NCBI RefSeq assembly: GCF_003063295.1
Contig: NZ_MUXF01000008.1
Span: forward strand, 32,718-94,710
Reading direction: 5' to 3'
Source of the DNA: Arcobacter lacus
GTDB taxonomy: Bacteria > Campylobacterota > Campylobacteria > Campylobacterales > Arcobacteraceae
Length of the DNA stretch: 61,993 bases
Every line of letters starts with the position of its first letter. Position 1 is the first letter of the stretch. The notes under the pieces are model-generated. The model saw only the letters and a list, made by a program, of their open reading frames with translations, ran no database searches and had not been told where the DNA came from. This document shows, one piece after another, positions 1 to 61,993 of this stretch. A program made the position numbers and the translations under genes.

Positions 1-138
1 TTACATATAAAAAATATTCGTATTTTATAGAAAATGGATTTTAGCACTAATTTATTATTTTTTATACAAAAAACAAATCTTATTAATTTAAGTAGAAATT
101 AGGTAAAATCGCGAATTATTTAGAAAAGGAAGTTGAAA

Positions 139-1908
139 TTGAGAACACATTATTGTACAGATGTTACTGAAAAACTTATTGGTCAAACTGTTACTGTTGC
201 TGGTTGGGTAAATAGTAGACGTGATCATGGTGGAATTATATTTATAGATTTAAGAGATAAAAGTGGATTAGTTCAATTAGTTGCCGATCCACAAGATTGT
301 AAAGATGCTTTAGCTATTGCAGAAACTGTTAGAGATGAGTTTGTTTTAATAGCAACAGGAAAAGTGAGAGCAAGAGGAGAAGGATTAGAAAATCCAAATT
401 TAATTACAGGGAAAATTGAAATAATTTTAGAAAATCTTGTAATTGAAAATAGATCAAAACCAATGCCTTTTGATATAAATGATGAAAAAGTAAATGATGA
501 AATAAAATTAAGAAATAGATTTTTAGAACTAAGAAGTAAAAAATCATTTGATATTTTCCAATTAAGAAGTAAAGCAACTATTCAAGCAAGAAACACACTT
601 GATGAATTAGGTTTTTTAGATGTTGAAACTCCAATTTTAACAAAATCTACTCCAGAAGGTGCAAGAGATTATTTAGTTCCTTCAAGAGTTCATGCTGGTG
701 AATTTTATGCACTTCCTCAATCACCACAATTATTTAAACAACTTTTAATGGTTGCAGGATTTGATAAATACTTCCAAATAGCAAAATGTTTTAGAGATGA
801 AGATTTAAGAGCAGATAGACAACCTGAGTTTACACAAATAGATGTTGAAATGTCATTTTGTAATCAAGAAGATGTTATAAAAGTTGCTGAAAAATTAATC
901 TATGATATTTTTACAAAATGTGGGAAAAATATTCCTTCAACATTTAGAAGAATGAAATATAGTGAAGCTATGGAAAAATATGGGAGCGATAAACCAGATT
1001 TAAGATTTGATATGCCACTTGTTGATGTTATTGATATTTTTGCAAACTCAACAAATGAAATTTTTGCTGAAATTGCAAAAGATAAAAAGAATAATAGAAT
1101 AAAAGCTTTAAAATGTAAAAATGGAGATAACATCTTCTCAAAAAGACAAATGAAAAGCTTTGAAGATTATGTAAGAAAATTTGGAGCTAAAGGTTTAGGT
1201 TATTTCCAAATGAAAGAAGATGGATTAAAAGGTCCATTAACTAAATTCTTTAGTGAAGCTGATTTAGAAGAGATTATCAAAGTTACAGAACTTGAAGTTG
1301 GTGATGTTGTATTCTTTGGGGCAGGTGCAAAAAAAGTAGTTTGGGATTATATGGGAAGATTTAGATTATTCCTAGCAAATGAAATGAATATTGTTCCAAA
1401 AGATGCTTATGAATTCTTATGGGTTGTTGATTTCCCAATGTTTGAAGTTGAAGATGGAAGAACAAAAGCACTTCACCATCCATTTACAATGCCAAATGTT
1501 GAAAAATATGATTTAGATAATATTGAAGATTTAGAAGAGATTGAATCAATCGCTTATGATATTGTTTTAAATGGAACAGAGCTTGGTGGTGGAAGTATCA
1601 GAATTCACAAAGAAGAGATTCAATCTAAAGTATTTAAATTAATGGGAATTAGCCAAGAAGAAGCAAAAGAGAAATTTGGATTCTTACTTGATGCACTTTC
1701 TTATGGTGCTCCAAGTCATGGTGGTTTTGCATTAGGATTAGATAGAATGATTATGCTTTTAGCTGGAACTGATTCAATCAGAGATGTAATTGCATTCCCT
1801 AAAACTCAAAAAGCTCAATGTTTACTAACTCAAGCTCCTTCAGCTGTTGATGAAGAACAATTAAAAGAGTTAAGTATAAGAATAAGAAAAACAGTAGTAG
1901 ATAGCTAA
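139..1908 (+). CDS. aspS: Aspartyl-tRNA synthetase
   Basis: Charges tRNA-Asp (or tRNA-Asp/Asn) with aspartate in the cytosol. It is a class II synthetase of bacterial length, about 589 aa. An N-terminal OB-fold anticodon-binding domain contains [13 protein letters not shown]. Motif 2 is [18 protein letters not shown]. The insertion (GAD-type) domain lies at about 290-420, and motif 3 [11 protein letters not shown] is near the C-terminus. There is no ATG start. An in-frame TTG at 133 is only 2 nt from the AGGA, whereas TTG at 139 has AGGAAG at 127-132 with 6 nt spacing. The 139 start also gives MRTHYC, matching the MRTEYC start of the E. coli enzyme, so I chose 139. Whether it is discriminating or non-discriminating cannot be decided here. 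Confidence 0.97.
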
Positions 1909-2048
1909 TTTTAGCTACTACTAAACCTTTTTTAAACTCCTAAAATCTCAAGAATTCTCCAAAAGTATATTTTATATACACTTGTATAAATAAAAAAATT
2001 AACCAAAGTTATATAATTTTCTATATTTAATAAGTATTAGGAAATTAC

Positions 2049-4634
2049 ATGTTAAGCGAAACCATAAGTTATAAAGGAATAACTATAAAAAGAGAGTTAT
2101 ATCCAATCATAAAATATATTGAAGATGTAGATAAATACAAAGATGAATTAGGAACTTTAAGTTCTTCTTGGGATATGTTAGCACTTTTAGGACAACTTGG
2201 AGATATAAATATAGATATTGGAAAAACAAAAGAAAATTTTTTAAATCTTACTTCAACTTTATTAAATCATTTAAGTTTTCAGCAAATAAAAAAAGTAACT
2301 CAAGAGATGAGATTTAAATCACAAGTTGCTATTGATGTATTAATAAGAAATTTATTTGAAAGAACAGCTGATATAGGATTTTTAGCAACTGATGATGATA
2401 TTAGAACATTTTTAGAAAATTTTGTCTCAAAATATGATGAAAATAGTTTAGTTATAAAACAAGAAATTCAAAAAAAATTCAAAGAATATGTTTCAAAATA
2501 CTCTATATATTATGATATTGTCTTATTTGATGTTCATGGAAAAATAGTTGTAAGATTAAATGAAGATGTGGATATTGAAAAAGTAGATACATCATTTATA
2601 CAAAAAGTTTTAAATACAAGTGATGATTATATAGAAAGTTATAAATATCATGATTTTATACCTCAATATAAAAAATCATTAGTTTATTCATATAAAGTAA
2701 CAAAATCAAATGATTTAGATAGTAAGAATTTGGGAGTTTTGGCTCTTTGCTTTAGATTTACAGATGAAATGAATGCAATTTTTGGAAATTTAGTAGATGT
2801 TAAAAATAAAGAGTGTTTAACAATACTAGATGAAGATGGTTATGTAATAGCAAGTAGCGACAAAGAACATATAAATTTAGGAGTAAAACTTCCTATAGTT
2901 TTAAATGAAAACTATAAAATAGTATCTTATGCAGGACGAGACTATATTGCTAAAACTTGTGAAACAAATGGTTATCAAGGGTTTTATGGGCTTAAATGGT
3001 ATGGACATATTATGATACCTCTTGAATATGCTTTTTTAAGTGATGAACTTAATAGTTTAGTTGTTGATGAAAATATTATAAATTCTATGATGGAGAATGA
3101 ACAACATTTTTCAAAAGAGTTAAAAGAAGTTTTTTATAATAGTAAAACAATTCAAGATAACTTAATAAGAGTTATTTGGAATGGTAATATTGTTCAAAGT
3201 AAATTAAACTCAACAAATAGAGAGTTTTCAAGAGCTTTATTAAATGAAATAGGTATTACAGGAAATAAAGCAAATTCTTCTTTGGACAATTTAAATCAAA
3301 CTATTATCTCATCTATACTAAAAGATTGTGAATTTTTATCTTCACTTGCTATTGATATTATGGATAGAAATCTTTATGAAAGAGCAAATGATTGTAGATG
3401 GTGGGCTTTAAACTCTTATTTTAAAGAAGTTTTAGATGATTATTCAACAATAAGTGAAAAAAAACAAAATCTAAGTTCTACTTTGAAGTACATAAATGAT
3501 TTATATACTGTATATTCAAATCTAATAATTTTTGATAAAAGTGGAAAAATTATTGCTGTTTCAAATGAAAAAGAGCAGTATCTTATTGGAAAGATTTTAA
3601 CTCAAGATTGGGTAGAAAAAACTTTAACTTTAAAAGATACTTCAAAATATTGTGTTTCGAAATTTGAAAAAACAAATCTTTATGAAAATGAATCAACTTA
3701 TATCTATTGTAGTGCGATACGTTCTTTTAAAAATGATAATGGTGTTGTAGGAGGAATTGCTATTATTTTTGATTCTTCAGTACAGTTTTATACGATGCTT
3801 GATGAGATTTTACCAAAAGATATTTATGGAAATAAACAAAAAGGAGTTTATGCTTTTTTCACTGATAAAAATAAACAAATCATTGCTACAACAAGTACAA
3901 ACTTTGAAGTAAATTCATATTTGGATATTGATGACTCATTTTTTAATTTAAGAAATGGTCAAAATTTAAGTCGTATTATAGAGTTTCGTGGAAATTATTA
4001 TGCTGTTGGAGTAAAATGTTCAAATGGTTACAGAGAGTATAAAAGTGCAGTTGATGATTATAAAAATGATGTTTTATCTTTTGTATTTATACTTATTGGA
4101 AAAGCAAATTCAAATGTTATTTTATCTCACTCAAAAACAAAATTTTTAACTTCTCAAAAAAGAGAATTTACAGGAGAAACTATTGAATTAGCAACTTTTT
4201 ATTTAGGTAAAAGATTGCTTGCAGTAAATTCAAAAAATGTAATAGAATCTATTGGAATAGAAGAACTTCAAGAATCAATAGAAATAGATAAAAAAAATCA
4301 TTTCAAAGGAATGGTTTTACATAAAAATAAACTAATTTCTGTTTTAGATATAAGAGATTTTGTAAATGAAGAGATAGAAGATGAAACTCTTAAAAATATA
4401 ATATTAGTAGAATATGATAGAGATAATGTTGAACATTGTGTAGGACTTTTGGTATCAACGCTTGAAACTATTTGTACAGTTGAAGAAAAATCAATCCAAC
4501 ATATTCAAAGTCACTTTTTAGGAAGTGGAACTTTGGTTGAAAGTCTTGTTGAAATAAAAGATAGCGAAGAGTCGAAAATCGCAATGCTTTTAAATATTAA
4601 AAAGTTAGATGATAACTTTACAAAAAGGGTTTAA
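2049..4634 (+). CDS. Soluble double-Cache-like protein with C-terminal CheW domain
   Basis: 861 aa with no signal peptide or membrane segment visible. Two similar modules are present. The first, at about 93-170, has RNLFERTADIGFLATD followed by a VLFDVHGKIVVRL strand. The second, at about 433-510, has RNLYERANDCRWWALN followed by LIIFDKSGKIIAV. Each helical stretch leads into a PAS/Cache-like fold. The last 145 residues or so (from ELATFYLGKRLLAVNS, ending LLNIKKLDD) resemble a CheW domain, which normally couples receptors to CheA. I infer a cytosolic ligand sensor plugged into the chemosensory array. There is no methylation or MCP hairpin region. The gene stands alone, with 140 bp upstream and an ATG at 2049. 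The ligand is unknown. Domain calls are by pattern and less certain for the Cache parts than for CheW. Confidence 0.75.
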   Translation: MLSETISYKGITIKRELYPIIKYIEDVDKYKDELGTLSSSWDMLALLGQLGDINIDIGKTKENFLNLTSTLLNHLSFQQIKKVTQEMRFKSQVAIDVLIRNLFERTADIGFLATDDDIRTFLENFVSKYDENSLVIKQEIQKKFKEYVSKYSIYYDIVLFDVHGKIVVRLNEDVDIEKVDTSFIQKVLNTSDDYIESYKYHDFIPQYKKSLVYSYKVTKSNDLDSKNLGVLALCFRFTDEMNAIFGNLVDVKNKECLTILDEDGYVIASSDKEHINLGVKLPIVLNENYKIVSYAGRDYIAKTCETNGYQGFYGLKWYGHIMIPLEYAFLSDELNSLVVDENIINSMMENEQHFSKELKEVFYNSKTIQDNLIRVIWNGNIVQSKLNSTNREFSRALLNEIGITGNKANSSLDNLNQTIISSILKDCEFLSSLAIDIMDRNLYERANDCRWWALNSYFKEVLDDYSTISEKKQNLSSTLKYINDLYTVYSNLIIFDKSGKIIAVSNEKEQYLIGKILTQDWVEKTLTLKDTSKYCVSKFEKTNLYENESTYIYCSAIRSFKNDNGVVGGIAIIFDSSVQFYTMLDEILPKDIYGNKQKGVYAFFTDKNKQIIATTSTNFEVNSYLDIDDSFFNLRNGQNLSRIIEFRGNYYAVGVKCSNGYREYKSAVDDYKNDVLSFVFILIGKANSNVILSHSKTKFLTSQKREFTGETIELATFYLGKRLLAVNSKNVIESIGIEELQESIEIDKKNHFKGMVLHKNKLISVLDIRDFVNEEIEDETLKNIILVEYDRDNVEHCVGLLVSTLETICTVEEKSIQHIQSHFLGSGTLVESLVEIKDSEESKIAMLLNIKKLDDNFTKRV

Positions 4635-4694
4635 ATCATATCATAAAATCTATTTGGGTATTATATTAGTAATATATATTTAAAAAGAAGATAG

Positions 4695-6452
4695 ATGAGT
4701 AAATTAAATAAATTTTTACCTACAACAAAAGAAGAGATGAAACAACGAGGTTGGGATGAACTTGATGTTGTTTTAATAACAGGTGATGCTTATATAGATT
4801 CACCTTTTATGGGAATTGCTGTTGTTGGAAGAATTTTAGAAGATATTGGACTTCGTGTAGGTATTATTGGGCAACCAGATGTTAATAGTGATGTAGATGT
4901 AAAACGACTTGGTGAACCTAAACTTTTTTGGGGAGTAAGTGGTGGAAGTATAGATTCTATGGTTTCAAACTATACTGCAAGTAAAAAATTTAGAAATGAT
5001 GATGATTATACTCCTGGTGGAAAAAACAATAAAAGACCTGATCGTGCAACTTTAGTTTATACAAATCTTATAAGAAGATATTTTAAAAATACAGTTCCAA
5101 TAGTTTTAGGTGGAATTGAAGCTTCCTTGAGAAGACTTACTCACTATGATTATTGGTCAAATAGTCTTAGAAAACCAATTTTATTTGATTCAAAAGCTGA
5201 TTATATGGTTTATGGTATGGCAGAACAAGCTATTATTGATTTAGGAACATATTTAAAAGAAGGAAAAGATGTACGAACAATAGCAGGGCTTTGTTATATC
5301 TCAAAAGAGCCTAAAGATGATTATATTCAAATTCCTTCTCATAAAGAGTGTTTAACAAATAAAGAAAAATATATAGACCTTTTTAGAACTTTTTATGATA
5401 ATAATGACCCAATATATTCAAAAGGACTTTGCCAAGAAGTTGATGGAAGATATTTAATCCAAAATCCACCAAGCCGCCATATGGAAGAAGAGGAAATGGA
5501 TAAAATAGCATCTTTTCCATATCAAAGAGATGCTCATCCTTATCATGCAAAAGATGGAAAAGTTAAATGCTTAGAAACTATTAAATTTTCAATTATGACT
5601 CATCATGGATGTTGGGGAGAGTGTAACTTTTGTGCAATTGCAGCTCATCAAGGAAGAACTATACGAACACGAAGTGAACAAAATATTTTAGCAGAAGCAA
5701 AACATTTTGTCAGCATGAAAGATTTCAAAGGAATTATTTCAGATGTTGGTGGACCAACAGCTAATATGTACGGATATGAGTGTAAGAAAAAAATAAATCT
5801 TGGAACTTGTATTGATAATAAAAGATGTGTTGATGCGCATAGACTTTGCCGAACTATGAAAGTTGACCATAGTAGAAATATACAACTTTTAAAAGATATT
5901 AGAAAAGTTCCAGGAATTAAAAAGGCCTTTGTAGCTTCAGGTGTTAGATATGATTTGATAACTGCTGATAAAAACCATGGAAAAGAGTATTTAAAAGAGA
6001 TGATAGATCATCATATCTCAGGGCAGATGAAAGTAGCACCAGAACACACAAATGATGAGGTTTTACATCATATGGGAAAACCAGGAAAACAAACACTGAT
6101 TGATTTTAAAAAAATGTATGATGATTTAAATAAAGAGAGTGGTAAAAAACAGTATTTAACTTATTATTTAATTGCAGCACATCCAGGCTGTGAAGAGAAA
6201 CATATGCACGAGTTAAAACAGTTTACGACTCATGAACTTAAAATGAATCCAGAACAAGCACAAATCTTTACACCAACTCCTGGAACTTACTCTGCTGTTA
6301 TGTATTACACAGAACTTGATCCATTTACAAAGAAAAAAATATTTGTAGAAAAAGACCCAAGAAGAAAAGAGAGACAAAAAGAGATTGTAATTGCAAAAAA
6401 ACAATTTGCGGGGAATAATAAAAAAAGTTTTAGCTCTGGAATGCAAGGATAA
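4695..6452 (+). CDS. YgiQ-family radical SAM protein
   Basis: 585 aa cytosolic protein of the YgiQ/UPF0313 family, whose reaction is not established. The N-terminal half is a B12-binding-like or UPF0313 domain (VLITGDAYIDSPFMG, GGIEASLRRLTHYDYWS). The 4Fe-4S binding motif CxxxCxxC is in HHGCWGECNFCAIAAHQGR at about residues 306, 310 and 313. The C-terminal part has the family sequence KVAPEHTNDEVLHHMGKPG. A GAAGA ribosome-binding site lies at 4687-4691 before the ATG. The gene converges on adk, with a shared hairpin terminator between them. Confidence 0.93.
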   Translation: MSKLNKFLPTTKEEMKQRGWDELDVVLITGDAYIDSPFMGIAVVGRILEDIGLRVGIIGQPDVNSDVDVKRLGEPKLFWGVSGGSIDSMVSNYTASKKFRNDDDYTPGGKNNKRPDRATLVYTNLIRRYFKNTVPIVLGGIEASLRRLTHYDYWSNSLRKPILFDSKADYMVYGMAEQAIIDLGTYLKEGKDVRTIAGLCYISKEPKDDYIQIPSHKECLTNKEKYIDLFRTFYDNNDPIYSKGLCQEVDGRYLIQNPPSRHMEEEEMDKIASFPYQRDAHPYHAKDGKVKCLETIKFSIMTHHGCWGECNFCAIAAHQGRTIRTRSEQNILAEAKHFVSMKDFKGIISDVGGPTANMYGYECKKKINLGTCIDNKRCVDAHRLCRTMKVDHSRNIQLLKDIRKVPGIKKAFVASGVRYDLITADKNHGKEYLKEMIDHHISGQMKVAPEHTNDEVLHHMGKPGKQTLIDFKKMYDDLNKESGKKQYLTYYLIAAHPGCEEKHMHELKQFTTHELKMNPEQAQIFTPTPGTYSAVMYYTELDPFTKKKIFVEKDPRRKERQKEIVIAKKQFAGNNKKSFSSGMQG

Positions 6453-6473
6453 AAAGGGATAAACTCCCTTTTT
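6451..6473. terminator. Bidirectional terminator between the YgiQ gene and adk
   Basis: Inverted repeat AAAAAGGGA (6451-6459), 5-nt loop, TCCCTTTTT (6465-6473). The arms pair perfectly and supply a T-run in both directions. It lies between two convergent genes and overlaps the stop codon of the plus-strand gene. Confidence 0.85.
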
Positions 6474-6487
6474 AATAAAGAAATAGT

Positions 6488-7129
6488 TTACGCTAATGCG
6501 TTAAACATATCAGCTGTAACTTCTGAAACATCTTTTGTTCCATCAAGTTCCATAAATACACCCATTTTTTTATAAAAATCAATAAGTGGTGCAGTTTGTG
6601 TATGATATGCATCAAGTCTGCTAATAACAGTTTGCGCATTATCATCTTTTCTGATGATTAATTCCCCACCACAATAATCACATACATTTTCTTCTTTTGA
6701 TGGATTAAATTCTACATGGAAAGATGCTCCACATTTAGAACATACTCTTCTTCCTGTAATTCTTCCAACGATTAATTCATCAGGAACATTTAAAGAGATT
6801 ACTTTATCAAGAGAAATTTTCATAGATGACATTAATTCGCTTAAAGCAACTGCCTGTGCTAAAGTTCTTGGAAATCCATCAAGAATAAAACCATTTTTAC
6901 AGTCAGATTCTGCAAGTCTATCTTTAATAATTCCAATAATTGTCGAATCTGGAACTAACTGTCCAGCATCCATAAATTTTTTTGCTTCCATTCCCATATC
7001 TGTTTTATCTGCAATAGCAGCTCTTAAAATATCACCTGTTGAGATTTGAGGAATATTATATTTTTCGATTAAGAACTTTGCTTGAGTTCCTTTACCAGCT
7101 CCTGGTGCTCCAAATAGCATTAAATTCAT
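6488..7129 (-). CDS. adk: Adenylate kinase, long zinc-LID form
   Basis: Catalyses ATP + AMP to 2 ADP. 213 aa, the normal length for a long-type bacterial enzyme. P-loop GAPGAGKG is at 7-14, the AMP-site sequence STGDILRAAI at 30-39, and LDGFPRT at 83-89. The LID carries four cysteines (C130, C133, C150, C153; CSKC and CDYC), a structural zinc site more typical of Gram-positive enzymes. It is transcribed away from a second, short adenylate kinase that starts 129 bp upstream. It is a strong call. It is unclear which of the two is the housekeeping enzyme. Confidence 0.95.
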   Translation of the reverse strand: MNLMLFGAPGAGKGTQAKFLIEKYNIPQISTGDILRAAIADKTDMGMEAKKFMDAGQLVPDSTIIGIIKDRLAESDCKNGFILDGFPRTLAQAVALSELMSSMKISLDKVISLNVPDELIVGRITGRRVCSKCGASFHVEFNPSKEENVCDYCGGELIIRKDDNAQTVISRLDAYHTQTAPLIDFYKKMGVFMELDGTKDVSEVTADMFNALA

Positions 7130-7258
7130 AGTTTACTTTCCTTACTTTTTCGTGTATTGTATAGAAAAAGCTTTTAATAACAGATAAGGTTTTCATACTA
7201 CACCAAGAATTTAAATGATTTTTGATACAATTGTACCTCGAAAATTCAAAGGGAATAT

Positions 7259-7828
7259 ATGAAAAAATTGTTTTTAATTATTGGAGCTCCTGGTTCTGGT
7301 AAAACTACCGATGCAGAATTAATTGCTTCAAAATATACTAATGTAACTCACTATTCAACTGGAGATATGTTTAGAGCTGAAGTAGCTAGCGGAAGCCAAA
7401 GAGGTCAAATAATTGATACTTATATAAAAGCTGGAAATATAGTACCAATTGATATTGCAATTGAAACTATTCTAATGGCTATTAAAAATGCACCAACAGA
7501 TATTATTGTTATTGATGGATACCCAAGAAGTATTGAACAAATGTTGGAATTAGATAAATATTTAGAAAAAGAAGATGCAGTAAAATTACTAAATTGTATA
7601 GAAGTTGAAGTATCTGAAGAAGTAGCAAGAGATAGGGTTCTTGGTCGTTCAAGAGGTGCTGATGATAATATTGAAGTATTTAATAATAGAATGAAAGTTT
7701 ATAAAGAGCCTTTAGAGCAGATAAAAGAGTTTTATTCAAAAAGAGGTTTATTAAAAATAATAAATGGTGAAGGTACTATAAAAGAGATTGTTGATGAAAT
7801 GGATACATTTATACAATCGAGAATCTAA
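7259..7828 (+). CDS. adk: Adenylate kinase, short Campylobacter-type form
   Basis: 189 aa nucleoside monophosphate kinase. P-loop GAPGSGKT is at 9-16, STGDMFRAEV matches the AMP-binding region, IDGYPRS corresponds to the DGFPR motif, and GRSRGADDN is a short LID with no zinc cysteines. The size and LID match the adenylate kinase of Campylobacter and Helicobacter, so this may be the ancestral copy. AAGGGAA precedes the ATG. The stop overlaps the start of the next gene (TAATG at 7826-7830), implying co-translation with the CinA-like gene. A different NMP specificity cannot be excluded. Confidence 0.88.
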   Translation: MKKLFLIIGAPGSGKTTDAELIASKYTNVTHYSTGDMFRAEVASGSQRGQIIDTYIKAGNIVPIDIAIETILMAIKNAPTDIIVIDGYPRSIEQMLELDKYLEKEDAVKLLNCIEVEVSEEVARDRVLGRSRGADDNIEVFNNRMKVYKEPLEQIKEFYSKRGLLKIINGEGTIKEIVDEMDTFIQSRI

Positions 7829-8589
7829 TGATAAATAAAAAAATCAATTTTTATTCTGTAATCATTGGAACTGAACTTTTAAATGGGCGTCGAAAAGATG
7901 CTCATTTTCCTTTTTTAAATGCACAACTTTTAGAACGTGCTTGGGAACACAAAGCTTCTTTTGTGATTGAAGATGACCCTGAACTTATGTTAAATATTTT
8001 TAATCTTATAAAATCAGATCCAAATTCTGTGATGTTTTGTTTTGGAGGAATTGGTGCGACACCTGATGATTATACAAGACAAATTGCATCACAAGCTTTT
8101 ACAAGTGGGAAAATGGAATTTCACGAAGAAGCAAAAACAAATATAATAAATCAATTTAAAGATGATGCTTATCCTCATCGAGTAAATATGGCATATTTAC
8201 CAATAAATGCAAAACTTCTTAAAAATGTAGTAAATAATGTAGCTGGATTTTATTTAGAAGATAGATTTTTTTTCACACCAGGTTTTCCATCTATGAGTCA
8301 AGCTATGGTTATTGAAGCTTTGAATAAACTATATCCTAAATCACAAAATAAATATAGAAAAGTTATGACTATAAACTCAACTGAAAATGATTTAATAGAT
8401 ACTATGAAAAAAATACCAAAAGAACTTGATTTCTCATCATTACCAAAGTTTATTGGAAATGAAAGAAAAGTTGTTATTTCACTTGCTGGATATGATGAAG
8501 TTCAAGTAGATATTTATTTTCAGCTATTTATAGATTTTTGTATTGAACACCAAAAAGAGTATATACTGGAAGATATTCATGAGTTTTGA
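7828..8589 (+). CDS. MoaB/CinA-type molybdopterin-binding domain protein
   Basis: 253 aa with one MoCF_biosynth/CinA N-terminal type domain. Recognisable parts are VIIGTELLNGRRKD near the N-terminus, FCFGGIGATPDDYTRQ at about 70-85 (the GG(I/V)GxTxDD family signature) and FFTPGFPSMSQAM at about 150. There is no C-terminal CinA amidase domain, so nicotinamide-nucleotide amidase activity is not expected. The role of stand-alone copies is not established. It is translationally coupled to the short adenylate kinase upstream and overlaps the AraC-type regulator downstream by 11 bp, giving a three-gene run. Confidence 0.83.
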   Translation: MINKKINFYSVIIGTELLNGRRKDAHFPFLNAQLLERAWEHKASFVIEDDPELMLNIFNLIKSDPNSVMFCFGGIGATPDDYTRQIASQAFTSGKMEFHEEAKTNIINQFKDDAYPHRVNMAYLPINAKLLKNVVNNVAGFYLEDRFFFTPGFPSMSQAMVIEALNKLYPKSQNKYRKVMTINSTENDLIDTMKKIPKELDFSSLPKFIGNERKVVISLAGYDEVQVDIYFQLFIDFCIEHQKEYILEDIHEF

Positions 8590-9469
8590 GAAACAAAGAT
8601 TTGAATTAATTGAATTTATAAAATCAAAATATAATTTTTATGGAGATATAACATCTGAAATATCTAATTTAGATTTTTATATATCAAAATCTAAACATAT
8701 TTCTCAATCGCATATTATGTATGAACCATCAATTTGTGTTATTTTACAAGGAAAAAAAGCAGTTGGTTTTGGAAATGAGTTATATATTTATGATAAAAAT
8801 AAATATCTTATTGCTTCAACTCATCTTCCTGCAACTGTTAAAATTTTAGAAGCTTCAAAAGATGAACCACATATTTCATTTAAAATTAAATTTACATTAG
8901 AGGATATTTTTGAAGTTTTAAAAAATATAAATAATCTAAATTTTAAAAATAAATCAGAAAAAGGGCTTTTTTTTGGTGAGCAAAATGAAAGATTATATGA
9001 TGCTATTTATAGGCTTCTAAAACTTTTAGATAAACCAAAAGAAGATATAAACTATCCTTCATCACTTATTATAAAAGAGATTTTGTATATTCTCATGAAT
9101 GATAAAGCTGGATATTTTTTGAGTAAATTTGCTATGGAAAATTCTATTTCAAATAAAATAGTAAAGGTTATAGAATATATAAAAGAAAACTATGCAAAAA
9201 AACTAAATATAAAAGAATTAGCTTCTATATTTGATATTAGTGAATCGTCTTTGTATCAAAATTTTAAAAGTATTACACAAATTACACCAATTCAGTTTCA
9301 AAAAAATCTTAGACTTCAAGAATCAAAAAGACTATTTTCTTTACAAAATATTGATGTCTTAGAAGTTGCTATTTTAGTAGGATATGAAAGTGCTAGTCAA
9401 TTTAGCAAAGATTATTCTAAAATGTATGGAATGACTCCAAAAAAACACTCAATTTTTCTAAAAAGTTAA
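8579..9469 (+). CDS. AraC-family transcriptional regulator (AraC_N type)
   Basis: About 296 aa. The N-terminal AraC_N-type sensing domain shows SHIMYEPSICVILQGKK and HISFKIKFTLEDI. The C-terminal pair of helix-turn-helix motifs includes IKELASIFDISESSLYQNFK and VAILVGYESASQFSKDYSK. The open frame runs back to an ATG at 8543, but ATG 8579 has GGAAGA 6-11 nt upstream and starts the family-like sequence, so I use it. This subfamily includes E. coli YqhC, which activates the aldehyde reductase gene yqhD. Here a YqhD-like gene lies two genes downstream, suggesting the same job in aldehyde or electrophile response. Confidence 0.88.
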   Translation: MSFEKQRFELIEFIKSKYNFYGDITSEISNLDFYISKSKHISQSHIMYEPSICVILQGKKAVGFGNELYIYDKNKYLIASTHLPATVKILEASKDEPHISFKIKFTLEDIFEVLKNINNLNFKNKSEKGLFFGEQNERLYDAIYRLLKLLDKPKEDINYPSSLIIKEILYILMNDKAGYFLSKFAMENSISNKIVKVIEYIKENYAKKLNIKELASIFDISESSLYQNFKSITQITPIQFQKNLRLQESKRLFSLQNIDVLEVAILVGYESASQFSKDYSKMYGMTPKKHSIFLKS

Positions 9470-9483
9470 AATTTGTAGAATTT

Positions 9484-9548
9484 AGCACTTTTTTTAGAGA
9501 ATTTTTCTATTATAAATTTGAAAAATTCTTTATAATAATCTCTGTGCT
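9484..9548. promoter_or_regulatory. Nested inverted repeats around the -10 of the ADH operon
   Basis: Three sets of arms nest around one centre. AGCAC (9484-9488) pairs with GTGCT (9544-9548), AGAGA (9496-9500) with TCTCT (9539-9543), and GAATTTTTC (9499-9507) with GAAAAATTC (9520-9528). TATAAT at 9531-9536 is a plausible -10 for the downstream dehydrogenase, with GGAGAA before its ATG. It could be a terminator for the AraC gene, an operator for its product, or both. Confidence 0.5.
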
Positions 9549-9571
9549 TTTATAAAGAATGGAGAACTAAA

Positions 9572-10717
9572 ATGGAAGAAAATAATAAATCAAGAAGAGA
9601 ATTTTTAAAAAAATCAGCTTTAGTTAGTACAGCTTTATTTTTTGCAGTAAATCCTACAAATTCTTTCTCTTTTCAAAAAAATAGTAATATAAAATCTCGT
9701 GGTTATGCAGCATTTGATGAGACTGGTATATTAAAACCTTGGACTTTTCAAAGAAGAGCAGTTGGTGATAATGATATTTTAATAGATATAAAATATGCAA
9801 GCATTTGCCACTCTGATATTCATCAAATTAAAGGTGATTGGGGGAAACAACAATATCCTCAAGTTCCTGGACATGAAATAGTTGGAATTGTGAGTGCTAT
9901 TGGTAAAGATGTAAAAAATTTTAAACTTGGAGATAGAGTAGGTGTTGGTTGCATGGTTGATGGTAGTTGTAGGAATAATGAAGAACAATATTGTGAAGAT
10001 ACACTTTTTACTTATGGTTTTTCATCTATCAAAGAGCCAACAGGAATTACACAAGGTGGATATTCAAATAATATTGTTGTAAATAGTCATTTTGCAGTTC
10101 ATATTCCTAATAACATTAGTTTTGAAAATGCTGCTCCACTTTTATGTGCAGGAGTTACAACCTACTCACCATTAGTACAAGATAATATTAAAAGTGGAAT
10201 GAAAGTTGGAGTTGCTGGAATTGGTGGGCTTGGACATATGGCTGTAAAATTAGCAGTTTCAAAAGGTGCTGAAGTTTATGCTTTTACAACTTCAGAAGAT
10301 AAAATAGAAGATATTAAAAGTTTTGGTACAAAAGAGGTTATAGTTGTAGATACTTTAGACAAATTAGATGATTATTATCAAAAACTTGACTATATGATTT
10401 CAACTATTCCTGCACAATTTGATGTAGGAGCATATAGTTCTACAATCAAACCTTATGGAACATTCGTGCAAGTTGGAATGCCAAAAGGATTTGAATTAAC
10501 TTTAAATAATCTTTCTTTTGCATCAAATAGAGTAAATTATAGAGCTTCACTTATTGGTGGAATGAAAGATACACAAGATGTAGTAAATTATTGTGCAACA
10601 AACAAAATTTTACCAAAAATTGAGATAATAAAAGCAGAACAAATAAATGAAGCTTGGCAAAAAGTTTTAGATAAAAAAGCTAGATATAGATATGTTATTG
10701 ATGCTTTAACATTTTAG
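9572..10717 (+). CDS. Tat-signal zinc alcohol dehydrogenase (cinnamyl-ADH-like)
   Basis: 381 aa medium-chain dehydrogenase of the CAD/YahK type, expected to reduce aldehydes with NADPH. The N-terminus is a twin-arginine signal: SRREFLKK at 7-14, then a hydrophobic stretch SALVSTALFFAV. Catalytic zinc ligands are intact: C79 (ASICHSDIH), H101-E102 (PGHEIVG) and the later Cys in LLCAGVTTYSPL. The nucleotide-binding loop is GIGGLGHMAVK. The structural-zinc lobe is shortened. Only C133 and C141 (SCRNNEEQYC) remain where the family has four cysteines, so this zinc is probably absent. It is followed 35 bp later by an iron-dependent ADH, probably in one operon under the AraC regulator. Export of a cofactor-dependent enzyme by Tat as a folded protein is plausible but unproven. 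Confidence 0.9.
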   Translation: MEENNKSRREFLKKSALVSTALFFAVNPTNSFSFQKNSNIKSRGYAAFDETGILKPWTFQRRAVGDNDILIDIKYASICHSDIHQIKGDWGKQQYPQVPGHEIVGIVSAIGKDVKNFKLGDRVGVGCMVDGSCRNNEEQYCEDTLFTYGFSSIKEPTGITQGGYSNNIVVNSHFAVHIPNNISFENAAPLLCAGVTTYSPLVQDNIKSGMKVGVAGIGGLGHMAVKLAVSKGAEVYAFTTSEDKIEDIKSFGTKEVIVVDTLDKLDDYYQKLDYMISTIPAQFDVGAYSSTIKPYGTFVQVGMPKGFELTLNNLSFASNRVNYRASLIGGMKDTQDVVNYCATNKILPKIEIIKAEQINEAWQKVLDKKARYRYVIDALTF

Positions 10718-10752
10718 AAAATATAGATAAAATTATAATAAAGGAATAAATT

Positions 10753-11880
10753 ATGGAAAATTTTAGTTTTTATAATCCAACAAAAATTGAGTTTGGAAAA
10801 GATAAAGAAAAAAACATTGGAAAATATCTTAGTGCATATAATATAAAAAAAGTTTTATTAGTTTATGGAAGTCAAAGAGTGAAAAAAGATGGGCTTTTTG
10901 ATAGTGTGACAAATAGTTTAAAAGAAAATAGTATTGAGTTTATAGAGTTTGGTGGGGTTATTAGTAATCCAATTTTAGGAACAATCCAAGATGCTATAAA
11001 AATTGCAAAAAAAGAAAATATTGAAGCTGTTTTAAGTGTTGGAGGAGGTTCTGTACTTGATAGTTCAAAAACAATAGCAGTTGGAACTTTATATGATGGC
11101 GATGTTTGGGATTTCTTTTGTGGTAAAAATGCAATAGAAAATGCTTTACCTATTTTTGATATTATAACTTTAGCCGCAACTGGAAGTGAAATGAATGGAT
11201 ATGCAGTTGTTACAAATGAAAAAACAAAACAAAAGTTATCTATTTGGTCTTCATGTATTTATCCAAAAGTGTCAATTATCAATCCAGAACTTCAAAAAAG
11301 TGTTTCAAAAGAGTATTTAGTTTATTCTGCTTCTGATATTATCGCCCATAGTATTGAAGGATATTTTACTGCAAAAGTTCAACCCACTTATATGAGCAGA
11401 GTTGTTGAATCTATCATAAAAACAGTTATTGAAACAACAGAAATTTTAATAGAAAATAAAGATGATTATAGTGCAAGAGGAGAGTTTGCTTGGGCAGCTA
11501 CAAATGCTTTAAATGGTACAACAACAGTTGGAACAAAAGATTTTTCTTTTCCAAATCATTTAATAGAACACTCTTTATCAGCACTTTATAATGTTCCTCA
11601 TGGAGCAGGGCTTTCTGTTGTAATGCCAGCTTGGATGAAATGGTATTATAAACAAAATGAAGCTCAATTTATAAGATTTGCAAAAGAAGTTTTTGGTAAA
11701 AATAGTGCATTAGAAGGAATAGAAGCTTTAGAAAATTGGTTTAATAAAATAGGAACACCAACAAGATTAAATCAATTTAATTTGTCAAAAGAGAACATTT
11801 CTGAAATTATAGAAAACTTATCAAATCAACAAGAGTTTACAAAAGAAGAATTAAAAGAGATATTATCTAATATGATTTAA
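10753..11880 (+). CDS. Iron-type alcohol dehydrogenase / aldehyde reductase, YqhD-like
   Basis: 375 aa, group III (iron-containing) alcohol dehydrogenase of the BDH/YqhD branch. The NADPH-binding turn is GGGSVLDSSKTIA. Metal ligands are the Asp and His of SASDIIAHSIEGYF and the two His of LIEHSLSALYNVPHGAG. The N-terminal FYNPTKIEFGKDKE is characteristic of the family. In E. coli YqhD reduces short aldehydes such as glyoxal and acrolein with NADPH. A similar detoxifying role is inferred here from the neighbouring AraC_N regulator. AAAGGAA precedes the ATG. The gene ends at a palindromic terminator shared with the convergent chemoreceptor. Confidence 0.93.
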   Translation: MENFSFYNPTKIEFGKDKEKNIGKYLSAYNIKKVLLVYGSQRVKKDGLFDSVTNSLKENSIEFIEFGGVISNPILGTIQDAIKIAKKENIEAVLSVGGGSVLDSSKTIAVGTLYDGDVWDFFCGKNAIENALPIFDIITLAATGSEMNGYAVVTNEKTKQKLSIWSSCIYPKVSIINPELQKSVSKEYLVYSASDIIAHSIEGYFTAKVQPTYMSRVVESIIKTVIETTEILIENKDDYSARGEFAWAATNALNGTTTVGTKDFSFPNHLIEHSLSALYNVPHGAGLSVVMPAWMKWYYKQNEAQFIRFAKEVFGKNSALEGIEALENWFNKIGTPTRLNQFNLSKENISEIIENLSNQQEFTKEELKEILSNMI

Positions 11881-11884
11881 AAAG

Positions 11885-11914
11885 ATTTGAATGGATTTTA
11901 AAATCCATTCAAAT
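11885..11914. terminator. 30-bp perfect palindrome, bidirectional terminator
   Basis: ATTTGAATGGATTTT (11885-11899) is followed directly by its exact reverse complement (11900-11914). It sits between the convergent iron-ADH and chemoreceptor genes, 5 bp past one stop and 12 bp before the other. Confidence 0.8.
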
Positions 11915-11925
11915 TTAGTAGTTAT

Positions 11926-14178
11926 TTAGCTTTTTTCAGCAAATTTTTTTTCGTTTGTTTTGCTTACAATTAGTTTAGCTATATTATCTGTTGAAGTGGC
12001 TATTTCATGAGTTTGTGAAGCAATAGATGCATTTTGTTGAGTTTGACCATCTAATTGATTTATAGCATTATTTATTTGTTCTATTCCTAAAAGTTGTTCT
12101 CTTGAAGAATTCTCAATATCAGAAATTAATTTAGTAGAATTAGAAATATTTTCATTTAACTTTTTATAACCAGTTATCATATTATTTGCAATATCTTTAC
12201 CTAAATTTGTTTTTAAAGTGGCATTTTCTACTATTGTTTTTATCTCTCTTGCAGCTTCTGCACTTCTACTTGCTAGATTTCTTACTTCTCCCGCAACTAC
12301 TGCAAATCCTTTTCCTGCTTCTCCTGCAGTTGCTGCTTCAACAGCAGCATTAAGTGAAAGAATATTTGTTTGAAATGCAATATTATCAATAACAGAGATA
12401 GCCTCATTTATCGCTGTTACTTGAGTATTTATATCTTCCATTGCATTTGTAGTTTGATTTGCTAATTTTTCACCTTCTACTGCAGAATTTGTCAACTCTT
12501 TTGAGTATTGTGTCATTTTTGAAACATTTTGTGTATTATTTCTAATATTAGAAGTAATTTGTTCTAAAGAAGCTGCTGTTTGCTCTAAAGAAGCTGCTGC
12601 TTCATTTGAACTTATATTTAATTTATCAACATTTGATAATAAAACATTTGAACTTTTATCAAGTTGTAAACCTATAGATTTATTTTCAATTAGCATTTCA
12701 GTTATTGAATCTCCTAAAGTATTTACTCCTGTTGCTAGTTTTAATAAATGTTCTTTTAAGTCTTTTGTTGAAATTTTATTTAAGTAATTGTAGTGAGCGT
12801 ACTCTTCTAATATATGTAAAACATTATCAATATTTGATTCAAGAGTATTTGCCATATTATTTAAAACATTTTTTAGTTGCATTAAAGCTGGGTTTGAAAC
12901 TTCAATATTTAATCTCTGGCATAAATCACCTTGCTCAAACTCTCCTAATACAGCAATTGTTTCATTTATAAGTTTTCGATCTTCATCAATAGATTTTTCT
13001 ATTTTTTCTATATTTTCATTTATCTGTTTAGCAATAACTCCAAATTCGTCTTCTGAATCAATATTGATTTTTTCAACATGAGTTATTTCTCTATTTAAGT
13101 ATTGGAAAAAAGATAATAAACCATCTTTTATTTTTTTAAGTGATTTTAGAGAAGTTTTCATAGTTATAAAAATCGATAAAGAGATTATGAATACAGTGAT
13201 AATAGATAAAGTTATTATTAATAGCATAATCTTATTTGCATCTTCAAATATTTCACTTGAATTAACTCCACCAACTAAAAGCCAATGCCACTCTTCAAAG
13301 TTTTCAAAAACTACAAATTTTTCACCTTCATTCCAAAGATAAGTCAATTCTCCATTTTTATTTTTTAACATCTCTTTTATAATAAATAAACCATTTTTGT
13401 CCGATATTTCTAATCCTGAAGTATCTTTTAGTTTTGGATGAACAATAAAATTACCATATTTTGGATCATTTTCATTCGAATTTATAATGTAGTAATAACC
13501 AGTCTTTCCAATAACTTTGCTACTTATTGTTTCTGTTAAGTTAGCTAAATCTTTACTGATATCAGAACCAATAAATGCTATTGCAATAACTTCTCCATCT
13601 TGTTTTATAGGAATGTATTTTGTCATATAATTTTTTCCAAACAAAATAGCTTTACCTAAATACGTCTCTCCTTGTAATACTTTTTTATATCCAGGATGAT
13701 TAATATCTAGTTTTGTACCAATAGCTCTATTTCCATCTTCTTTTTTTAAACTAGTTGAAACTCTTATAAAATCATCACCTTTTCTTACAAAAATAGTTGC
13801 AACTGAACCTTTTGTCATTTGTGTGAATTTATCAACAAGTTCAAAATTAAGGTTTAAAACTTTGCCATTTATTGATAAAACAGGTGTTTGTAAATCTCCA
13901 ACTTTTATGTTTTGAGATTTATCTATTTTTATTCCATCAAGCATATCTAAAAATATATTGCCTATTGTATCTGTACCTGTTTTTGCTACTTTATTGAATG
14001 TATTGATATTTTCAACTAATAAAGATATCTCTTTATGTACTGTATTTTCAGTATTTTTTTTCATTACTTCAAAAGTATTATTTGATACTAAAAAAGTTAG
14101 AATCCCCATAGAAACAACAATAGAAATAATTGATACAAAAATTACTTTTGCAATTACTGATTTTTTTAGAAAATCCAT
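11926..14178 (-). CDS. Methyl-accepting chemotaxis protein, Cache type
   Basis: 750 aa. There is one membrane segment at about 8-28, a periplasmic Cache-type sensor to about 310 ([30 protein letters not shown]), and a second membrane segment at about 316-342. A HAMP-like linker follows, then the signalling domain with the conserved tip [20 protein letters not shown] and [15 protein letters not shown]. The N-terminal sensor pattern ([19 protein letters not shown]) is that of the Cache_3-Cache_2 class. It ends in FAEKS and so lacks the WESF tail of the two receptors at 17-22 kb. The ligand is unknown. Part of its signalling domain is close at the DNA level to those two receptors. Confidence 0.93.
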
Positions 14179-14302
14179 GCTAGACCTTATTTGAATTTGA
14201 TTTAGTTAATTTTTACTTACAATTATAGTCAATTTTAATTAAATTAATAAATATTAGTAATATATAAAATATAAATTTGGGAAAATTATAAAAAAGAAAT
14301 TA

Positions 14303-15325
14303 TTATATAATCTCTTTTTCTATATTTGAATTTAAAGTAGTTGTTATTTCATAAGTAATTGTATCGTGAATTTTTGCTAGCTCTCTTACATCATCAAAAA
14401 TACAAACTTTTTCATCATCTGTATTTAAAGATAAGTTATCCATAGATACTCTTCCTAAAACTCTATATCCTTTTGGTGTTGTGTAAGATTTTCTTTCGTT
14501 TAATCTTAAAAAGCCATCTCCATAACCTACATCATAAGTTGAAACTAGCATATCTTCAGTTGCTGTAAATGTTCCACCATATCCAACACTTTGTCCTTTT
14601 TCTAAAATTCTAGTAGATAACCTATTTGCCCAAAGTGACATAACTGGTTTTAATTCTGGAAAATTAAAAACATCAGCATTATCTAAATAACCATAAGTTG
14701 CAATTCCAACTCTCGTAAAATCTTCATCAAAATTTTCTGTTCTAAAAAGTGCTGCAGAGTTACAAGAATGGAAAGCTGGAATAGGTAATAAAAGTTTTTC
14801 ACATATACTTTTTATACTCTTTTTCACAAGAGAAAAATTCTCTTTTTGCCAGAAAAAATCTGTTGATAGTTCATCAGCTCCCCTATGGTGGGTAAATACA
14901 CCAGTCACATTGATTTTTCTTTTAGAAAGCCCTGAAATTGCCTCTTCTAAGTTATCAATAGAGATTCCATTTCGGTGCATTCCTGTATCAACTTTTATAT
15001 GAACATTACTATTTTGTGGTAGTTTATCAATATCTTCTAAGCTATTTAGTGCGATGTGAAAAGTATGTGAATAAGTGTGAAATGATTTTTCTGCCAATAC
15101 TAAAATATAGTCAAAAATTTTTTCAATTTTTAGTGCGTCATCTATTGTTCTAACTACTGCTTTTTTTATTCCAAATTCTTTTGCTAAAGTTGCAATTTCT
15201 ACAAGTCCATGTCCATAAGCATTATCTTTTAAAACAACTGCAACTTTTTCTTTTGAGCCAGCTTTTTTTGAAATAATATCTAGATTGTAAAATAGATTTT
15301 CTTTATTTAATAAAATTTTTGCCAA
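14303..15325 (-). CDS. alr: Alanine racemase
   Basis: 340 aa PLP enzyme making D-alanine for peptidoglycan. The PLP lysine is in [11 protein letters not shown] near residue 33. The catalytic tyrosine of the C-terminal domain is in [10 protein letters not shown], and [10 protein letters not shown] is the family substrate-site sequence. It is slightly shorter than the E. coli enzymes (about 356-359 aa) but complete at both ends, as is usual in this phylum. It starts 2 bp after the uvrC stop on the same strand, so it is probably the second gene of a uvrC-alr operon. Confidence 0.94.
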
Positions 15326-15327
15326 AA

Positions 15328-17178
15328 TTAATCCTTAAAGTTAGTAAAATAGTCTGAAATTGTATTTGCATCTTTTTCATTTAAAACGGTTTTTAATTCA
15401 TTTAATGATGCTTTTCTAATTTTTTCAAATTCTCCAAAATATAAAAGAAGCTTTTTAATTTTTGCTTCACCAATACCTTTGATTTGTAATAAAGAGATTT
15501 GCTTATCTTGCGCTCTTTTTTGCTTTTTATGAAATGTTATTGCAAATCTATGAGCTTCATCCCTTTGTTTTTGAACGAATTGTAGTCTTTTATCACTTGT
15601 TTGTAAATTAAAATTTTTAAATTCACCAGCTATATTTTTGTAGTGAATTATATCTTTTGCTGCACCCTTTGCTCTATGTGCTTTTGCATCTAGTTTTTCT
15701 TTTGCAATTGCAATTATATCAAGATTTACACCAACTGATTGCACTATGTCATATGCTAGTTTTAAAAGCGTTTCTCCACCATCAATAATCCATAAATCAG
15801 GAGCAGGATTTTTTTCAAAACTCTCAACTCTTCTTATTAACATCTCTCTCATTTGTGAGTATTCATCTTTTGATTCAAGGTTGTAATGCCTAAAAGCTTT
15901 TTTATCAAAAGAGTTTAATGTTTCATTCCAAACTATCATAGCTCCAACAGTTGCTTGTCCCATCATATGAGAGTTATCAAAACTTTCTATTATATATGGG
16001 AGAGTTTGTAAGTTGAATAACTCTTTTAAATCTTCATAAATAGAAGTTTGATTTTTCGATGATTCAAGTCTTAGAAGCTCTTCGCAGTTATTAAAAGCAA
16101 TCTGAACAATATCTTTTTTCTTATCTTTTTTTGGATTTATAATTTTTATTTTTTTATTAAATCTCGTATATAAAAACTCTTCTATTTCTGTTATTTCTTC
16201 AAGTTCATGTCCAAGTAATATCTCTTTTGGTAAAAGAGGAATTTCATTGTCATAATAGTTTATAATAGCTCTTTTATAAGCCTCTTCATAGTCAAAATCA
16301 AACTCTTGTGTAAAATTATCAATCTTTAAAAAATCATGACTCGATGAGGTTAATTTTCCATCTCTTAAAAACATTCTTACAATTACAGCTTTTTTATTAT
16401 TTGTAGTAATTGCAAAAACATCTATATCTTCATTTGTAGCTAAATCTATTCCAGTTTTTATTTGTGATTTTTCTATTGTTTTTATTCTATCTCTTAAAGT
16501 CATTGCTTCTTCAAATCTAAAATCATTTGAATATTGAAGCATTTTTTCATTTAGTTTTGAAATTAGCTTTGTTTTATTATATATGTATTTTAAAGCATTT
16601 TCTATAATCTTTGCATACTCTTCTTTTGAGATTTTATTTTCACAAGGTGCAAAGCATTTTTGAATTTGATGAAATAGACAAGCTTTTTTACCTTTTACAC
16701 AAGATTTTTTTTGAACTAATGGAACAATCTCATAAATACTATCAAGCATATCCCTTGCACCTGTTGAATACGGTCCAAAATATTTTATATTTTTGCTTTT
16801 TTGTATTTTTCTTGTTATTTCAAGTCTTGGAAAATCATCATTGTAATCAATAAAAATATATGGATAAGTCTTATCATCACGAAGTAAAATATTGTATTTT
16901 GGTTTTAATTGTTTGATTAAAGAGTTTTCTAGAATTAAAGCATCATGTTCATTTGGTACAACAATCCACTCACAACTTTCAACTTCACTAATCATTTTAT
17001 AAATTCTTGGACTTAATTTATCAGCAGGTAATAGTTTTGGAGTAAATTTGAAATAAGATTTAACTCTATTTTTAAGTACTTTTGCTTTTCCTATATAAAG
17101 TAAATGTCCATCTTTATCAAAGTATTGATAAACTCCTGAATCATTTGGAAGTTGTTGTAGTTTCTCTTGTAAATTCAT
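15328..17178 (-). CDS. uvrC: Excinuclease ABC subunit C
   Basis: 616 aa dual-incision nuclease of nucleotide excision repair. The N-terminal GIY-YIG domain reads [20 protein letters not shown] at about 14-33. A UVR motif is at about 200-235 ([20 protein letters not shown]). The C-terminal RNase H-like endonuclease has [12 protein letters not shown] and LWIIDGGET. The end carries a helix-hairpin-helix ([16 protein letters not shown]). It is full length. The coupled downstream gene is alr. Confidence 0.97.
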
Positions 17179-17333
17179 TTTGGGATTGTATCAAAAAAGC
17201 ATTAAATTATAAAATAGTATATTTAAAGAACAAAAAATAAATGTATATAATAAAAATTAATATATAATTATTTTGTAATCCAAATAAAATATAATACTTT
17301 TATGTTTTATGAAATTAGGTAGAGGAAAATAAA

Positions 17334-19730
17334 ATGAAAAAATTAAATTTTGGAACTAAACTACTGTTAATTTTAGTTTCAATTACGGCAATTTCTTTAA
17401 GTTTGATGGTATATATAATATCTTCAAATGCTTTTGAATCTTTAAAAAATCAATCAGAAGAATATGTTAATGAAATGGCTAGAAGTAATGCTTTAGAAAT
17501 AAGAAATACGCTTGATAAAGCTATTGTTATTTCAAATACTATTGCAAATAGATATGAAAGTGCTATTGAACATAATGAAAAACTTTCAAAAGAGGGGACA
17601 GTAAAATATTTAAAAGATTTACTAAATCAAAATAAATTTTTATTAGGTGCTTGGTTCACTTTTGAAGATGGCACGATGTTTTATTCAAAAAATGATGGTT
17701 CAGATAAAACAAATTACTATACAAAAGATGGAGTATTTCAACCTTATGTCGTGAGAAATAGTGATGGTACTTTTACTATTGAAGCTTCAAATGATTTTAG
17801 CTTAGAATCAGAATGGATAAATAAACCATATAAAAATAAACAGGTATCTATAACAGAACCATATAATTATCAAATTGATGGGAAAAATGTACTTTTAACA
17901 ACAGTTTCTTCTCCTGTATATTATAAAGGAAAATTTATAGGAGCTGTTGGAGTAGATTTCTCATTAGCATTTTTTAATCAAAAAATAGGTGAAATTAAAC
18001 TTTTTGAAAATGGATATGGAGCACTATTTGATAATTATGGAAAAGTTGTAGCTCATCCAAAAGAAGAAAATGTAGGTAAATATATAAAAGATTTAACAAA
18101 AAATGAAGATATTTTAAATGCAATTGAAAAAGGTAAAAATGGTGAAAAAAATTCATATTTTGCTAAAAATCTAAAAACAGGAACAGATTCTTATAACTAT
18201 GTATATCCAATTGAATTTGGAGATACAAAAAATTATTGGGTATTTATAGCAACTGCACCAAAAGATGAATATTTACAAGAAGCTTTCTTTATTGAGTATT
18301 TCTCTATTATTGCTGGTATAGTTGTTTTATCAATAATTATTGTTGTGATATTAATTAGTATGAGAATATTAAATAAAAATCTAACGATAATAAAAAATGG
18401 TCTTTTAGGATTTTTCTCTTTCTTGAATAAAGAAGAGAAAAAAGCTCATCTAATAGAAATAGATTCAGAAGATGAGTTTGGAGAAATGGCAAAAGTGATA
18501 AACGAAAACATCAAAAAAACTGAAAGTTTGATACTTCAAGATAATATATTAATTGATGATGTAAAAAGAGTAGTTGATGAGGTGAAAATTGGTTATTTAA
18601 ATAAGAAAATAGAAAAAACTACACAAAATGAAAGTTTAGAAGAATTAAAAAACAATTTTAATGATATGTTAGAAATTACTAAACAAAATGTCTGTATCGA
18701 TATAAACAAAGTTACGGCAGTATTAGATAGATTTGGAAAACTTGACTTTAGAGCAAAAATAGAAAATGATAATGGAAAAGTTTCACTTGGTATAAATAAG
18801 CTTGCAACAATTATTAATGAAATGCTAAAAGAGAATAAATCAAATGGATTAACATTAGATAAAAGCTCAAATGTATTGTTAGCAAATGTAGATAAATTAA
18901 ACCTAAGCTCGAATGAAGCAGCAGCATCTTTAGAAGAAACTGCAGCAGCATTAGAAGAAGTAACTTCAAATGTAAGAAATAATACACAAAATATAGCACA
19001 AATGGCAAAACTGTCAAGTGAAGTAACAGCTTCAGCTAATCAAGGTGAAAAATTAGCAAATGAAACAACAGTTGCTATGGATGAAATAAATAATCAAGTA
19101 AACTTGATTAATGAAGCAATAGGTGTAATAGATAATATAGCATTCCAAACAAATATTCTTTCTCTTAATGCAGCAGTTGAAGCAGCAACGGCAGGTGAAG
19201 CAGGGAAAGGATTTGCAGTAGTTGCAGGAGAAGTGCGAAACCTAGCATCAAGAAGTGCAGAAGCAGCAAGAGAAATAAAAACAATAGTAGAAAATGCAAC
19301 AAGTAAAGCAAATCAAGGGAAAAGTATCGCAACAAATATGATAGAAGGATATAAAGAGTTAAATCAAAATATCTCTCAAACAATAAGCTTGATAAGTGAT
19401 ATACAAAACGCAAGTAAAGAACAATTGCTAGGAATTGAACAAATAAATGATGCAGTAACACTATTAGATAGACAAACACAACAAAACGCAATGATAGCAA
19501 GTCAAACACATGATGTAGCATTGATAACAGATGAGATATCAAAACTAATAGTAAGTGATGCAGACTCAAAAGAGTTTGAAGGTAAAAATGAAGTAAAAGC
19601 GAAAGATATAAACGTAGGAACAAATAATAGACAAATACATGAAGTAGAGAAGAAAAAAGTAACAGCAACAAAAAAAGAGACAAATATAACTTCTTCTAAA
19701 TCTAATGATAATGAGTGGGAAAGCTTTTAG
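17334..19730 (+). CDS. Methyl-accepting chemotaxis protein, dCache type, with WESF tail
   Basis: 798 aa. Membrane segments lie at about 10-30 and 318-343. The periplasmic part is a double Cache domain ([59 protein letters not shown]). HAMP-like helices follow, then a signalling domain with [20 protein letters not shown]. After it comes a flexible Lys-rich linker of about 55 residues ending in NEWESF. That end resembles the NWETF-type peptide that tethers CheR/CheB in enteric receptors. AGAGGAAA precedes the ATG. The dCache fold often binds amino acids, but I cannot assign a ligand. Most of its signalling domain is close at the DNA level to the next receptor. Confidence 0.94.
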
Positions 19731-19742
19731 GCTTTCTCTTTT
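19717..19742 (+). terminator. Terminator overlapping the MCP stop codon
   Basis: GAAAGC (19719-19724), 6-nt loop containing the TAG stop, GCTTTC (19731-19736). A GC and a GU pair extend the stem outward, and a T-rich tail follows. The remaining 290-bp gap up to 20021 holds no ORF. TATAAT at 19987-19992 is a likely -10 for the next receptor. Confidence 0.65.
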
Positions 19743-20021
19743 CACTTTCTTAAAACTCTTTTTAATATTAATTTTTAATTTTTCCTCTGATTCCTCAGAT
19801 TTCACTATGAGTTAACTTACATTCTAATATTATAGTTGCATAATGTATTTAATAAATTACTAAAAATTTGTAATGATAAAGTTATTTTAAATCTTAATTC
19901 TAAGAAATATTATTAATAAAAGAACTCTATTAAATCCTTGTTTTATAGCATTTAAATAGCATCGTATAAAATGAGGTTTTTTGTTATATAATTATAAATA
20001 TACCAGTTAATAGGAGAGAAA

Positions 20022-22025
20022 ATGAGCATAAAAAATAAAATAATAGGTGCATTTTTAATATTAATAGTTGTTTCAATAATGAGTAGTATATTAGTTTCTT
20101 TTAATATAAAAGATATTAATGATAACACAGATGCTTTAGCAGAAAAAGATTTTACAGGTATTACACTATTATTAGAAGCAGATAGGGACTCTTATCAATC
20201 AAATTTGGCTTTGAGTCAAATCATGAATTTAAAAGATAATCAACAAATTGAAAAGCTAATAACAAAAGGTGTAGAAGACAATTTATCACAAATTAGACAA
20301 AGATTTGATAAATTTAAAGGTTTTTTGAAAGATGAATTATCTTCTAAATCAAAAGAATTTGATGATTTTGATAAATACTATAATCTAACAAAAAGTAATA
20401 CTCAAACATTACTTAATTTAGTAAAAGATGGAAAAATAGAGGAAGCAAGAGCATTTTATTTTTCAACATACTCAAAAGATTATGAATCTATGAGAGATAT
20501 AATAGATTTCTTTAGTGATGAAGCTTATAAAGTTGTTGAGAAAAATAAAATTGAAGTTGAGTCACTAATATCTTCATCTTTAAAAACTTTTGTAATTATA
20601 ACAATAATAACAATATTAATAACACTATTTTTCTCATATGCAATTAGTAAAACATTTAATAATTCAATTAAAAAATTACAAAGTGGTTTACTTGAATTTT
20701 TCAACTTTTTGAATAAAGAGACAAAAAGTGCTTCATTATTAGATACTTCTTCAAAAGATGAAATAGCTCAAATTTCAGAAGTAATAAATAAAAATATAAT
20801 AAAAACGGAAAAGCTAATAATTGAAGATGAAAAATTAATTGAAGATGTAAAAGCTGTTGTGAGTGCAGTAAATGATGGTAAATTTACTAAACGAATAGAA
20901 AAATCAACTGAAAATCAAAATCTTGAAGAGTTAAAAAATATTTTTAATGAAATGTTGGAAAGTACAAAAAATAGTGTAGCAAAAGATATAAATGAAGTGC
21001 TAAGAGTTTTAGATAATTTTGCAAAACTAGACTTTAAAGAAAGAATTCAAGACAATGGAAAAGTTGCAGTTGGTATAAATAATCTAGTAGAAACAATAAC
21101 ACAAATGTTAGTTGAAAATAAATCAAACGGATTAACATTAGAAGAGAGTTCAACTATACTTTTATCTAGCGTTGATAAGTTAAACCTAAGCTCAAATGAA
21201 GCAGCAGCTTCTTTAGAAGAAACAGCAGCAGCTTTAGAAGAAGTAACTTCAAATATTAGAAATAATACTCAAAATATAGCACAAATGGCAAAACTATCAA
21301 GTGAAGTAACAGCTTCGGCAAATCAAGGTGAGAAATTAGCAAATGAAACAACAGTTGCAATGGATGAGATAAATAATCAAGTTCATCTAATAAATGATTC
21401 TATTTCAGTAATAGACCAAATAGCATTTCAAACAAATATTCTTTCTCTTAACGCTGCTGTTGAAGCGGCAACTGCTGGAGAAGCTGGAAAAGGATTTGCA
21501 GTTGTTGCACAAGAGGTACGAAATTTAGCAAGTAGAAGTGCTGAAGCTGCAAAAGAGATAAAAGCAATAGTAGAAAATGCTACAAGTAAAGCAAATCAAG
21601 GGAAACAAATAGCTACAAATATGATAGATGGATATAAAGAGTTAAATCAAAATATCTCTCAAACAATAAATTTAATCTCAGATATAGAGATGTCAAGTAA
21701 AGAACAATTACAAGGAATTGAGCAAATAAATGATGCAGTAACACAATTAGATAGACAAACACAACAAAATGCAGCAGCAGCAAATCAAACAAATGATGTT
21801 GCAGTAATAACGGATGAAATAGCAAAACTAATTGTTTCAAGTGCAGATGAAAAAGAGTTTCTAGGAAAACATGAAGTTAAAGCAAAAAAGATAAATTCAA
21901 ATAAGGAGAATTTTATTACAACTAAAAAATCAAATTCAGAAATAATAGAAAAAAATGAAGTATCAAAAAAAGATACAAAAGTAGTATCCGTAAAAACAAA
22001 TAATGATGAGTGGGAAAGCTTTTAA
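20022..22025 (+). CDS. Methyl-accepting chemotaxis protein, four-helix-bundle type, with WESF tail
   Basis: 667 aa. Membrane segments are at about 9-28 and 186-208. The roughly 155-residue periplasmic part is all helical ([37 protein letters not shown]), like 4HB_MCP sensors of the Tsr/Tar fold. HAMP-like helices and a signalling domain with [20 protein letters not shown] follow. The C-terminus has a charged linker ending NDEWESF, a candidate CheR/CheB tether shared with the receptor upstream. AGGAGAG lies 6-8 bases before the ATG. It converges on the response regulator at 22035 with a 9-bp gap. Confidence 0.93.
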
Positions 22026-22034
22026 GCTCTCTTC

Positions 22035-22697
22035 TCATTGAATAAGTTTATAGCCAATTCCTCTTAAATTTAAAATCATTCCATTTTTTAGTTTCTTTTT
22101 TAGTTTATGTACGATTGTTCGCATACTAACACTTTCCATCTCTTTACTATCCCAAACATATTCGTGAATCATTTCATTTGTAACAGTGTTGTTTATGTTT
22201 TTTACTAAAAGAGTTAAAAGAAGTTTTTCTTTATTTGTTAGTTCTATTTCAAAGTTTGATTTATGTAGCGTTTGCTCCATCAAATTAAATGAAAAGTCAT
22301 AACCTAAATCTACTATAAAATCGCTGTTTTCATCTTTTTTTATGTGACTTAGGTGATATTGTATTCGTAAAAATAGCTCTTCAAAATCAAAAGGTTTTTT
22401 TATATAATCATTACAACCTAAAGTGTAAGATTTTTTGATATTTTCTATATCAATTTCTGCACTTATCATAATAATTGGAACATTTAAATCATTATTTCTA
22501 ATAAATTCTAAAACCTTATGTCCATCAAATCCTAAAACATTTAAATCTAAGATATATAAGTCATATTTACTATTTGTGATTAATTCTATTGCTTTATATC
22601 CATCTGTAAAACTATCCACATAAAAACCTCGATTTTGTAAAGATTGTTTTATGATTTTATTTAAAGCAAAATCATCTTCAAGTAAAAATATTTTCAT
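22035..22697 (-). CDS. OmpR-family response regulator
   Basis: 220 aa. The receiver domain has the acidic pair ED at 7-8, phospho-acceptor D51 (YILDLNVLG) and the Lys of YIKKPFD. The C-terminal winged helix has LTNKEKLLLTLLVKN and ends in LRGIGYKLI. It is encoded 3 bp downstream of the REC-kinase gene and is presumably its partner, forming a two-gene unit. Targets are unknown. The position next to chemoreceptor and hybrid-kinase genes says only that this is a signalling block. Confidence 0.93.
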   Translation of the reverse strand: MKIFLLEDDFALNKIIKQSLQNRGFYVDSFTDGYKAIELITNSKYDLYILDLNVLGFDGHKVLEFIRNNDLNVPIIMISAEIDIENIKKSYTLGCNDYIKKPFDFEELFLRIQYHLSHIKKDENSDFIVDLGYDFSFNLMEQTLHKSNFEIELTNKEKLLLTLLVKNINNTVTNEMIHEYVWDSKEMESVSMRTIVHKLKKKLKNGMILNLRGIGYKLIQ

Positions 22698-22700
22698 AAA

Positions 22701-23768
22701 TTAATCTCCTTTTATAACTCTGTTTTGTGGAAAAATATATTTAAAAACAGTGTTATTATTTTCTGAATTTAACTCTATTTTTATCTCATTTTTGTCACAA
22801 ATCTCTTTTACAATACTAAGTCCTAATCCTAAACCAATATTTTTATCTTTTTGTTGATAATAAGCTTGAAAAACGGCTTTTGTATCAGTTATTCCTATTC
22901 CTTCATCTTTTATTGAAAGGATATAGTTTTCATCTTCTTTATCTAAAGTTATCTCTATCGTTGAATTTTCAAAAGAGTATTTAATTGCATTTGAAATTGT
23001 ATTATCAATAACCCTTTCAAGTTCGTAACTATCCATAAAAATATCAAACTCTTTATAAATATCCAAAGCTATATCAATATTTTTTATATTCGCCATTTCA
23101 TCAAAAAAAGCAACTCTTGAAGATAAAAATCTAACTAAATTTATACTTTTTTCTTCTATTGTTCTTTTCTCTTTTTTTGTTAAATAATACAAATCATTGT
23201 AAATAGAAGAAAGGGATTTTGATGAAGCTTTTATAGCTTCAAATTGCTCTTTATATCCTAAAGTTGATTCTAAATTATCTATGTTTAAACCAATGATACT
23301 CAAAGGTGTATTCATTTCATGGATTATTTTTTTTAGAAAAAAATCTTGAACTTCAAGTAGTTTTGAAATAGTGTTTTTACTTTCAAATATTTTTAATTGA
23401 GTTTTAACCCTTGCAATAACTTCTTCCTTTTCAAATGGTTTAGTTATATAATCCACTCCACCTTCATTTAGAGCTTTTACTTTACTTTGTGTATCATCTA
23501 AAGCACTAATAAATATGATAGGAATATCTTTTAAAGTTCCATCATTTTTTAGTATTTTACATACTTCAAAACCATCAAGAGTTGGCATTTTTATATCTAA
23601 AAGGATTAAATCAGGTGGATTGAGTTTTGAAGAGTTTATAGCAAAAGTTGCATCAGTTGTTGCTCGTATTAAAAAATCTTTATCTTTTAAAATATTATTT
23701 AAGTAGTGTAAATTTTCACTTTTGTCATCTATTATTAGTATTGTATATTTTTTATTCATAAGTTTCAT
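22701..23768 (-). CDS. Cytosolic receiver-histidine kinase
   Basis: 355 aa with no membrane segment. The N-terminal receiver has phospho-acceptor D58 (DLILLDIKMPT) and YITKPF. The dimerisation domain has H150 in IIHEMNTPLSIIG. The ATPase domain has NTISNAIKYS, DEGIGI and GLGLGLSIV. A receiver in front of a kinase suggests it sits inside a phosphorelay, possibly receiving from the divergent hybrid kinase at 23825. Two ATG codons (23768 and 23759) are possible starts, and neither has a clear ribosome-binding site. The response regulator follows directly. Confidence 0.92.
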   Translation of the reverse strand: MKLMNKKYTILIIDDKSENLHYLNNILKDKDFLIRATTDATFAINSSKLNPPDLILLDIKMPTLDGFEVCKILKNDGTLKDIPIIFISALDDTQSKVKALNEGGVDYITKPFEKEEVIARVKTQLKIFESKNTISKLLEVQDFFLKKIIHEMNTPLSIIGLNIDNLESTLGYKEQFEAIKASSKSLSSIYNDLYYLTKKEKRTIEEKSINLVRFLSSRVAFFDEMANIKNIDIALDIYKEFDIFMDSYELERVIDNTISNAIKYSFENSTIEITLDKEDENYILSIKDEGIGITDTKAVFQAYYQQKDKNIGLGLGLSIVKEICDKNEIKIELNSENNNTVFKYIFPQNRVIKGD

Positions 23769-23824
23769 TTCTCATAATCATAAGCTTTGTTAAGATTATA
23801 AAAAAAAACTCTTTAGGATTTTGT

Positions 23825-26107
23825 TTGAAATTAAAAAAACTTTTTATGTTACTGTTTATTTTTAATACAGTTTTATTTATTGGTGTTGCAGTTGTGATAA
23901 ATAAATATCAAAATTCTACCGTTGTACTCGAAAAAGCTTATAATATGCAGTATAAATCTTTAATTCTAGCAGATGAATTAAGACAAAGTAGTGATGATTT
24001 AACACGAATGGCACGAACTTATGTAATAACAGCAAATCCTATGTTTGAAGAACAATACAAAACAGTTTTAGCTATACGAAATGGTGAGTTACCAAGACCT
24101 AAAAGATATAATGGAATTTTTTGGGATTTTTTATCAATTGATGGAAGTATTCCACAGTTAGATGGAGAAAAAATACCTCTTCGTGAGTTGATGAAAAATG
24201 CAAATTTCCCAGAATCAGAATTAAATATGCTTTTTACTTCTCAAAATGAATCAGATGATTTAACAAAACTTGAACATAAAGCTATGAATGCAATGAAAGG
24301 CATTTTTTTAGATAAAGATGGAAATTATACTATAAAAGATAAACCAGATTTTGCACTTGCAAGAGAACTGATGCACTCAAAAGATTATCATGAAGCAAAA
24401 ATAAGAATTATGGAGCCTTTGGATAATTTTTATAAAGCTTTTGAAAAAAGAACTAAGCAAAAAGTTGATGAAGCAAGATTTACGGTACAAAAGTTAGAAT
24501 TTTATGTAAATTCAATAGTTTTATTTTCAATAATTTTATTTTTAATGTCATTTTTTATAATTTTATTTAGAATTGTTTATCCATTAGATTTATTAAGAAA
24601 GGTGATGTTGAAACTTTCAAAAAATAATATGAATATTGATATAGAAGATAGTAAATTTGATGACGAAATAGGTGATATGATAGGAGCTGTTGAAATTTTT
24701 AAAAAAAATACTCAAAATCTAATAACAAGTGAACACAAAATAAAAGTAGCTATGCAAGAAGCAAAAAATGCAAATAAAGCAAAATCTATTTTTCTAGCAA
24801 GAATGAGTCATGAGTTAAGGACTCCACTGAACGCAATTTTAGGATTTACAAATATTCTACAAAAATCTATAAAAACAACTCTTGAAAAAGAAAACTTAAA
24901 TATTATAAAAAGAAGTGCAGAACATCTTTTAAATATTATAAATGAGATTTTAGAAATTTCAAAAATTGAAGCAGGAAAAATGGAACTAAATCCAAAAAAT
25001 TTTAATTTCTTTGATTTAATAAAAGAGATAGAAGAACTTTTTGCTTTTAGATGTTCAAATAAAAATTTAGATTTTAAAATTGAGATAAAAAATATTCCCA
25101 AATATATTAATGCTGATGAACAAAGATTAAAACAGATTCTTATAAATCTTTTAGGGAATTCTTTAAAATTTACAAAAAAAGGCTTTGTTTCTCTTTGTAT
25201 ATATGAATTGAAAAATAAACTTTTTTTTGAAGTAAAAGATAGTGGAATAGGAATATCAAAAAAGTATCAAGAAAAGATTTTTAAACCTTTTGAACAAATA
25301 AAAAAAGATAACTATACAGTTGAAGGAACAGGATTAGGACTTTCTATTACAAAAGAGTTAATAAACTTAATGGGTGGAGATATTTATCTAAAAAGTAAAG
25401 TTGATGTTGGAAGCGAGTTTTATTTTAGTATAAATTATAATAAATCAAATCAAAATGAAATACAGAATATTGCTTTAAAAAATATTGTTGGAATAGAAAA
25501 TCAGAATTTTCTAAAAACAGTTTTAATAGTTGATGACATAAAAGAAAATAGAGAACTTATGGTTCAACTTTTAAATTTTTATGGGATAAAAACTGTACAA
25601 GCAAGTAGTGGATTTCAGGCTTTGCAAATTTTTGAAAAAGAGAAGCTTGATTTGATTTTTATGGATATTCTGATGGAAGGAATGGATGGAAAAGAAACAA
25701 TATTAAATATTAGAAAGATAAAAGAAGGTAAAAATATTCCAATTATTGCATTATCAGCCAATGTGTTTATAGAAGACAAAAATGATGTATTAAATAGTGG
25801 TGCAAATGATTTTTTAGCAAAGCCAGTAGAAGAAAAAGAAATTTTTTTAATACTTCAAAAATATTTAAATATTGAACTTCTTTATGAAAATAAAATAAAT
25901 ACAGAGAAAATAGATATAGAAAAAGAGTTAGAAAATATTCCTAAAGAGTTTTTCAAGAAATTAAAAGAAAAAGCTTTTTTGATGGATAATGATGGAATTT
26001 TGAATTTGATAAAAGATTATAATCTATCTCAAGAATTTGAAATTTATGTAAATAGTTTGATAAATGAATTTAAATATCAGGAGTTAATAGATTTTTATAA
26101 AGAATAA
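23825..26107 (+). CDS. Membrane hybrid sensor histidine kinase
   Basis: 760 aa starting at TTG with AGGA 6 nt upstream. Membrane segments are at about 7-25 and 227-250. The periplasmic part is largely helical and includes RNGELPRPKRYNGIFWDFL, a pattern seen in many proteobacterial hybrid kinases, ligand unknown. A HAMP is at about 250-300, and the HisKA H is near 330 (MSHELRTPLNAILGFT). The ATPase has GNSLKFT, DSGIGIS and GTGLGLSI. A receiver is at about 565-685 with its Asp in LIFMDILMEG near 611. A further tail of about 75 aa lacks a clear HPt histidine. It diverges from the receiver-kinase gene 56 bp away, and its last codons overlap the convergent NUDIX gene. Confidence 0.92.
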   Translation: MKLKKLFMLLFIFNTVLFIGVAVVINKYQNSTVVLEKAYNMQYKSLILADELRQSSDDLTRMARTYVITANPMFEEQYKTVLAIRNGELPRPKRYNGIFWDFLSIDGSIPQLDGEKIPLRELMKNANFPESELNMLFTSQNESDDLTKLEHKAMNAMKGIFLDKDGNYTIKDKPDFALARELMHSKDYHEAKIRIMEPLDNFYKAFEKRTKQKVDEARFTVQKLEFYVNSIVLFSIILFLMSFFIILFRIVYPLDLLRKVMLKLSKNNMNIDIEDSKFDDEIGDMIGAVEIFKKNTQNLITSEHKIKVAMQEAKNANKAKSIFLARMSHELRTPLNAILGFTNILQKSIKTTLEKENLNIIKRSAEHLLNIINEILEISKIEAGKMELNPKNFNFFDLIKEIEELFAFRCSNKNLDFKIEIKNIPKYINADEQRLKQILINLLGNSLKFTKKGFVSLCIYELKNKLFFEVKDSGIGISKKYQEKIFKPFEQIKKDNYTVEGTGLGLSITKELINLMGGDIYLKSKVDVGSEFYFSINYNKSNQNEIQNIALKNIVGIENQNFLKTVLIVDDIKENRELMVQLLNFYGIKTVQASSGFQALQIFEKEKLDLIFMDILMEGMDGKETILNIRKIKEGKNIPIIALSANVFIEDKNDVLNSGANDFLAKPVEEKEIFLILQKYLNIELLYENKINTEKIDIEKELENIPKEFFKKLKEKAFLMDNDGILNLIKDYNLSQEFEIYVNSLINEFKYQELIDFYKE

Positions 26108-26517
26108 AAATCCTTTTCCAAAAAATCCATAATAATTTGTTTATGATCAAAAACTAACTTATCAAGAGGTATTTCGTCTTTTTTATAAATATAAACTTCT
26201 TTTGCATCATCTTGTGCAAGAGGTTTTCCATAAGCTTTACAAACATAAACAATAGATGCTGTGTGAAATCTTTCATCTCTTGCGGGGTCTGAATAAACTC
26301 CAAGAAGTGATTCAATAGTAATATCAAGTGAAGTTTCTTCTTTCATCTCTCTTATTACTGCATTTTCAACTGTTTCACCAATATCCACAAATCCCCCAGG
26401 AATTGCAATACCTAAAGGTCTATTTAATCGCTCAATCAAAACTATTCCTTGAAAATTTTCATTTTCATCATATAATTTTATTATTCCATCAACTGCTAAG
26501 AATGGTGTTTTTATCAT
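26095..26517 (-). CDS. NUDIX hydrolase
   Basis: 140 aa. The Nudix box is present: GFVDIGETVENAVIREMKEE, from about residue 37, fitting Gx5Ex7REUxEE. It hydrolyses some nucleoside-diphosphate-linked compound. The sequence ILIERLNRPLGIAIPGG is like the ADP-ribose or 8-oxo-dGTP branches, but the substrate cannot be told. An AAAGGAAAA ribosome-binding site precedes the ATG. The 3' end overlaps the convergent hybrid kinase by 13 bp. Confidence 0.9.
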   Translation of the reverse strand: MIKTPFLAVDGIIKLYDENENFQGIVLIERLNRPLGIAIPGGFVDIGETVENAVIREMKEETSLDITIESLLGVYSDPARDERFHTASIVYVCKAYGKPLAQDDAKEVYIYKKDEIPLDKLVFDHKQIIMDFLEKDFYSL

Positions 26518-26582
26518 TTGTTTTCCTTTTTTAAAATATTAAACTTAAAGAGTAAAATCTATATCTTAAGATAATAAAAAAT

Positions 26583-26776
26583 ATTGATTATGTTCCCAAT
26601 GTAATTCTTTGTAGGTTATATTTAATTTTGAAGATAACTCTTTTATTGTTGGTAAATAAACTTCTGGAAATTTATCTCCCAATATTATAAATTTTAGAGA
26701 ATCAGAAATATCAATAAAAATATCTTTAGAAAAATTATTGTTGTTTTTAACTAAAACAATTCTAAATTCATTTTAG
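26583..26776 (-). pseudogene. Open remnant without a start codon, downstream of hepT
   Basis: On the minus strand an open frame of about 65 codons begins with EFRIVLVKNN and ends with HNQYFLLS at a TAA. It has no ATG or GTG, and an in-frame TAA lies just before it. Only an internal TTG, giving about 38 residues, could start it. It fills most of the 282-bp gap between the NUDIX gene and hepT. I do not recognise the family. It looks like the 3' part of a decayed gene, but chance openness in AT-rich DNA is possible. Confidence 0.35.
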
Positions 26777-26799
26777 AATTTAGAAAATCAGTTAATTCT

Positions 26800-27159
26800 T
26801 CAGTCATGAATATTTTTTTTAATACTCTCAATAATGTTCTTAAAAATAGGCAAGTTATATCTAATCACATCTTCTATAATATTATCATCTGTACTATCAT
26901 AGTCATGAGCTATATAATTTCTAACTGAACTAATACCTTTTAAATCTTCACTTGTGAAGTTTTCTAGTATTTTGAATTCATTATCATCTTTTAATTTTGA
27001 AAACTGTTCAGCAATTCTTATAATATTCATTCTAATAGCTGGTTTTATGATTTTATCTTCTATTGCTTGAGTTATTTTTAGATTACTGCTATTAATAATA
27101 AAATCAATATTTTCAATACATTCTAAAATCTTATCTAGTCTATTTATTACTTTACACAT
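26800..27159 (-). CDS. hepT: HepT-like HEPN ribonuclease toxin
   Basis: 119 aa all-helical HEPN (DUF86) protein. The Rx4HxY motif is complete: R80, H85 and Y87 in VRNYIAHDY. In the Shewanella pair HepT cleaves RNA and is silenced when MntA adenylylates the tyrosine of this motif. The start overlaps the end of the MntA-like gene by 8 bp, so the two are translated together, antitoxin first. No RNA-cleavage data can be read from sequence. The pair may protect against plasmids or phage, as proposed for the family. Confidence 0.9.
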   Translation of the reverse strand: MCKVINRLDKILECIENIDFIINSSNLKITQAIEDKIIKPAIRMNIIRIAEQFSKLKDDNEFKILENFTSEDLKGISSVRNYIAHDYDSTDDNIIEDVIRYNLPIFKNIIESIKKNIHD

Positions 27160-27451
27160 AAATTATATCTTTTAAAATTTTTTTATTTGAATCAGGTACA
27201 AAATCAATCTCTTTTTTGAATATTGATTTTAATTCATCTTTGATTGAATCGATTCTTAGAAGTTTAGAAAATCCACCAACATATTTTTTTGAGAACTCTT
27301 CATAGTTTAATTTATAAGCTATATCAATGTCACTATATTCAGTTTCATTATCTTTTGCATAACTTCCAAAAAGACCTACTATTTCCAAGCCTTCTTGTTG
27401 ATATATTGGTTTTAGTTCTTTTAATTTATTTAGTATTTCTTCTTTTTTCAT
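27152..27451 (-). CDS. mntA: MntA-like antitoxin nucleotidyltransferase
   Basis: 99 aa minimal nucleotidyltransferase. GS at 29-30 followed by ten residues and DID (D41, D43) forms the GSx10DxD motif (GLFGSYAK), and D83 (EIDFVPD) is the likely third acidic residue. In the known system this enzyme transfers AMP to HepT. The frame is open back to 27562, but the extra 37 residues are unlike the family, so I start at ATG 27451. There is no good ribosome-binding site at either start. The gene lies upstream of hepT, the reverse of the Shewanella order. Confidence 0.85.
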   Translation of the reverse strand: MKKEEILNKLKELKPIYQQEGLEIVGLFGSYAKDNETEYSDIDIAYKLNYEEFSKKYVGGFSKLLRIDSIKDELKSIFKKEIDFVPDSNKKILKDIIYV

Positions 27452-27556
27452 AAGAAAGATTATATCATAAAATATTTTACGATTTTTTCTAATAAAATCA
27501 AAAAACATCCTTTGTCTAAAATCTATACACCAACATCTCAACTCAATCACCAAAAA

Positions 27557-27587
27557 CAACACTAAAACAACACTTATTTTTTATACT
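27557..27587 (+). promoter_or_regulatory. 11-bp-period direct repeat and -10 box before urtA
   Basis: CAACAC occurs at 27557-27562 and again at 27568-27573, separated by TAAAA, an exact 11-bp period. TATACT at 27582-27587 is a good -10, so the repeat occupies the -35 position. That layout is typical of OmpR/PhoB-type activators. The same repeat, inverted, occurs before ureD at 34550-34566. The promoter assignment is inferred. Confidence 0.6.
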
Positions 27588-27616
27588 TCTTTTGTAAATA
27601 AAAAAAAGGAGATTAG

Positions 27617-28894
27617 ATGAAAAGATTATTTGCAAAAGCAATCGTAACTTCTGCATTATTAGGTGGTATGATAGCTCACGCTGCTGATACTATCAAAGTT
27701 GGAGTTTTACACTCACTTTCAGGAACTATGGCTATTAGTGAAACAACACTAAAAGATACTGTTTTGATGTTAATTGATGAGCAAAATAAAAAAGGTGGTG
27801 TTTTAGGAAAAAAACTTGAACCAGTTGTTGTTGACCCTGCGTCAAATTGGCCACTTTTTGCTGAAAAGATGAGAGGACTTTTAACAAAAGACAAAGTTGA
27901 TGTAACTTTTGGTTGTTGGACATCAGTTTCAAGAAAATCAGTTCTTCCAGTTGTTGAAGAGTTAAATGGATTATTATTCTATCCAGTTCAATATGAAGGT
28001 GAAGAGTCTTCTAAAAATGTATTTTATACAGGTGCTGCACCAAACCAACAAGCTATTCCAGCAGTTGAGTATCTTATGAAAGAAATGGGTGTAAAAAGAT
28101 TTGTTCTTGCAGGAACTGATTACGTTTATCCAAGAACTACAAATAAAATCTTAGAAGCTTATTTGATGTCAAAAGGTGTTAAAAAAGAAGATATTATGAT
28201 TAATTATACGCCATTTGGTCACTCTGATTGGCAATCAATTGTAAGTGATATCAAAAAGTTTGGTTCAACTGGTGTTAAAACTGCAGTTGTATCTACAATC
28301 AATGGAGATGCAAATGTTCCGTTTTATAAAGAGTTAGGAAATCAAGGTATAAAAGCTGAAGATATTCCAGTTGTTGCGTTTAGTGTTGGTGAAGAAGAAC
28401 TTTCTGGAATTGATACAAAACCACTTGTTGGACATTTAGCTGCGTGGAACTATTTTGAAAGTGTTGATACACCAGAAAATAAAAAATTTATTGCAGATTG
28501 GAAAAAATTCATCAAAGATGATAAAAGAGTTACAAATGACCCAATGGAAGCAACATATATCGGATTTAATCTTTGGGTAAAAGCAGTTGAAAAAGCTGGA
28601 ACTACAGATGTTAATGCTGTTTCAAAAGCAATTATTGGATTAGAAGTTCCAAATTTAACAGGTGGAACAGCTAAAATGCTTAAAAATCACCACTTAACAA
28701 AACCAGTTTTCATAGGTGAAATTCAAGAAGATGGACAATTTGAAACTGTATTCTCAACAGAAAAAGAGATTCCAGGTGATGCTTGGTCTGATTTCTTACC
28801 ATCATCAAAAGATGTAATTTCTGATTGGACAGCTCCAATTAATTGTGGTAACTATAACACAAAAACTAAAAAATGTTCAGGACAAAATTTTTAA
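27617..28894 (+). CDS. urtA: Urea ABC transporter substrate-binding protein
   Basis: 425 aa periplasmic receptor that delivers urea to UrtBC. A signal peptide occupies about residues 1-22 (cleavage near AHA-ADT). The mature start IKVGVLHSLSGTMAISE and GLLFYPVQYEGEESSKNV are characteristic of the amide-urea binding family (FmdD/UrtA). The length is normal. AAAAAAAGGAGA precedes the ATG. It is the first gene of urtABCDE, and the downstream urease operon confirms urea as the likely ligand rather than a short amide. Confidence 0.95.
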   Translation: MKRLFAKAIVTSALLGGMIAHAADTIKVGVLHSLSGTMAISETTLKDTVLMLIDEQNKKGGVLGKKLEPVVVDPASNWPLFAEKMRGLLTKDKVDVTFGCWTSVSRKSVLPVVEELNGLLFYPVQYEGEESSKNVFYTGAAPNQQAIPAVEYLMKEMGVKRFVLAGTDYVYPRTTNKILEAYLMSKGVKKEDIMINYTPFGHSDWQSIVSDIKKFGSTGVKTAVVSTINGDANVPFYKELGNQGIKAEDIPVVAFSVGEEELSGIDTKPLVGHLAAWNYFESVDTPENKKFIADWKKFIKDDKRVTNDPMEATYIGFNLWVKAVEKAGTTDVNAVSKAIIGLEVPNLTGGTAKMLKNHHLTKPVFIGEIQEDGQFETVFSTEKEIPGDAWSDFLPSSKDVISDWTAPINCGNYNTKTKKCSGQNF

Positions 28895-28900
28895 TAAAAA

Positions 28901-28928
28901 TATAAAGAAGAGTTAACTCTTCTTTATA
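28901..28928 (+). terminator. 28-bp perfect palindrome between urtA and urtB
   Basis: TATAAAGAAGAGTT (28901-28914) is followed by its exact reverse complement (28915-28928). It lies 6 bp after the urtA stop, inside the operon. It probably acts as a partial terminator or mRNA-protecting stem that lets UrtA be made in excess over the membrane subunits, as is common for binding-protein genes. Confidence 0.6.
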
Positions 28929-28950
28929 AAATCTACATAGGATTAACAAA

Positions 28951-30555
28951 ATGAAAATTTCAATTTTTAAAATAATTTTTCTTAATTTATTACTCCTATC
29001 ATCTTTATTTTCTTCAACATTTGAAGAAGATATAAAAGCTTTAGATACAAAAAGTTTCAATGAAAAAGAGAGTATTGTAAGTAATCTAGCTACAAATTAT
29101 AGTGAAGATGATAGATTGGTGTTACTTTTAACAAAAATGCTTGATGGAGATTTATACATCAAAAATGATGATAAAGATGTTTTGGTTTTAGTAAAAAAAG
29201 AGGCAAACTTTTTATTTACAAAATCTTTGATTAGTGGAAAAGATTTAGAATCTTTAAAAGAATCAAGTTTAGAAAAAGTAAAAACAAACAATAAATTAAG
29301 AAGTGTTATAAAAAGTCTTCTTGCACAGATTGACCTTTTTTCTTTAAATATTGACAAAAGATTAAGTTCAGCAAAAAATATTTTACAAAATGTTTCAAAA
29401 GACGAAGAAGAAATAATAAATAAAGCTTTATCAAAAGAGAAAGATAGTGATGTAAAAGAGATTTTATTTGAAGCTAAATATATCATAGAAGCAAAATATT
29501 ATACAGGTGAAACTCAACTAAATGCAGTAAAAAATTTAGGAAGTTTTATCTCTTCAAATTCACTTGCTACTTTAAAAGAGATTTCTCAATCAGATGAATC
29601 TAGTGAAGAGTTGAAAAAAGTTGCAAATAGTTCACTTGCAGATGTTGAAAATATTAGAACTTTATATTCATTTTTAGAAACGGCATTTTTTGGACTTTCT
29701 CAAGGAAGTGTTTTACTTTTAGCCGCAATTGGTTTAGCTATCACTTTTGGAGTTATGAAAGTAATAAATATGGCTCATGGTGAATTAATCATGATTGGAG
29801 CATATACAACATATACAATCCAACAGTTGATGCCAAATTTAATTGAGTATTCGATTATCATAGCAATTCCTGCTGCTTTTATTGTAAGTGCTTTAGTTGG
29901 TATTTTGATTGAAAGACTTGTAATTCGTCATCTTTATGGAAGACCACTTGAAACATTACTAGCTACTTTTGGGATTAGTTTGATTTTACAACAAGTAGTT
30001 AGAACTATTTTCTCACCTCTTAATCAAGAGGTGAAAACTCCATCTTGGATGAGTGGAGCTTTAGAGATAAATAGTGCCTTATCACTTACATATAATAGAC
30101 TTTATATCGTGATTTTTGCATTGGTTGTATTTTTAGCCGTTTTGTTTGTGATGAAAAAAACAAGTTTAGGTTTAAAAGTTCGAGCAGTTTCTCAAAACAG
30201 ACCAATTGCACGAGCAATGGGAATAAAATCTAGTTATATAGATGCAATAACTTTTGGAATAGGTTCTGGAATTGCAGGAGTTGCAGGAGTTGCTTTAAGT
30301 CAGTTAACAAATGTAGGACCAAATCTTGGACAAGCATATATCGTAGATAGTTTCATGGTTGTTGTTTTTGGTGGAGTTGGTAATTTATGGGGGACTTTAA
30401 TAGCAGCATTTTCACTTGGAGAAATAAATAAATTTATCGAACCATTTGCAGGTGCAGTTTTAGCAAAAGTTATTATATTGGTATTCATAATACTATTTAT
30501 TCAGAAAAAACCAAGAGGACTTTTCCCACAAAAGGGAAGAGATGTTGAGGAGTAG
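28951..30555 (+). CDS. urtB: Urea ABC transporter permease UrtB
   Basis: 534 aa. A signal-like hydrophobic start is followed by a long hydrophilic helical region to about residue 230, the N-terminal extension normal for UrtB. The LivH-type permease follows, with GLSQGSVLLLAAIGLAITFG, VINMAHGELIMIGAY and the cytoplasmic loop LKVRAVSQNRPIARAMG. It forms the membrane channel with UrtC. ATAGGA precedes the ATG. It is separated from urtC by 3 bp. Confidence 0.95.
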   Translation: MKISIFKIIFLNLLLLSSLFSSTFEEDIKALDTKSFNEKESIVSNLATNYSEDDRLVLLLTKMLDGDLYIKNDDKDVLVLVKKEANFLFTKSLISGKDLESLKESSLEKVKTNNKLRSVIKSLLAQIDLFSLNIDKRLSSAKNILQNVSKDEEEIINKALSKEKDSDVKEILFEAKYIIEAKYYTGETQLNAVKNLGSFISSNSLATLKEISQSDESSEELKKVANSSLADVENIRTLYSFLETAFFGLSQGSVLLLAAIGLAITFGVMKVINMAHGELIMIGAYTTYTIQQLMPNLIEYSIIIAIPAAFIVSALVGILIERLVIRHLYGRPLETLLATFGISLILQQVVRTIFSPLNQEVKTPSWMSGALEINSALSLTYNRLYIVIFALVVFLAVLFVMKKTSLGLKVRAVSQNRPIARAMGIKSSYIDAITFGIGSGIAGVAGVALSQLTNVGPNLGQAYIVDSFMVVVFGGVGNLWGTLIAAFSLGEINKFIEPFAGAVLAKVIILVFIILFIQKKPRGLFPQKGRDVEE

Positions 30556-30558
30556 AAG

Positions 30559-31665
30559 ATGAGAAAACAACCATTGATTTTAAAAGTTTTAGAAAATGAC
30601 AAAGGTGGAAGAATAGTATTATCTATCCTTGCTGTTGTAGTATTTGTAGTTTCATTTTGTAATTTAGTAATTCCAAGTGATTCTGTTTTTCACATATCTA
30701 CTTTTACAGTAACACTTCTTGGAAAGTATTTGGCTTTTGCACTTTTAGCTCTTGCTCTTGATTTAGTGTGGGGATATTTAGGAGTTTTAAGTTTAGGACA
30801 TGGAGCATTTTTTGCTCTTGGAGGTTACGCTTGGGCTATGTATCTTATGCGTCAAATTGGAGATAGAGGCATTTATGGAAATCCAGATTTACCAGACTTT
30901 ATGGTATTTATGAATCTAAAAGAGTTACCTTGGTTTTGGTTAGGATTTGATAATCCATTATTTGCTTTTTTGATGGTGATGTTTGTTCCTGCTTTTTTAG
31001 CTTTTATTTTTGGATGGTTTGCTTTTAAAAGTAGGGTTACAGGAGTTTATCTTTCTATTATCACTCAAGCTTTAACTTATGCACTTATGTTAGCTTTTTT
31101 TAGAAATGATATGGGATTTGGTGGAAACAATGGTTTGACAGATTTTAAAGATATTTTAGGATTTGATTTATCAGCTGATACCACTAGAGTAGGGTTATTA
31201 ATCATCACATTTATAGCTTTGGCTTTGGGATATTTGATTTGTAGATTTATAATTAATTCTAGGCTTGGAAGAGTTGTAATATCTATACGAGATGCTGAAA
31301 GTAGAGTTAGATTTTTAGGCTATCGAGTTGAACAATATAAACTTTTTATCTTTGTTGTATCAGCAGTTTTAGCAGGAATTGCAGGAGCACTTTATGTACC
31401 ACAAGTTGGAATCATAAATCCTGGAGTTTTCTCACCTCTATTTTCTATTGAGCTTGTTATTTGGGTAGCAATTGGAGGTCGTGGAACACTTTATGGTGCA
31501 ATAATTGGAGCAATAGTTGTAAGTTTAGCTAGTTCTTATTTTACATCTGCCCTTCCAGAAGTTTGGTTATATGCTTTGGGAGCTTTATTTGTAATTGTTA
31601 CTTTATATCTTCCAAAAGGTGTAGTTGGAATATTTTCAACATTGAAATCAAAAGTAAAGGCTTAA
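30559..31665 (+). CDS. urtC: Urea ABC transporter permease UrtC
   Basis: 368 aa LivM-type permease with about nine hydrophobic segments. Conserved parts are ALALDLVWGYLGVLSLGHGA and the loop GRVVISIRDAESRVRFLGYR. It pairs with UrtB. The start is ATG 30559, three bases after the urtB stop, with GAGGAG inside the end of urtB. The stop is followed at once by urtD. Confidence 0.95.
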   Translation: MRKQPLILKVLENDKGGRIVLSILAVVVFVVSFCNLVIPSDSVFHISTFTVTLLGKYLAFALLALALDLVWGYLGVLSLGHGAFFALGGYAWAMYLMRQIGDRGIYGNPDLPDFMVFMNLKELPWFWLGFDNPLFAFLMVMFVPAFLAFIFGWFAFKSRVTGVYLSIITQALTYALMLAFFRNDMGFGGNNGLTDFKDILGFDLSADTTRVGLLIITFIALALGYLICRFIINSRLGRVVISIRDAESRVRFLGYRVEQYKLFIFVVSAVLAGIAGALYVPQVGIINPGVFSPLFSIELVIWVAIGGRGTLYGAIIGAIVVSLASSYFTSALPEVWLYALGALFVIVTLYLPKGVVGIFSTLKSKVKA

Positions 31666-31666
31666 A

Positions 31667-32455
31667 ATGAAACCATTAGAATTAAAAAATGAAGATAATA
31701 TTGGCGATTTAAGAATAGGAAGTAGGATTTTACTCGTTGATGGAGTTAGTGTTAGTTTTGATGGATTTAAAGCTTTGAATAATCTTAGTTTTTCTATAAA
31801 TTATGGAGAGCTAAGATGTATTATTGGAGCAAATGGAGCTGGAAAATCAACTATGATGGATGTAGTAACTGGAAAAACAAAACCTGATAGTGGAGAAGTT
31901 ATTTTTGGGCAAGCTGTAAATTTACTCTCAATGGATGAACCAAGTATTGCACAAATAGGAATAGGAAGAAAGTTTCAAAAACCAACTGTTTTTGCCAATC
32001 ATACAGTTTTTGAAAATCTTGAACTTGCAATGAAAGATGATAAAAGATTTTTCAAAACACTTTTTTCAAGACTTAGTTCAACACAAAAAGATAAAATCGA
32101 AGAGACTATGAAACTAATAGGTCTAAAAGAGTTATATAACAGCCAAGCTGGAATCTTATCTCACGGACAAAAACAGTGGTTAGAAATCGGAATGTTAATC
32201 ATGCAAGAACCAAAACTTTTACTTGTAGATGAACCAGTTGCTGGTATGACACCACAAGAAGTGGAAAAAACAGCAGAGATTTTGACAACTCTATCAAAAG
32301 AAAATGCTGTAGTTGTAGTTGAGCATGATATGGAGTTTATAAGAAGTATTGCAAAAAAAGTAACAGTTTTGCATGAGGGTTCTGTACTTGCAGAAGGTAG
32401 TATGGATGCTATACAAAATAATGAACAAGTAAGACGAGTGTACCTTGGTGAATGA
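31667..32455 (+). CDS. urtD: Urea ABC transporter ATPase UrtD
   Basis: 262 aa LivG-type ATPase. Walker A GANGAGKST is at about residue 57, the signature is LSHGQKQWLEIG (S-H-G-Q, the usual UrtD variant of LSGGQ), Walker B is LLLVDEPVAGM, and the switch His is in VVVVEHDMEFI. It energises urea import with UrtE. The structured leader of urtE begins 6 bp past the stop. Confidence 0.95.
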   Translation: MKPLELKNEDNIGDLRIGSRILLVDGVSVSFDGFKALNNLSFSINYGELRCIIGANGAGKSTMMDVVTGKTKPDSGEVIFGQAVNLLSMDEPSIAQIGIGRKFQKPTVFANHTVFENLELAMKDDKRFFKTLFSRLSSTQKDKIEETMKLIGLKELYNSQAGILSHGQKQWLEIGMLIMQEPKLLLVDEPVAGMTPQEVEKTAEILTTLSKENAVVVVEHDMEFIRSIAKKVTVLHEGSVLAEGSMDAIQNNEQVRRVYLGE

Positions 32456-32461
32456 TTTTAA

Positions 32462-32575
32462 GGCAAATTAATTTGCCTCTTTAGGGTTTGTTTACTTTTA
32501 ACAATTTTTCATAAATTGTGTTAAAAAGTGTAAAAAATGGTAAGGTCCCTTTTAGATTGGGACAATTTAAAAGGA
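32462..32575 (+). promoter_or_regulatory. Three-hairpin leader element A, before urtE
   Basis: P1: GGCAAAT (32462-32468) with ATTTGCC (32471-32477). A conserved CTTTAGG follows. P2: a long imperfect stem starting ACTTTT at 32494 and closing at AAAAAGT (32523-32529). P3: GTCCC (32545-32549) with GGGAC (32559-32563). It ends in ATTTAAAAGGA, the ribosome-binding site of urtE. The same parts in the same order precede ureAB (element B), with paired base changes in P1 and P3. Confidence 0.6.
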
Positions 32576-32583
32576 AAATAGTG

Positions 32584-33279
32584 ATGTTAAAAATAGAAAA
32601 AGTAAATCAATATTATGGACAAAGTCACACTCTTTGGGATTTAAATTTAGAGTTTAAAAAGGGTTGTTGTACTTGTGTTATGGGAAGAAACGGAGTTGGG
32701 AAAACAACTTTGAGTAAAGTTATCATGGGTTTACTTCCTATACGTGATGGAGGATTAATCTATAATGACCAAGATATCTCAAAACTTCCAGACCACAAAC
32801 GAGCAAGTATTGCAATAGGTTATGTTCCACAAGGAAGAGAGATATTTTCTCAACTAACAGTTTTGGAAAATCTTCAAATAGGAGTTATGTCAAATAGACA
32901 TAAAATCAAAAAAGTTCCTAGTAAAATCTATGATCTGTTTCCAGTTTTAAAAGATATGCAAAAAAGAAAAGGTGGAGATTTGAGTGGAGGGCAACAACAA
33001 CAACTTGCAATCGCAAGAGCTTTATGTATAGATCCAGAGTTTTTAATACTAGACGAACCAAGTGAAGGAATCCAACCAAATATTGTGGCGCAAATAGGAC
33101 AAGTTATTGATTATCTTACAAAAGAAGAGCAAATAACTGTTATGTTGGTTGAACAAAAACTTCCATTTGCAAGACGTCATGGAGATGATTTTTATGTACT
33201 TGATAGGGGAAGTGTGGTTGCAAGTGGTGAAATAGGGCAACTTAGTGATGAGATTATTAAGAAGTATATGTCGGTTTAA
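32584..33279 (+). CDS. urtE: Urea ABC transporter ATPase UrtE
   Basis: 231 aa LivF-type ATPase. It starts MLKIEKVNQYYGQSHTLWD. Walker A is GRNGVGKTT, the signature LSGGQQQQLAIARAL, and Walker B FLILDEPSEGIQP, the last being typical of UrtE. The frame is open upstream to an ATG at 32518, but that stretch lies inside the conserved leader. ATG 32584 has AAGGA 8 nt upstream, and GTG 32581 is also possible. The 128-bp gap from urtD is filled by leader element A, so this subunit may be controlled separately from urtABCD. Confidence 0.94.
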   Translation: MLKIEKVNQYYGQSHTLWDLNLEFKKGCCTCVMGRNGVGKTTLSKVIMGLLPIRDGGLIYNDQDISKLPDHKRASIAIGYVPQGREIFSQLTVLENLQIGVMSNRHKIKKVPSKIYDLFPVLKDMQKRKGGDLSGGQQQQLAIARALCIDPEFLILDEPSEGIQPNIVAQIGQVIDYLTKEEQITVMLVEQKLPFARRHGDDFYVLDRGSVVASGEIGQLSDEIIKKYMSV

Positions 33280-33297
33280 AGAATATAAATTTTTGCT

Positions 33298-33342
33298 TTT
33301 ATTGATGATAAATTTAATAAAGTTTAAATTATCATCAATAAA
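33298..33342. terminator. Terminator between urtE and the RelA/SpoT-domain gene
   Basis: TTTATTGATGATAA (33298-33311) pairs with TTATCATCAATAAA (33329-33342) across a 17-nt loop, with further partial pairing inside. It lies between convergent genes and is AT-rich on both sides, so it can serve both directions. Confidence 0.7.
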
Positions 33343-33358
33343 TTATTAAAAATTCTAA

Positions 33359-34444
33359 TTATTTGATTGAATCATATATTTCTTGAATAGATTCTAAAAA
33401 ATCTAAATCATTGCTATGAAAATTATGAATATAGCTTTCTTGCAGTTTTTTATTATCTAATTCTAATAGTAATATATATGATAAATAAAAATATGTGATT
33501 CCTTTTGGAAATGAATTTTCATCTTCTATTTCTTCTATTTCTTCTATTTCTTCTAAATAGTGGAAAAACTTAGTAGTGAATTTTTCTATGATAGATTTTT
33601 TCGTAATTAATAAATTATTTAATTCTTCAATGGTTTTTATATTAAAATAAGATAATCTATCTAAATACCTAGATAAAGAATTTAAATCAATTTTTGTATT
33701 TAAAAATGCTCGACCATCAGCATTTACAATATAGTTATCTAATTCAATCACTATTGGATTTTCTACAAAGAGCTGTAAACTATTTAAGTTTAAGTCCGTT
33801 TTAAGTAATTCATTTTTATCATTTCCAATTTTATTTTCATAAGATTCAATTGCTTTTTTTATTTCACAGAAATTTTCATCAGCAGTTTCAAGTAATCCGG
33901 CAATTCTTGAAAATTTTCTTCTTAATTCTTTTGGAATCCCTAATGAACTTTTATATCCTATGTCATGTTCTATTTCTGCCCAAGCATGTTGTAAGATACT
34001 TCGTATTTGTATTTCAAATTTTATATCTTTGTATTTTTTATATTCTGGTAATAATAATCTTCTTTCAGAAATTTTGCATATTAAATGATAGGATAAATAT
34101 CCAAATTTATCGGATTCTAACATAGATTTCTTATTTATTGAGTTTTCTTCATCAATATCAAATTCTTTTTTTATAATAGTTACTATTTTTTCTACATCAT
34201 CTTCAAAATATGAAATTATACGACAACCAACAACATCAGTAATATCATCAATAATTGAGTATTTTCCTGCCTTAGTATCTATCTTCTTTTCAAGACTATT
34301 TTTTTCTTTTACACGACTATATATGTAATGATAATTTACTTCATCAAGAAGTAACTCTTTTATTAAAACAACTAGCTTGTTTTTTAGATTATTATATAAC
34401 TTCTTATTTTCATTGTATTTATTCAGAATGTTTACTTTACTCAC
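33359..34444 (-). CDS. RelA/SpoT-domain protein (putative alarmone synthetase)
   Basis: 361 aa. The synthetase-type nucleotidyltransferase domain is at about 20-200. Visible parts are IIDDITDVVGCRIISYFEDD, DKFGYLSYHLIC (the guanine-stacking GY-S-H region) and EIQIRSILQHAWAEIEHDIG. There is no HD hydrolase domain. The C-terminal 150 residues are helical and unrecognised, with an EEIEEIEEIE run. It could make (p)ppGpp or act on other nucleotides like the toxic or defence small synthetases. No antitoxin gene is adjacent. It is oriented against the flanking urea genes and splits urt from ure, so it looks like an insertion. Confidence 0.8.
   Translation of the reverse strand: MSKVNILNKYNENKKLYNNLKNKLVVLIKELLLDEVNYHYIYSRVKEKNSLEKKIDTKAGKYSIIDDITDVVGCRIISYFEDDVEKIVTIIKKEFDIDEENSINKKSMLESDKFGYLSYHLICKISERRLLLPEYKKYKDIKFEIQIRSILQHAWAEIEHDIGYKSSLGIPKELRRKFSRIAGLLETADENFCEIKKAIESYENKIGNDKNELLKTDLNLNSLQLFVENPIVIELDNYIVNADGRAFLNTKIDLNSLSRYLDRLSYFNIKTIEELNNLLITKKSIIEKFTTKFFHYLEEIEEIEEIEDENSFPKGITYFYLSYILLLELDNKKLQESYIHNFHSNDLDFLESIQEIYDSIK
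33522..33555. repeat. 9-bp tandem repeat inside the RelA/SpoT-domain gene
   Basis: TCTTCTATT is repeated three times and then partially (33522-33530, 33531-33539, 33540-33548, 33549-33555). On the coding strand it gives Glu-Glu-Ile repeats. Unit changes keep the frame, so copy-number variation would alter linker length only. Confidence 0.8.
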
Positions 34445-34549
34445 TTATTTTTTCCCATTATTTTAAATATATCTTAAAATATTCTATATTAATAACTCTA
34501 AATAAGTTATAAAATAATAATAAATTTATTTTTATGTAAAAAATAAAAG

Positions 34550-34601
34550 TGTTGCTTTAGTGTTGTTTTTTCAAAATCCAACAAACAAAATCTATATAAT
34601 A
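34550..34601. promoter_or_regulatory. 11-bp-period direct repeat and -10 between RelA-like gene and ureD
   Basis: GTGTTG lies at 34550-34555 and 34561-34566 (CTTTA between), the reverse complement of the repeat before urtA. TATAAT at 34596-34601 is a likely -10 for ureD. Read on the minus strand, the repeat and the following T-rich stretch match the urtA promoter over about 30 bp, so it may instead or also serve the RelA/SpoT-domain gene. The direction is unresolved. Confidence 0.55.
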
Positions 34602-34680
34602 TTTATACAGGTGAAAAAAAAGTAATCTATTTTTTTTTGATAGAATATTTATAGATTTAAGAACGATTTTTAGGATAAAA

Positions 34681-35433
34681 ATGAGTATAAAGTTTAGTTT
34701 TAAAGATGAGGTTTTTTCTTTAGAAAAATTACAACTTCCTTCAAGAAATTATTATTTTAACGATAATGAAAACTATATAAAGTTATTAAATATAGGTGAA
34801 GGGATTTTTCCCAAAGATAAAATAAGAATATCTTTAAGCCTTGATAATTCAAACTTAATCCTTACAACTGAATCAGCCACAAAAATATATCCTAGCAAAA
34901 AAGAGTTTGGAATTCAAAAAATAGATATTATTTTAGAAAACAACTCAAATTTAGAGTTTATAAATGATGAGTTGATTTTGTACAAAGATTCACGTTATAT
35001 TCAGTTTTTTAATCTAAAAAGCGATGAAAATTCAACTTTTTTTTATACAGATATTTTAAGTCGTGGAAGAAGTTTTGAGAATTTTGATTTTTCAAATATG
35101 CTTATAAAAAACTCATTTTTTTGTGAAAAAAGTATTGAGTATATGGAAAAATTTGATGTAAAAGGTTATGAACTAAAAGATTATATCAGTAGAAAAAGCA
35201 GTAGCAATTTTATTTTTGCAAAGATTTATATAAAAACAAAAAACAATGAAGAGTTTTTAAATAGGATTTATTTGGAAAAGTTTGAGAGTTTTACATACAC
35301 TAAAAATAAAAAAATCATTCTTGGAGTAATCAGTTCAAATAATATGTTTGAGTTAAAAAATCAAATTTTTAATATTTGGAAACTTTATAGAAAAGAGTTA
35401 AATAAAAGTAAATTTAATTTAGGTAAACAGTAG
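34681..35433 (+). CDS. ureD: Urease accessory protein UreD (UreH)
   Basis: 250 aa scaffold protein that, with UreF and UreG, delivers nickel to apo-urease. It is a divergent, beta-rich family recognised here by LILTTESATKIYPSKKE (the usual L.TQ..TK.Y region), DSRYIQFFNLKSDENSTFFY and TDILSRGRSFENFDF (the D...GR....F region). AGGA lies 5 nt before the ATG. It comes first, ahead of ureAB, as in Arcobacter urease clusters. The last base of its TAG begins hairpin P1 of leader element B. Confidence 0.88.
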   Translation: MSIKFSFKDEVFSLEKLQLPSRNYYFNDNENYIKLLNIGEGIFPKDKIRISLSLDNSNLILTTESATKIYPSKKEFGIQKIDIILENNSNLEFINDELILYKDSRYIQFFNLKSDENSTFFYTDILSRGRSFENFDFSNMLIKNSFFCEKSIEYMEKFDVKGYELKDYISRKSSSNFIFAKIYIKTKNNEEFLNRIYLEKFESFTYTKNKKIILGVISSNNMFELKNQIFNIWKLYRKELNKSKFNLGKQ

Positions 35434-35531
35434 GCTTTTTTCTAAAAGCCCTTTAGGTTTTTGTTTACTTTTTTAGAAAAAGTAGTTATTTATGAGTAGG
35501 TTCCCTTTTTAATGGGAATCATTTAAAAGGA
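35433..35531 (+). promoter_or_regulatory. Three-hairpin leader element B, before ureAB
   Basis: P1: GGCTTTT (35433-35439) with AAAAGCC (35444-35450), then CTTTAGG. P2: ACTTTTT (35467-35473) with AAAAAGT (35477-35483). P3: TTCCC (35501-35505) with GGGAA (35514-35518), extendable by a GU and a GC pair. It ends in ATTTAAAAGGA, the ureAB ribosome-binding site. Compared with element A before urtE, three P1 pairs switch A:T to T:A and one P3 pair switches G:C to T:A, preserving the stems. Confidence 0.6.
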
Positions 35532-35537
35532 GAAAAG

Positions 35538-36215
35538 ATGTTTTTAACAAATCGTGAACAAGAAAAGTTATTGATTTATACAGCTTCAAAATTAGCCTTA
35601 GAGCGAAAAAACAGAGGTTTAAAACTAAACTATCCAGAAGCTGTGGCAATTATTAGTTCATATATTATTGAAGGTGCAAGAGATGGGAAAAGTGTTGCAC
35701 AACTTATGGTTGATGCTACAAAAGTTTTAAAAGAGGATGATGTTTTAGAGGGTGTTGCATCAATGATGTATATGGTTCAAGTTGAGGCGACATTTGAAGA
35801 TGGAACAAAGTTAGTTACAGTTCATAATCCAATTCCTTATGATAAAAACAAATTAATCCCTGGAGAATATCTTGTAGATAAAGGAGAGATAGAACTAAAC
35901 TCTTCAAAAGATATTATTACAATAGAGATAGAAAATAAAGGTGATAGACCAGTTCAAGTGGGTTCTCACTATCATTTTTTTGAGGTAAATAAAGAGCTTA
36001 GTTTTGAAAGAGCCAAAGCTTATGGAAAAAGAATCGATATTCCAGCTGGAACATCTGTAAGATTTGAACCTGGAAGTAAAAAGAGTGTAAACTTGATAGA
36101 TTTTGCAGGACGTAGATATATGAGTGGATTTAATGGTTTGGTTGAGGGCTTTTTAGACGATGAGACTACAAAAGCAAAAGCTATGGAAAATCTTTCAAAG
36201 TTTTTAGGAGAATAG
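35538..36215 (+). CDS. ureAB: Urease, fused gamma-beta subunit
   Basis: 225 aa. The first 100 residues are the gamma subunit ([40 protein letters not shown]). From about 110 the beta subunit follows ([48 protein letters not shown]). The fusion is like Helicobacter UreA. It assembles with UreC into the nickel urease that makes ammonia and CO2 from urea in the cytosol. AAAAGGAG precedes the ATG by a few bases. One base separates its stop from ureC. Confidence 0.97.
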
Positions 36216-36216
36216 T

Positions 36217-37917
36217 ATGAAAATATCAAAAGAAAAATATGCTTCTATGTATGGACCAACTGTTGGTGATAGATTTAGACTGGCTGATACAACACTTATT
36301 GCTAAAATAGAAAAAGATTATACTATTTATGGTGAAGAGAGTAAGTTTGGTGGTGGAAAAACTGTACGTGATGGTATGGCTCAAAGTCCAACGGCTGTAG
36401 ATGTTGCTGATTTGATTATTACAAATGCGATTATTATTGATTATACGGGAATTTATAAAGCTGATATTGGAATCAAAGATGGAAAAATCTTAGCTATTGG
36501 AAAATCAGGAAATCCAAATCTTTGTGATGATATTACAGATGGTTTAGAAATTGGAGCAAATACTGAAATTCTTTCAGCTGAGGGAAAAATCATAACTGCT
36601 GGTGGAATAGATACACATATTCACTTTATAAGTCCAGGTCAAATAAACGAGGCCTTAAGTAGTGGTGTAACTACTATGATAGGTGGAGGAACTGGACCAA
36701 ATACTGGAACAAATGCCACAACTTGTACTCCAGGAGAGTGGAATATCAGTAAAATGATACAAAGTGTTGATGATTTACCTTTAAATTTTGGATTTATGGG
36801 AAAAGGAAATAGTTCATCATATGAAGCTTTAAAAGTGCAAATAGAAGCTGGAGCAATGGGATTAAAACTTCATGAAGATTGGGGAAGTACACCAAACGCT
36901 ATTGATACTTGTTTAAGTGTTGCAGATGATTTTGATGTACAAGTTGCGATTCATACAGATACTCTTAATGAATCAGGATTTGTTGAAGCAACAGTTGGGG
37001 CATTTAAAAATAGAACAATACATACTTTCCATAGTGAGGGAGCAGGTGGTGGGCATGCACCTGATATTATGAAAGTGGCAGGCTTAGCAAATGTACTTCC
37101 ATCAAGTACAAATCCAACTTTACCATATACAAAAAATACAATAGAAGAGCATCTTGATATGCTTATGGTTTGTCACCATTTAAGCCCAAAAATTCCTGAA
37201 GATGTTAGTTTTGCAGAATCAAGAATTAGAGGAAAAACAATTGCTGCTGAAGATGTGTTACATGATTTAGGAGCTATTTCAATCACAAGTAGCGATTCAC
37301 AAGCTATGGGAAGAGTTGGAGAAGTAATCATACGAACTTGGCAAGTTGCAGACTCAATGAAACAACAAAGAGGAACACTTGAAGGTGATGATGAAAAATG
37401 TGATAATAATAGAATCAAAAGATATATTGCAAAATATACAATAAATCCTGCGATTGCTTCTGGAATTGATGAATATGTTGGAAGTGTTGAAGTTGGGAAA
37501 ATGGCAGATTTAGTTTTATGGAATAGGGCATTTTTTGGAGTAAAACCTGAAATTATCATAAAAGGTGGATTTATTGCTCTTGCTATGATGGGTGATAGTA
37601 ATGCTTCAATTCCTACACCTGAACCAAATATGTATAGACCTATGTTTGGAAGTCTTGGACGTGCAAGTAGTAAAACAAGTGCAATTTTTACTTCAAAAGT
37701 AGCTAGTTCAAATTTAAAAGATAAACTAGGAATTTCAAAAGAGGTATTACCAGTAAAAAATGTTAGAAATATTGGTAAAGCTGATATGAAACTAAATGAT
37801 TTTATAGGTGATATTGAAATAGATAGTGAAACATATGATGTAAAAATCAATGGAGAGCTAATAGAATCAAATTATGTTGAAAAAGTGCCAATGGCAAGAC
37901 GATATTTTATGTTTTAG
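36217..37917 (+). CDS. ureC: Urease alpha (catalytic) subunit
   Basis: 566 aa, the full family length. All active-site parts are visible: H134 and H136 ([11 protein letters not shown]), the carbamylated Lys near 217 ([12 protein letters not shown]), a His in [10 protein letters not shown], the Ni-ligand region [14 protein letters not shown], the flap His in MVCHHLSP and the Asp of [10 protein letters not shown]. It ends MARRYFMF, as usual. It is equivalent to Helicobacter UreB. It is tightly linked to ureAB (1 bp) and ureE (9 bp). Nothing suggests loss of function. Confidence 0.98.
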
Positions 37918-37926
37918 GAAAAAAAA

Positions 37927-38373
37927 GTGACATTTACTGTAATAAAAAAAGTAGTTGAAATTAAAAAAGATATGCCTTTTAGTGATGAGGTTGAGTTATC
38001 TTGGTTTGATATGCAAAAACCAAATTTAACAGCAGTTACTAAAAAAGGAGTAAATTTAGTAGTAAAAGCTAAGTTTACCCATCTTCATGAAAATGATATT
38101 TTAGTTTGTGAAGATGGAATGGGAATAAAAGTTAGTCGAAGTGTTGATGAGATTTTTGTTTTAGAGTTTAGTGATGCTTTAACTTTTGCAAAAACTGCTT
38201 ATGAAATAGGAAACAGACATCAACCAGTTATGATTGAAGAGTTTAAAATCATAGTTTTAGATGATATCTCTTTAAGTGATATTATCAAAGATTGTTATTC
38301 AAATGAAAAAATAAAGTGTGAAAAAACAAAAGGTTATTTCAAACCAAATGGAAAAGCACACCATAGCCACTAA
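37927..38373 (+). CDS. ureE: Urease accessory protein UreE, nickel metallochaperone
   Basis: 148 aa. The N-terminal peptide-binding domain is followed by a metal-binding domain with the conserved His in YEIGNRHQPVMIEE. The short histidine tail is HHSH (longer in Klebsiella). It starts at GTG 37927, with no ATG nearby. The ribosome-binding site is weak: GGAAAAAAAA at the ureC stop. It hands nickel to UreG. The stop is followed one base later by the ureF ATG, so the two are probably coupled. Confidence 0.93.
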   Translation: MTFTVIKKVVEIKKDMPFSDEVELSWFDMQKPNLTAVTKKGVNLVVKAKFTHLHENDILVCEDGMGIKVSRSVDEIFVLEFSDALTFAKTAYEIGNRHQPVMIEEFKIIVLDDISLSDIIKDCYSNEKIKCEKTKGYFKPNGKAHHSH

Positions 38374-38374
38374 A

Positions 38375-39061
38375 ATGCAAAAAACAAATCTAAAAAGCCT
38401 TAGCAGATTTATGCAAATACTTGATGGAAGTTTTCCCTCAGGTGTATTTGTTCACTCTTTTGGACTAGAGCCTCATATTTTAAAAGAGAAAATAAAAGAT
38501 ATAAATAGTTTAAAAGTCTATTTAGAAAATCTAATTATCGACCAATACTCTAAAATAGAGTTTGTTTATGTTAAAAAAGTTTATGAAGCTTTAGAAAAAG
38601 AGAAGTTAGGCATTTTAAAAAAACTTGATAATTCCCTTGGAACTTATTTAACTTTTGAGTTTGCAAAAGCTTCACGTGATATTGGACAAAACTATTTTGT
38701 GCAGATAAAAAATCTAGTAACAAAAGATATTGTAAAAGAGTATTTTTCTTTGATTGAGAATAAATCTTGCGTTGGAAATGAGATAATTGTATTAAGTGCT
38801 ATGGCTTTTGATATGGATATTTCAATGGATGATTTTATTGTTATGTGGACAAAGAAAAATCTTATAAATATTGCTGTTACAACACTAAAAATATCAAGAA
38901 TAAAACCAAGTGAAATACAAAAAATGCTTTTTGAAATTGATGAGATTTTAGAAAAGTTTGATTATAAAAATATAGAAAACAAAATCACAAATTTTAATCC
39001 ACTTTTTGAAGAGATTATATTTGCACATAAAAATTTAGAACCAAAGATGTTTACAACTTAA
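38375..39061 (+). CDS. ureF: Urease accessory protein UreF
   Basis: About 228 aa helical protein that with UreD and UreG forms the urease activation complex. The family signature LDGSFPSGVFVHSFGLE is near the N-terminus, and YLTFEFAKASRDIGQNYF is in the middle. The frame is open back to 38318 (and ATG 38348) inside ureE. ATG 38375, right after the ureE stop, is preferred because family members begin just before the LDGSFP motif. None of the starts has a good ribosome-binding site, pointing to translational coupling. Confidence 0.92.
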   Translation: MQKTNLKSLSRFMQILDGSFPSGVFVHSFGLEPHILKEKIKDINSLKVYLENLIIDQYSKIEFVYVKKVYEALEKEKLGILKKLDNSLGTYLTFEFAKASRDIGQNYFVQIKNLVTKDIVKEYFSLIENKSCVGNEIIVLSAMAFDMDISMDDFIVMWTKKNLINIAVTTLKISRIKPSEIQKMLFEIDEILEKFDYKNIENKITNFNPLFEEIIFAHKNLEPKMFTT

Positions 39062-39070
39062 AGGAAAAAA

Positions 39071-39658
39071 ATGGCATTAAAAATAGGAATAGCAGGACCA
39101 GTTGGAAGTGGAAAGACTTCACTAATAGAGACTTTAACAAATCTATTAAAAGATAAGTATAGTCTTGGAATTGTAACAAATGATATTTATACAACGGAAG
39201 ATGCAAATTATCTAAAAAAAACTCTTGATTTAGATAGCCAAAGAATTCTTGGAGTTGAAACAGGTGGTTGTCCTCATACTGCAATAAGAGATGATATTTC
39301 GATGAATCAAAAAGCAGTAGTTGAGCTTGAAGAGAAGTTTAATCCAGATATTGTATTTGTAGAAAGTGGTGGAGATAATTTAAGTGCTACTTTTTCTTAT
39401 GAATTAATTGATTATTATGTTTATGTAATTGATGTTGCTCAAGGTGCTGATATTCCAAGAAAAAAAGGTGCAGGATTATTGTTTTCTGACCTTTTAATCG
39501 TAAATAAAATAGATTTAGCTCCGTATGTTGATATAGATTTAGTTGATATGGAGAAAGATGTAAGGGAAAATAGAAAAAATAAACCTTATGTATTTATTTC
39601 AAAAAAAGAGCCCGAAACTTTAAATCAAGTTATTTCTTGGATTGAAGCACTAATTTAA
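39071..39658 (+). CDS. ureG: Urease accessory protein UreG, GTPase
   Basis: 195 aa SIMIBI-class GTPase that carries nickel into the UreDF-urease complex. P-loop GPVGSGKTS is at about 8-16, the nickel-binding CPH motif in ETGGCPHTAIRDD, the Walker B-like region in FVESGGDNLSATF, and the base-recognition NKIDLAP. AAAGGAAAAAA precedes the ATG. It is the last gene of the urease operon, and its stop overlaps the convergent small membrane protein gene. Confidence 0.97.
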   Translation: MALKIGIAGPVGSGKTSLIETLTNLLKDKYSLGIVTNDIYTTEDANYLKKTLDLDSQRILGVETGGCPHTAIRDDISMNQKAVVELEEKFNPDIVFVESGGDNLSATFSYELIDYYVYVIDVAQGADIPRKKGAGLLFSDLLIVNKIDLAPYVDIDLVDMEKDVRENRKNKPYVFISKKEPETLNQVISWIEALI

Positions 39659-39858
39659 ACAAAAACATTTTTAGGATAAAACATCCTAAAAATTATAAAA
39701 CAAAAAAGTAAAATAAAGTAAGTTTTTAAATTAATATCTATATTAAATATTGTTGAAACTAAGAAATAAAATATAGCAAGAGTTACAAGCCAAAAACTAA
39801 CTAATGAAAAAAATATTAAGACTATTCTAAATATTGTTCCTATTGAATTTTTACTCAT
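39655..39858 (-). CDS. Small two-helix membrane protein
   Basis: 67 aa with no recognised family. Two hydrophobic stretches (IVLIFFSLVSFWLVTLAIFY and TYFILLFCFIIF) make a hairpin membrane protein likely. AAAGGA lies 6 nt before the ATG, and the ATG overlaps the stop of the DinB-like gene (ATGA), so it is translated right after it and is probably real. Its 3' coding end contains the terminator stem shared with ureG. Confidence 0.65.
   Translation of the reverse strand: MSKNSIGTIFRIVLIFFSLVSFWLVTLAIFYFLVSTIFNIDINLKTYFILLFCFIIFRMFYPKNVFV
39667..39693. terminator. Bidirectional terminator at the end of ureG
   Basis: ATTTTTAGGAT (39667-39677), loop AAAAC, ATCCTAAAAAT (39683-39693), a perfect 11-bp stem 8 bp after the ureG stop. 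It lies inside the last codons of the convergent small membrane protein gene. Confidence 0.75.
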
Positions 39859-40418
39859 TTTAGTTCCTTTATTATTGCTTCGATTTGTCTTCTATGTATA
39901 AATGTATGCATAAACATAAAAACACTCCAATCGTAATTATTAAATTCTATAAACCAAGGGTGTTTTTTCTTCATTTTTGATTGTTTTTTATCTAAAGCTT
40001 TTATAAATGAAATATACTCTTCATAGAACTTCTTAAAACTTTCATATTGATTTTCAACATTGTGTTTTGGTTTTACATTTTCTATTTTTATCTCTTCTTC
40101 AAACTCTTTTTCCAAACTTAAAGTTTCAATAACATTTTTGACTTTATTTCCTGCAATTTCTAAATGTTCTAAAACCATATTTATTGAAAATTGTCTTGTA
40201 TCATCTTCTATGGCAAAAGTTCTATCTATAAGTGTTTTTTCTGTTAGTAAGTTCTTATCAATAGGTTTTAATAACTTATCAATAATTCTTAATTCTCTTT
40301 GTAATAAAAATAGAGCTATATCCCAAGTTATTAGGATTCTTATTGATGGAACTAAAACGTTTTTTATAAAAAGTTTTTCAAGATTTGGTAAACCTGAACC
40401 AGGAGGTGCTAGTTTCAT
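39855..40418 (-). CDS. DinB/DUF1569-like four-helix protein
   Basis: 187 aa. It is helical, with histidines placed as in DinB-superfamily metal sites: MVLEHLEIAG in the middle and HTFIHRRQIEAII at the end. DinB-fold proteins include thiol transferases and metal-dependent enzymes, and the function here is unknown. AAAGGAG precedes the ATG. It diverges from a TetR regulator across an intergenic region containing an 8-9 bp-arm palindrome, so it is likely TetR-controlled together with the coupled small membrane gene. Confidence 0.72.
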   Translation of the reverse strand: MKLAPPGSGLPNLEKLFIKNVLVPSIRILITWDIALFLLQRELRIIDKLLKPIDKNLLTEKTLIDRTFAIEDDTRQFSINMVLEHLEIAGNKVKNVIETLSLEKEFEEEIKIENVKPKHNVENQYESFKKFYEEYISFIKALDKKQSKMKKKHPWFIEFNNYDWSVFMFMHTFIHRRQIEAIIKELK

Positions 40419-40474
40419 ATTAACTCCTTTGTGATAGAAAATTTTATATTTATATAAATTATTTATAGCTTAAA

Positions 40475-40494
40475 ATTAGAGTAAATACTCTAAT
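40475..40494. promoter_or_regulatory. Palindromic operator between the DinB-like and TetR genes
   Basis: ATTAGAGTA (40475-40483), AA, TACTCTAAT (40486-40494): perfect 9-bp arms and a 2-bp centre. Size and position fit a TetR-type operator controlling both divergent genes. It lies about 25 bp before the TATAAT of the TetR gene, over its -35. Confidence 0.6.
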
Positions 40495-40519
40495 AATTAT
40501 TTGAAAAGTTAAAAATAAG

Positions 40520-40525
40520 TATAAT
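40520..40525 (+). promoter_or_regulatory. -10 box giving a leaderless TetR-family mRNA
   Basis: TATAAT at 40520-40525 is followed by only CAAGT before the ATG at 40531. With the usual 6-8 nt to the start point, transcription would begin on or next to the A of ATG. No ribosome-binding site is present. Confidence 0.6.
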
Positions 40526-40530
40526 CAAGT

Positions 40531-41124
40531 ATGAAAAAAGAGTCAGTAAGTAAAAAAAAGATAAAAAAATATGCCTTAGATTTGTTTAATGAAAAAGATA
40601 CATTTTCAATTACTACAAATCATATTGCACTTTGTGCAAAAATTTCTACGGGAAACTTGTATTATCATTATAAAAATAAAGAAGATATTATTATTGATAT
40701 TTATGAAGAGATGATTGAAAAATTTGAGAGTTTAAATAGCTTTGAAAAGATATTAAATAGCCAAAATCCTTTAGAAGAGTTATCAAAAATGTATGATTTA
40801 TATTTAGATATTTTTTGGGATTATAGATTTCTTATGAGAGATTCATCTGTTTTACTCTCAACTTTGCCTAAGTTTAAAGAGATTTTTATTCAAAGACAAA
40901 ACCTTAGAATTAGCCAAATAAAAATGTTGATAGAGTATTTTATTTCAAAAGATATTTTTAAACAAATGAGTGAAGATGAGATTTTATTATCTGCAAAATT
41001 AAATTGGTTTATTTCAACTTATTGGCAAAATTTTATTTCTATAAATGAGGTAATTACAAAAGAGTCTTTTAAAGAGGCAAAGGATGTTATATTTAAAATA
41101 AATATAAATCCTTTTTTAAAATAA
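40531..41124 (+). CDS. TetR/AcrR-family regulator
   Basis: 197 aa. The N-terminal helix-turn-helix is at about 10-55 (ITTNHIALCAKISTGNLYYH, typical TetR ending YYHYKNKEDI). The rest is a helical ligand domain of unknown specificity, with IFWDYRFLMRDSSVLLS resembling the TetR_C/DUF6765-type branch. It faces away from the DinB-like gene and probably represses it and itself. The RND operon downstream is convergent and separated by a terminator, so control of efflux by this protein is possible but not indicated. Confidence 0.88.
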   Translation: MKKESVSKKKIKKYALDLFNEKDTFSITTNHIALCAKISTGNLYYHYKNKEDIIIDIYEEMIEKFESLNSFEKILNSQNPLEELSKMYDLYLDIFWDYRFLMRDSSVLLSTLPKFKEIFIQRQNLRISQIKMLIEYFISKDIFKQMSEDEILLSAKLNWFISTYWQNFISINEVITKESFKEAKDVIFKININPFLK

Positions 41125-41126
41125 AA

Positions 41127-41144
41127 AAGAGGATTATTCCTCTT
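41127..41144. terminator. Terminator between the TetR gene and the RND operon
   Basis: AAGAGGA (41127-41133), TTAT loop, TCCTCTT (41138-41144), with A-rich and T-rich flanks. It serves both convergent units and overlaps the end of the RND permease gene. Confidence 0.75.
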
Positions 41145-44100
41145 CTTTATTTGTTAGAACTTCGTCATCTTTATGACCACTAAGTCTTGAAATTAAAACG
41201 AAGAATAGTGGAATAAATAAAATTGCTATAAATGTAGCAGTTAACATTCCTCCTACAACTCCAGTTCCAATAGAGTGTTTACTTGCAGCTCCAGCTCCAC
41301 TACTAATAGCAAGTGGCATAACTCCAACTGTAAATGCTAATGAAGTCATAATAATTGGTCTAAGTCTTACTTTAGCAGCTTCAAGTGCCGCATCAACCAA
41401 TTTTATACCTTCTTTTTGTTTTTGAATAGCAAACTCTACAATTAAAATTGCATTTTTAGCCGCAAGTCCTGCAAGAACAAGAAGTCCAATTTGGAAATAG
41501 ATATTATTGTCTAAGCTTCTTATATTTGTAGCAAGTATTGCTCCAAAAATTGCAAATGGTACTGCTAATACAACAGAAAGTGGTAATAACCATCTTTCAT
41601 AAAGTGCACAAAGAATTAAGAACAGAAAAACAATACCAAAAATAAATGCTTGAGCAGAACTTCCACCAATTTGTTTTTCTTGATAAGCAGTTCCTGTCCA
41701 GCTGATTGTATAACCTTCTGGTAAAACTTCATTTGCAACTTCTTCAATAGCTCTTAATGAATCTCCAGAACTATATCCAGCTGCTGGTTGTCCTGAAACT
41801 TTTGCTGCTTGGAAAAGGTTAAATCTTTCTACGATATCAGCTCCAACAACTTTTTTATAGTTTATAAATGAATTAATTGGTAAAAGCTCACCTTTATCTG
41901 ATCTAACATAAACATATTGGAAATCATCAACATTATTTCTAAATTCATCTTTAGCTTGTAAATTAACTTTATAAGTTCTTCCATATAAAGAAAAATCATT
42001 TACATAATAACTTCCAAAAGTTGCATTTATAGTGCTATAAATATCACTTAAACTTACACCTTTTGCTTTAGCTTTTTCAGTATCTACATCAATTTGAAAT
42101 TGTGGAATATTAGCAGCAAGTGCAGTTCTTACTCCCATTAATTCAGGTCTAGTTTTGGCTTTTTCAACTATTTGATTTACAATTTTTCCTAAATCTTCAA
42201 TAGTTCCACCTTTTCTATCTTGAACATACATATCAAATCCACCTGTAACACTCATCCCCATAATTGGAGGTGGTACAACGGCAAAAGAGAAACCTTCTGT
42301 TGTTCCCATTAGTTGTTTACTAAATTTTGCTAAAAGTGCTTGTGCTTCTTGCTCAGGATTTGGTCTTTTACTCCAATCTTTTAATTTAATAATTGTTGCA
42401 ACTGTATGACTTCTTTGTGCCGAAGTTGTAAAGTCATATCCAGCAAGAGTAATTATATTATTTACACTTGGATCTTCTGCAATAATTTTATTTATCTCTT
42501 CACTTAACTCTAAAGATTTTGACATAGAGTATCCAGGAGGGTTAAATCCAAATACAAAGATTGTTCCTTGATCTTCATCAGGAAGAAGTCCAGTTTTCAT
42601 AGACTTAAACATATCCCAAGATATAAATAATAATCCAGCATATAATAAAACAGAAATTAAAGAAAATCTAATACTTTTTTTAACTATTACTGAATACCCT
42701 TGTGTAGCTTTTGCAAAAGAATCATTGAACCATTTGAAAAAACCTTTTGGTTCATGTTTTTTGTTTTTTAATACTTTTACACAAAGAGCTGGAGTTAAAG
42801 TTAAAGCAACGAATCCAGAAATAACAACAGAAATAACAATTGTTATGGCAAACTGTCTATACATTTCTCCACTTAATCCACCCATAAATGCAACAGGAAT
42901 AAATACAGCACCTAAAACTAAAATAATAGCAATTAAAGCTCCAGTTACCTCTTTCATAGCAATAAATGCAGCTTCTTTAGGAGTTTTTCCTTCTTCCATG
43001 TGCCTTTCGATATTTTCAATAACGATAATAGCATCATCAACAACGATACCAATAGCAAGAACTAAACCAAATAGAGTTAGTAAGTTAATACTAAATCCTA
43101 AAGCATACATTCCTGCAAATGCACCAACTATTGATACTGGAACCGCAATAAAAGGAATAATAGTCGCTCTCCAGCTTTGTAAGAATAAGAAAATAATCAA
43201 AATAACAAGTGCTAAAGCTTCAACGAACGTTTTAACAACTTCGTGAATTGAAGCTGTAATAAAATCTGTACTATCATAAGGGATACTATATGTCATATCT
43301 TCAGGGAAACTTTTACTTGCATCTTCTAAAGCTTTTTTTATTGCATCAGCAGTTTCAAGTGAGTTAGCTCCACTTTGTAAAAATACTCCAATAGGAATTG
43401 AAGGTGCATTATTTAGTCTTGTTGTAACACTATAATCACTAGCTCCAAGCTCAACAGTTGCGATATCTTTTAATCTTAAACTACTTCCATCTTCATTTGA
43501 TCTAATTACAATATTTCCAAATTGTTCAGGATTTTCAAACCTTTGAGGAGTTCTAATTGTATATGTATACATCTGTTTTTGAGCAATTGGTTCAGAAGCA
43601 ATTTTTCCAGCTGCATATTGATTATTTTGTTCTTTAATTGCTGTTATAACATCAGTTGTAGCAAGTGAATATTTTGATAATTTTAATGGATCCATCCAGA
43701 TTCTAATAGAGTAATCTTTTGCTCCAAAAATCATAGCATCACCAACTCCTTTTACCCTTTTTAGTGATTCAACTAAGTTTAATAAAGCATAATTTGATAA
43801 ATAAATTGAATCAAAAGTTTTATTTGGAGATTGAAGCATTGCAAACATCAAAATACTTGGACTTCTTTCACCTACAACAACACCTTGTCTTTGTACTTGT
43901 TCAGGCATTTTTGCTAGGGCAGCTTGTACTCTATTGTTTACATCGATTTTTGCATCATCAGGATTTGTTCCAACTTCAAAAAATACGTTTATACTTAATC
44001 TTCCACTATCTTCTGCTAGAGAGTTCATGTAAAGCATATTTTTTGCACCATTAATTTGCTCTTCAAGAGGAGCAGCAACAGTTTTTGCAATAGTATCTGC

Positions 44101-44262
44101 ACTAGCTCCTGGATATGAAGTACTTACAATAATTTGAGGCGGTAAAACTCTTGGATATTGTTCAATTGGTAAATTGAACATAGCAATTATTCCCGTCAAA
44201 AATATTATAATTGATAAAACACCAGCAAAAACTGGGTTTTTAATAAAAAATGAAGAAATCAT
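41134..44262 (-). CDS. RND multidrug efflux permease (HAE1 family)
   Basis: 1042 aa proton-driven inner-membrane pump of the AcrB/MexB/CmeB class. It starts FFIKNPVFAGVLSIIIFLTG. The proton-relay Asp pair is in GIVVDDAIIVIENIERH (TM4) and the Lys in AAKNAILIVEFA (TM10). Two large periplasmic loops are present, with GFDMYVQDRKGG in the second. It is third in an OMF-MFP-RND order (tolC-like first), with a 2-bp gap from the adaptor gene. A MarR-type gene diverges upstream and is the probable regulator. Substrates cannot be predicted. Confidence 0.95.
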   Translation of the reverse strand: MISSFFIKNPVFAGVLSIIIFLTGIIAMFNLPIEQYPRVLPPQIIVSTSYPGASADTIAKTVAAPLEEQINGAKNMLYMNSLAEDSGRLSINVFFEVGTNPDDAKIDVNNRVQAALAKMPEQVQRQGVVVGERSPSILMFAMLQSPNKTFDSIYLSNYALLNLVESLKRVKGVGDAMIFGAKDYSIRIWMDPLKLSKYSLATTDVITAIKEQNNQYAAGKIASEPIAQKQMYTYTIRTPQRFENPEQFGNIVIRSNEDGSSLRLKDIATVELGASDYSVTTRLNNAPSIPIGVFLQSGANSLETADAIKKALEDASKSFPEDMTYSIPYDSTDFITASIHEVVKTFVEALALVILIIFLFLQSWRATIIPFIAVPVSIVGAFAGMYALGFSINLLTLFGLVLAIGIVVDDAIIVIENIERHMEEGKTPKEAAFIAMKEVTGALIAIILVLGAVFIPVAFMGGLSGEMYRQFAITIVISVVISGFVALTLTPALCVKVLKNKKHEPKGFFKWFNDSFAKATQGYSVIVKKSIRFSLISVLLYAGLLFISWDMFKSMKTGLLPDEDQGTIFVFGFNPPGYSMSKSLELSEEINKIIAEDPSVNNIITLAGYDFTTSAQRSHTVATIIKLKDWSKRPNPEQEAQALLAKFSKQLMGTTEGFSFAVVPPPIMGMSVTGGFDMYVQDRKGGTIEDLGKIVNQIVEKAKTRPELMGVRTALAANIPQFQIDVDTEKAKAKGVSLSDIYSTINATFGSYYVNDFSLYGRTYKVNLQAKDEFRNNVDDFQYVYVRSDKGELLPINSFINYKKVVGADIVERFNLFQAAKVSGQPAAGYSSGDSLRAIEEVANEVLPEGYTISWTGTAYQEKQIGGSSAQAFIFGIVFLFLILCALYERWLLPLSVVLAVPFAIFGAILATNIRSLDNNIYFQIGLLVLAGLAAKNAILIVEFAIQKQKEGIKLVDAALEAAKVRLRPIIMTSLAFTVGVMPLAISSGAGAASKHSIGTGVVGGMLTATFIAILFIPLFFVLISRLSGHKDDEVLTNKEEE

Positions 44263-44264
44263 AA

Positions 44265-45323
44265 TTATTTCTCTTTATTTACAATTTGAACTTTTGTATC
44301 TGGTCTTAATTTTGCAAAATTACTAGTTACAATTTGTTCATTTGGTTTTAAACCACTTTTTATAACCATTCCTTCTTTTACTAAATCTCCAGTTACAACT
44401 GGTCTTGGTTTTGCTATATTATTTTCATCAACTACAAAAACAATAGTTGCTTGAGCAGTTTTTAATACAGCATTTTCAGGAACAACAAAAACATCTCCTA
44501 AAGATAGATTTGAAATCTCTATTTTTGTAAAGTTACCTACTATTAATTCGCTATTTGCATTTTCAAATTTTGCTCTTAAAAGTAGAGTATCAGTATTTGT
44601 ATCTATTACAGGAGCAATATAATCAATTTCTCCATTCTCATAAGTTTTACCATCTGTGATAAGTTTAATTTTTGCACTTTTTTCTTTTATTTGAGAAAGA
44701 TATTTATTCATATCATCTTTTGGCAAAGAAAACTCAGCATGAATTGGATTTGTATTTGTAATAGTTACAAGTAAAGAATTATTTGAACTACTTCCAACTA
44801 AATCTCCAATATCATGTTGTTTTATACCAACAATTCCATCAATAGGAGCTGTTACAGTTGTATAGTTTAGACTTATTTGTGCTTCATCTAATGCTGCTTT
44901 TGAACTTTCATATTGGTATGTATAATCATCAAAAGATTGTGGACTAATTGATTTTGTAGCAATTAATGATTTAGCTCTTTCATAATCTTTTTTTGCTTTT
45001 GTATATTCAGCTTTTTTCATATTTAAATTTGCTAAATAAGTATCTGGCTCTATTTTATAAAGTAAAGTTCCTTTTTTTACAAAATCACCTTCTTTAAAAT
45101 GTTTTTCTTTTAATATTCCAGAAACCCTTGCTATAACATCAACTTGTTCATAAGCTTTCAAAATAGTTGGATAAGTCTTATTTGTAGTATTATTTTGTTT
45201 TGTAATTGTAAATGTTTGAACAGGTAAACCTGGTGCTTCATTTGGTGCTTTTGCTTCATCTGCAATTAAACTATTAAATCCTAAAAAAAGGAAAGATATT
45301 GCAATTAACGACTTTTTTATCAT
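44265..45323 (-). CDS. RND periplasmic adaptor (membrane fusion protein)
   Basis: 352 aa. The signal peptide ends near LIADEA. The lipoyl half-motifs are YEQVDVIARVSGILKEKHFK and the later TVTAPIDGIVGIKQHDIGD, with a helical hairpin between them. The beta-barrel and membrane-proximal parts follow (VFVVPENAVLKT, GLKPNEQIV). It links the permease to the outer-membrane channel. Its ATG overlaps the stop of the channel gene (ATGA at 45320-45323). Confidence 0.94.
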   Translation of the reverse strand: MIKKSLIAISFLFLGFNSLIADEAKAPNEAPGLPVQTFTITKQNNTTNKTYPTILKAYEQVDVIARVSGILKEKHFKEGDFVKKGTLLYKIEPDTYLANLNMKKAEYTKAKKDYERAKSLIATKSISPQSFDDYTYQYESSKAALDEAQISLNYTTVTAPIDGIVGIKQHDIGDLVGSSSNNSLLVTITNTNPIHAEFSLPKDDMNKYLSQIKEKSAKIKLITDGKTYENGEIDYIAPVIDTNTDTLLLRAKFENANSELIVGNFTKIEISNLSLGDVFVVPENAVLKTAQATIVFVVDENNIAKPRPVVTGDLVKEGMVIKSGLKPNEQIVTSNFAKLRPDTKVQIVNKEK

Positions 45324-46561
45324 TTTATGTACTCCTCTAATTTTTCACCACTTTGGTAAATTATGTTTGCTCTTTTTATTTCTATATCATTTAATGAAGC
45401 TCTATATAAACTAAGTGCATCAAACTTCTCACTTAAACTTTGTAAAAAGGCAACATTATCAACTAAACCATTTTCATATTTTGATTTGATAATTGTATAA
45501 GCACTATCAGCAGCTTTTAAACTAGCTTCTGTTGAAACTATTTTTGCTTTTGCTATTTCATAAGCTCTAAGTGATAGTTGTAAATCTACATTTGCTTTGT
45601 TTTTTTCATATTCTAAATTTAATTTTGAAGCTAAATACTCTTTGAATTTTGCTTCATATTTATATTTTGTTTCTCCAAATGAAAAAATATTCCATTTTAA
45701 GTTTGCACTTGCGATATTTTGATGGTCTACATCATTTCCTAAATCATTATTAGCATGGTTATACTCTTTATCATAATATGTAAAAGTATTATCTAAAGTA
45801 ATAGTTGGTAAATAACCACTTTTTTCAGCCTTTGCATTACTTAAACTTGCTTGAGTATCATATTCTAAAGATTGAATATCAAATCTTGCACTTTCATCTT
45901 TTACATCTTGAAGTTCATTTACATTTGAACCAGATGTAATATCGACTTTTGTACCAGTTATATATTCTAAATTATGTAAAATTGTGATGATACCTAAATC
46001 AATCTCTTTGAGTTCAACTTTTGCAGCTTCCACATTTGAAATAATTTTTTGTACTTCATCTTCTGTTGTAGTTCCAGCATTGAAATATCTACTTAATCTT
46101 TCCATTTGAGCATCAAGTTGCTCGATTTCTTTTAATTTTGCATCTTTTTGCGCTATATATGATAAGTAGTTAAAATAGTAAGTTATAACAGTTAATGAAA
46201 TATCATTTTTTAAAGCATCAAGTGATTTTTCACCACTTTTTATAGATGATTCATAACTATCATAAGTATCATATTTTCTTCCACCATCATAAAGATTATA
46301 ATTTACACTTCCATATACATTTCCTGATTTATGAGCAACATTTGGTCTTTCATCATCAGTTATTGAATATCCTGCACCTAGGTCTAATTTTGGTAAATAA
46401 CCACCTTTTACACTTCTATATTCATCTTTTAGTGCATCTAATTTTTGTTTAGATGACTCAACTAATCTATTTTGAATAGCTAAATTTACTAGTTCTTCTA
46501 AGCTTTGTGAATATAAAAAAAGTGGTATAAAAAAAATAAATAATATCTTTTTCAAAAACAA
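45320..46561 (-). CDS. TolC-like outer-membrane efflux channel
   Basis: 413 aa. A signal peptide (FIFFIPLFLYSQS) is followed by two OEP repeats, mostly coiled-coil helix, with LPKLDLGAGYSITDDERP and its counterpart LPTITLDNTFTYYDKEYN at the start of each strand-helix half. Internal duplication is typical of TolC. There is no lipobox, so it is the TolC type rather than the lipoprotein OprM type. It is the first gene of the efflux operon, with AAAGGAG before the ATG. Confidence 0.93.
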   Translation of the reverse strand: MFLKKILFIFFIPLFLYSQSLEELVNLAIQNRLVESSKQKLDALKDEYRSVKGGYLPKLDLGAGYSITDDERPNVAHKSGNVYGSVNYNLYDGGRKYDTYDSYESSIKSGEKSLDALKNDISLTVITYYFNYLSYIAQKDAKLKEIEQLDAQMERLSRYFNAGTTTEDEVQKIISNVEAAKVELKEIDLGIITILHNLEYITGTKVDITSGSNVNELQDVKDESARFDIQSLEYDTQASLSNAKAEKSGYLPTITLDNTFTYYDKEYNHANNDLGNDVDHQNIASANLKWNIFSFGETKYKYEAKFKEYLASKLNLEYEKNKANVDLQLSLRAYEIAKAKIVSTEASLKAADSAYTIIKSKYENGLVDNVAFLQSLSEKFDALSLYRASLNDIEIKRANIIYQSGEKLEEYIK

Positions 46562-46609
46562 CTCCTTTTTTTTAATAAAGAGAAATTTTATCTGTTTTAT
46601 ACTTAAATA

Positions 46610-46627
46610 TATCTTGCTAGAAAGATA
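46610..46627. promoter_or_regulatory. Palindrome in the tolC-like/marR intergenic region
   Basis: TATCTT (46610-46615), six bases, AAGATA (46622-46627). It is an 18-bp dyad with AT-rich extensions, the size of a MarR-family operator. It is centred between the two divergent genes, over the -35 region of the MarR gene. Confidence 0.5.
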
Positions 46628-46646
46628 CTTTTAATAAAAAATTTGT

Positions 46647-46652
46647 TATAAT
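46647..46652 (+). promoter_or_regulatory. -10 box giving a leaderless MarR-family mRNA
   Basis: TATAAT at 46647-46652 is followed by ACTTTC and then the ATG at 46659. A start point 6-8 nt downstream of the -10 falls on the ATG itself. No ribosome-binding site is present. Confidence 0.6.
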
Positions 46653-46658
46653 ACTTTC

Positions 46659-47141
46659 ATGAAAAAAAAATATTTAGATGACTTTTATGAAAGATGTTCT
46701 ATTGATGAAAAGTGTGCAATATTTGCATTATCATTGCCATTATTTTTGGTAAATAAAGATTTGATAGTAAAATCAGAACAGTTTTTAAAAATAAATTATG
46801 ACTTATTGCATACAGATATTGATGTTTTAGCCTCTTTATATTTTAAAGGTGAAAACTATACTTTATCCCCAACTGAGTTATATGATGCCTTAATATTTTC
46901 TTCTGGTGGAATGACAAAAGTTTTAAAAAAACTTCAAGACAGAGGACTTATCAAAAGAGACGCTGTAAAAAATGATAAAAGAAAAAATCTAGTTTGTTTA
47001 ACACAAAAAGGAACAGAACTAATAAAAGAAATTATGGATAATAAAGCTTCTATGATAGAAAAGACCTTTTCAGTTTTAGATAAAAAAGAAAAAGAAAATT
47101 TGAAAAATATCCTTTCAAAAGTTCTTTATTCTTTAAATTAA
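46659..47141 (+). CDS. MarR-family transcriptional regulator
   Basis: 160 aa. The winged helix is at about 70-120 (LSPTELYDALIFSSGGMTKV, LQDRGLIKRDAVKNDKRKN, the second being the MarR wing). The helical ends form the dimer. It lies divergent from the tolC-like-MFP-RND operon across a 97-bp region containing a dyad, so it is the likely repressor of the pump, as with MexR/MarR systems. That is inferred from position. Confidence 0.92.
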   Translation: MKKKYLDDFYERCSIDEKCAIFALSLPLFLVNKDLIVKSEQFLKINYDLLHTDIDVLASLYFKGENYTLSPTELYDALIFSSGGMTKVLKKLQDRGLIKRDAVKNDKRKNLVCLTQKGTELIKEIMDNKASMIEKTFSVLDKKEKENLKNILSKVLYSLN

Positions 47142-47162
47142 AAACATAGTGTTTAATTATAT

Positions 47163-47951
47163 TTAGAACTCCATTTCAAGAGCGATTGGACAATGGTCAC
47201 TTCCTTCAATAGTATCTAAAATATAAGCATCTTTTACATAATCTTTTAAATCAGAACTGACATAAAAGTAGTCAATTCTCCAGCCAACATTATTTGCTCT
47301 TGCATTTGCTCTATAACTCCACCAAGAGTATTTATCTTTTATATCGCCGTTTATAAGTCTAAAAGTATCGATATAACCATGAGATAAAAACTTTGTTATC
47401 CAATCTCTCTCCATTTGTAAAAATCCACTTGTATTTTCATTGGCTTTTGGTCTTGCAATATCAATTTCCGTATGAGCTGTATTAACATCACCACAAACAA
47501 TGATTGATTTCCCATCTTTTTTTAGATTTTCGCAATGATTTAAAAACCTATCATAAAATTCCATTTTATAATCAAGTCTTTCTTGACTACTTTGTCCGTT
47601 TGGGAAATATACATTAAAAAATGCGATATTTTTGTCTGCTAAATTGAAATGAACTTCGTTTATCCTTCCTTCATCTAAAATATCTACACTTTCACAAATA
47701 CTTTGAAAAGTTGGTTCAATATCAGAAAATAGAGCAGTTCCACTTCTTCCTTTAATTGCCGATGCACTTGCAAATAGAGTTTTGAACTCTTTTGAAAAGA
47801 TAGTTTTTGGAATTTGGTCTTTCATTGATTTTGTTTCTTGAACACCAAGTAAATCAACTTCTATTTCATCTATCCATTTTAACGCATCTTTTTTATCAAC
47901 TGCTCGTATTCCATTTACATTCCACGAAATAAATTTATATCTTTTTGCCAT
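47163..47951 (-). CDS. xth: Exodeoxyribonuclease III / AP endonuclease
   Basis: 262 aa EEP-family nuclease of base excision repair. Key sequences are ISWNVNGIRAVDKKDALK at the start, LLGVQETKSM (catalytic Glu), VCGDVNTAHTEIDI (Asp and Asn), WWSYRANARANNVGWRIDY and GSDHCPIALE (catalytic Asp-His). It is complete. Its ATG overlaps the stop of the small exported protein gene upstream (TAATG at 47951-47955 on the minus strand). Confidence 0.96.
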   Translation of the reverse strand: MAKRYKFISWNVNGIRAVDKKDALKWIDEIEVDLLGVQETKSMKDQIPKTIFSKEFKTLFASASAIKGRSGTALFSDIEPTFQSICESVDILDEGRINEVHFNLADKNIAFFNVYFPNGQSSQERLDYKMEFYDRFLNHCENLKKDGKSIIVCGDVNTAHTEIDIARPKANENTSGFLQMERDWITKFLSHGYIDTFRLINGDIKDKYSWWSYRANARANNVGWRIDYFYVSSDLKDYVKDAYILDTIEGSDHCPIALEMEF

Positions 47952-48199
47952 TATTTAGAATTTTCCTTTTTTTCTTCTTTTTTATCTTCTTTAATTAGAT
48001 TTTGTGGTGCTTTGGGTGTTGTTGGTTTATTTATACCAATATTTTTGAAATCTTTATTTGATAAACTATTTTTTTCATCTATTAGATTTTCACTTTTTCC
48101 ACCATGCATATCTATTTTTCCATTATCTTGAATCATATAATTATAATTTGCAAATAAAATATTTGCAAAAAGTGTAGTAACTATTAGTAATATTTTCAT
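47951..48199 (-). CDS. Small exported protein of unknown function
   Basis: 82 aa. A signal peptide (MKILLIVTTLFANILFAN) is followed by a short hydrophilic chain, NYNYMIQDNGKIDMHGGKSE, and a Lys/Glu/Pro-rich low-complexity end. No family is recognised. A GGAGC ribosome-binding site precedes the ATG. Overlap with xth suggests cotranscription, but I see no functional link. Confidence 0.6.
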   Translation of the reverse strand: MKILLIVTTLFANILFANYNYMIQDNGKIDMHGGKSENLIDEKNSLSNKDFKNIGINKPTTPKAPQNLIKEDKKEEKKENSK

Positions 48200-48296
48200 A
48201 AAAAGCTCCTATTTAAAAAAAATAATTATAACTATTTTTCAATAATAAAGGCTTTATTTGGTATTTTATGCATTATTTTTAAGATAGGATTTTTTT

Positions 48297-49019
48297 ATGT
48301 TGGAGTTAGGTTTAGGAGTTATCACTTTTTTGACTTCTGTTATTGCAGCAGTTGTTGGAATTGGTGGTGGAATGATGCTTATTGCTATTTTGCCTTCATT
48401 TTTACCTGTAAATGCACTTATTCCAGTTCATGGATTGACACAAGTTTCAAGTAATCTTAGTCGAGCAATTTTTGGATATAAAGATGTGCAATATGAAGTA
48501 GTACCTAAATTTTTAATTGGTTCTATTTTAGGAATTGCTTTTTTTGTAGGAATATTAAATTTTATTTCACTTGAATATGTACCATTATTTATTGGAGTTT
48601 ATATATTACTTTCTCTTTGGAGTCAAAAGTTCAATGAAAAGATAAAAAGATATGAAAACTACTATTTAGCAGGTTTTTTTCAAACAGGACTTTCGATGGT
48701 TGTTGGAGCTACTGGTCCGCTTACAATGACACTTTTATTTAAAGATTACAATGATAAAGATAAAGTTGTAGCAACTGGAGCTGCTTTGATGAGTATAACT
48801 CATTTTTTAAAGGTAGTTGTATTTATATATTTTGGATTTGTATTTTTTGATTATATATGGATTATTATATCTATGATTATTGGAGCAGTTGTTGGAAGTT
48901 TTGTTGGAACTAAACTAAGAAATATAATAGATGGTAAAAAATTTACTATTATATTAAAAGTTTTACTTACTATTTTAGCATTAAACCTAATAATAGGAAT
49001 ATTACTAAAAAGTTTTTAA
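48297..49019 (+). CDS. TauE/SafE-family membrane exporter
   Basis: 240 aa with about seven to eight hydrophobic segments. The family sequence GIGGGMMLIAILPSFLPVNA is at about 22-41, with a second half beginning FFQTGLSMVVGATGPLTMTL, giving the two-fold repeat typical of the family. Members export sulfite, sulfonates or other organic anions, and the substrate here is unknown. AGGAT precedes the ATG by 7 nt. It is a single gene converging on the lipocalin gene. Confidence 0.9.
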   Translation: MLELGLGVITFLTSVIAAVVGIGGGMMLIAILPSFLPVNALIPVHGLTQVSSNLSRAIFGYKDVQYEVVPKFLIGSILGIAFFVGILNFISLEYVPLFIGVYILLSLWSQKFNEKIKRYENYYLAGFFQTGLSMVVGATGPLTMTLLFKDYNDKDKVVATGAALMSITHFLKVVVFIYFGFVFFDYIWIIISMIIGAVVGSFVGTKLRNIIDGKKFTIILKVLLTILALNLIIGILLKSF

Positions 49020-49020
49020 A

Positions 49021-49051
49021 GATTTTTATTACTTTTAAAGTAATAAAAATC
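49021..49051. terminator. Bidirectional terminator after the TauE gene
   Basis: GATTTTTATTACTTT (49021-49035), one base, and its exact reverse complement (49037-49051). It lies between convergent genes and supplies an A/T tract on each side. Confidence 0.8.
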
Positions 49052-49574
49052 AATCTTGGATTGTATATATGAGTTTAGATTTATCAAATCCCATACTAGT
49101 AATTTTTTCTAATAATTTATTTAAAACCTCATTACTTATAGTTTTTTCTCTTGAAATTATCCATAAATATTTTTTTGATGGAGTTCCAATAATTGCATAT
49201 TTATAATCTTTATCTAAATCTAAAATCCAATAGTCTCCATAAAATGGTCTAAAAAAACTTACTTTTAGTTTACTATTTGTTTCATCTATACTATATGCAA
49301 CTGCTTTTGCATCTTTAAATTCATTTGTAGAAATTTTTGTACAACTATTAACAACTTGAATCTTTTCATCATCTCTTAAAGAGTAATTTGCCTTTACATT
49401 TTTACAATCTTTTTGAAAAGGATGTTCATATCTTGCTATTTCATACCAATCTCCAAGATATTTTTGTAAATCAACTTTTTGTACTGTTTTTAAATCTGTT
49501 TCTTGTTTTGTGCTACAAGCTACAAAAAATAGTGACAATAAAATAACTCCAAAAAAGTTAAACATTTTTTTCAT
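49050..49574 (-). CDS. Bacterial lipocalin (Blc-like lipoprotein)
   Basis: 174 aa. A lipoprotein signal with lipobox FVAC near residue 20 is followed by the lipocalin motif LQKYLGDWYEIARYEHPF (GxW). YAIIGTPSKKYLWIISREKT is the strand-7/8 region typical of Blc. It is probably anchored in the outer membrane and binds lipids or lysophospholipids. AAAAAGGAAAAA precedes the ATG. It is 27 bp downstream of the UbiB-type gene and possibly cotranscribed with it. Confidence 0.9.
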   Translation of the reverse strand: MKKMFNFFGVILLSLFFVACSTKQETDLKTVQKVDLQKYLGDWYEIARYEHPFQKDCKNVKANYSLRDDEKIQVVNSCTKISTNEFKDAKAVAYSIDETNSKLKVSFFRPFYGDYWILDLDKDYKYAIIGTPSKKYLWIISREKTISNEVLNKLLEKITSMGFDKSKLIYTIQD

Positions 49575-49601
49575 AATTTTTCCTTTTTATAGTTTATATA
49601 T

Positions 49602-51002
49602 CTATTTTATAAATAGAATTTTTAAAAAACCAATTGATACTAAAATCAAAGCAATATTTTTTAGATTTTCATCATAAAAAATCAAAAATAGACCAAATAA
49701 AACAAATGATAAAGATTTTAAATATGAACCAAAATACTCTTTTAAATCTTTTTTTATAAATTCTAGTTGATCTTTGTTTATTAATACTTCAAGTTCACCT
49801 TTTGAACTTTTTGAAATCATCTGTTTTAGACTTTTTAAAAATTTAGGTAAAGATTCTATTTCATCTAAAATTATTTCTGTAATAGTGGTTTTTATTCCTA
49901 AAGCTTCGGGAAGATTATCTTTTAAAATTGGTAATATATCTTTTACTCCATTGAAATTTTCTATGTAAGTTGTTCCTAAACCTTCTATTATTGCACTAAC
50001 TCTTAAAATATATACTGCATCACTTGGTAATTTAAATGGTAAATTTCTTGTACTTTCTAAAACTTCAAAAGCTAGTTTTTGCATAGATTCACTAGATAAA
50101 TTGTCATTTGAAAAAATATCAAACATTTTTTGACTAAATTCAACCATCAAACTTTGAGGAGCTTCATAGCTAATAGTTCCTAATTTTTTATTTGCTCTTA
50201 CAAAAGTATCAAAATCACCTTTATTTGCGCCATCAATTAGTTCAATAATAGCAACTCTTGTATCATTAGAAATATTTTTAACCATTCCAAAGTCAAGTAA
50301 AACTAAATCTCCATTACAATTTATAAGCAAATTTCCAGGATGAGGGTCTGCATGAAAATATCCATTCATTAGCATTTGTTGTGTATAAAAGTTTATAAGT
50401 TTTGAAATAATCTCTTTGAAATCAATATTATGTTTTATTAAAGAATTTTTATCATCAAATCTAAAACCTTCCATAAAACTCATAACAAGCGCACTACAAC
50501 TACAAAACTCTTCATAAGGTTTTGGGAATAAAACACCACTATTTTCATAGATTTTTGAGAATTTTTTTAGATTTTCAAGTTCAATAGTAAGATTTGTTTC
50601 ATCTTTTATCATACTTGAAAATTCATTTATAACTGCATCAATTGAATTTTTTGTGTAATATGAAAAAAGTGGTCTAAAAAGTTTATTAAAAAAGTTTAAT
50701 ATTTTTATATCAACTCTTACTTGTTTTTCTATATTTTTACGTCTAAGTTTTACTGCAACTTTTGTATCATCATTTAGATATGCAATATGAACTTGTCCTA
50801 TTGAAGCACTTGCAATTGGTTCATTGTCAAATTTTTTAAAATAATCTTGCTTGAAAGACTCTTTAAAAACTGATTCAAAATCATTTTTAGACATTTTTGG
50901 AAGTTTATCATGTAGCTCTTTTAGTTCATCCAAATACTCTTTTGAAAAAAAATCTGACCTTGTTGCTAATACTTGAGCGAGTTTTATAAAACTTGCTCCC
51001 AA
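49602..51002 (-). CDS. ubiB: UbiB/AarF (ABC1) atypical kinase; true start unclear
   Basis: 466 aa from TTG 51002. ABC1 motifs are GASFIKLAQVLATRSDFF (the KxGQ region, here KLAQ), FDNEPIASASIGQVHIAYLN (Ala-rich nucleotide loop), VAVKLRRKN (Lys), HADPHPGNLLI and LLDFGMVKN (catalytic DFG). Two hydrophobic stretches at the C-terminus are the UbiB membrane anchor. The protein supports quinone synthesis or lipid distribution. TTG 51002 falls inside the conserved GASFIKLAQ region. The same frame is open and family-like for about 53 more codons upstream but has no ATG, GTG or TTG. AGGA 6 nt before ATA 51161 suggests a non-standard start. Confidence 0.88.
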   Translation of the reverse strand: MGASFIKLAQVLATRSDFFSKEYLDELKELHDKLPKMSKNDFESVFKESFKQDYFKKFDNEPIASASIGQVHIAYLNDDTKVAVKLRRKNIEKQVRVDIKILNFFNKLFRPLFSYYTKNSIDAVINEFSSMIKDETNLTIELENLKKFSKIYENSGVLFPKPYEEFCSCSALVMSFMEGFRFDDKNSLIKHNIDFKEIISKLINFYTQQMLMNGYFHADPHPGNLLINCNGDLVLLDFGMVKNISNDTRVAIIELIDGANKGDFDTFVRANKKLGTISYEAPQSLMVEFSQKMFDIFSNDNLSSESMQKLAFEVLESTRNLPFKLPSDAVYILRVSAIIEGLGTTYIENFNGVKDILPILKDNLPEALGIKTTITEIILDEIESLPKFLKSLKQMISKSSKGELEVLINKDQLEFIKKDLKEYFGSYLKSLSFVLFGLFLIFYDENLKNIALILVSIGFLKILFIK

Positions 51003-51157
51003 ATAAAATATTGTCTCTTTTAATTTTTTTGGTTTTAAAGGTTTAATAAATAAAAAGCTATCCCTTTTTTTAATAAGTAAAAAAAGAGATAATAAAAATC
51101 TAAAAATTAAATAGATTCTAAAAAGTGAAAAAAGTTTTAGATATATAAAAAAAGTTT

Positions 51158-51421
51158 TTATTTTAAATCCTGTTTTAATTTCTCTAAATCTGCTTTTGTA
51201 GCAACTCCTAGTTCATCTAAAACTTCTTTAAACATATCTTTTATTTTTGTTTTGATTCTTTCATCTTCATCTTTTCCTTTTTTTTCTAAAGACTCCAAGA
51301 AACTCTTTGCATCATCTGTTTTGATTTTTCCTTTTTCTTCAAGAGTTTTTAACTCTTCTTCAACTTTTTCTTTTAAAAGTAAAGCTCCACCAAGACTTGT
51401 AAATAATATTTCTTTTAACAT
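51158..51421 (-). CDS. Phasin-like coiled-coil protein
   Basis: 87 aa. It starts MLKEILFTSLGGALLLKEKV, then runs of charged helix (ELKTLEEKGKIKTDDAKSFL) ending in a coiled coil, VATKADLEKLKQDLK. It resembles the small phasin/PhaI-like family found beside UbiB-type genes. Granule binding is not shown. GGAGC precedes the ATG. Its TAA overlaps the proposed ATA start of the UbiB gene (ATAA at 51158-51161), implying coupling. Confidence 0.75.
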   Translation of the reverse strand: MLKEILFTSLGGALLLKEKVEEELKTLEEKGKIKTDDAKSFLESLEKKGKDEDERIKTKIKDMFKEVLDELGVATKADLEKLKQDLK

Positions 51422-51581
51422 TTTTTGCTCCTTAAAATATTTAGCTAAGTATATAACTATTTTATCAAATTATAGGTATTTTATAAATATTTTGTAGCAC
51501 TATTATGCCAATTTATATATTTTATTTTAAGATTAATTTAGTTGTAAAGATAAAAATAAAAATTTTTTAAATATCTTTTTT

Positions 51582-51613
51582 TACATAATAGCTACATAAT
51601 TTTTTGATATAAT
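51582..51613 (+). promoter_or_regulatory. 11-bp-period direct repeat and -10 of the TRAP operon
   Basis: TACATAAT at 51582-51589 and 51593-51600, separated by AGC: a period of 11. TATAAT at 51608-51613 follows 7 bp later. The repeat replaces the -35, as for activation by OmpR-family regulators such as the one encoded at 56048. Confidence 0.65.
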
Positions 51614-51643
51614 CAGAGCCTATTAAAAATTAAGGAGAAAATT

Positions 51644-52636
51644 ATGAAAAAGACTATTGTCGGAATTGTGACTGCTTCACTGTTAGCAACATCAGCAATG
51701 GCAGCTGATTATGTAATGAAAATTAGCCACGTTGTAAGTTCTAGCACACCAAAAGGTATGGCTGCTGATTATTTAGAAAAAAGAATTGAAGAGTTAACTC
51801 AAGGAAAAATTGATGTTCAAGTATTTCCAAACTCTCAACTGTATGGTGATGGAGATGAAATGAAGGCTTTAGCTATGAACAATGTTCAAGTAATTATGCC
51901 AAGTTTATCAAAATTCCCATCTATTGTACCTCAAATTCAACTTTTTGATTTACCATTTCTTTTTAGAGACAAAGAACACTTATATAAAGTTATGGATGGA
52001 GAAGTTGGAGCAAAACTTAAATCTTATGTAGATGCAAAAAAACAAATGATAGCATTTGATTATTGGGATGCTGGATTTAAACATTTTTCAAGTTCAAAAC
52101 AACCTATTATTAATCCAGAAGATGCTAAAGGTTTAAAATTTAGAATTCAAAGTTCAAAAGTTCTAGAAGCACAATTTAAAGCTGTTGGTGGAAATCCACA
52201 AATTTTACCATTCTCTGAAGTTTATTCAGCACTTCAACAAGGTGTTGTTGATGCGACAGAAAATCCTTTATCAAATTTCTATACAAAAAAATTTCATGAA
52301 GTTCAATCTAGCCTTACTTTAAGTAGCCATGGATATTTAGGTTATTTAGTTGTAATGAATCAACAATTCTGGGATAAATTACCAAAAGATTTACAAGAAA
52401 AAGTTGCACTTGCTATGAAAGAAGCAACAGAGTTAGAAAGAAAAGAAACTGCTATTGAAGATGCAAAAATTATGGAAGCATTAAAAAAATATGCAGCTGA
52501 TACAAAAAAACTTGAAATTTATCAGTTAACAAATGAGCAAGTGGCAAAATGGAGAAAAGTTATGGAATCTATTTATCCACAATTCTATAGTGTAATTGGT
52601 GAAGATTTAATCAAAAAAGCTATTGAGACAAAATAA
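51644..52636 (+). CDS. dctP: TRAP transporter substrate-binding protein (DctP type)
   Basis: 330 aa periplasmic receptor. The signal peptide ends at AMA-ADYVM. DctP family sequences are KISHVVSSSTPKGMAADYL, IQLFDLPFLFRDKEHLYKV, KGLKFRIQSS (carboxylate-binding Arg) and ALQQGVVDATENPLSNFYT. The likely ligands are C4-dicarboxylates (succinate, fumarate, malate), which this group uses as carbon sources. AAGGAGAAA precedes the ATG. It is followed by dctQ and dctM and has its own two-component system downstream. Confidence 0.93.
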   Translation: MKKTIVGIVTASLLATSAMAADYVMKISHVVSSSTPKGMAADYLEKRIEELTQGKIDVQVFPNSQLYGDGDEMKALAMNNVQVIMPSLSKFPSIVPQIQLFDLPFLFRDKEHLYKVMDGEVGAKLKSYVDAKKQMIAFDYWDAGFKHFSSSKQPIINPEDAKGLKFRIQSSKVLEAQFKAVGGNPQILPFSEVYSALQQGVVDATENPLSNFYTKKFHEVQSSLTLSSHGYLGYLVVMNQQFWDKLPKDLQEKVALAMKEATELERKETAIEDAKIMEALKKYAADTKKLEIYQLTNEQVAKWRKVMESIYPQFYSVIGEDLIKKAIETK

Positions 52637-52649
52637 GTAAAGAAGAAAT

Positions 52650-53195
52650 ATGAAAAAACTTTTTAGTATTTTAGATATTATAGTTGGGACAATAAATCAA
52701 ACAATAGCTGTTTATGGAATGATATTAGGTGTGTTATTAGCATTTATTAATGTGGTTCTAAGATATATATTTGATATGAGTCTTCCTTGGGCCGCAGAAC
52801 TTACTAACTATCTTTTCATCTGGTCAGCTCTTTTTGGTGCTGCTTATGGATTTAAACAAGGTGCGCACATCTCTATTACATTGTTAATAGAGAAGTGTTC
52901 TCCTATTGTTATGAAGGGATTTTTGATTTTTGCAAGTTTATTATCTATTGCGTATCTCCTTTTAATTTCATATTTTGGATATGAACTTGTATTATTCCTT
53001 ATGGATTTTGGTGAAATAAATGTAGATTTACAAATTCCTATGTGGATTCCACAGCTAGTTATACCAGTTGCATTTTTACTTGCAGCGTATAGAGTTGTTG
53101 AAAAACTTATTGAACTTTATAAAACGGATGCTGATAAAATTAAACTATTTAGTGAGCATGAAGCCATTTTAGAAGATATTAAAGGAGAAAAATAG
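52650..53195 (+). CDS. dctQ: TRAP transporter small permease (DctQ)
   Basis: 181 aa with four hydrophobic segments. The family sequence DMSLPWAAELTNYLFIWSAL is at about 43-62, followed by FGAAYGFKQGAHISITLLIE. It is the small membrane subunit that pairs with DctM. AAGAAG precedes the ATG, 13 bp after dctP. It is 2 bp from dctM. Confidence 0.92.
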   Translation: MKKLFSILDIIVGTINQTIAVYGMILGVLLAFINVVLRYIFDMSLPWAAELTNYLFIWSALFGAAYGFKQGAHISITLLIEKCSPIVMKGFLIFASLLSIAYLLLISYFGYELVLFLMDFGEINVDLQIPMWIPQLVIPVAFLLAAYRVVEKLIELYKTDADKIKLFSEHEAILEDIKGEK

Positions 53196-53197
53196 TT

Positions 53198-54478
53198 ATG
53201 GTTATAGCTACACTTTTTATTTTACTTTTTGGTTTAATGTTAATAGGAGTTCCTGTTGCAGTAGCATTAGGAGCTAGTACATTAGCTTCGGCATTTTTAT
53301 TTACAAATTTAGATTTAATGGGAACAGCTTCTCATATTTTTGATGGATTAAATAAGTATACACTTATGGCAATTCCTATGTTTATCTTAGCTGGTTCATT
53401 ATTATCAAGAGGAAGTGCTGCTTCTAGAATTATTAACTTTGCAAAAAGTTTAGTTGGACATTTACCAGGTGGTTTACCAATTGCAGCTATTTTAGCATCA
53501 ATTATATTTGCTGCTATTAGTGGAAGTTCTCCTGCAACAGTTGCTGCTATTGGTTCTGTTATGTATGGAGCTATTAAACAAGCTGGATATAATGAACAAT
53601 TCGCCATTGGAACAATCACAACTTCTGGAACTTTAGGTATCTTAATTCCACCTTCAGTTGTATTTATTGTATATGGTGTAAGTGCTGATGAGTCTATTGG
53701 AAAACTATTCATGGCTGGAGTAATTCCAGGTCTTATGATAGGTGGAATGATGATGATAATGACTTACATCTTAGCTAAAAAGAATGGTTTTAAAGCAGAA
53801 AAGATGGCAAGTTTAAAAGAGATAATTATTGCTTTTAAAGAGTCATTTTGGGCATTATTAATTATTTTTGTTGTTATTGGTGGAATTTATGGTGGAATAT
53901 TTACACCAACTGAAGCTGGAGCAGTGAGTGTTATGTATGCATTTTTTATCTCTTTCTTTGTATATAAAGATATAAAAATAAAAGATTTATATAAAATTGC
54001 ATTAGATTCAGCACAAACAAGTTCTATGATTTTCTTTATCATTGCAAATGCTATGATTTTTGCACACTTCTTAACAGATGAGCAAATTCCTCAGCATATT
54101 ACTCAAATGATAATAGAAGCAAATGTAAGTCCTTTAATGTTCTTGCTTATTGTAAATATTTTACTTTTAGTAATGGGACAATTTATGGAACCTAGTTCTG
54201 TTGTAATGATAACAGTTCCTTTATTACTTCCAATTGGGGTTGCTTTAGGAATTGATCCTATTCATCTTGGTGTTATTATGGTTGTAAATATGGAAATAGG
54301 TATGCTTACTCCACCTGTCGGATTAAATCTATTCGTTGCAAGTGGAATAACAGGATTGAGTATGGGACAAGTTATAAAAGCTTCATTACCAATGACATTA
54401 GTTTTATTATTTGGATTAATGTTGATAACTTATATTCCAGCAATTTCGCTTTGGCTTCCAAATTTAATGTTTGGATAA
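53198..54478 (+). CDS. dctM: TRAP transporter large permease (DctM)
   Basis: 426 aa sodium-coupled transport subunit with about twelve hydrophobic segments. Conserved parts are MAIPMFILAGSLLSRGSAAS, AAISGSSPATVAAIGSVMY and GTLGILIPPSVVFIVYGV in the first half, and TPTEAGAVSVMYAF and EIGMLTPPVGLNLFV in the second. AAAGGAGAAAA lies about 10 nt before the ATG. It ends at a terminator shared with the convergent sensor kinase. Confidence 0.95.
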   Translation: MVIATLFILLFGLMLIGVPVAVALGASTLASAFLFTNLDLMGTASHIFDGLNKYTLMAIPMFILAGSLLSRGSAASRIINFAKSLVGHLPGGLPIAAILASIIFAAISGSSPATVAAIGSVMYGAIKQAGYNEQFAIGTITTSGTLGILIPPSVVFIVYGVSADESIGKLFMAGVIPGLMIGGMMMIMTYILAKKNGFKAEKMASLKEIIIAFKESFWALLIIFVVIGGIYGGIFTPTEAGAVSVMYAFFISFFVYKDIKIKDLYKIALDSAQTSSMIFFIIANAMIFAHFLTDEQIPQHITQMIIEANVSPLMFLLIVNILLLVMGQFMEPSSVVMITVPLLLPIGVALGIDPIHLGVIMVVNMEIGMLTPPVGLNLFVASGITGLSMGQVIKASLPMTLVLLFGLMLITYIPAISLWLPNLMFG

Positions 54479-54490
54479 AACTTTGAAAGA

Positions 54491-54511
54491 AGAGATTAAC
54501 TTTTAGTCTCT
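54491..54511. terminator. Terminator between dctM and the sensor kinase
   Basis: AGAGATTAA (54491-54499), 3-nt loop, TTAGTCTCT (54503-54511), nine pairs with one G-T, then a T-run on the plus strand and A-rich sequence on the other side. It overlaps the end of the kinase gene. Confidence 0.7.
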
Positions 54512-55980
54512 TTTTCCAAAATAATACTAAATTTAGCTCCAAAATTACTATTTTCTACACTTAAAATTCCTTTTAAACTTTTTTCAACTATCATTTTTGA
54601 CATATAAAGCCCAATTCCTGTTCCTTTACTCTGACTTTTAGATGAATAATATGCTTCAAAAATTTTGTTTAAAGGTTCTATATTAATTCCTCCACCATTA
54701 TCTTCTATAATTAAACTAATACTATTTTTATCTTCAAGAGAATAAATTTTTATAAGAGGTTTTTTTATATCTTTTTCTATTAAAACATCTTTTGCATTTT
54801 TCAAAATATTTAAAATAACTTGTTGATATTCATTTAAATAAGTTTCTAATTCAATATTTTTATCTATATTTACATCTATTTGAATGTTGTTTATTCTTAA
54901 AACAGTAGAATTGATAGTTATTACACTATCAATTAATTCACTCAAATAAAATTTTTCTTTTTCTTTATTTGTAGAAAAAAATCCTCTAAAATCATCGATT
55001 GTATTTGACATATATTCTAAAACCATATTTGCTTCTTTTAATTTTTGTTTCATACTCTCTTTATCTAAACGATTTGTATCATACTTTAATTTTATTAGCA
55101 TTAATATTGAAGATATTTCAGCTAATGGTTGTCTCCATTGATGAGCAATATTTGACATCATCTCTTCCAAAGATTTATTTAAAATTTTTAGTTCTTTTTC
55201 ATTTTCATCGACTTTTTGTCTATAATCTTTTAAAATTTTGTAAATCTCATTTGATATAGCCATTGAAATTAAAATTGCAATTATAAAAAATAATAAAAAA
55301 AGTATTATATTTTGTGAAATTTGTTTTTTTATTTCCTGCTCTTGTTCTTCTTTTTTTATATTTAATTCATTTTCTATATCATCAGTATAAATACCAACTG
55401 CTACAATCCAGTTGTATTTAGGATAAAATTTAAAATATGATAATTTATAAATAAGATTTTTTGAATCAGGTTTTTTGTATGAATAAGAAGTATATGATTC
55501 TCCTGTTTTTATTATATTTTCTAAAAATTCTTTTCTAAACTTTTTTCCATTTACATCTTCTTCATTTGTAGATATAAATTTTCCAGATAAATCTGGTCTA
55601 TTAGGATTTACTAGCATTTTTGCAAAGTTATCACCACCTTCAAAATTTACAACTTCATAAATAAAAATATAGTTACTCTTTTTTTGTTCAAATGTTAAAT
55701 TGCTTAAAAGTTTTATTGCATACTCTTTTTGTTCTTGTTCTGTCAGATTTGAGTAAGCAATGTTATAATCTAAAATATCAGTTACCATTGTAACTCTCAT
55801 TTTTAAAGTCTCTTTTATCTCTTTATAATATTCATTTTCATAGTTTTCCATTTGTTTTTTCAAATTATCTTGTGTATTTTCCAAATAAAAAAATGATATA
55901 GCAAGAATCATGGCGGACATGATTACTAAAAAACTCATCATAATGGTTTTTAATAGATTTTTTTCTATGTTGTAGTTCAA
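54496..55980 (-). CDS. Cache-domain sensor histidine kinase
   Basis: 494 aa. Membrane segments at about 12-32 and 223-245 enclose a single Cache domain (YIFIYEVVNFEGGDNFAKML, FKFYPKYNWIVAVGIYTDD). The phospho-acceptor His is near 280 in SNIAHQWRQPLAEISS. The ATPase has ILKNAKDVLI, IEDNGGGI and KGTGIGLYMSKMI. It is divergent from its probable partner response regulator (67 bp apart) and next to the TRAP operon, so it probably senses the transported dicarboxylate or a related acid. That role is inferred. Confidence 0.93.
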   Translation of the reverse strand: MNYNIEKNLLKTIMMSFLVIMSAMILAISFFYLENTQDNLKKQMENYENEYYKEIKETLKMRVTMVTDILDYNIAYSNLTEQEQKEYAIKLLSNLTFEQKKSNYIFIYEVVNFEGGDNFAKMLVNPNRPDLSGKFISTNEEDVNGKKFRKEFLENIIKTGESYTSYSYKKPDSKNLIYKLSYFKFYPKYNWIVAVGIYTDDIENELNIKKEEQEQEIKKQISQNIILFLLFFIIAILISMAISNEIYKILKDYRQKVDENEKELKILNKSLEEMMSNIAHQWRQPLAEISSILMLIKLKYDTNRLDKESMKQKLKEANMVLEYMSNTIDDFRGFFSTNKEKEKFYLSELIDSVITINSTVLRINNIQIDVNIDKNIELETYLNEYQQVILNILKNAKDVLIEKDIKKPLIKIYSLEDKNSISLIIEDNGGGINIEPLNKIFEAYYSSKSQSKGTGIGLYMSKMIVEKSLKGILSVENSNFGAKFSIILEKETKS

Positions 55981-56047
55981 AATAGTTCCTCATTTAATAA
56001 TGCTTTGTTATAATAACACATCTTTACTGATTTGGATTTAGATAATT

Positions 56048-56737
56048 ATGAATAAAAATTTTGGCAAACTTAATGTATATACTGTTTTATATGTTGAAGA
56101 TGACCTTGGAATACAAAATAATATAAAAGAGATATTAGAATTTTATTTTAAATATGTATTTGTTGCTTCAAATACAAAAGAAGCATATAAATTATATATG
56201 GAAAATAGACCAGACTTAATAATTACAGATATAAAAATGGATGATGAATCAGGTATAGATTTTATAAAAAAAATAAGACAAAATGATACAAAAACAAGAG
56301 TGATAATAACTTCAGCATATACAAATACAGAATATTTATTAAAAGCAACAGAATTATTTTTAATAAAATATATTGTAAAACCAATTACACATGATAAGTT
56401 GAATGAAGCTTTAGAATTATTTATAAATTCACATAAAAAAGAGATAATATTTTCTTTAAAAAATGATTGGACTTATGATAGTGCAAAATCTATCGTAAAA
56501 AATGAAAAAGAAGAATATATATTAACAAAAAAAGAGTCTATGTTCTTAAAACTTCTTTTATCTAAAAATAGGGTATTGAGATACGAAGAAATACAGCGTC
56601 ATATATCAGATGGAGATGTAATAATATCTCAAAATGCAATGAGACTTTTTATAAAAAATTTAAGAAAAAAACTACCAGATGATTTTTTAAAAAATATGCA
56701 AGGAATTGGATATTTCTGTGATACGAAAAATAATTAG
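56048..56737 (+). CDS. OmpR-family response regulator, likely TRAP operon activator
   Basis: 229 aa. The receiver has acidic residues in YVEDDLGIQ and the phospho-acceptor Asp near 60 in PDLIITDIKMDDESG, with KPIT as the conserved Lys. The winged helix has LTKKESMFLKLLLSKN and ends MQGIGYFC. It resembles Campylobacter DccR-type regulators. A TATAAT at 56009-56014 may drive it. The 11-bp-period repeat before dctP is a plausible target. Confidence 0.92.
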   Translation: MNKNFGKLNVYTVLYVEDDLGIQNNIKEILEFYFKYVFVASNTKEAYKLYMENRPDLIITDIKMDDESGIDFIKKIRQNDTKTRVIITSAYTNTEYLLKATELFLIKYIVKPITHDKLNEALELFINSHKKEIIFSLKNDWTYDSAKSIVKNEKEEYILTKKESMFLKLLLSKNRVLRYEEIQRHISDGDVIISQNAMRLFIKNLRKKLPDDFLKNMQGIGYFCDTKNN

Positions 56738-56740
56738 AAT

Positions 56741-57652
56741 TTAGACAAAATATTTTATAAAGACTATTAAAAATAGTCCAGCTAAAATAGTTTGTACAGT
56801 TATAATTGTTGTCATTAGTGATAAATCACCATTAAGTTGACGAGCTAATATAAATGAGCTTGGTGCTGTTGGCATGATAGCAAATAAAACTAAAATAGAA
56901 ATCATTATTTCATCTAATTGAAAAGTTTTTCCTAAAAAATAGATGATTATAGGTAAAACTACAAATTTAGCTATACAACTTACACTCAAATCTTTTTTTG
57001 TACTTTTTATCTCTTTTAAAACTAAAGCATAACCAATAGATAAAAGTCCCATTGGAAGTGCTGCACTACTTAAAATTTTAAGTAAATTTCCTATACTAAT
57101 TGGAATTTGTAAAGTTGAAAAATTTATCAAAGCACCAATAACACAAGAGATTATCAATGGATTTTTAAAAATAGATTTTAAAAGATACATAAAATCAATC
57201 TTATTGTTTTGTGAATATAATGCAAAAATCGTAATACAAAAAATATTTAAAATTGGAATGGCAAAAGTTATTATAATAGCTGATAAGATTAAACCATTTT
57301 GTCCAAAAATAGAGCCACTTAACGCTAAAAATACATAAGTATTAAATCGAATTCCACCTTGAACAATTGAAGTAAATGAATCATTTGTTGTTGGACTAAA
57401 TTTATTAAATATCATCAAAATAATCATTGTAATAAATATAGCAAGAATAGAAACTAAAATAAAAGTTATACTATTTGCATCAAATTTTGCTTTAGATAAA
57501 GTTAAAACTAAAAGAGCTGGCATTAAAATATAATAAGTTAGTTTATCAGCCATTGGCCAAAATTCGTGAGAGGGAAAGCTTATTTTTTTAAATAAATATC
57601 CAATTACAATAAGAGAAAAAATTGGAATTAAACTTGAAAATATCTGTTCCAT
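56741..57652 (-). CDS. AEC-family (auxin efflux carrier type) transporter
   Basis: 303 aa with about ten hydrophobic segments. The start has LIPIFSLIVIGYLFKKISFP, the middle GGIRFNTYVFLALSGSIFG and the end IMPTAPSSFILARQLNGD, all typical of the AEC family, which moves small organic acids and is unrelated in practice to auxin in bacteria. It is the last gene of a five-gene minus-strand run, 1 bp after the YhcH-like gene, so its substrate may be linked to sugar acids. This is inference. Confidence 0.88.
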   Translation of the reverse strand: MEQIFSSLIPIFSLIVIGYLFKKISFPSHEFWPMADKLTYYILMPALLVLTLSKAKFDANSITFILVSILAIFITMIILMIFNKFSPTTNDSFTSIVQGGIRFNTYVFLALSGSIFGQNGLILSAIIITFAIPILNIFCITIFALYSQNNKIDFMYLLKSIFKNPLIISCVIGALINFSTLQIPISIGNLLKILSSAALPMGLLSIGYALVLKEIKSTKKDLSVSCIAKFVVLPIIIYFLGKTFQLDEIMISILVLFAIMPTAPSSFILARQLNGDLSLMTTIITVQTILAGLFLIVFIKYFV

Positions 57653-57653
57653 T

Positions 57654-58142
57654 TTAAATAGCTACTTTAAAAACAGCTTTGATAATTTTTTCATTTTTAT
57701 CAACTTTTAAACAAGGCATATGAGCATCACTTGGATAAAAAATAGCTAATTCATTTTCTCTAATTAATAAAGATGAAGAGTTAATAGATTGCGCATGTTT
57801 AGCATAATCCAAAGACTCATTGTATTCTTGTATTATTTCAAGATTATTTATATTCTCAACTTCCATTATCTCAGTTCCATAAAAAATATATTGAATATCT
57901 ATATACTTTTTATGAGACTCAAAAAAGCAATCTTTTTTATCTTTTGAAACATAAGCTTGTTCAAGAACAAAACAGTTCTCATCAAGAACTATTTTGTTAC
58001 AGTCACCAATTTTTATATTTTCTAGGCTTTTATACTCTTTTGAAGATTTATCTTGCAATTTTTGAATATATGAAAATGATTTTTCAAATTTAGGATTGTT
58101 TATTTGATTTTTTATATCTTCATATTTTCCAAAAATTGCCAT
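57654..58142 (-). CDS. YhcH/YjgK/YiaL-family cupin protein
   Basis: 162 aa DUF386-type beta-barrel. Conserved parts are ESHKKYIDIQYIFYGTEIME (with the His and Asp of the metal site), LAIFYPSDAHMPCL and VKAVF-like IIKAVFKVAI at the end. Relatives act in sialic-acid and sugar-acid pathways, probably as anomerases or isomerases. It sits between pgi and a transporter. Start ATG 58142, with AGGGAAAA just upstream. Confidence 0.87.
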   Translation of the reverse strand: MAIFGKYEDIKNQINNPKFEKSFSYIQKLQDKSSKEYKSLENIKIGDCNKIVLDENCFVLEQAYVSKDKKDCFFESHKKYIDIQYIFYGTEIMEVENINNLEIIQEYNESLDYAKHAQSINSSSLLIRENELAIFYPSDAHMPCLKVDKNEKIIKAVFKVAI

Positions 58143-58150
58143 GATTTTCC

Positions 58151-59383
58151 CTAGTTTTTATTTTTTAACATCTCTTTTAAGATGATTTTTCCACCTTCAA
58201 CACCTGGTTGATCATAAGTATTAATTCTTAAAAATTTCCCAACAATAGAAGTTAATAGCTCATAATAAAATAGAAGTTTTCCTATTTCATATTCGCTTAT
58301 TTCTTCAATTTCAATTAAATCTATTGGAATATCTTTTTTATACTCTTTAACTGACGCAATAGTTGCATCTGCTTGAAGATTGATAAGTTCTTTAAAATCA
58401 AGATTATTTATATAATCTAAATCTTCTAACCCTTGTAATGTAATTGGAGCGATTTTTGTAGCATCTTTAAAATCTTTAATTTTTATAAATGTTACAGTTT
58501 TATCTCGTTTACCTTCAACAATTAGTTGTAAAAATGAATGTTGATCAACTGGTCCTAAAAGTCCAATTGGAGTTAAACCTTGATTTGTATTATTTACATC
58601 AATTTTACCAAGACTTTCTCCCCAAAGTTGAATATACCATTTATTAAAACCTTCAAGAAGTTGTGAATATGAAAAAATCGCATTTACATTATAAATGTCC
58701 TTATATTCATAATATGTTCTTGCTTTTTTTAGTAATTGGTTATAAAGTTCATTTTGTTCAAAAAATGATGTTGAAATTTTTCTTGCACCATTTAAAAGTT
58801 CATCAATATCAAAACCAGCAAGATGTAAAGGAACTAATCCAACATTTGATAAAACTGAAAATCTTCCACCAACATTTTTTGGAATTTCAAAAGAGTTTAT
58901 TTCATTTGCTTTAGCAAATGTATTTAATTTGCTATCATCTTCTGTAATTACTAATAAATTTGATTTATCAATTTTAGTAATCGACATAAGATATTTAAAA
59001 ATAGAGATAGTTTCTATTGTTGTCCCTGATTTTGAAATAACAATAAATAAAGTATCTTCTAAATTTAATTGAGCAATTGTTCCATTTAAATTTACAGGAT
59101 CCGTACTTTCAAAGAAATAAAGTTCTTTTTTTAGAGTTTTATTATGCTGTTTATTATATTTCATAAAATTATAAATAGCATAAGTTCCTAAAGTGCTTCC
59201 ACCAATTCCAATAACTGCTATTTGTTTTTGAGAAAAGCTTAGACTATCAAGTCTAGCTTTTAAGTTTGTTGTATCAACATACGGAAGAGAGTAGTACCCA
59301 ATATCATCTCTCTCTTTTTTTATTTCTGTAAAAATTTGCTCATCACTTAATGATACTTGAGGATAATATAGGCTATTTTTCAT
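58151..59383 (-). CDS. pgi: Glucose-6-phosphate isomerase, short form
   Basis: 410 aa, much shorter than the E. coli enzyme (549 aa) but normal for Campylobacterota. The phosphate-binding sequence is VISKSGTTIETISIFKYL, with VIGIGGSTLGTYAIY near the start and GPVDQHSFLQL (catalytic His) near 280. It interconverts glucose-6-P and fructose-6-P, here probably in the biosynthetic direction toward surface sugars given its galU and manB neighbours. Its ATG overlaps the galU stop (TAATG). Confidence 0.95.
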   Translation of the reverse strand: MKNSLYYPQVSLSDEQIFTEIKKERDDIGYYSLPYVDTTNLKARLDSLSFSQKQIAVIGIGGSTLGTYAIYNFMKYNKQHNKTLKKELYFFESTDPVNLNGTIAQLNLEDTLFIVISKSGTTIETISIFKYLMSITKIDKSNLLVITEDDSKLNTFAKANEINSFEIPKNVGGRFSVLSNVGLVPLHLAGFDIDELLNGARKISTSFFEQNELYNQLLKKARTYYEYKDIYNVNAIFSYSQLLEGFNKWYIQLWGESLGKIDVNNTNQGLTPIGLLGPVDQHSFLQLIVEGKRDKTVTFIKIKDFKDATKIAPITLQGLEDLDYINNLDFKELINLQADATIASVKEYKKDIPIDLIEIEEISEYEIGKLLFYYELLTSIVGKFLRINTYDQPGVEGGKIILKEMLKNKN

Positions 59384-60240
59384 TATTTCTTACCAGCTTC
59401 TTTCTTTTCTTTTTTTGTTGATTTATCGTAAAAGTAATTTGTTGCTTTTACATAACCATCTACGCTTCCACAATCAAATCTTTGACCTTCAAATTTATAA
59501 GCTAAAACCATTCCTTTTTTAGCTTGAGTTAAAAGTGCATCCGTAATTTGAATTTCTCCACCTTTTCCTGGTTTTGTCTCTTTTATAATATCAAAAATAT
59601 CAGGAGTTAAAATATATCTTCCAATAATTGCTAAGTTTGAAGGAGCAACTTCTGGTTCAGGTTTTTCAACCATGTCTTTAATCATATAAATTCCTGGTTC
59701 AATTTCATTTCCAGCAATAACACCATATTTATTTGTTTCTTCTTTTGGAACTTCTTCAATAGCTACAATTGAACAATGATATTTTTTATATAACTCAACC
59801 ATTTGAGATAAAACTCCATTTGTTGGAGCATCACATAAGTCATCTGCTAAAAGTACAGCAAAAGGTTGATCTCCAATTAAAGTTTCACCACATAAAATTG
59901 CATGTCCTAAACCTTTCATCTCTATTTGTCTAGTATATGAAAATGTACATTTTGTAATAACTGATCTAATTTCAGTTAAATAATGTTCTTTATTTGTACC
60001 TTTAATTTGATGTTCTAACTCATAAGAGATATCAAAGTGATCTTCAATTGCTCTTTTACCTCTACCTGTTACAATTGCCATTGTATCCATACCAGCAGCA
60101 ATTGCTTCTTCTACTCCATATTGAATAAGTGGTTTTGTAAGTACTGGTAACATCTCTTTTGGTGTTGCTTTTGTTGCTGGTAAGAATCTTGTTCCATAAC
60201 CTGCAGCTGGGAATAGACATTTTTTAATTGGATTTTTCAT
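59383..60240 (-). CDS. galU: UTP-glucose-1-phosphate uridylyltransferase
   Basis: 285 aa nucleotidyltransferase making UDP-glucose. The N-terminal signature is FPAAGYGTRFLPATKATPKE, followed by LTKPLIQYGVEEAIAAGMD, LADDLCDAP (metal Asp) and MVEKPEPEVAPSNLAIIGRY. The C-terminus is lysine-rich. AAGGAAAA lies at the end of manB, just before the ATG. It supplies nucleotide sugar for LPS or capsule. It is second in the manB-galU-pgi run. Confidence 0.96.
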   Translation of the reverse strand: MKNPIKKCLFPAAGYGTRFLPATKATPKEMLPVLTKPLIQYGVEEAIAAGMDTMAIVTGRGKRAIEDHFDISYELEHQIKGTNKEHYLTEIRSVITKCTFSYTRQIEMKGLGHAILCGETLIGDQPFAVLLADDLCDAPTNGVLSQMVELYKKYHCSIVAIEEVPKEETNKYGVIAGNEIEPGIYMIKDMVEKPEPEVAPSNLAIIGRYILTPDIFDIIKETKPGKGGEIQITDALLTQAKKGMVLAYKFEGQRFDCGSVDGYVKATNYFYDKSTKKEKKEAGKK

Positions 60241-60241
60241 A

Positions 60242-61618
60242 TTATTTTCCTTGTAATTTATTAAATAGATTTATTAAAACTTCTTCATAGATTTTCGCAT
60301 TTTCTTTTGTATCTGCTTCAAATCTTGTCACTAATTTTGGAGTTGTGTTACTAGCTCTTACTAATCCCCAACCTTTTTCAAAAATAACTCTGATTCCATC
60401 GACTGTGATAATATCCTTGATTTTTGGAAAATCAGCAGGTGGATTTGTTAAAGCATTTTTTAAATCTTCAATTATTTTAAATTTTGTTTCTTCTGTTACA
60501 GTTATATTTATTTCTGGAGTTGAATAAACTTTTGGTAAAGCTTCATACTCTTTGTCAAAATCAAAATTTTGGTCAATTAATTCTAAAGCTCTAAATGTTG
60601 CATAAATAGCGTCATCATAACCAAAATATCTGTCATTGAAGAATAAATGTCCAGAAACTTCAGCCGCAAAATCTGCTTTTGTCTCTTTTATTTTTACTTT
60701 TAAATTTGAATGACCTGTTTTATACATGATAGCTTTTCCATAAGAATTAATAGTATCATACATAACTTGAGTACATTTTACTTCACCAATTACCGTAGGG
60801 TTTTTGATGAATCGAGAGAAAAATATTGCTAATATATCTCCTTTAAAATTATACTTTGGAGAAAGTAAAGCAATTCTATCTGCATCACCATCGTAAGCAA
60901 ATCCAAAATCAAATTCACCACTTGCTAACTCTTTTTTTATATCTTCTAAAGTGTGTTCATCACTTGGATCTGGATGGTGATTTGGGAAATTACCATCTGG
61001 TTCTTCAAATAAAATTTTATATTTAATATTTAATCTATCAAGAATTTCTCTTAAAACAACACCAGCAACACCATTTCCACAGTCAAAAACAAATTTTTTA
61101 TTTTCAAGTTTTAAGTGTGAAAAACTTTTTACTATATAATCTATATATCTATTTTTAGAATCAATCAAAATAGTTTTTTCATTATCTTCTATTGATGTAT
61201 TATCTGCAAGAATTTCTCTTCCCAATGCATAAATATCTTCACCAAAAAATGGATCTTTATCTAAAGTAATTTTAAATCCATTATATTCTGGTGGATTATG
61301 ACTACCTGTTATCATTACTGAGCCATCACATTTTAAACCATCAAAATCAGTAAAGTTTGCAAAATAATTTGCAGGAGTTGGAACTAATCCCATATCTAAA
61401 ACTTTTAATCCAGCTTTGTTTATTCCTGAACTTAACCAGTTTTTCAAAGTTGGAGAATGAAGTCTTGCATCATAGCCAACAGCCATATAAACAGCATTTG
61501 GAACTTTTTTTTGTAAAGCTTTAGCTAAATAATAACCAATTTTCTTTACTACATCTTCATTTAACTCTTTTTCGAATATTCCTCTAATATCATATTCCCT
61601 AAAAATAGATGCACTCAT
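60242..61618 (-). CDS. manB: Phosphomannomutase/phosphoglucomutase
   Basis: 458 aa alpha-D-phosphohexomutase. The phospho-serine loop is MITGSHNPPEYNG, the Mg site FAYDGDADRIALL, the sugar-recognition loop AAEVSGHLFFND and the phosphate-binding loop VRASNTTPKLVTRFE. It begins IFREYDIRGIFEKEL, as in P. aeruginosa AlgC. It converts Glc-6-P/Glc-1-P or Man-6-P/Man-1-P. With galU and pgi directly downstream, it links fructose-6-P to UDP-glucose. It is first in the operon, with AGGAGA before the ATG. Confidence 0.94.
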   Translation of the reverse strand: MSASIFREYDIRGIFEKELNEDVVKKIGYYLAKALQKKVPNAVYMAVGYDARLHSPTLKNWLSSGINKAGLKVLDMGLVPTPANYFANFTDFDGLKCDGSVMITGSHNPPEYNGFKITLDKDPFFGEDIYALGREILADNTSIEDNEKTILIDSKNRYIDYIVKSFSHLKLENKKFVFDCGNGVAGVVLREILDRLNIKYKILFEEPDGNFPNHHPDPSDEHTLEDIKKELASGEFDFGFAYDGDADRIALLSPKYNFKGDILAIFFSRFIKNPTVIGEVKCTQVMYDTINSYGKAIMYKTGHSNLKVKIKETKADFAAEVSGHLFFNDRYFGYDDAIYATFRALELIDQNFDFDKEYEALPKVYSTPEINITVTEETKFKIIEDLKNALTNPPADFPKIKDIITVDGIRVIFEKGWGLVRASNTTPKLVTRFEADTKENAKIYEEVLINLFNKLQGK

Positions 61619-61760
61619 TGTATATAAATCTCCTAAATTTAAAAGATATAAAATTTATCTTTTTGTGAATGAGATTTTATCTAATAAATTGTTAAATAAA
61701 TGTGTAATTGATAAAAAAACGCGAATTTGCAAATTTAAGCTATATTTTAGGAAAGTACTC

Positions 61761-61789
61761 TTGACAAGAGAAGAAAAAGGTATTATAAT
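61761..61789 (+). promoter_or_regulatory. Consensus sigma-70 promoter, probably of an rRNA operon
   Basis: TTGACA (61761-61766), exactly 17 bp, TATAAT (61784-61789). It is a full-consensus promoter, unusual in this window, where other promoters have only a -10. No coding region follows to the window end. A second TTGACA at 61801 has no matching -10. Confidence 0.75.
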
Positions 61790-61993
61790 TCCCGTCCAAT
61801 TTGACAAGACGAAGTTCAAAATCAAATTACGATCTTTAAAAGAAGAGAGTTTGTAAAGAAGTAATCTTTGTAAACTAAATATGTTAATCAAACAAAAAAG
61901 AGAAAAAAAACAAGAAGTAAAACTCTTGTCTATTCGAAAAAAAACATGAGTGATAATTTTGTAATTAAGTAATTATAAAATATGTCAGTTTCA
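61790..61993 (+). ncRNA. Untranslated leader running off the right end, boxA-like site
   Basis: About 200 nt with no credible ORF after the strong promoter. GATCTTTAAAA at 61831-61841 resembles the boxA antitermination site of rRNA leaders. I infer that a 16S rRNA gene begins just past the window. The rest of the 61619-61760 gap upstream holds nothing I can name. Confidence 0.5.

What the first reader, a model, noticed from the sequence alone, without database searches (positions are those of the whole stretch)
32462..35531. Repeated three-hairpin leader with paired base changes before urtE and before ureAB
Two intergenic stretches (32462-32575 and 35433-35531) share the same parts in the same order: a GGC...GCC hairpin right after the preceding stop codon, CTTTAGG, GTTTACTTTT opening a second stem, a third stem with CCC/GGG core, and ATTTAAAAGGA as the ribosome-binding site. 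In P1, GGCAAAT/ATTTGCC becomes GGCTTTT/AAAAGCC (three A:T pairs flipped to T:A). In P3, GTCCC/GGGAC becomes TTCCC/GGGAA. P2 differs in length but still closes. Changes on both sides that keep pairing suggest a selected RNA structure, not just a DNA repeat. Both lie inside urea operons and in front of a key subunit. It could be a riboswitch-like or protein-bound leader, an RNase processing site, or an mRNA stabiliser. I know of no described urease leader like this. A dispersed intergenic repeat family is the main alternative.
Basis: partly seen in the sequence, partly recalled or inferred. Interest (0 to 1): 0.78.

Follow-up and report, generated by a model that had tools for sequence, protein, structure and literature searches.

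The report
Mobile hairpin repeat at ribosome-binding sites
The two look-alike leaders in front of urea genes are copies of a roughly 100-base hairpin element, seen so far only in the Arcobacter family, that inserts between operon genes at the ribosome-binding site and may fold over that site; it is not a urea sensor.

Summary
In detail: two three-hairpin leaders, 32461-32575 (urtE) and 35433-35531 (ureAB). They are not urea-specific. At least 10 copies lie in this genome, before hom, accD, ubiE, hypA and other unrelated genes. The core matches 74 of 104 Arcobacteraceae genomes; of 398 sampled from the order, 36 match, all in this family. In 81 copies read, each ends 3-11 nt before a start codon and 77 follow a codirectional gene.

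The core is X-Y-X'-Y'.

Orthologous gaps without it exist: ureAB has it in 2 of 30 genomes read, in different clades; hypA shows empty, core-only, full, P1-P2-only and nested states. A tandem array exists.

Best reading: a mobile intercistronic repeat working like mycobacterial MIRUs, but aimed at the Shine-Dalgarno site, which it rebuilds and may partly mask. The mover is unknown; Y1 transposases do not track copy number. Regulation is inferred, not shown.

The parts
32461..32478 (+). P1 hairpin of the urtE copy (AGGCAAA-TTAA-TTTGCCT), just after the end of urtD
32493..32530 (+). P2 hairpin of the urtE copy: lower stem plus a variable upper stem
32544..32575 (+).
32584..33279 (+). urtE, the gene behind the first copy
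   Evidence: TIGR03410 above its cut-off
35433..35450 (+). P1 of the ureAB copy (GGCTTTT-TTCT-AAAAGCC); its first G is the last base of the ureD stop codon TAG; terminator-like by pattern, not in the full-length MFE fold
35465..35485 (+). Short P2 hairpin of the ureAB copy
35499..35531 (+). Core X-Y-X'-Y' of the ureAB copy; X:X' = GGTTCCC/GGGAATC, Y:Y' = CCTTTTTAATGG/TCATTTAAAAGG (one mismatch)
   Evidence: gap without it in close relatives
35538..36215 (+). ureAB (fused gamma/beta urease subunit), the gene behind the second copy

Best explanation
Both leaders are copies of a non-coding mobile repeat, found here only in Arcobacteraceae: a core of about 30 nt, or a full unit P1-P2-core (median 117 nt). 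Shown: in the copies read it sits in intercistronic gaps in one orientation and ends at the Shine-Dalgarno site of the next gene; orthologous gaps without it exist in close relatives; at ureAB two origins are needed on the tree; it nests and forms a tandem array. Shown by comparing copies: P3 (X:X') and a helix that buries the Shine-Dalgarno site (Y:Y') are both kept by paired changes although they exclude each other. Inferred: it integrates at an AAGG within the Shine-Dalgarno site and itself ends in AAGG, so the next gene keeps a site; the hairpins are needed for mobility (as single-stranded DNA or RNA signals); in mRNA they alter translation of the downstream gene and loosen its coupling to the upstream gene. 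It works like the MIRU repeats of mycobacteria, which tolerate insertion at start codons, but uses the Shine-Dalgarno site instead. Enzyme unknown.
For: Unrelated genes: 81 members read, 65 distinct cores, 41 gene families. Position: 77 of 81 behind a codirectional gene by a heuristic; start of a long frame 3-11 nt after the site in 81 of 81 (starts were sought within 22 nt). Gaps without it: ureAB has it in G000 and G093, not in the other 28 of 30 read, including three relatives with 96% identical UreAB (AAACAATAAGGAGGAAAGATG; window AAACAGTAGGC...AAAAGGAGAAAAGATG); starred branches of the UreAB tree force 2 changes. hypA, 48 gaps with a recognisable hypE end: 32 without it, 13 with it or parts (full G000, G003, G031, G032; core-only G008, G011, G019, G029; P2-core G033; P1-P2 only G007, G012, G027; nested G056), 3 with possible remnants. 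Nested or tandem copies: L063, L154, L319, L124. In G045 four unrelated genes carry the same core. Both helices: native arms -8.11 and -8.14 kcal/mol against shuffled -6.47 (sd 0.21) and -5.87 (sd 0.23), 0 of 2000 as good; control arm pairs show no excess. Site more buried than in other genes: mean unpaired 0.21 (81) against 0.39 (26), P 2e-4. Range: 74 of 104 family genomes; 36 of 398 in the order sample, all of this family (stricter filters).
Against: No mobilising enzyme found: Y1_Tnp in 31 of 104 genomes does not track copy number. No terminal inverted repeats. The ends are not fixed to the base; AAGG at both ends may be a target duplication or an element end, and loss of the core at hypA could be deletion between these repeats. 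Orthologous copies show compensatory and disruptive changes alike (crude), so mobility and RNA function cannot be told apart as the selected role. At hypA the empty gaps are predicted to be as closed or more closed at the site (0.01-0.26) than filled ones (0.10-0.43), so masking is not a general consequence of insertion. No expression data.
Confidence: 0.78

Rival explanations
1. A true bistable regulatory RNA: X:X' leaves the Shine-Dalgarno site free, Y:Y' hides it, and a common signal (temperature, a protein, ribosome traffic, or simply time after transcription) shifts the balance for dozens of genes.
For: Both exclusive helices are kept with covariation and have similar predicted energies; it ends at the site in the copies read; core-only copies persist at hom and hypA in several species.
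Against: Target genes are unrelated; presence is patchy between close relatives; P1-P2-only and decayed copies exist; changes within orthologous sets are mixed; no Rfam family.
Confidence: 0.2
2. A urea-, nickel- or nitrogen-responsive leader of the urea genes.
For: Two copies in the urea region; others before a urea-amidolyase-associated-like gene and hypA (these names are recalled from the protein sequences).
Against: Copies before hom, accD, ubiE, thrB, hisA, cysK, adk and others; ureAB lacks it in 28 of 30 and urtE in 25 of 30 orthologous gaps read.
Confidence: 0.01
3. A repeat moved by a Y1/HUH transposase (IS200/IS605 or REP-RAYT type; recalled), with Y acting as the guide that pairs with the AAGG target.
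For: Subterminal hairpins, no inverted ends, one orientation relative to a short directional target, arm Y complementary to the AAGG end. The window's own genome has one Y1_Tnp match (C4:41018, E 2.7e-9).
Against: Genomes with many copies and no Y1_Tnp match at E 1e-5 (G003, G007, G009, G045) and one with 17 Y1 matches and one copy (G041).
Confidence: 0.12
4. P1 is a partial transcription terminator and P2-core a promoter with a 5' hairpin, so the element splits operons into two transcripts.
For: P1 of ureAB scores as terminator-like, that of urtE does not; the AT-rich stretch before the core resembles the gnTAnaAT -10 box of C. jejuni (PMC3847290, passages).
Against: The tail CTTTAGGG is a poor U-tract; promoter-like sites in the region are at chance level (22 found, 22.8 expected); core-only copies lack both parts.
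Confidence: 0.15

Closest known systems
MIRU (mycobacterial interspersed repetitive units)
   Same: Short repeats that appear mobile and insert at translation-initiation signals with little harm to the next gene (PMC12548453, passage); tandem arrays (recalled).
   Different: MIRUs insert at start codons and carry an ORF coupled to the next gene; this one ends at the Shine-Dalgarno site, has no conserved ORF (18 of 55 full copies), and carries two exclusive hairpins. Different lineage and sequence.
REP/BIME, PATE and other hairpin repeats of the IS200/IS605 world (recalled)
   Same: Dispersed, non-coding, hairpin-rich, no inverted ends.
   Different: Y1 genes do not track copy number; in the copies read the target is the Shine-Dalgarno site of operon genes.
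Translational riboswitch platforms and RNA thermometers (recalled)
   Same: Anti-Shine-Dalgarno helix against an exclusive rival helix.
   Different: Unrelated target genes, patchy presence, no Rfam match.
Arcobacter sp. L intergenic motifs of Stav et al. 2019 (PMC6429828, passages seen; supplement not readable)
   Same: A related bacterium; most novel intergenic regions there were called rare, confined to the genus and left unnamed; one small motif is named HRC-4.
   Different: Whether any of them equals this element could not be checked.

Membership tests
MIRU-like intercistronic mobile repeat | Lies between codirectional genes | tested here: met
   77 of 81
MIRU-like intercistronic mobile repeat | Orthologous gaps without it; mobility | tested here: met
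   (by comparison; movement itself not observed)
MIRU-like intercistronic mobile repeat | Carries an ORF coupled to the downstream gene | tested here: not met
   18 of 55 full copies have any such ORF of 10 or more codons; 3 of 55 are open from P1 to the site. So it is not filed as a MIRU
Metabolite riboswitch | Targets share a pathway | tested here: not met
   41 gene families of unrelated function among 81 copies
Metabolite riboswitch | Member of an Rfam class | tested here: not met
   no match on the leaders
RNA thermometer | Helix over the Shine-Dalgarno site | tested here: met
   prediction only
RNA thermometer | Temperature-dependent translation | not testable with these tools
   needs reporter assays
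Y1/HUH-mobilised element (PATE, REP) | Cognate Y1 transposase in the genome | tested here: inconclusive
   31 of 104 genomes have a match, the own genome among them, not tracking copies; an enzyme may have been lost
Classical MITE (DDE type) | Terminal inverted repeats | tested here: not met
   end similarity 5.6 against 5.7 for shuffles, 55 copies

The most novel reading that the evidence does not exclude
A mobile element that finds Shine-Dalgarno sites by base pairing (arm Y against AAGG) and on insertion installs a two-state translation switch there, so that a genome acquires shared translational control of many unrelated operon genes by transposition.
Probability: 0.17. Interest if true: 0.85.

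Novelty: new variant of a known kind. Interest (0 to 1): 0.56.

Why it matters
It suggests that the ribosome-binding site itself can be the landing place of a mobile repeat, built so that the downstream gene keeps a site. It offers a natural series (empty, core-only, full, nested) at the same operon junctions for testing how intercistronic hairpins and Shine-Dalgarno masking change expression, and a warning that covariation in a leader repeated at a few genes need not mean a metabolite sensor.

Tried and rejected
Rfam at gathering and relaxed thresholds: nothing on the leaders. Urea- or nickel-specific leader: rejected by the gene list and the gaps without it. Y1 transposase as the mover: does not track copy number. 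Carriage on plasmids, phages or viral contigs: no match to the ureAB leader in the two BLAST collections, no exact match to one core pattern in viral contigs. A strict P1-P2 pattern in the own genome gave 3 hits, all with a core, but it missed several known copies (urtE, ureAB, hypA among them), so it says little about P1-P2 units without a core. In fetched loci 66 of 98 distinct pattern matches had a core; most of the other 32 look like chance matches, and the clear units without a core are the three hypA loci. In-situ compensation: in orthologous pairs the changed Y pairs were 37 doubly compensated against 78 broken, between different genes 1421 against 1346; this leans towards weaker upkeep after insertion, but the alignment was crude, pairs were counted in both directions, and I call it inconclusive. 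A first P1 finder had a wrong pattern and was redone (58 of 81; L071, L072 and L099 look spurious and were left out). Conserved leader peptide: not pursued beyond. Literature: searches showed no paper on such an Arcobacter element; the supplement of PMC6429828 could not be read.

Rows dropped: of 106 model matches in 81 loci I left out 26 opposite-strand twins caused by the near-palindrome; I added two weak own-genome hits judged by eye (ispH, ppaC; E 1.8 and 2.4); I dropped one truncated tandem copy (L063), giving 81. Only the stronger matches were read, and one search did not list all. Of 40 genomes with ureAB and 40 with urtE, 30 each were read; of 83 with hypA, 70. In one search, 13 of 20 fetched stretches were parsed and 7 were not found by my pattern.
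Full report
What was checked. The two leaders are in the sequence as described. Each has P1 right after the upstream gene, P2, and a 32-33 nt core ending in ATTTAAAAGGA shortly before the start of urtE or ureAB. Gene identities: urtD and urtE, ureD, ureAB, ureC. By BLAST the two leaders match each other only weakly (E 0.036), but both match a third copy strongly.

It is a dispersed family. BLAST of the own genome found further copies. A covariance model of eight own-genome cores (R1) finds nine loci at E below 1e-4, a tenth full copy at E 0.006, and two weak ones that look real by eye (ispH, ppaC). In the genus 30 of 31 genomes have a match at E 0.01, in the family 74 of 104 at E 0.001 in 16 of 20 genera; among 398 genomes drawn from the order 36 match, and all 36 are of this family (searches used stricter filters that lose weak matches). 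A scan of the species genome collection with one exact core pattern found 18 stretches, 12 with Arcobacter, Aliarcobacter or Arcobacteraceae in the title. The ones titled Desulfosporosinus and Helicobacter pylori share the hit position, or the contig lengths, with genomes G044 and G049 of this family, so they look like mislabelled bins.

Where it sits. I read 81 members (gene names partly recalled from the protein starts): hom, thrB, thrC, hisA, cysK, cysD, adk, tal, accD, ubiE, hypA, hemE, truD, ispH, response regulators and more, 41 gene families by a crude clustering (one further family was split off by hand). In all 81 the start of a long frame lies 3-11 nt behind the site, mostly 5-8, and 77 follow a gene in the same direction by a heuristic. 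So it is an element of operon gaps.

Anatomy. The core is X (GGTTCC) - Y (CCTTTTAAAT, sharing CC) - X' (GGAACC) - Y' (ATTTAAAAGGA). Y:Y' pairs about 12 bp and buries the Shine-Dalgarno site. They cannot form together; predicted energies are of the same order (-2.0 to -13.5 and -4.2 to -16.3 kcal/mol). In 42 cores, one per gene family, each member's arms fit each other better than arms shuffled among members: X:X' -8.11 against -6.47 (sd 0.21), Y:Y' -8.14 against -5.87 (sd 0.23), 0 of 2000 for both; the control pairings X:Y' and Y:X' show no excess. The model that found the copies included Y:Y' but not X:X', so the X:X' result is the less biased one. P1 was found in 58 of 81 by a script (three look spurious), with 27 different arm pairs; the script demands pairing, so this is descriptive. 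P2 has a conserved lower stem (CTACTTTT/AAAAGTAG or TTCTTTT/AAAAGAA) and very different upper stems that still pair in the copies looked at. Full length is 86-165 nt, median 117, in 55 copies.

It moves. ureAB: of 30 orthologous gaps read (40 genomes have the gene), 2 hold it (G000, G093) and 28 do not; some of the 28 are compact operon gaps, others have a longer, different upstream region. G003, G006 and G011, with 96% identical UreAB, read AAACAATAAGGAGGAAAGATG; the window reads AAACAGTAGGC...ATTTAAAAGGAGAAAAGATG. G094 and G093 give a second such pair. Starred branches of the UreAB tree force two changes, most simply two gains. urtE: held in 5 of 30 read (G000, G003, G035, G079, G082); 6 have a different repeat, one of them with a possible core remnant; 19 have compact gaps. 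A core also stands before urtE in G054 (L155). hypE-hypA: 70 genomes read, 48 with a recognisable hypE end. Of these 32 have no element; full in G000, G003, G031, G032; P1 lost in G033; core only in G008, G011, G019, G029; P1-P2 without core in G007, G012, G027; core followed by P1 and a second core in G056; possible remnants in G001, G015 and G068. Where the core is absent after P1-P2, the sequence runs ...AAAAGGAAACTA..; where present...AAAAAGG-TCCC...AAAAAGG-AAACTATT. So the core is bounded by AAGG, which fits insertion at AAGG and also deletion between direct repeats; I cannot tell these apart. Nested or tandem copies occur at L063, L154 and L319, and an array of at least three in L124. 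In G045 four unrelated genes carry the same core, with alike P2 in some.

What it does. Predicted openness of the Shine-Dalgarno site is 0.21 on average in 81 members and 0.39 in 26 other genes of the window (P 2e-4). At ureAB the value is 0.56 (G000) and 0.27 (G093) with the element and 0.58-0.74 in four gaps without it; at urtE 0.25 with it and 0.76-0.99 in the two gaps without it that could be scored (two could not). At hypA it is the other way: 0.10-0.43 with it, 0.01-0.26 in three gaps without it. I infer a gene-dependent effect on translation of the next gene and loss of coupling to the upstream one. The review PMC12548453 (passages seen) reports that structure around the downstream site and structure just after the stop codon both affect coupling. 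Whether the two-state core is used as a switch, or is kept only because moving copies need it, is open: orthologous copies show compensatory and disruptive changes alike.

What it is like. The nearest known kind is MIRU, described in the same review as apparently mobile and inserting at start codons with an ORF coupled to the gene. This element shares the logic but fails the ORF feature, so I do not call it a MIRU. It lacks inverted ends, and Y1 transposases do not track it, although the own genome has one. No Rfam class fits. Searches listed no paper on it, but the supplement of Stav et al. 2019 on Arcobacter sp. L intergenic motifs (PMC6429828) was not readable.

Noticed in passing
window 36364-36655, minus strand: Rfam RF02514 (5' ureB antisense sRNA) matches above its cut-off inside ureC. 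It may be only protein-coding similarity.
   Followed up: no
window 33362-34444, minus strand: A gene with a RelA/SpoT domain (PF04607, E 2e-20) lies opposite to the operon between urtE and ureD; the NCBIfam GTP diphosphokinase model matches below its cut-off.
   Followed up: no
L193, L194, L198, L201, L204, L217, urtD-urtE gap: A different hairpin repeat (about AAATTCAAATTATG...CACTATTAC...GCCTTGTACTAGCAACATACTTTGAATTT) occupies the same gap in other genomes.
   Followed up: no
L124, about 2300-2800 and 3890-4060, minus strand: Tandem array of at least three elements about 117 bp apart with a small ATG AAG TAA frame at the joints, and a nested pair nearby; part of the array is masked.
   Followed up: partly
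L052, L081, L090, L097, L039, L114, L089, L094, L108; L111, L118, L152: An extra hairpin (about TCTCAAAGAGAGTTCTAAAGAACAAG) stands between CTTTAG and P2 in the first nine, and another (about TTCATAGCGTAGTCTTGTGACAAACGAAGTGAA) in P2 of the last three: inserts within the insert.
   Followed up: no
L122, L127, L128: Records titled Desulfosporosinus and Helicobacter pylori share a hit position or contig lengths with G044 and G049 of this family; the titles look wrong.
   Followed up: no
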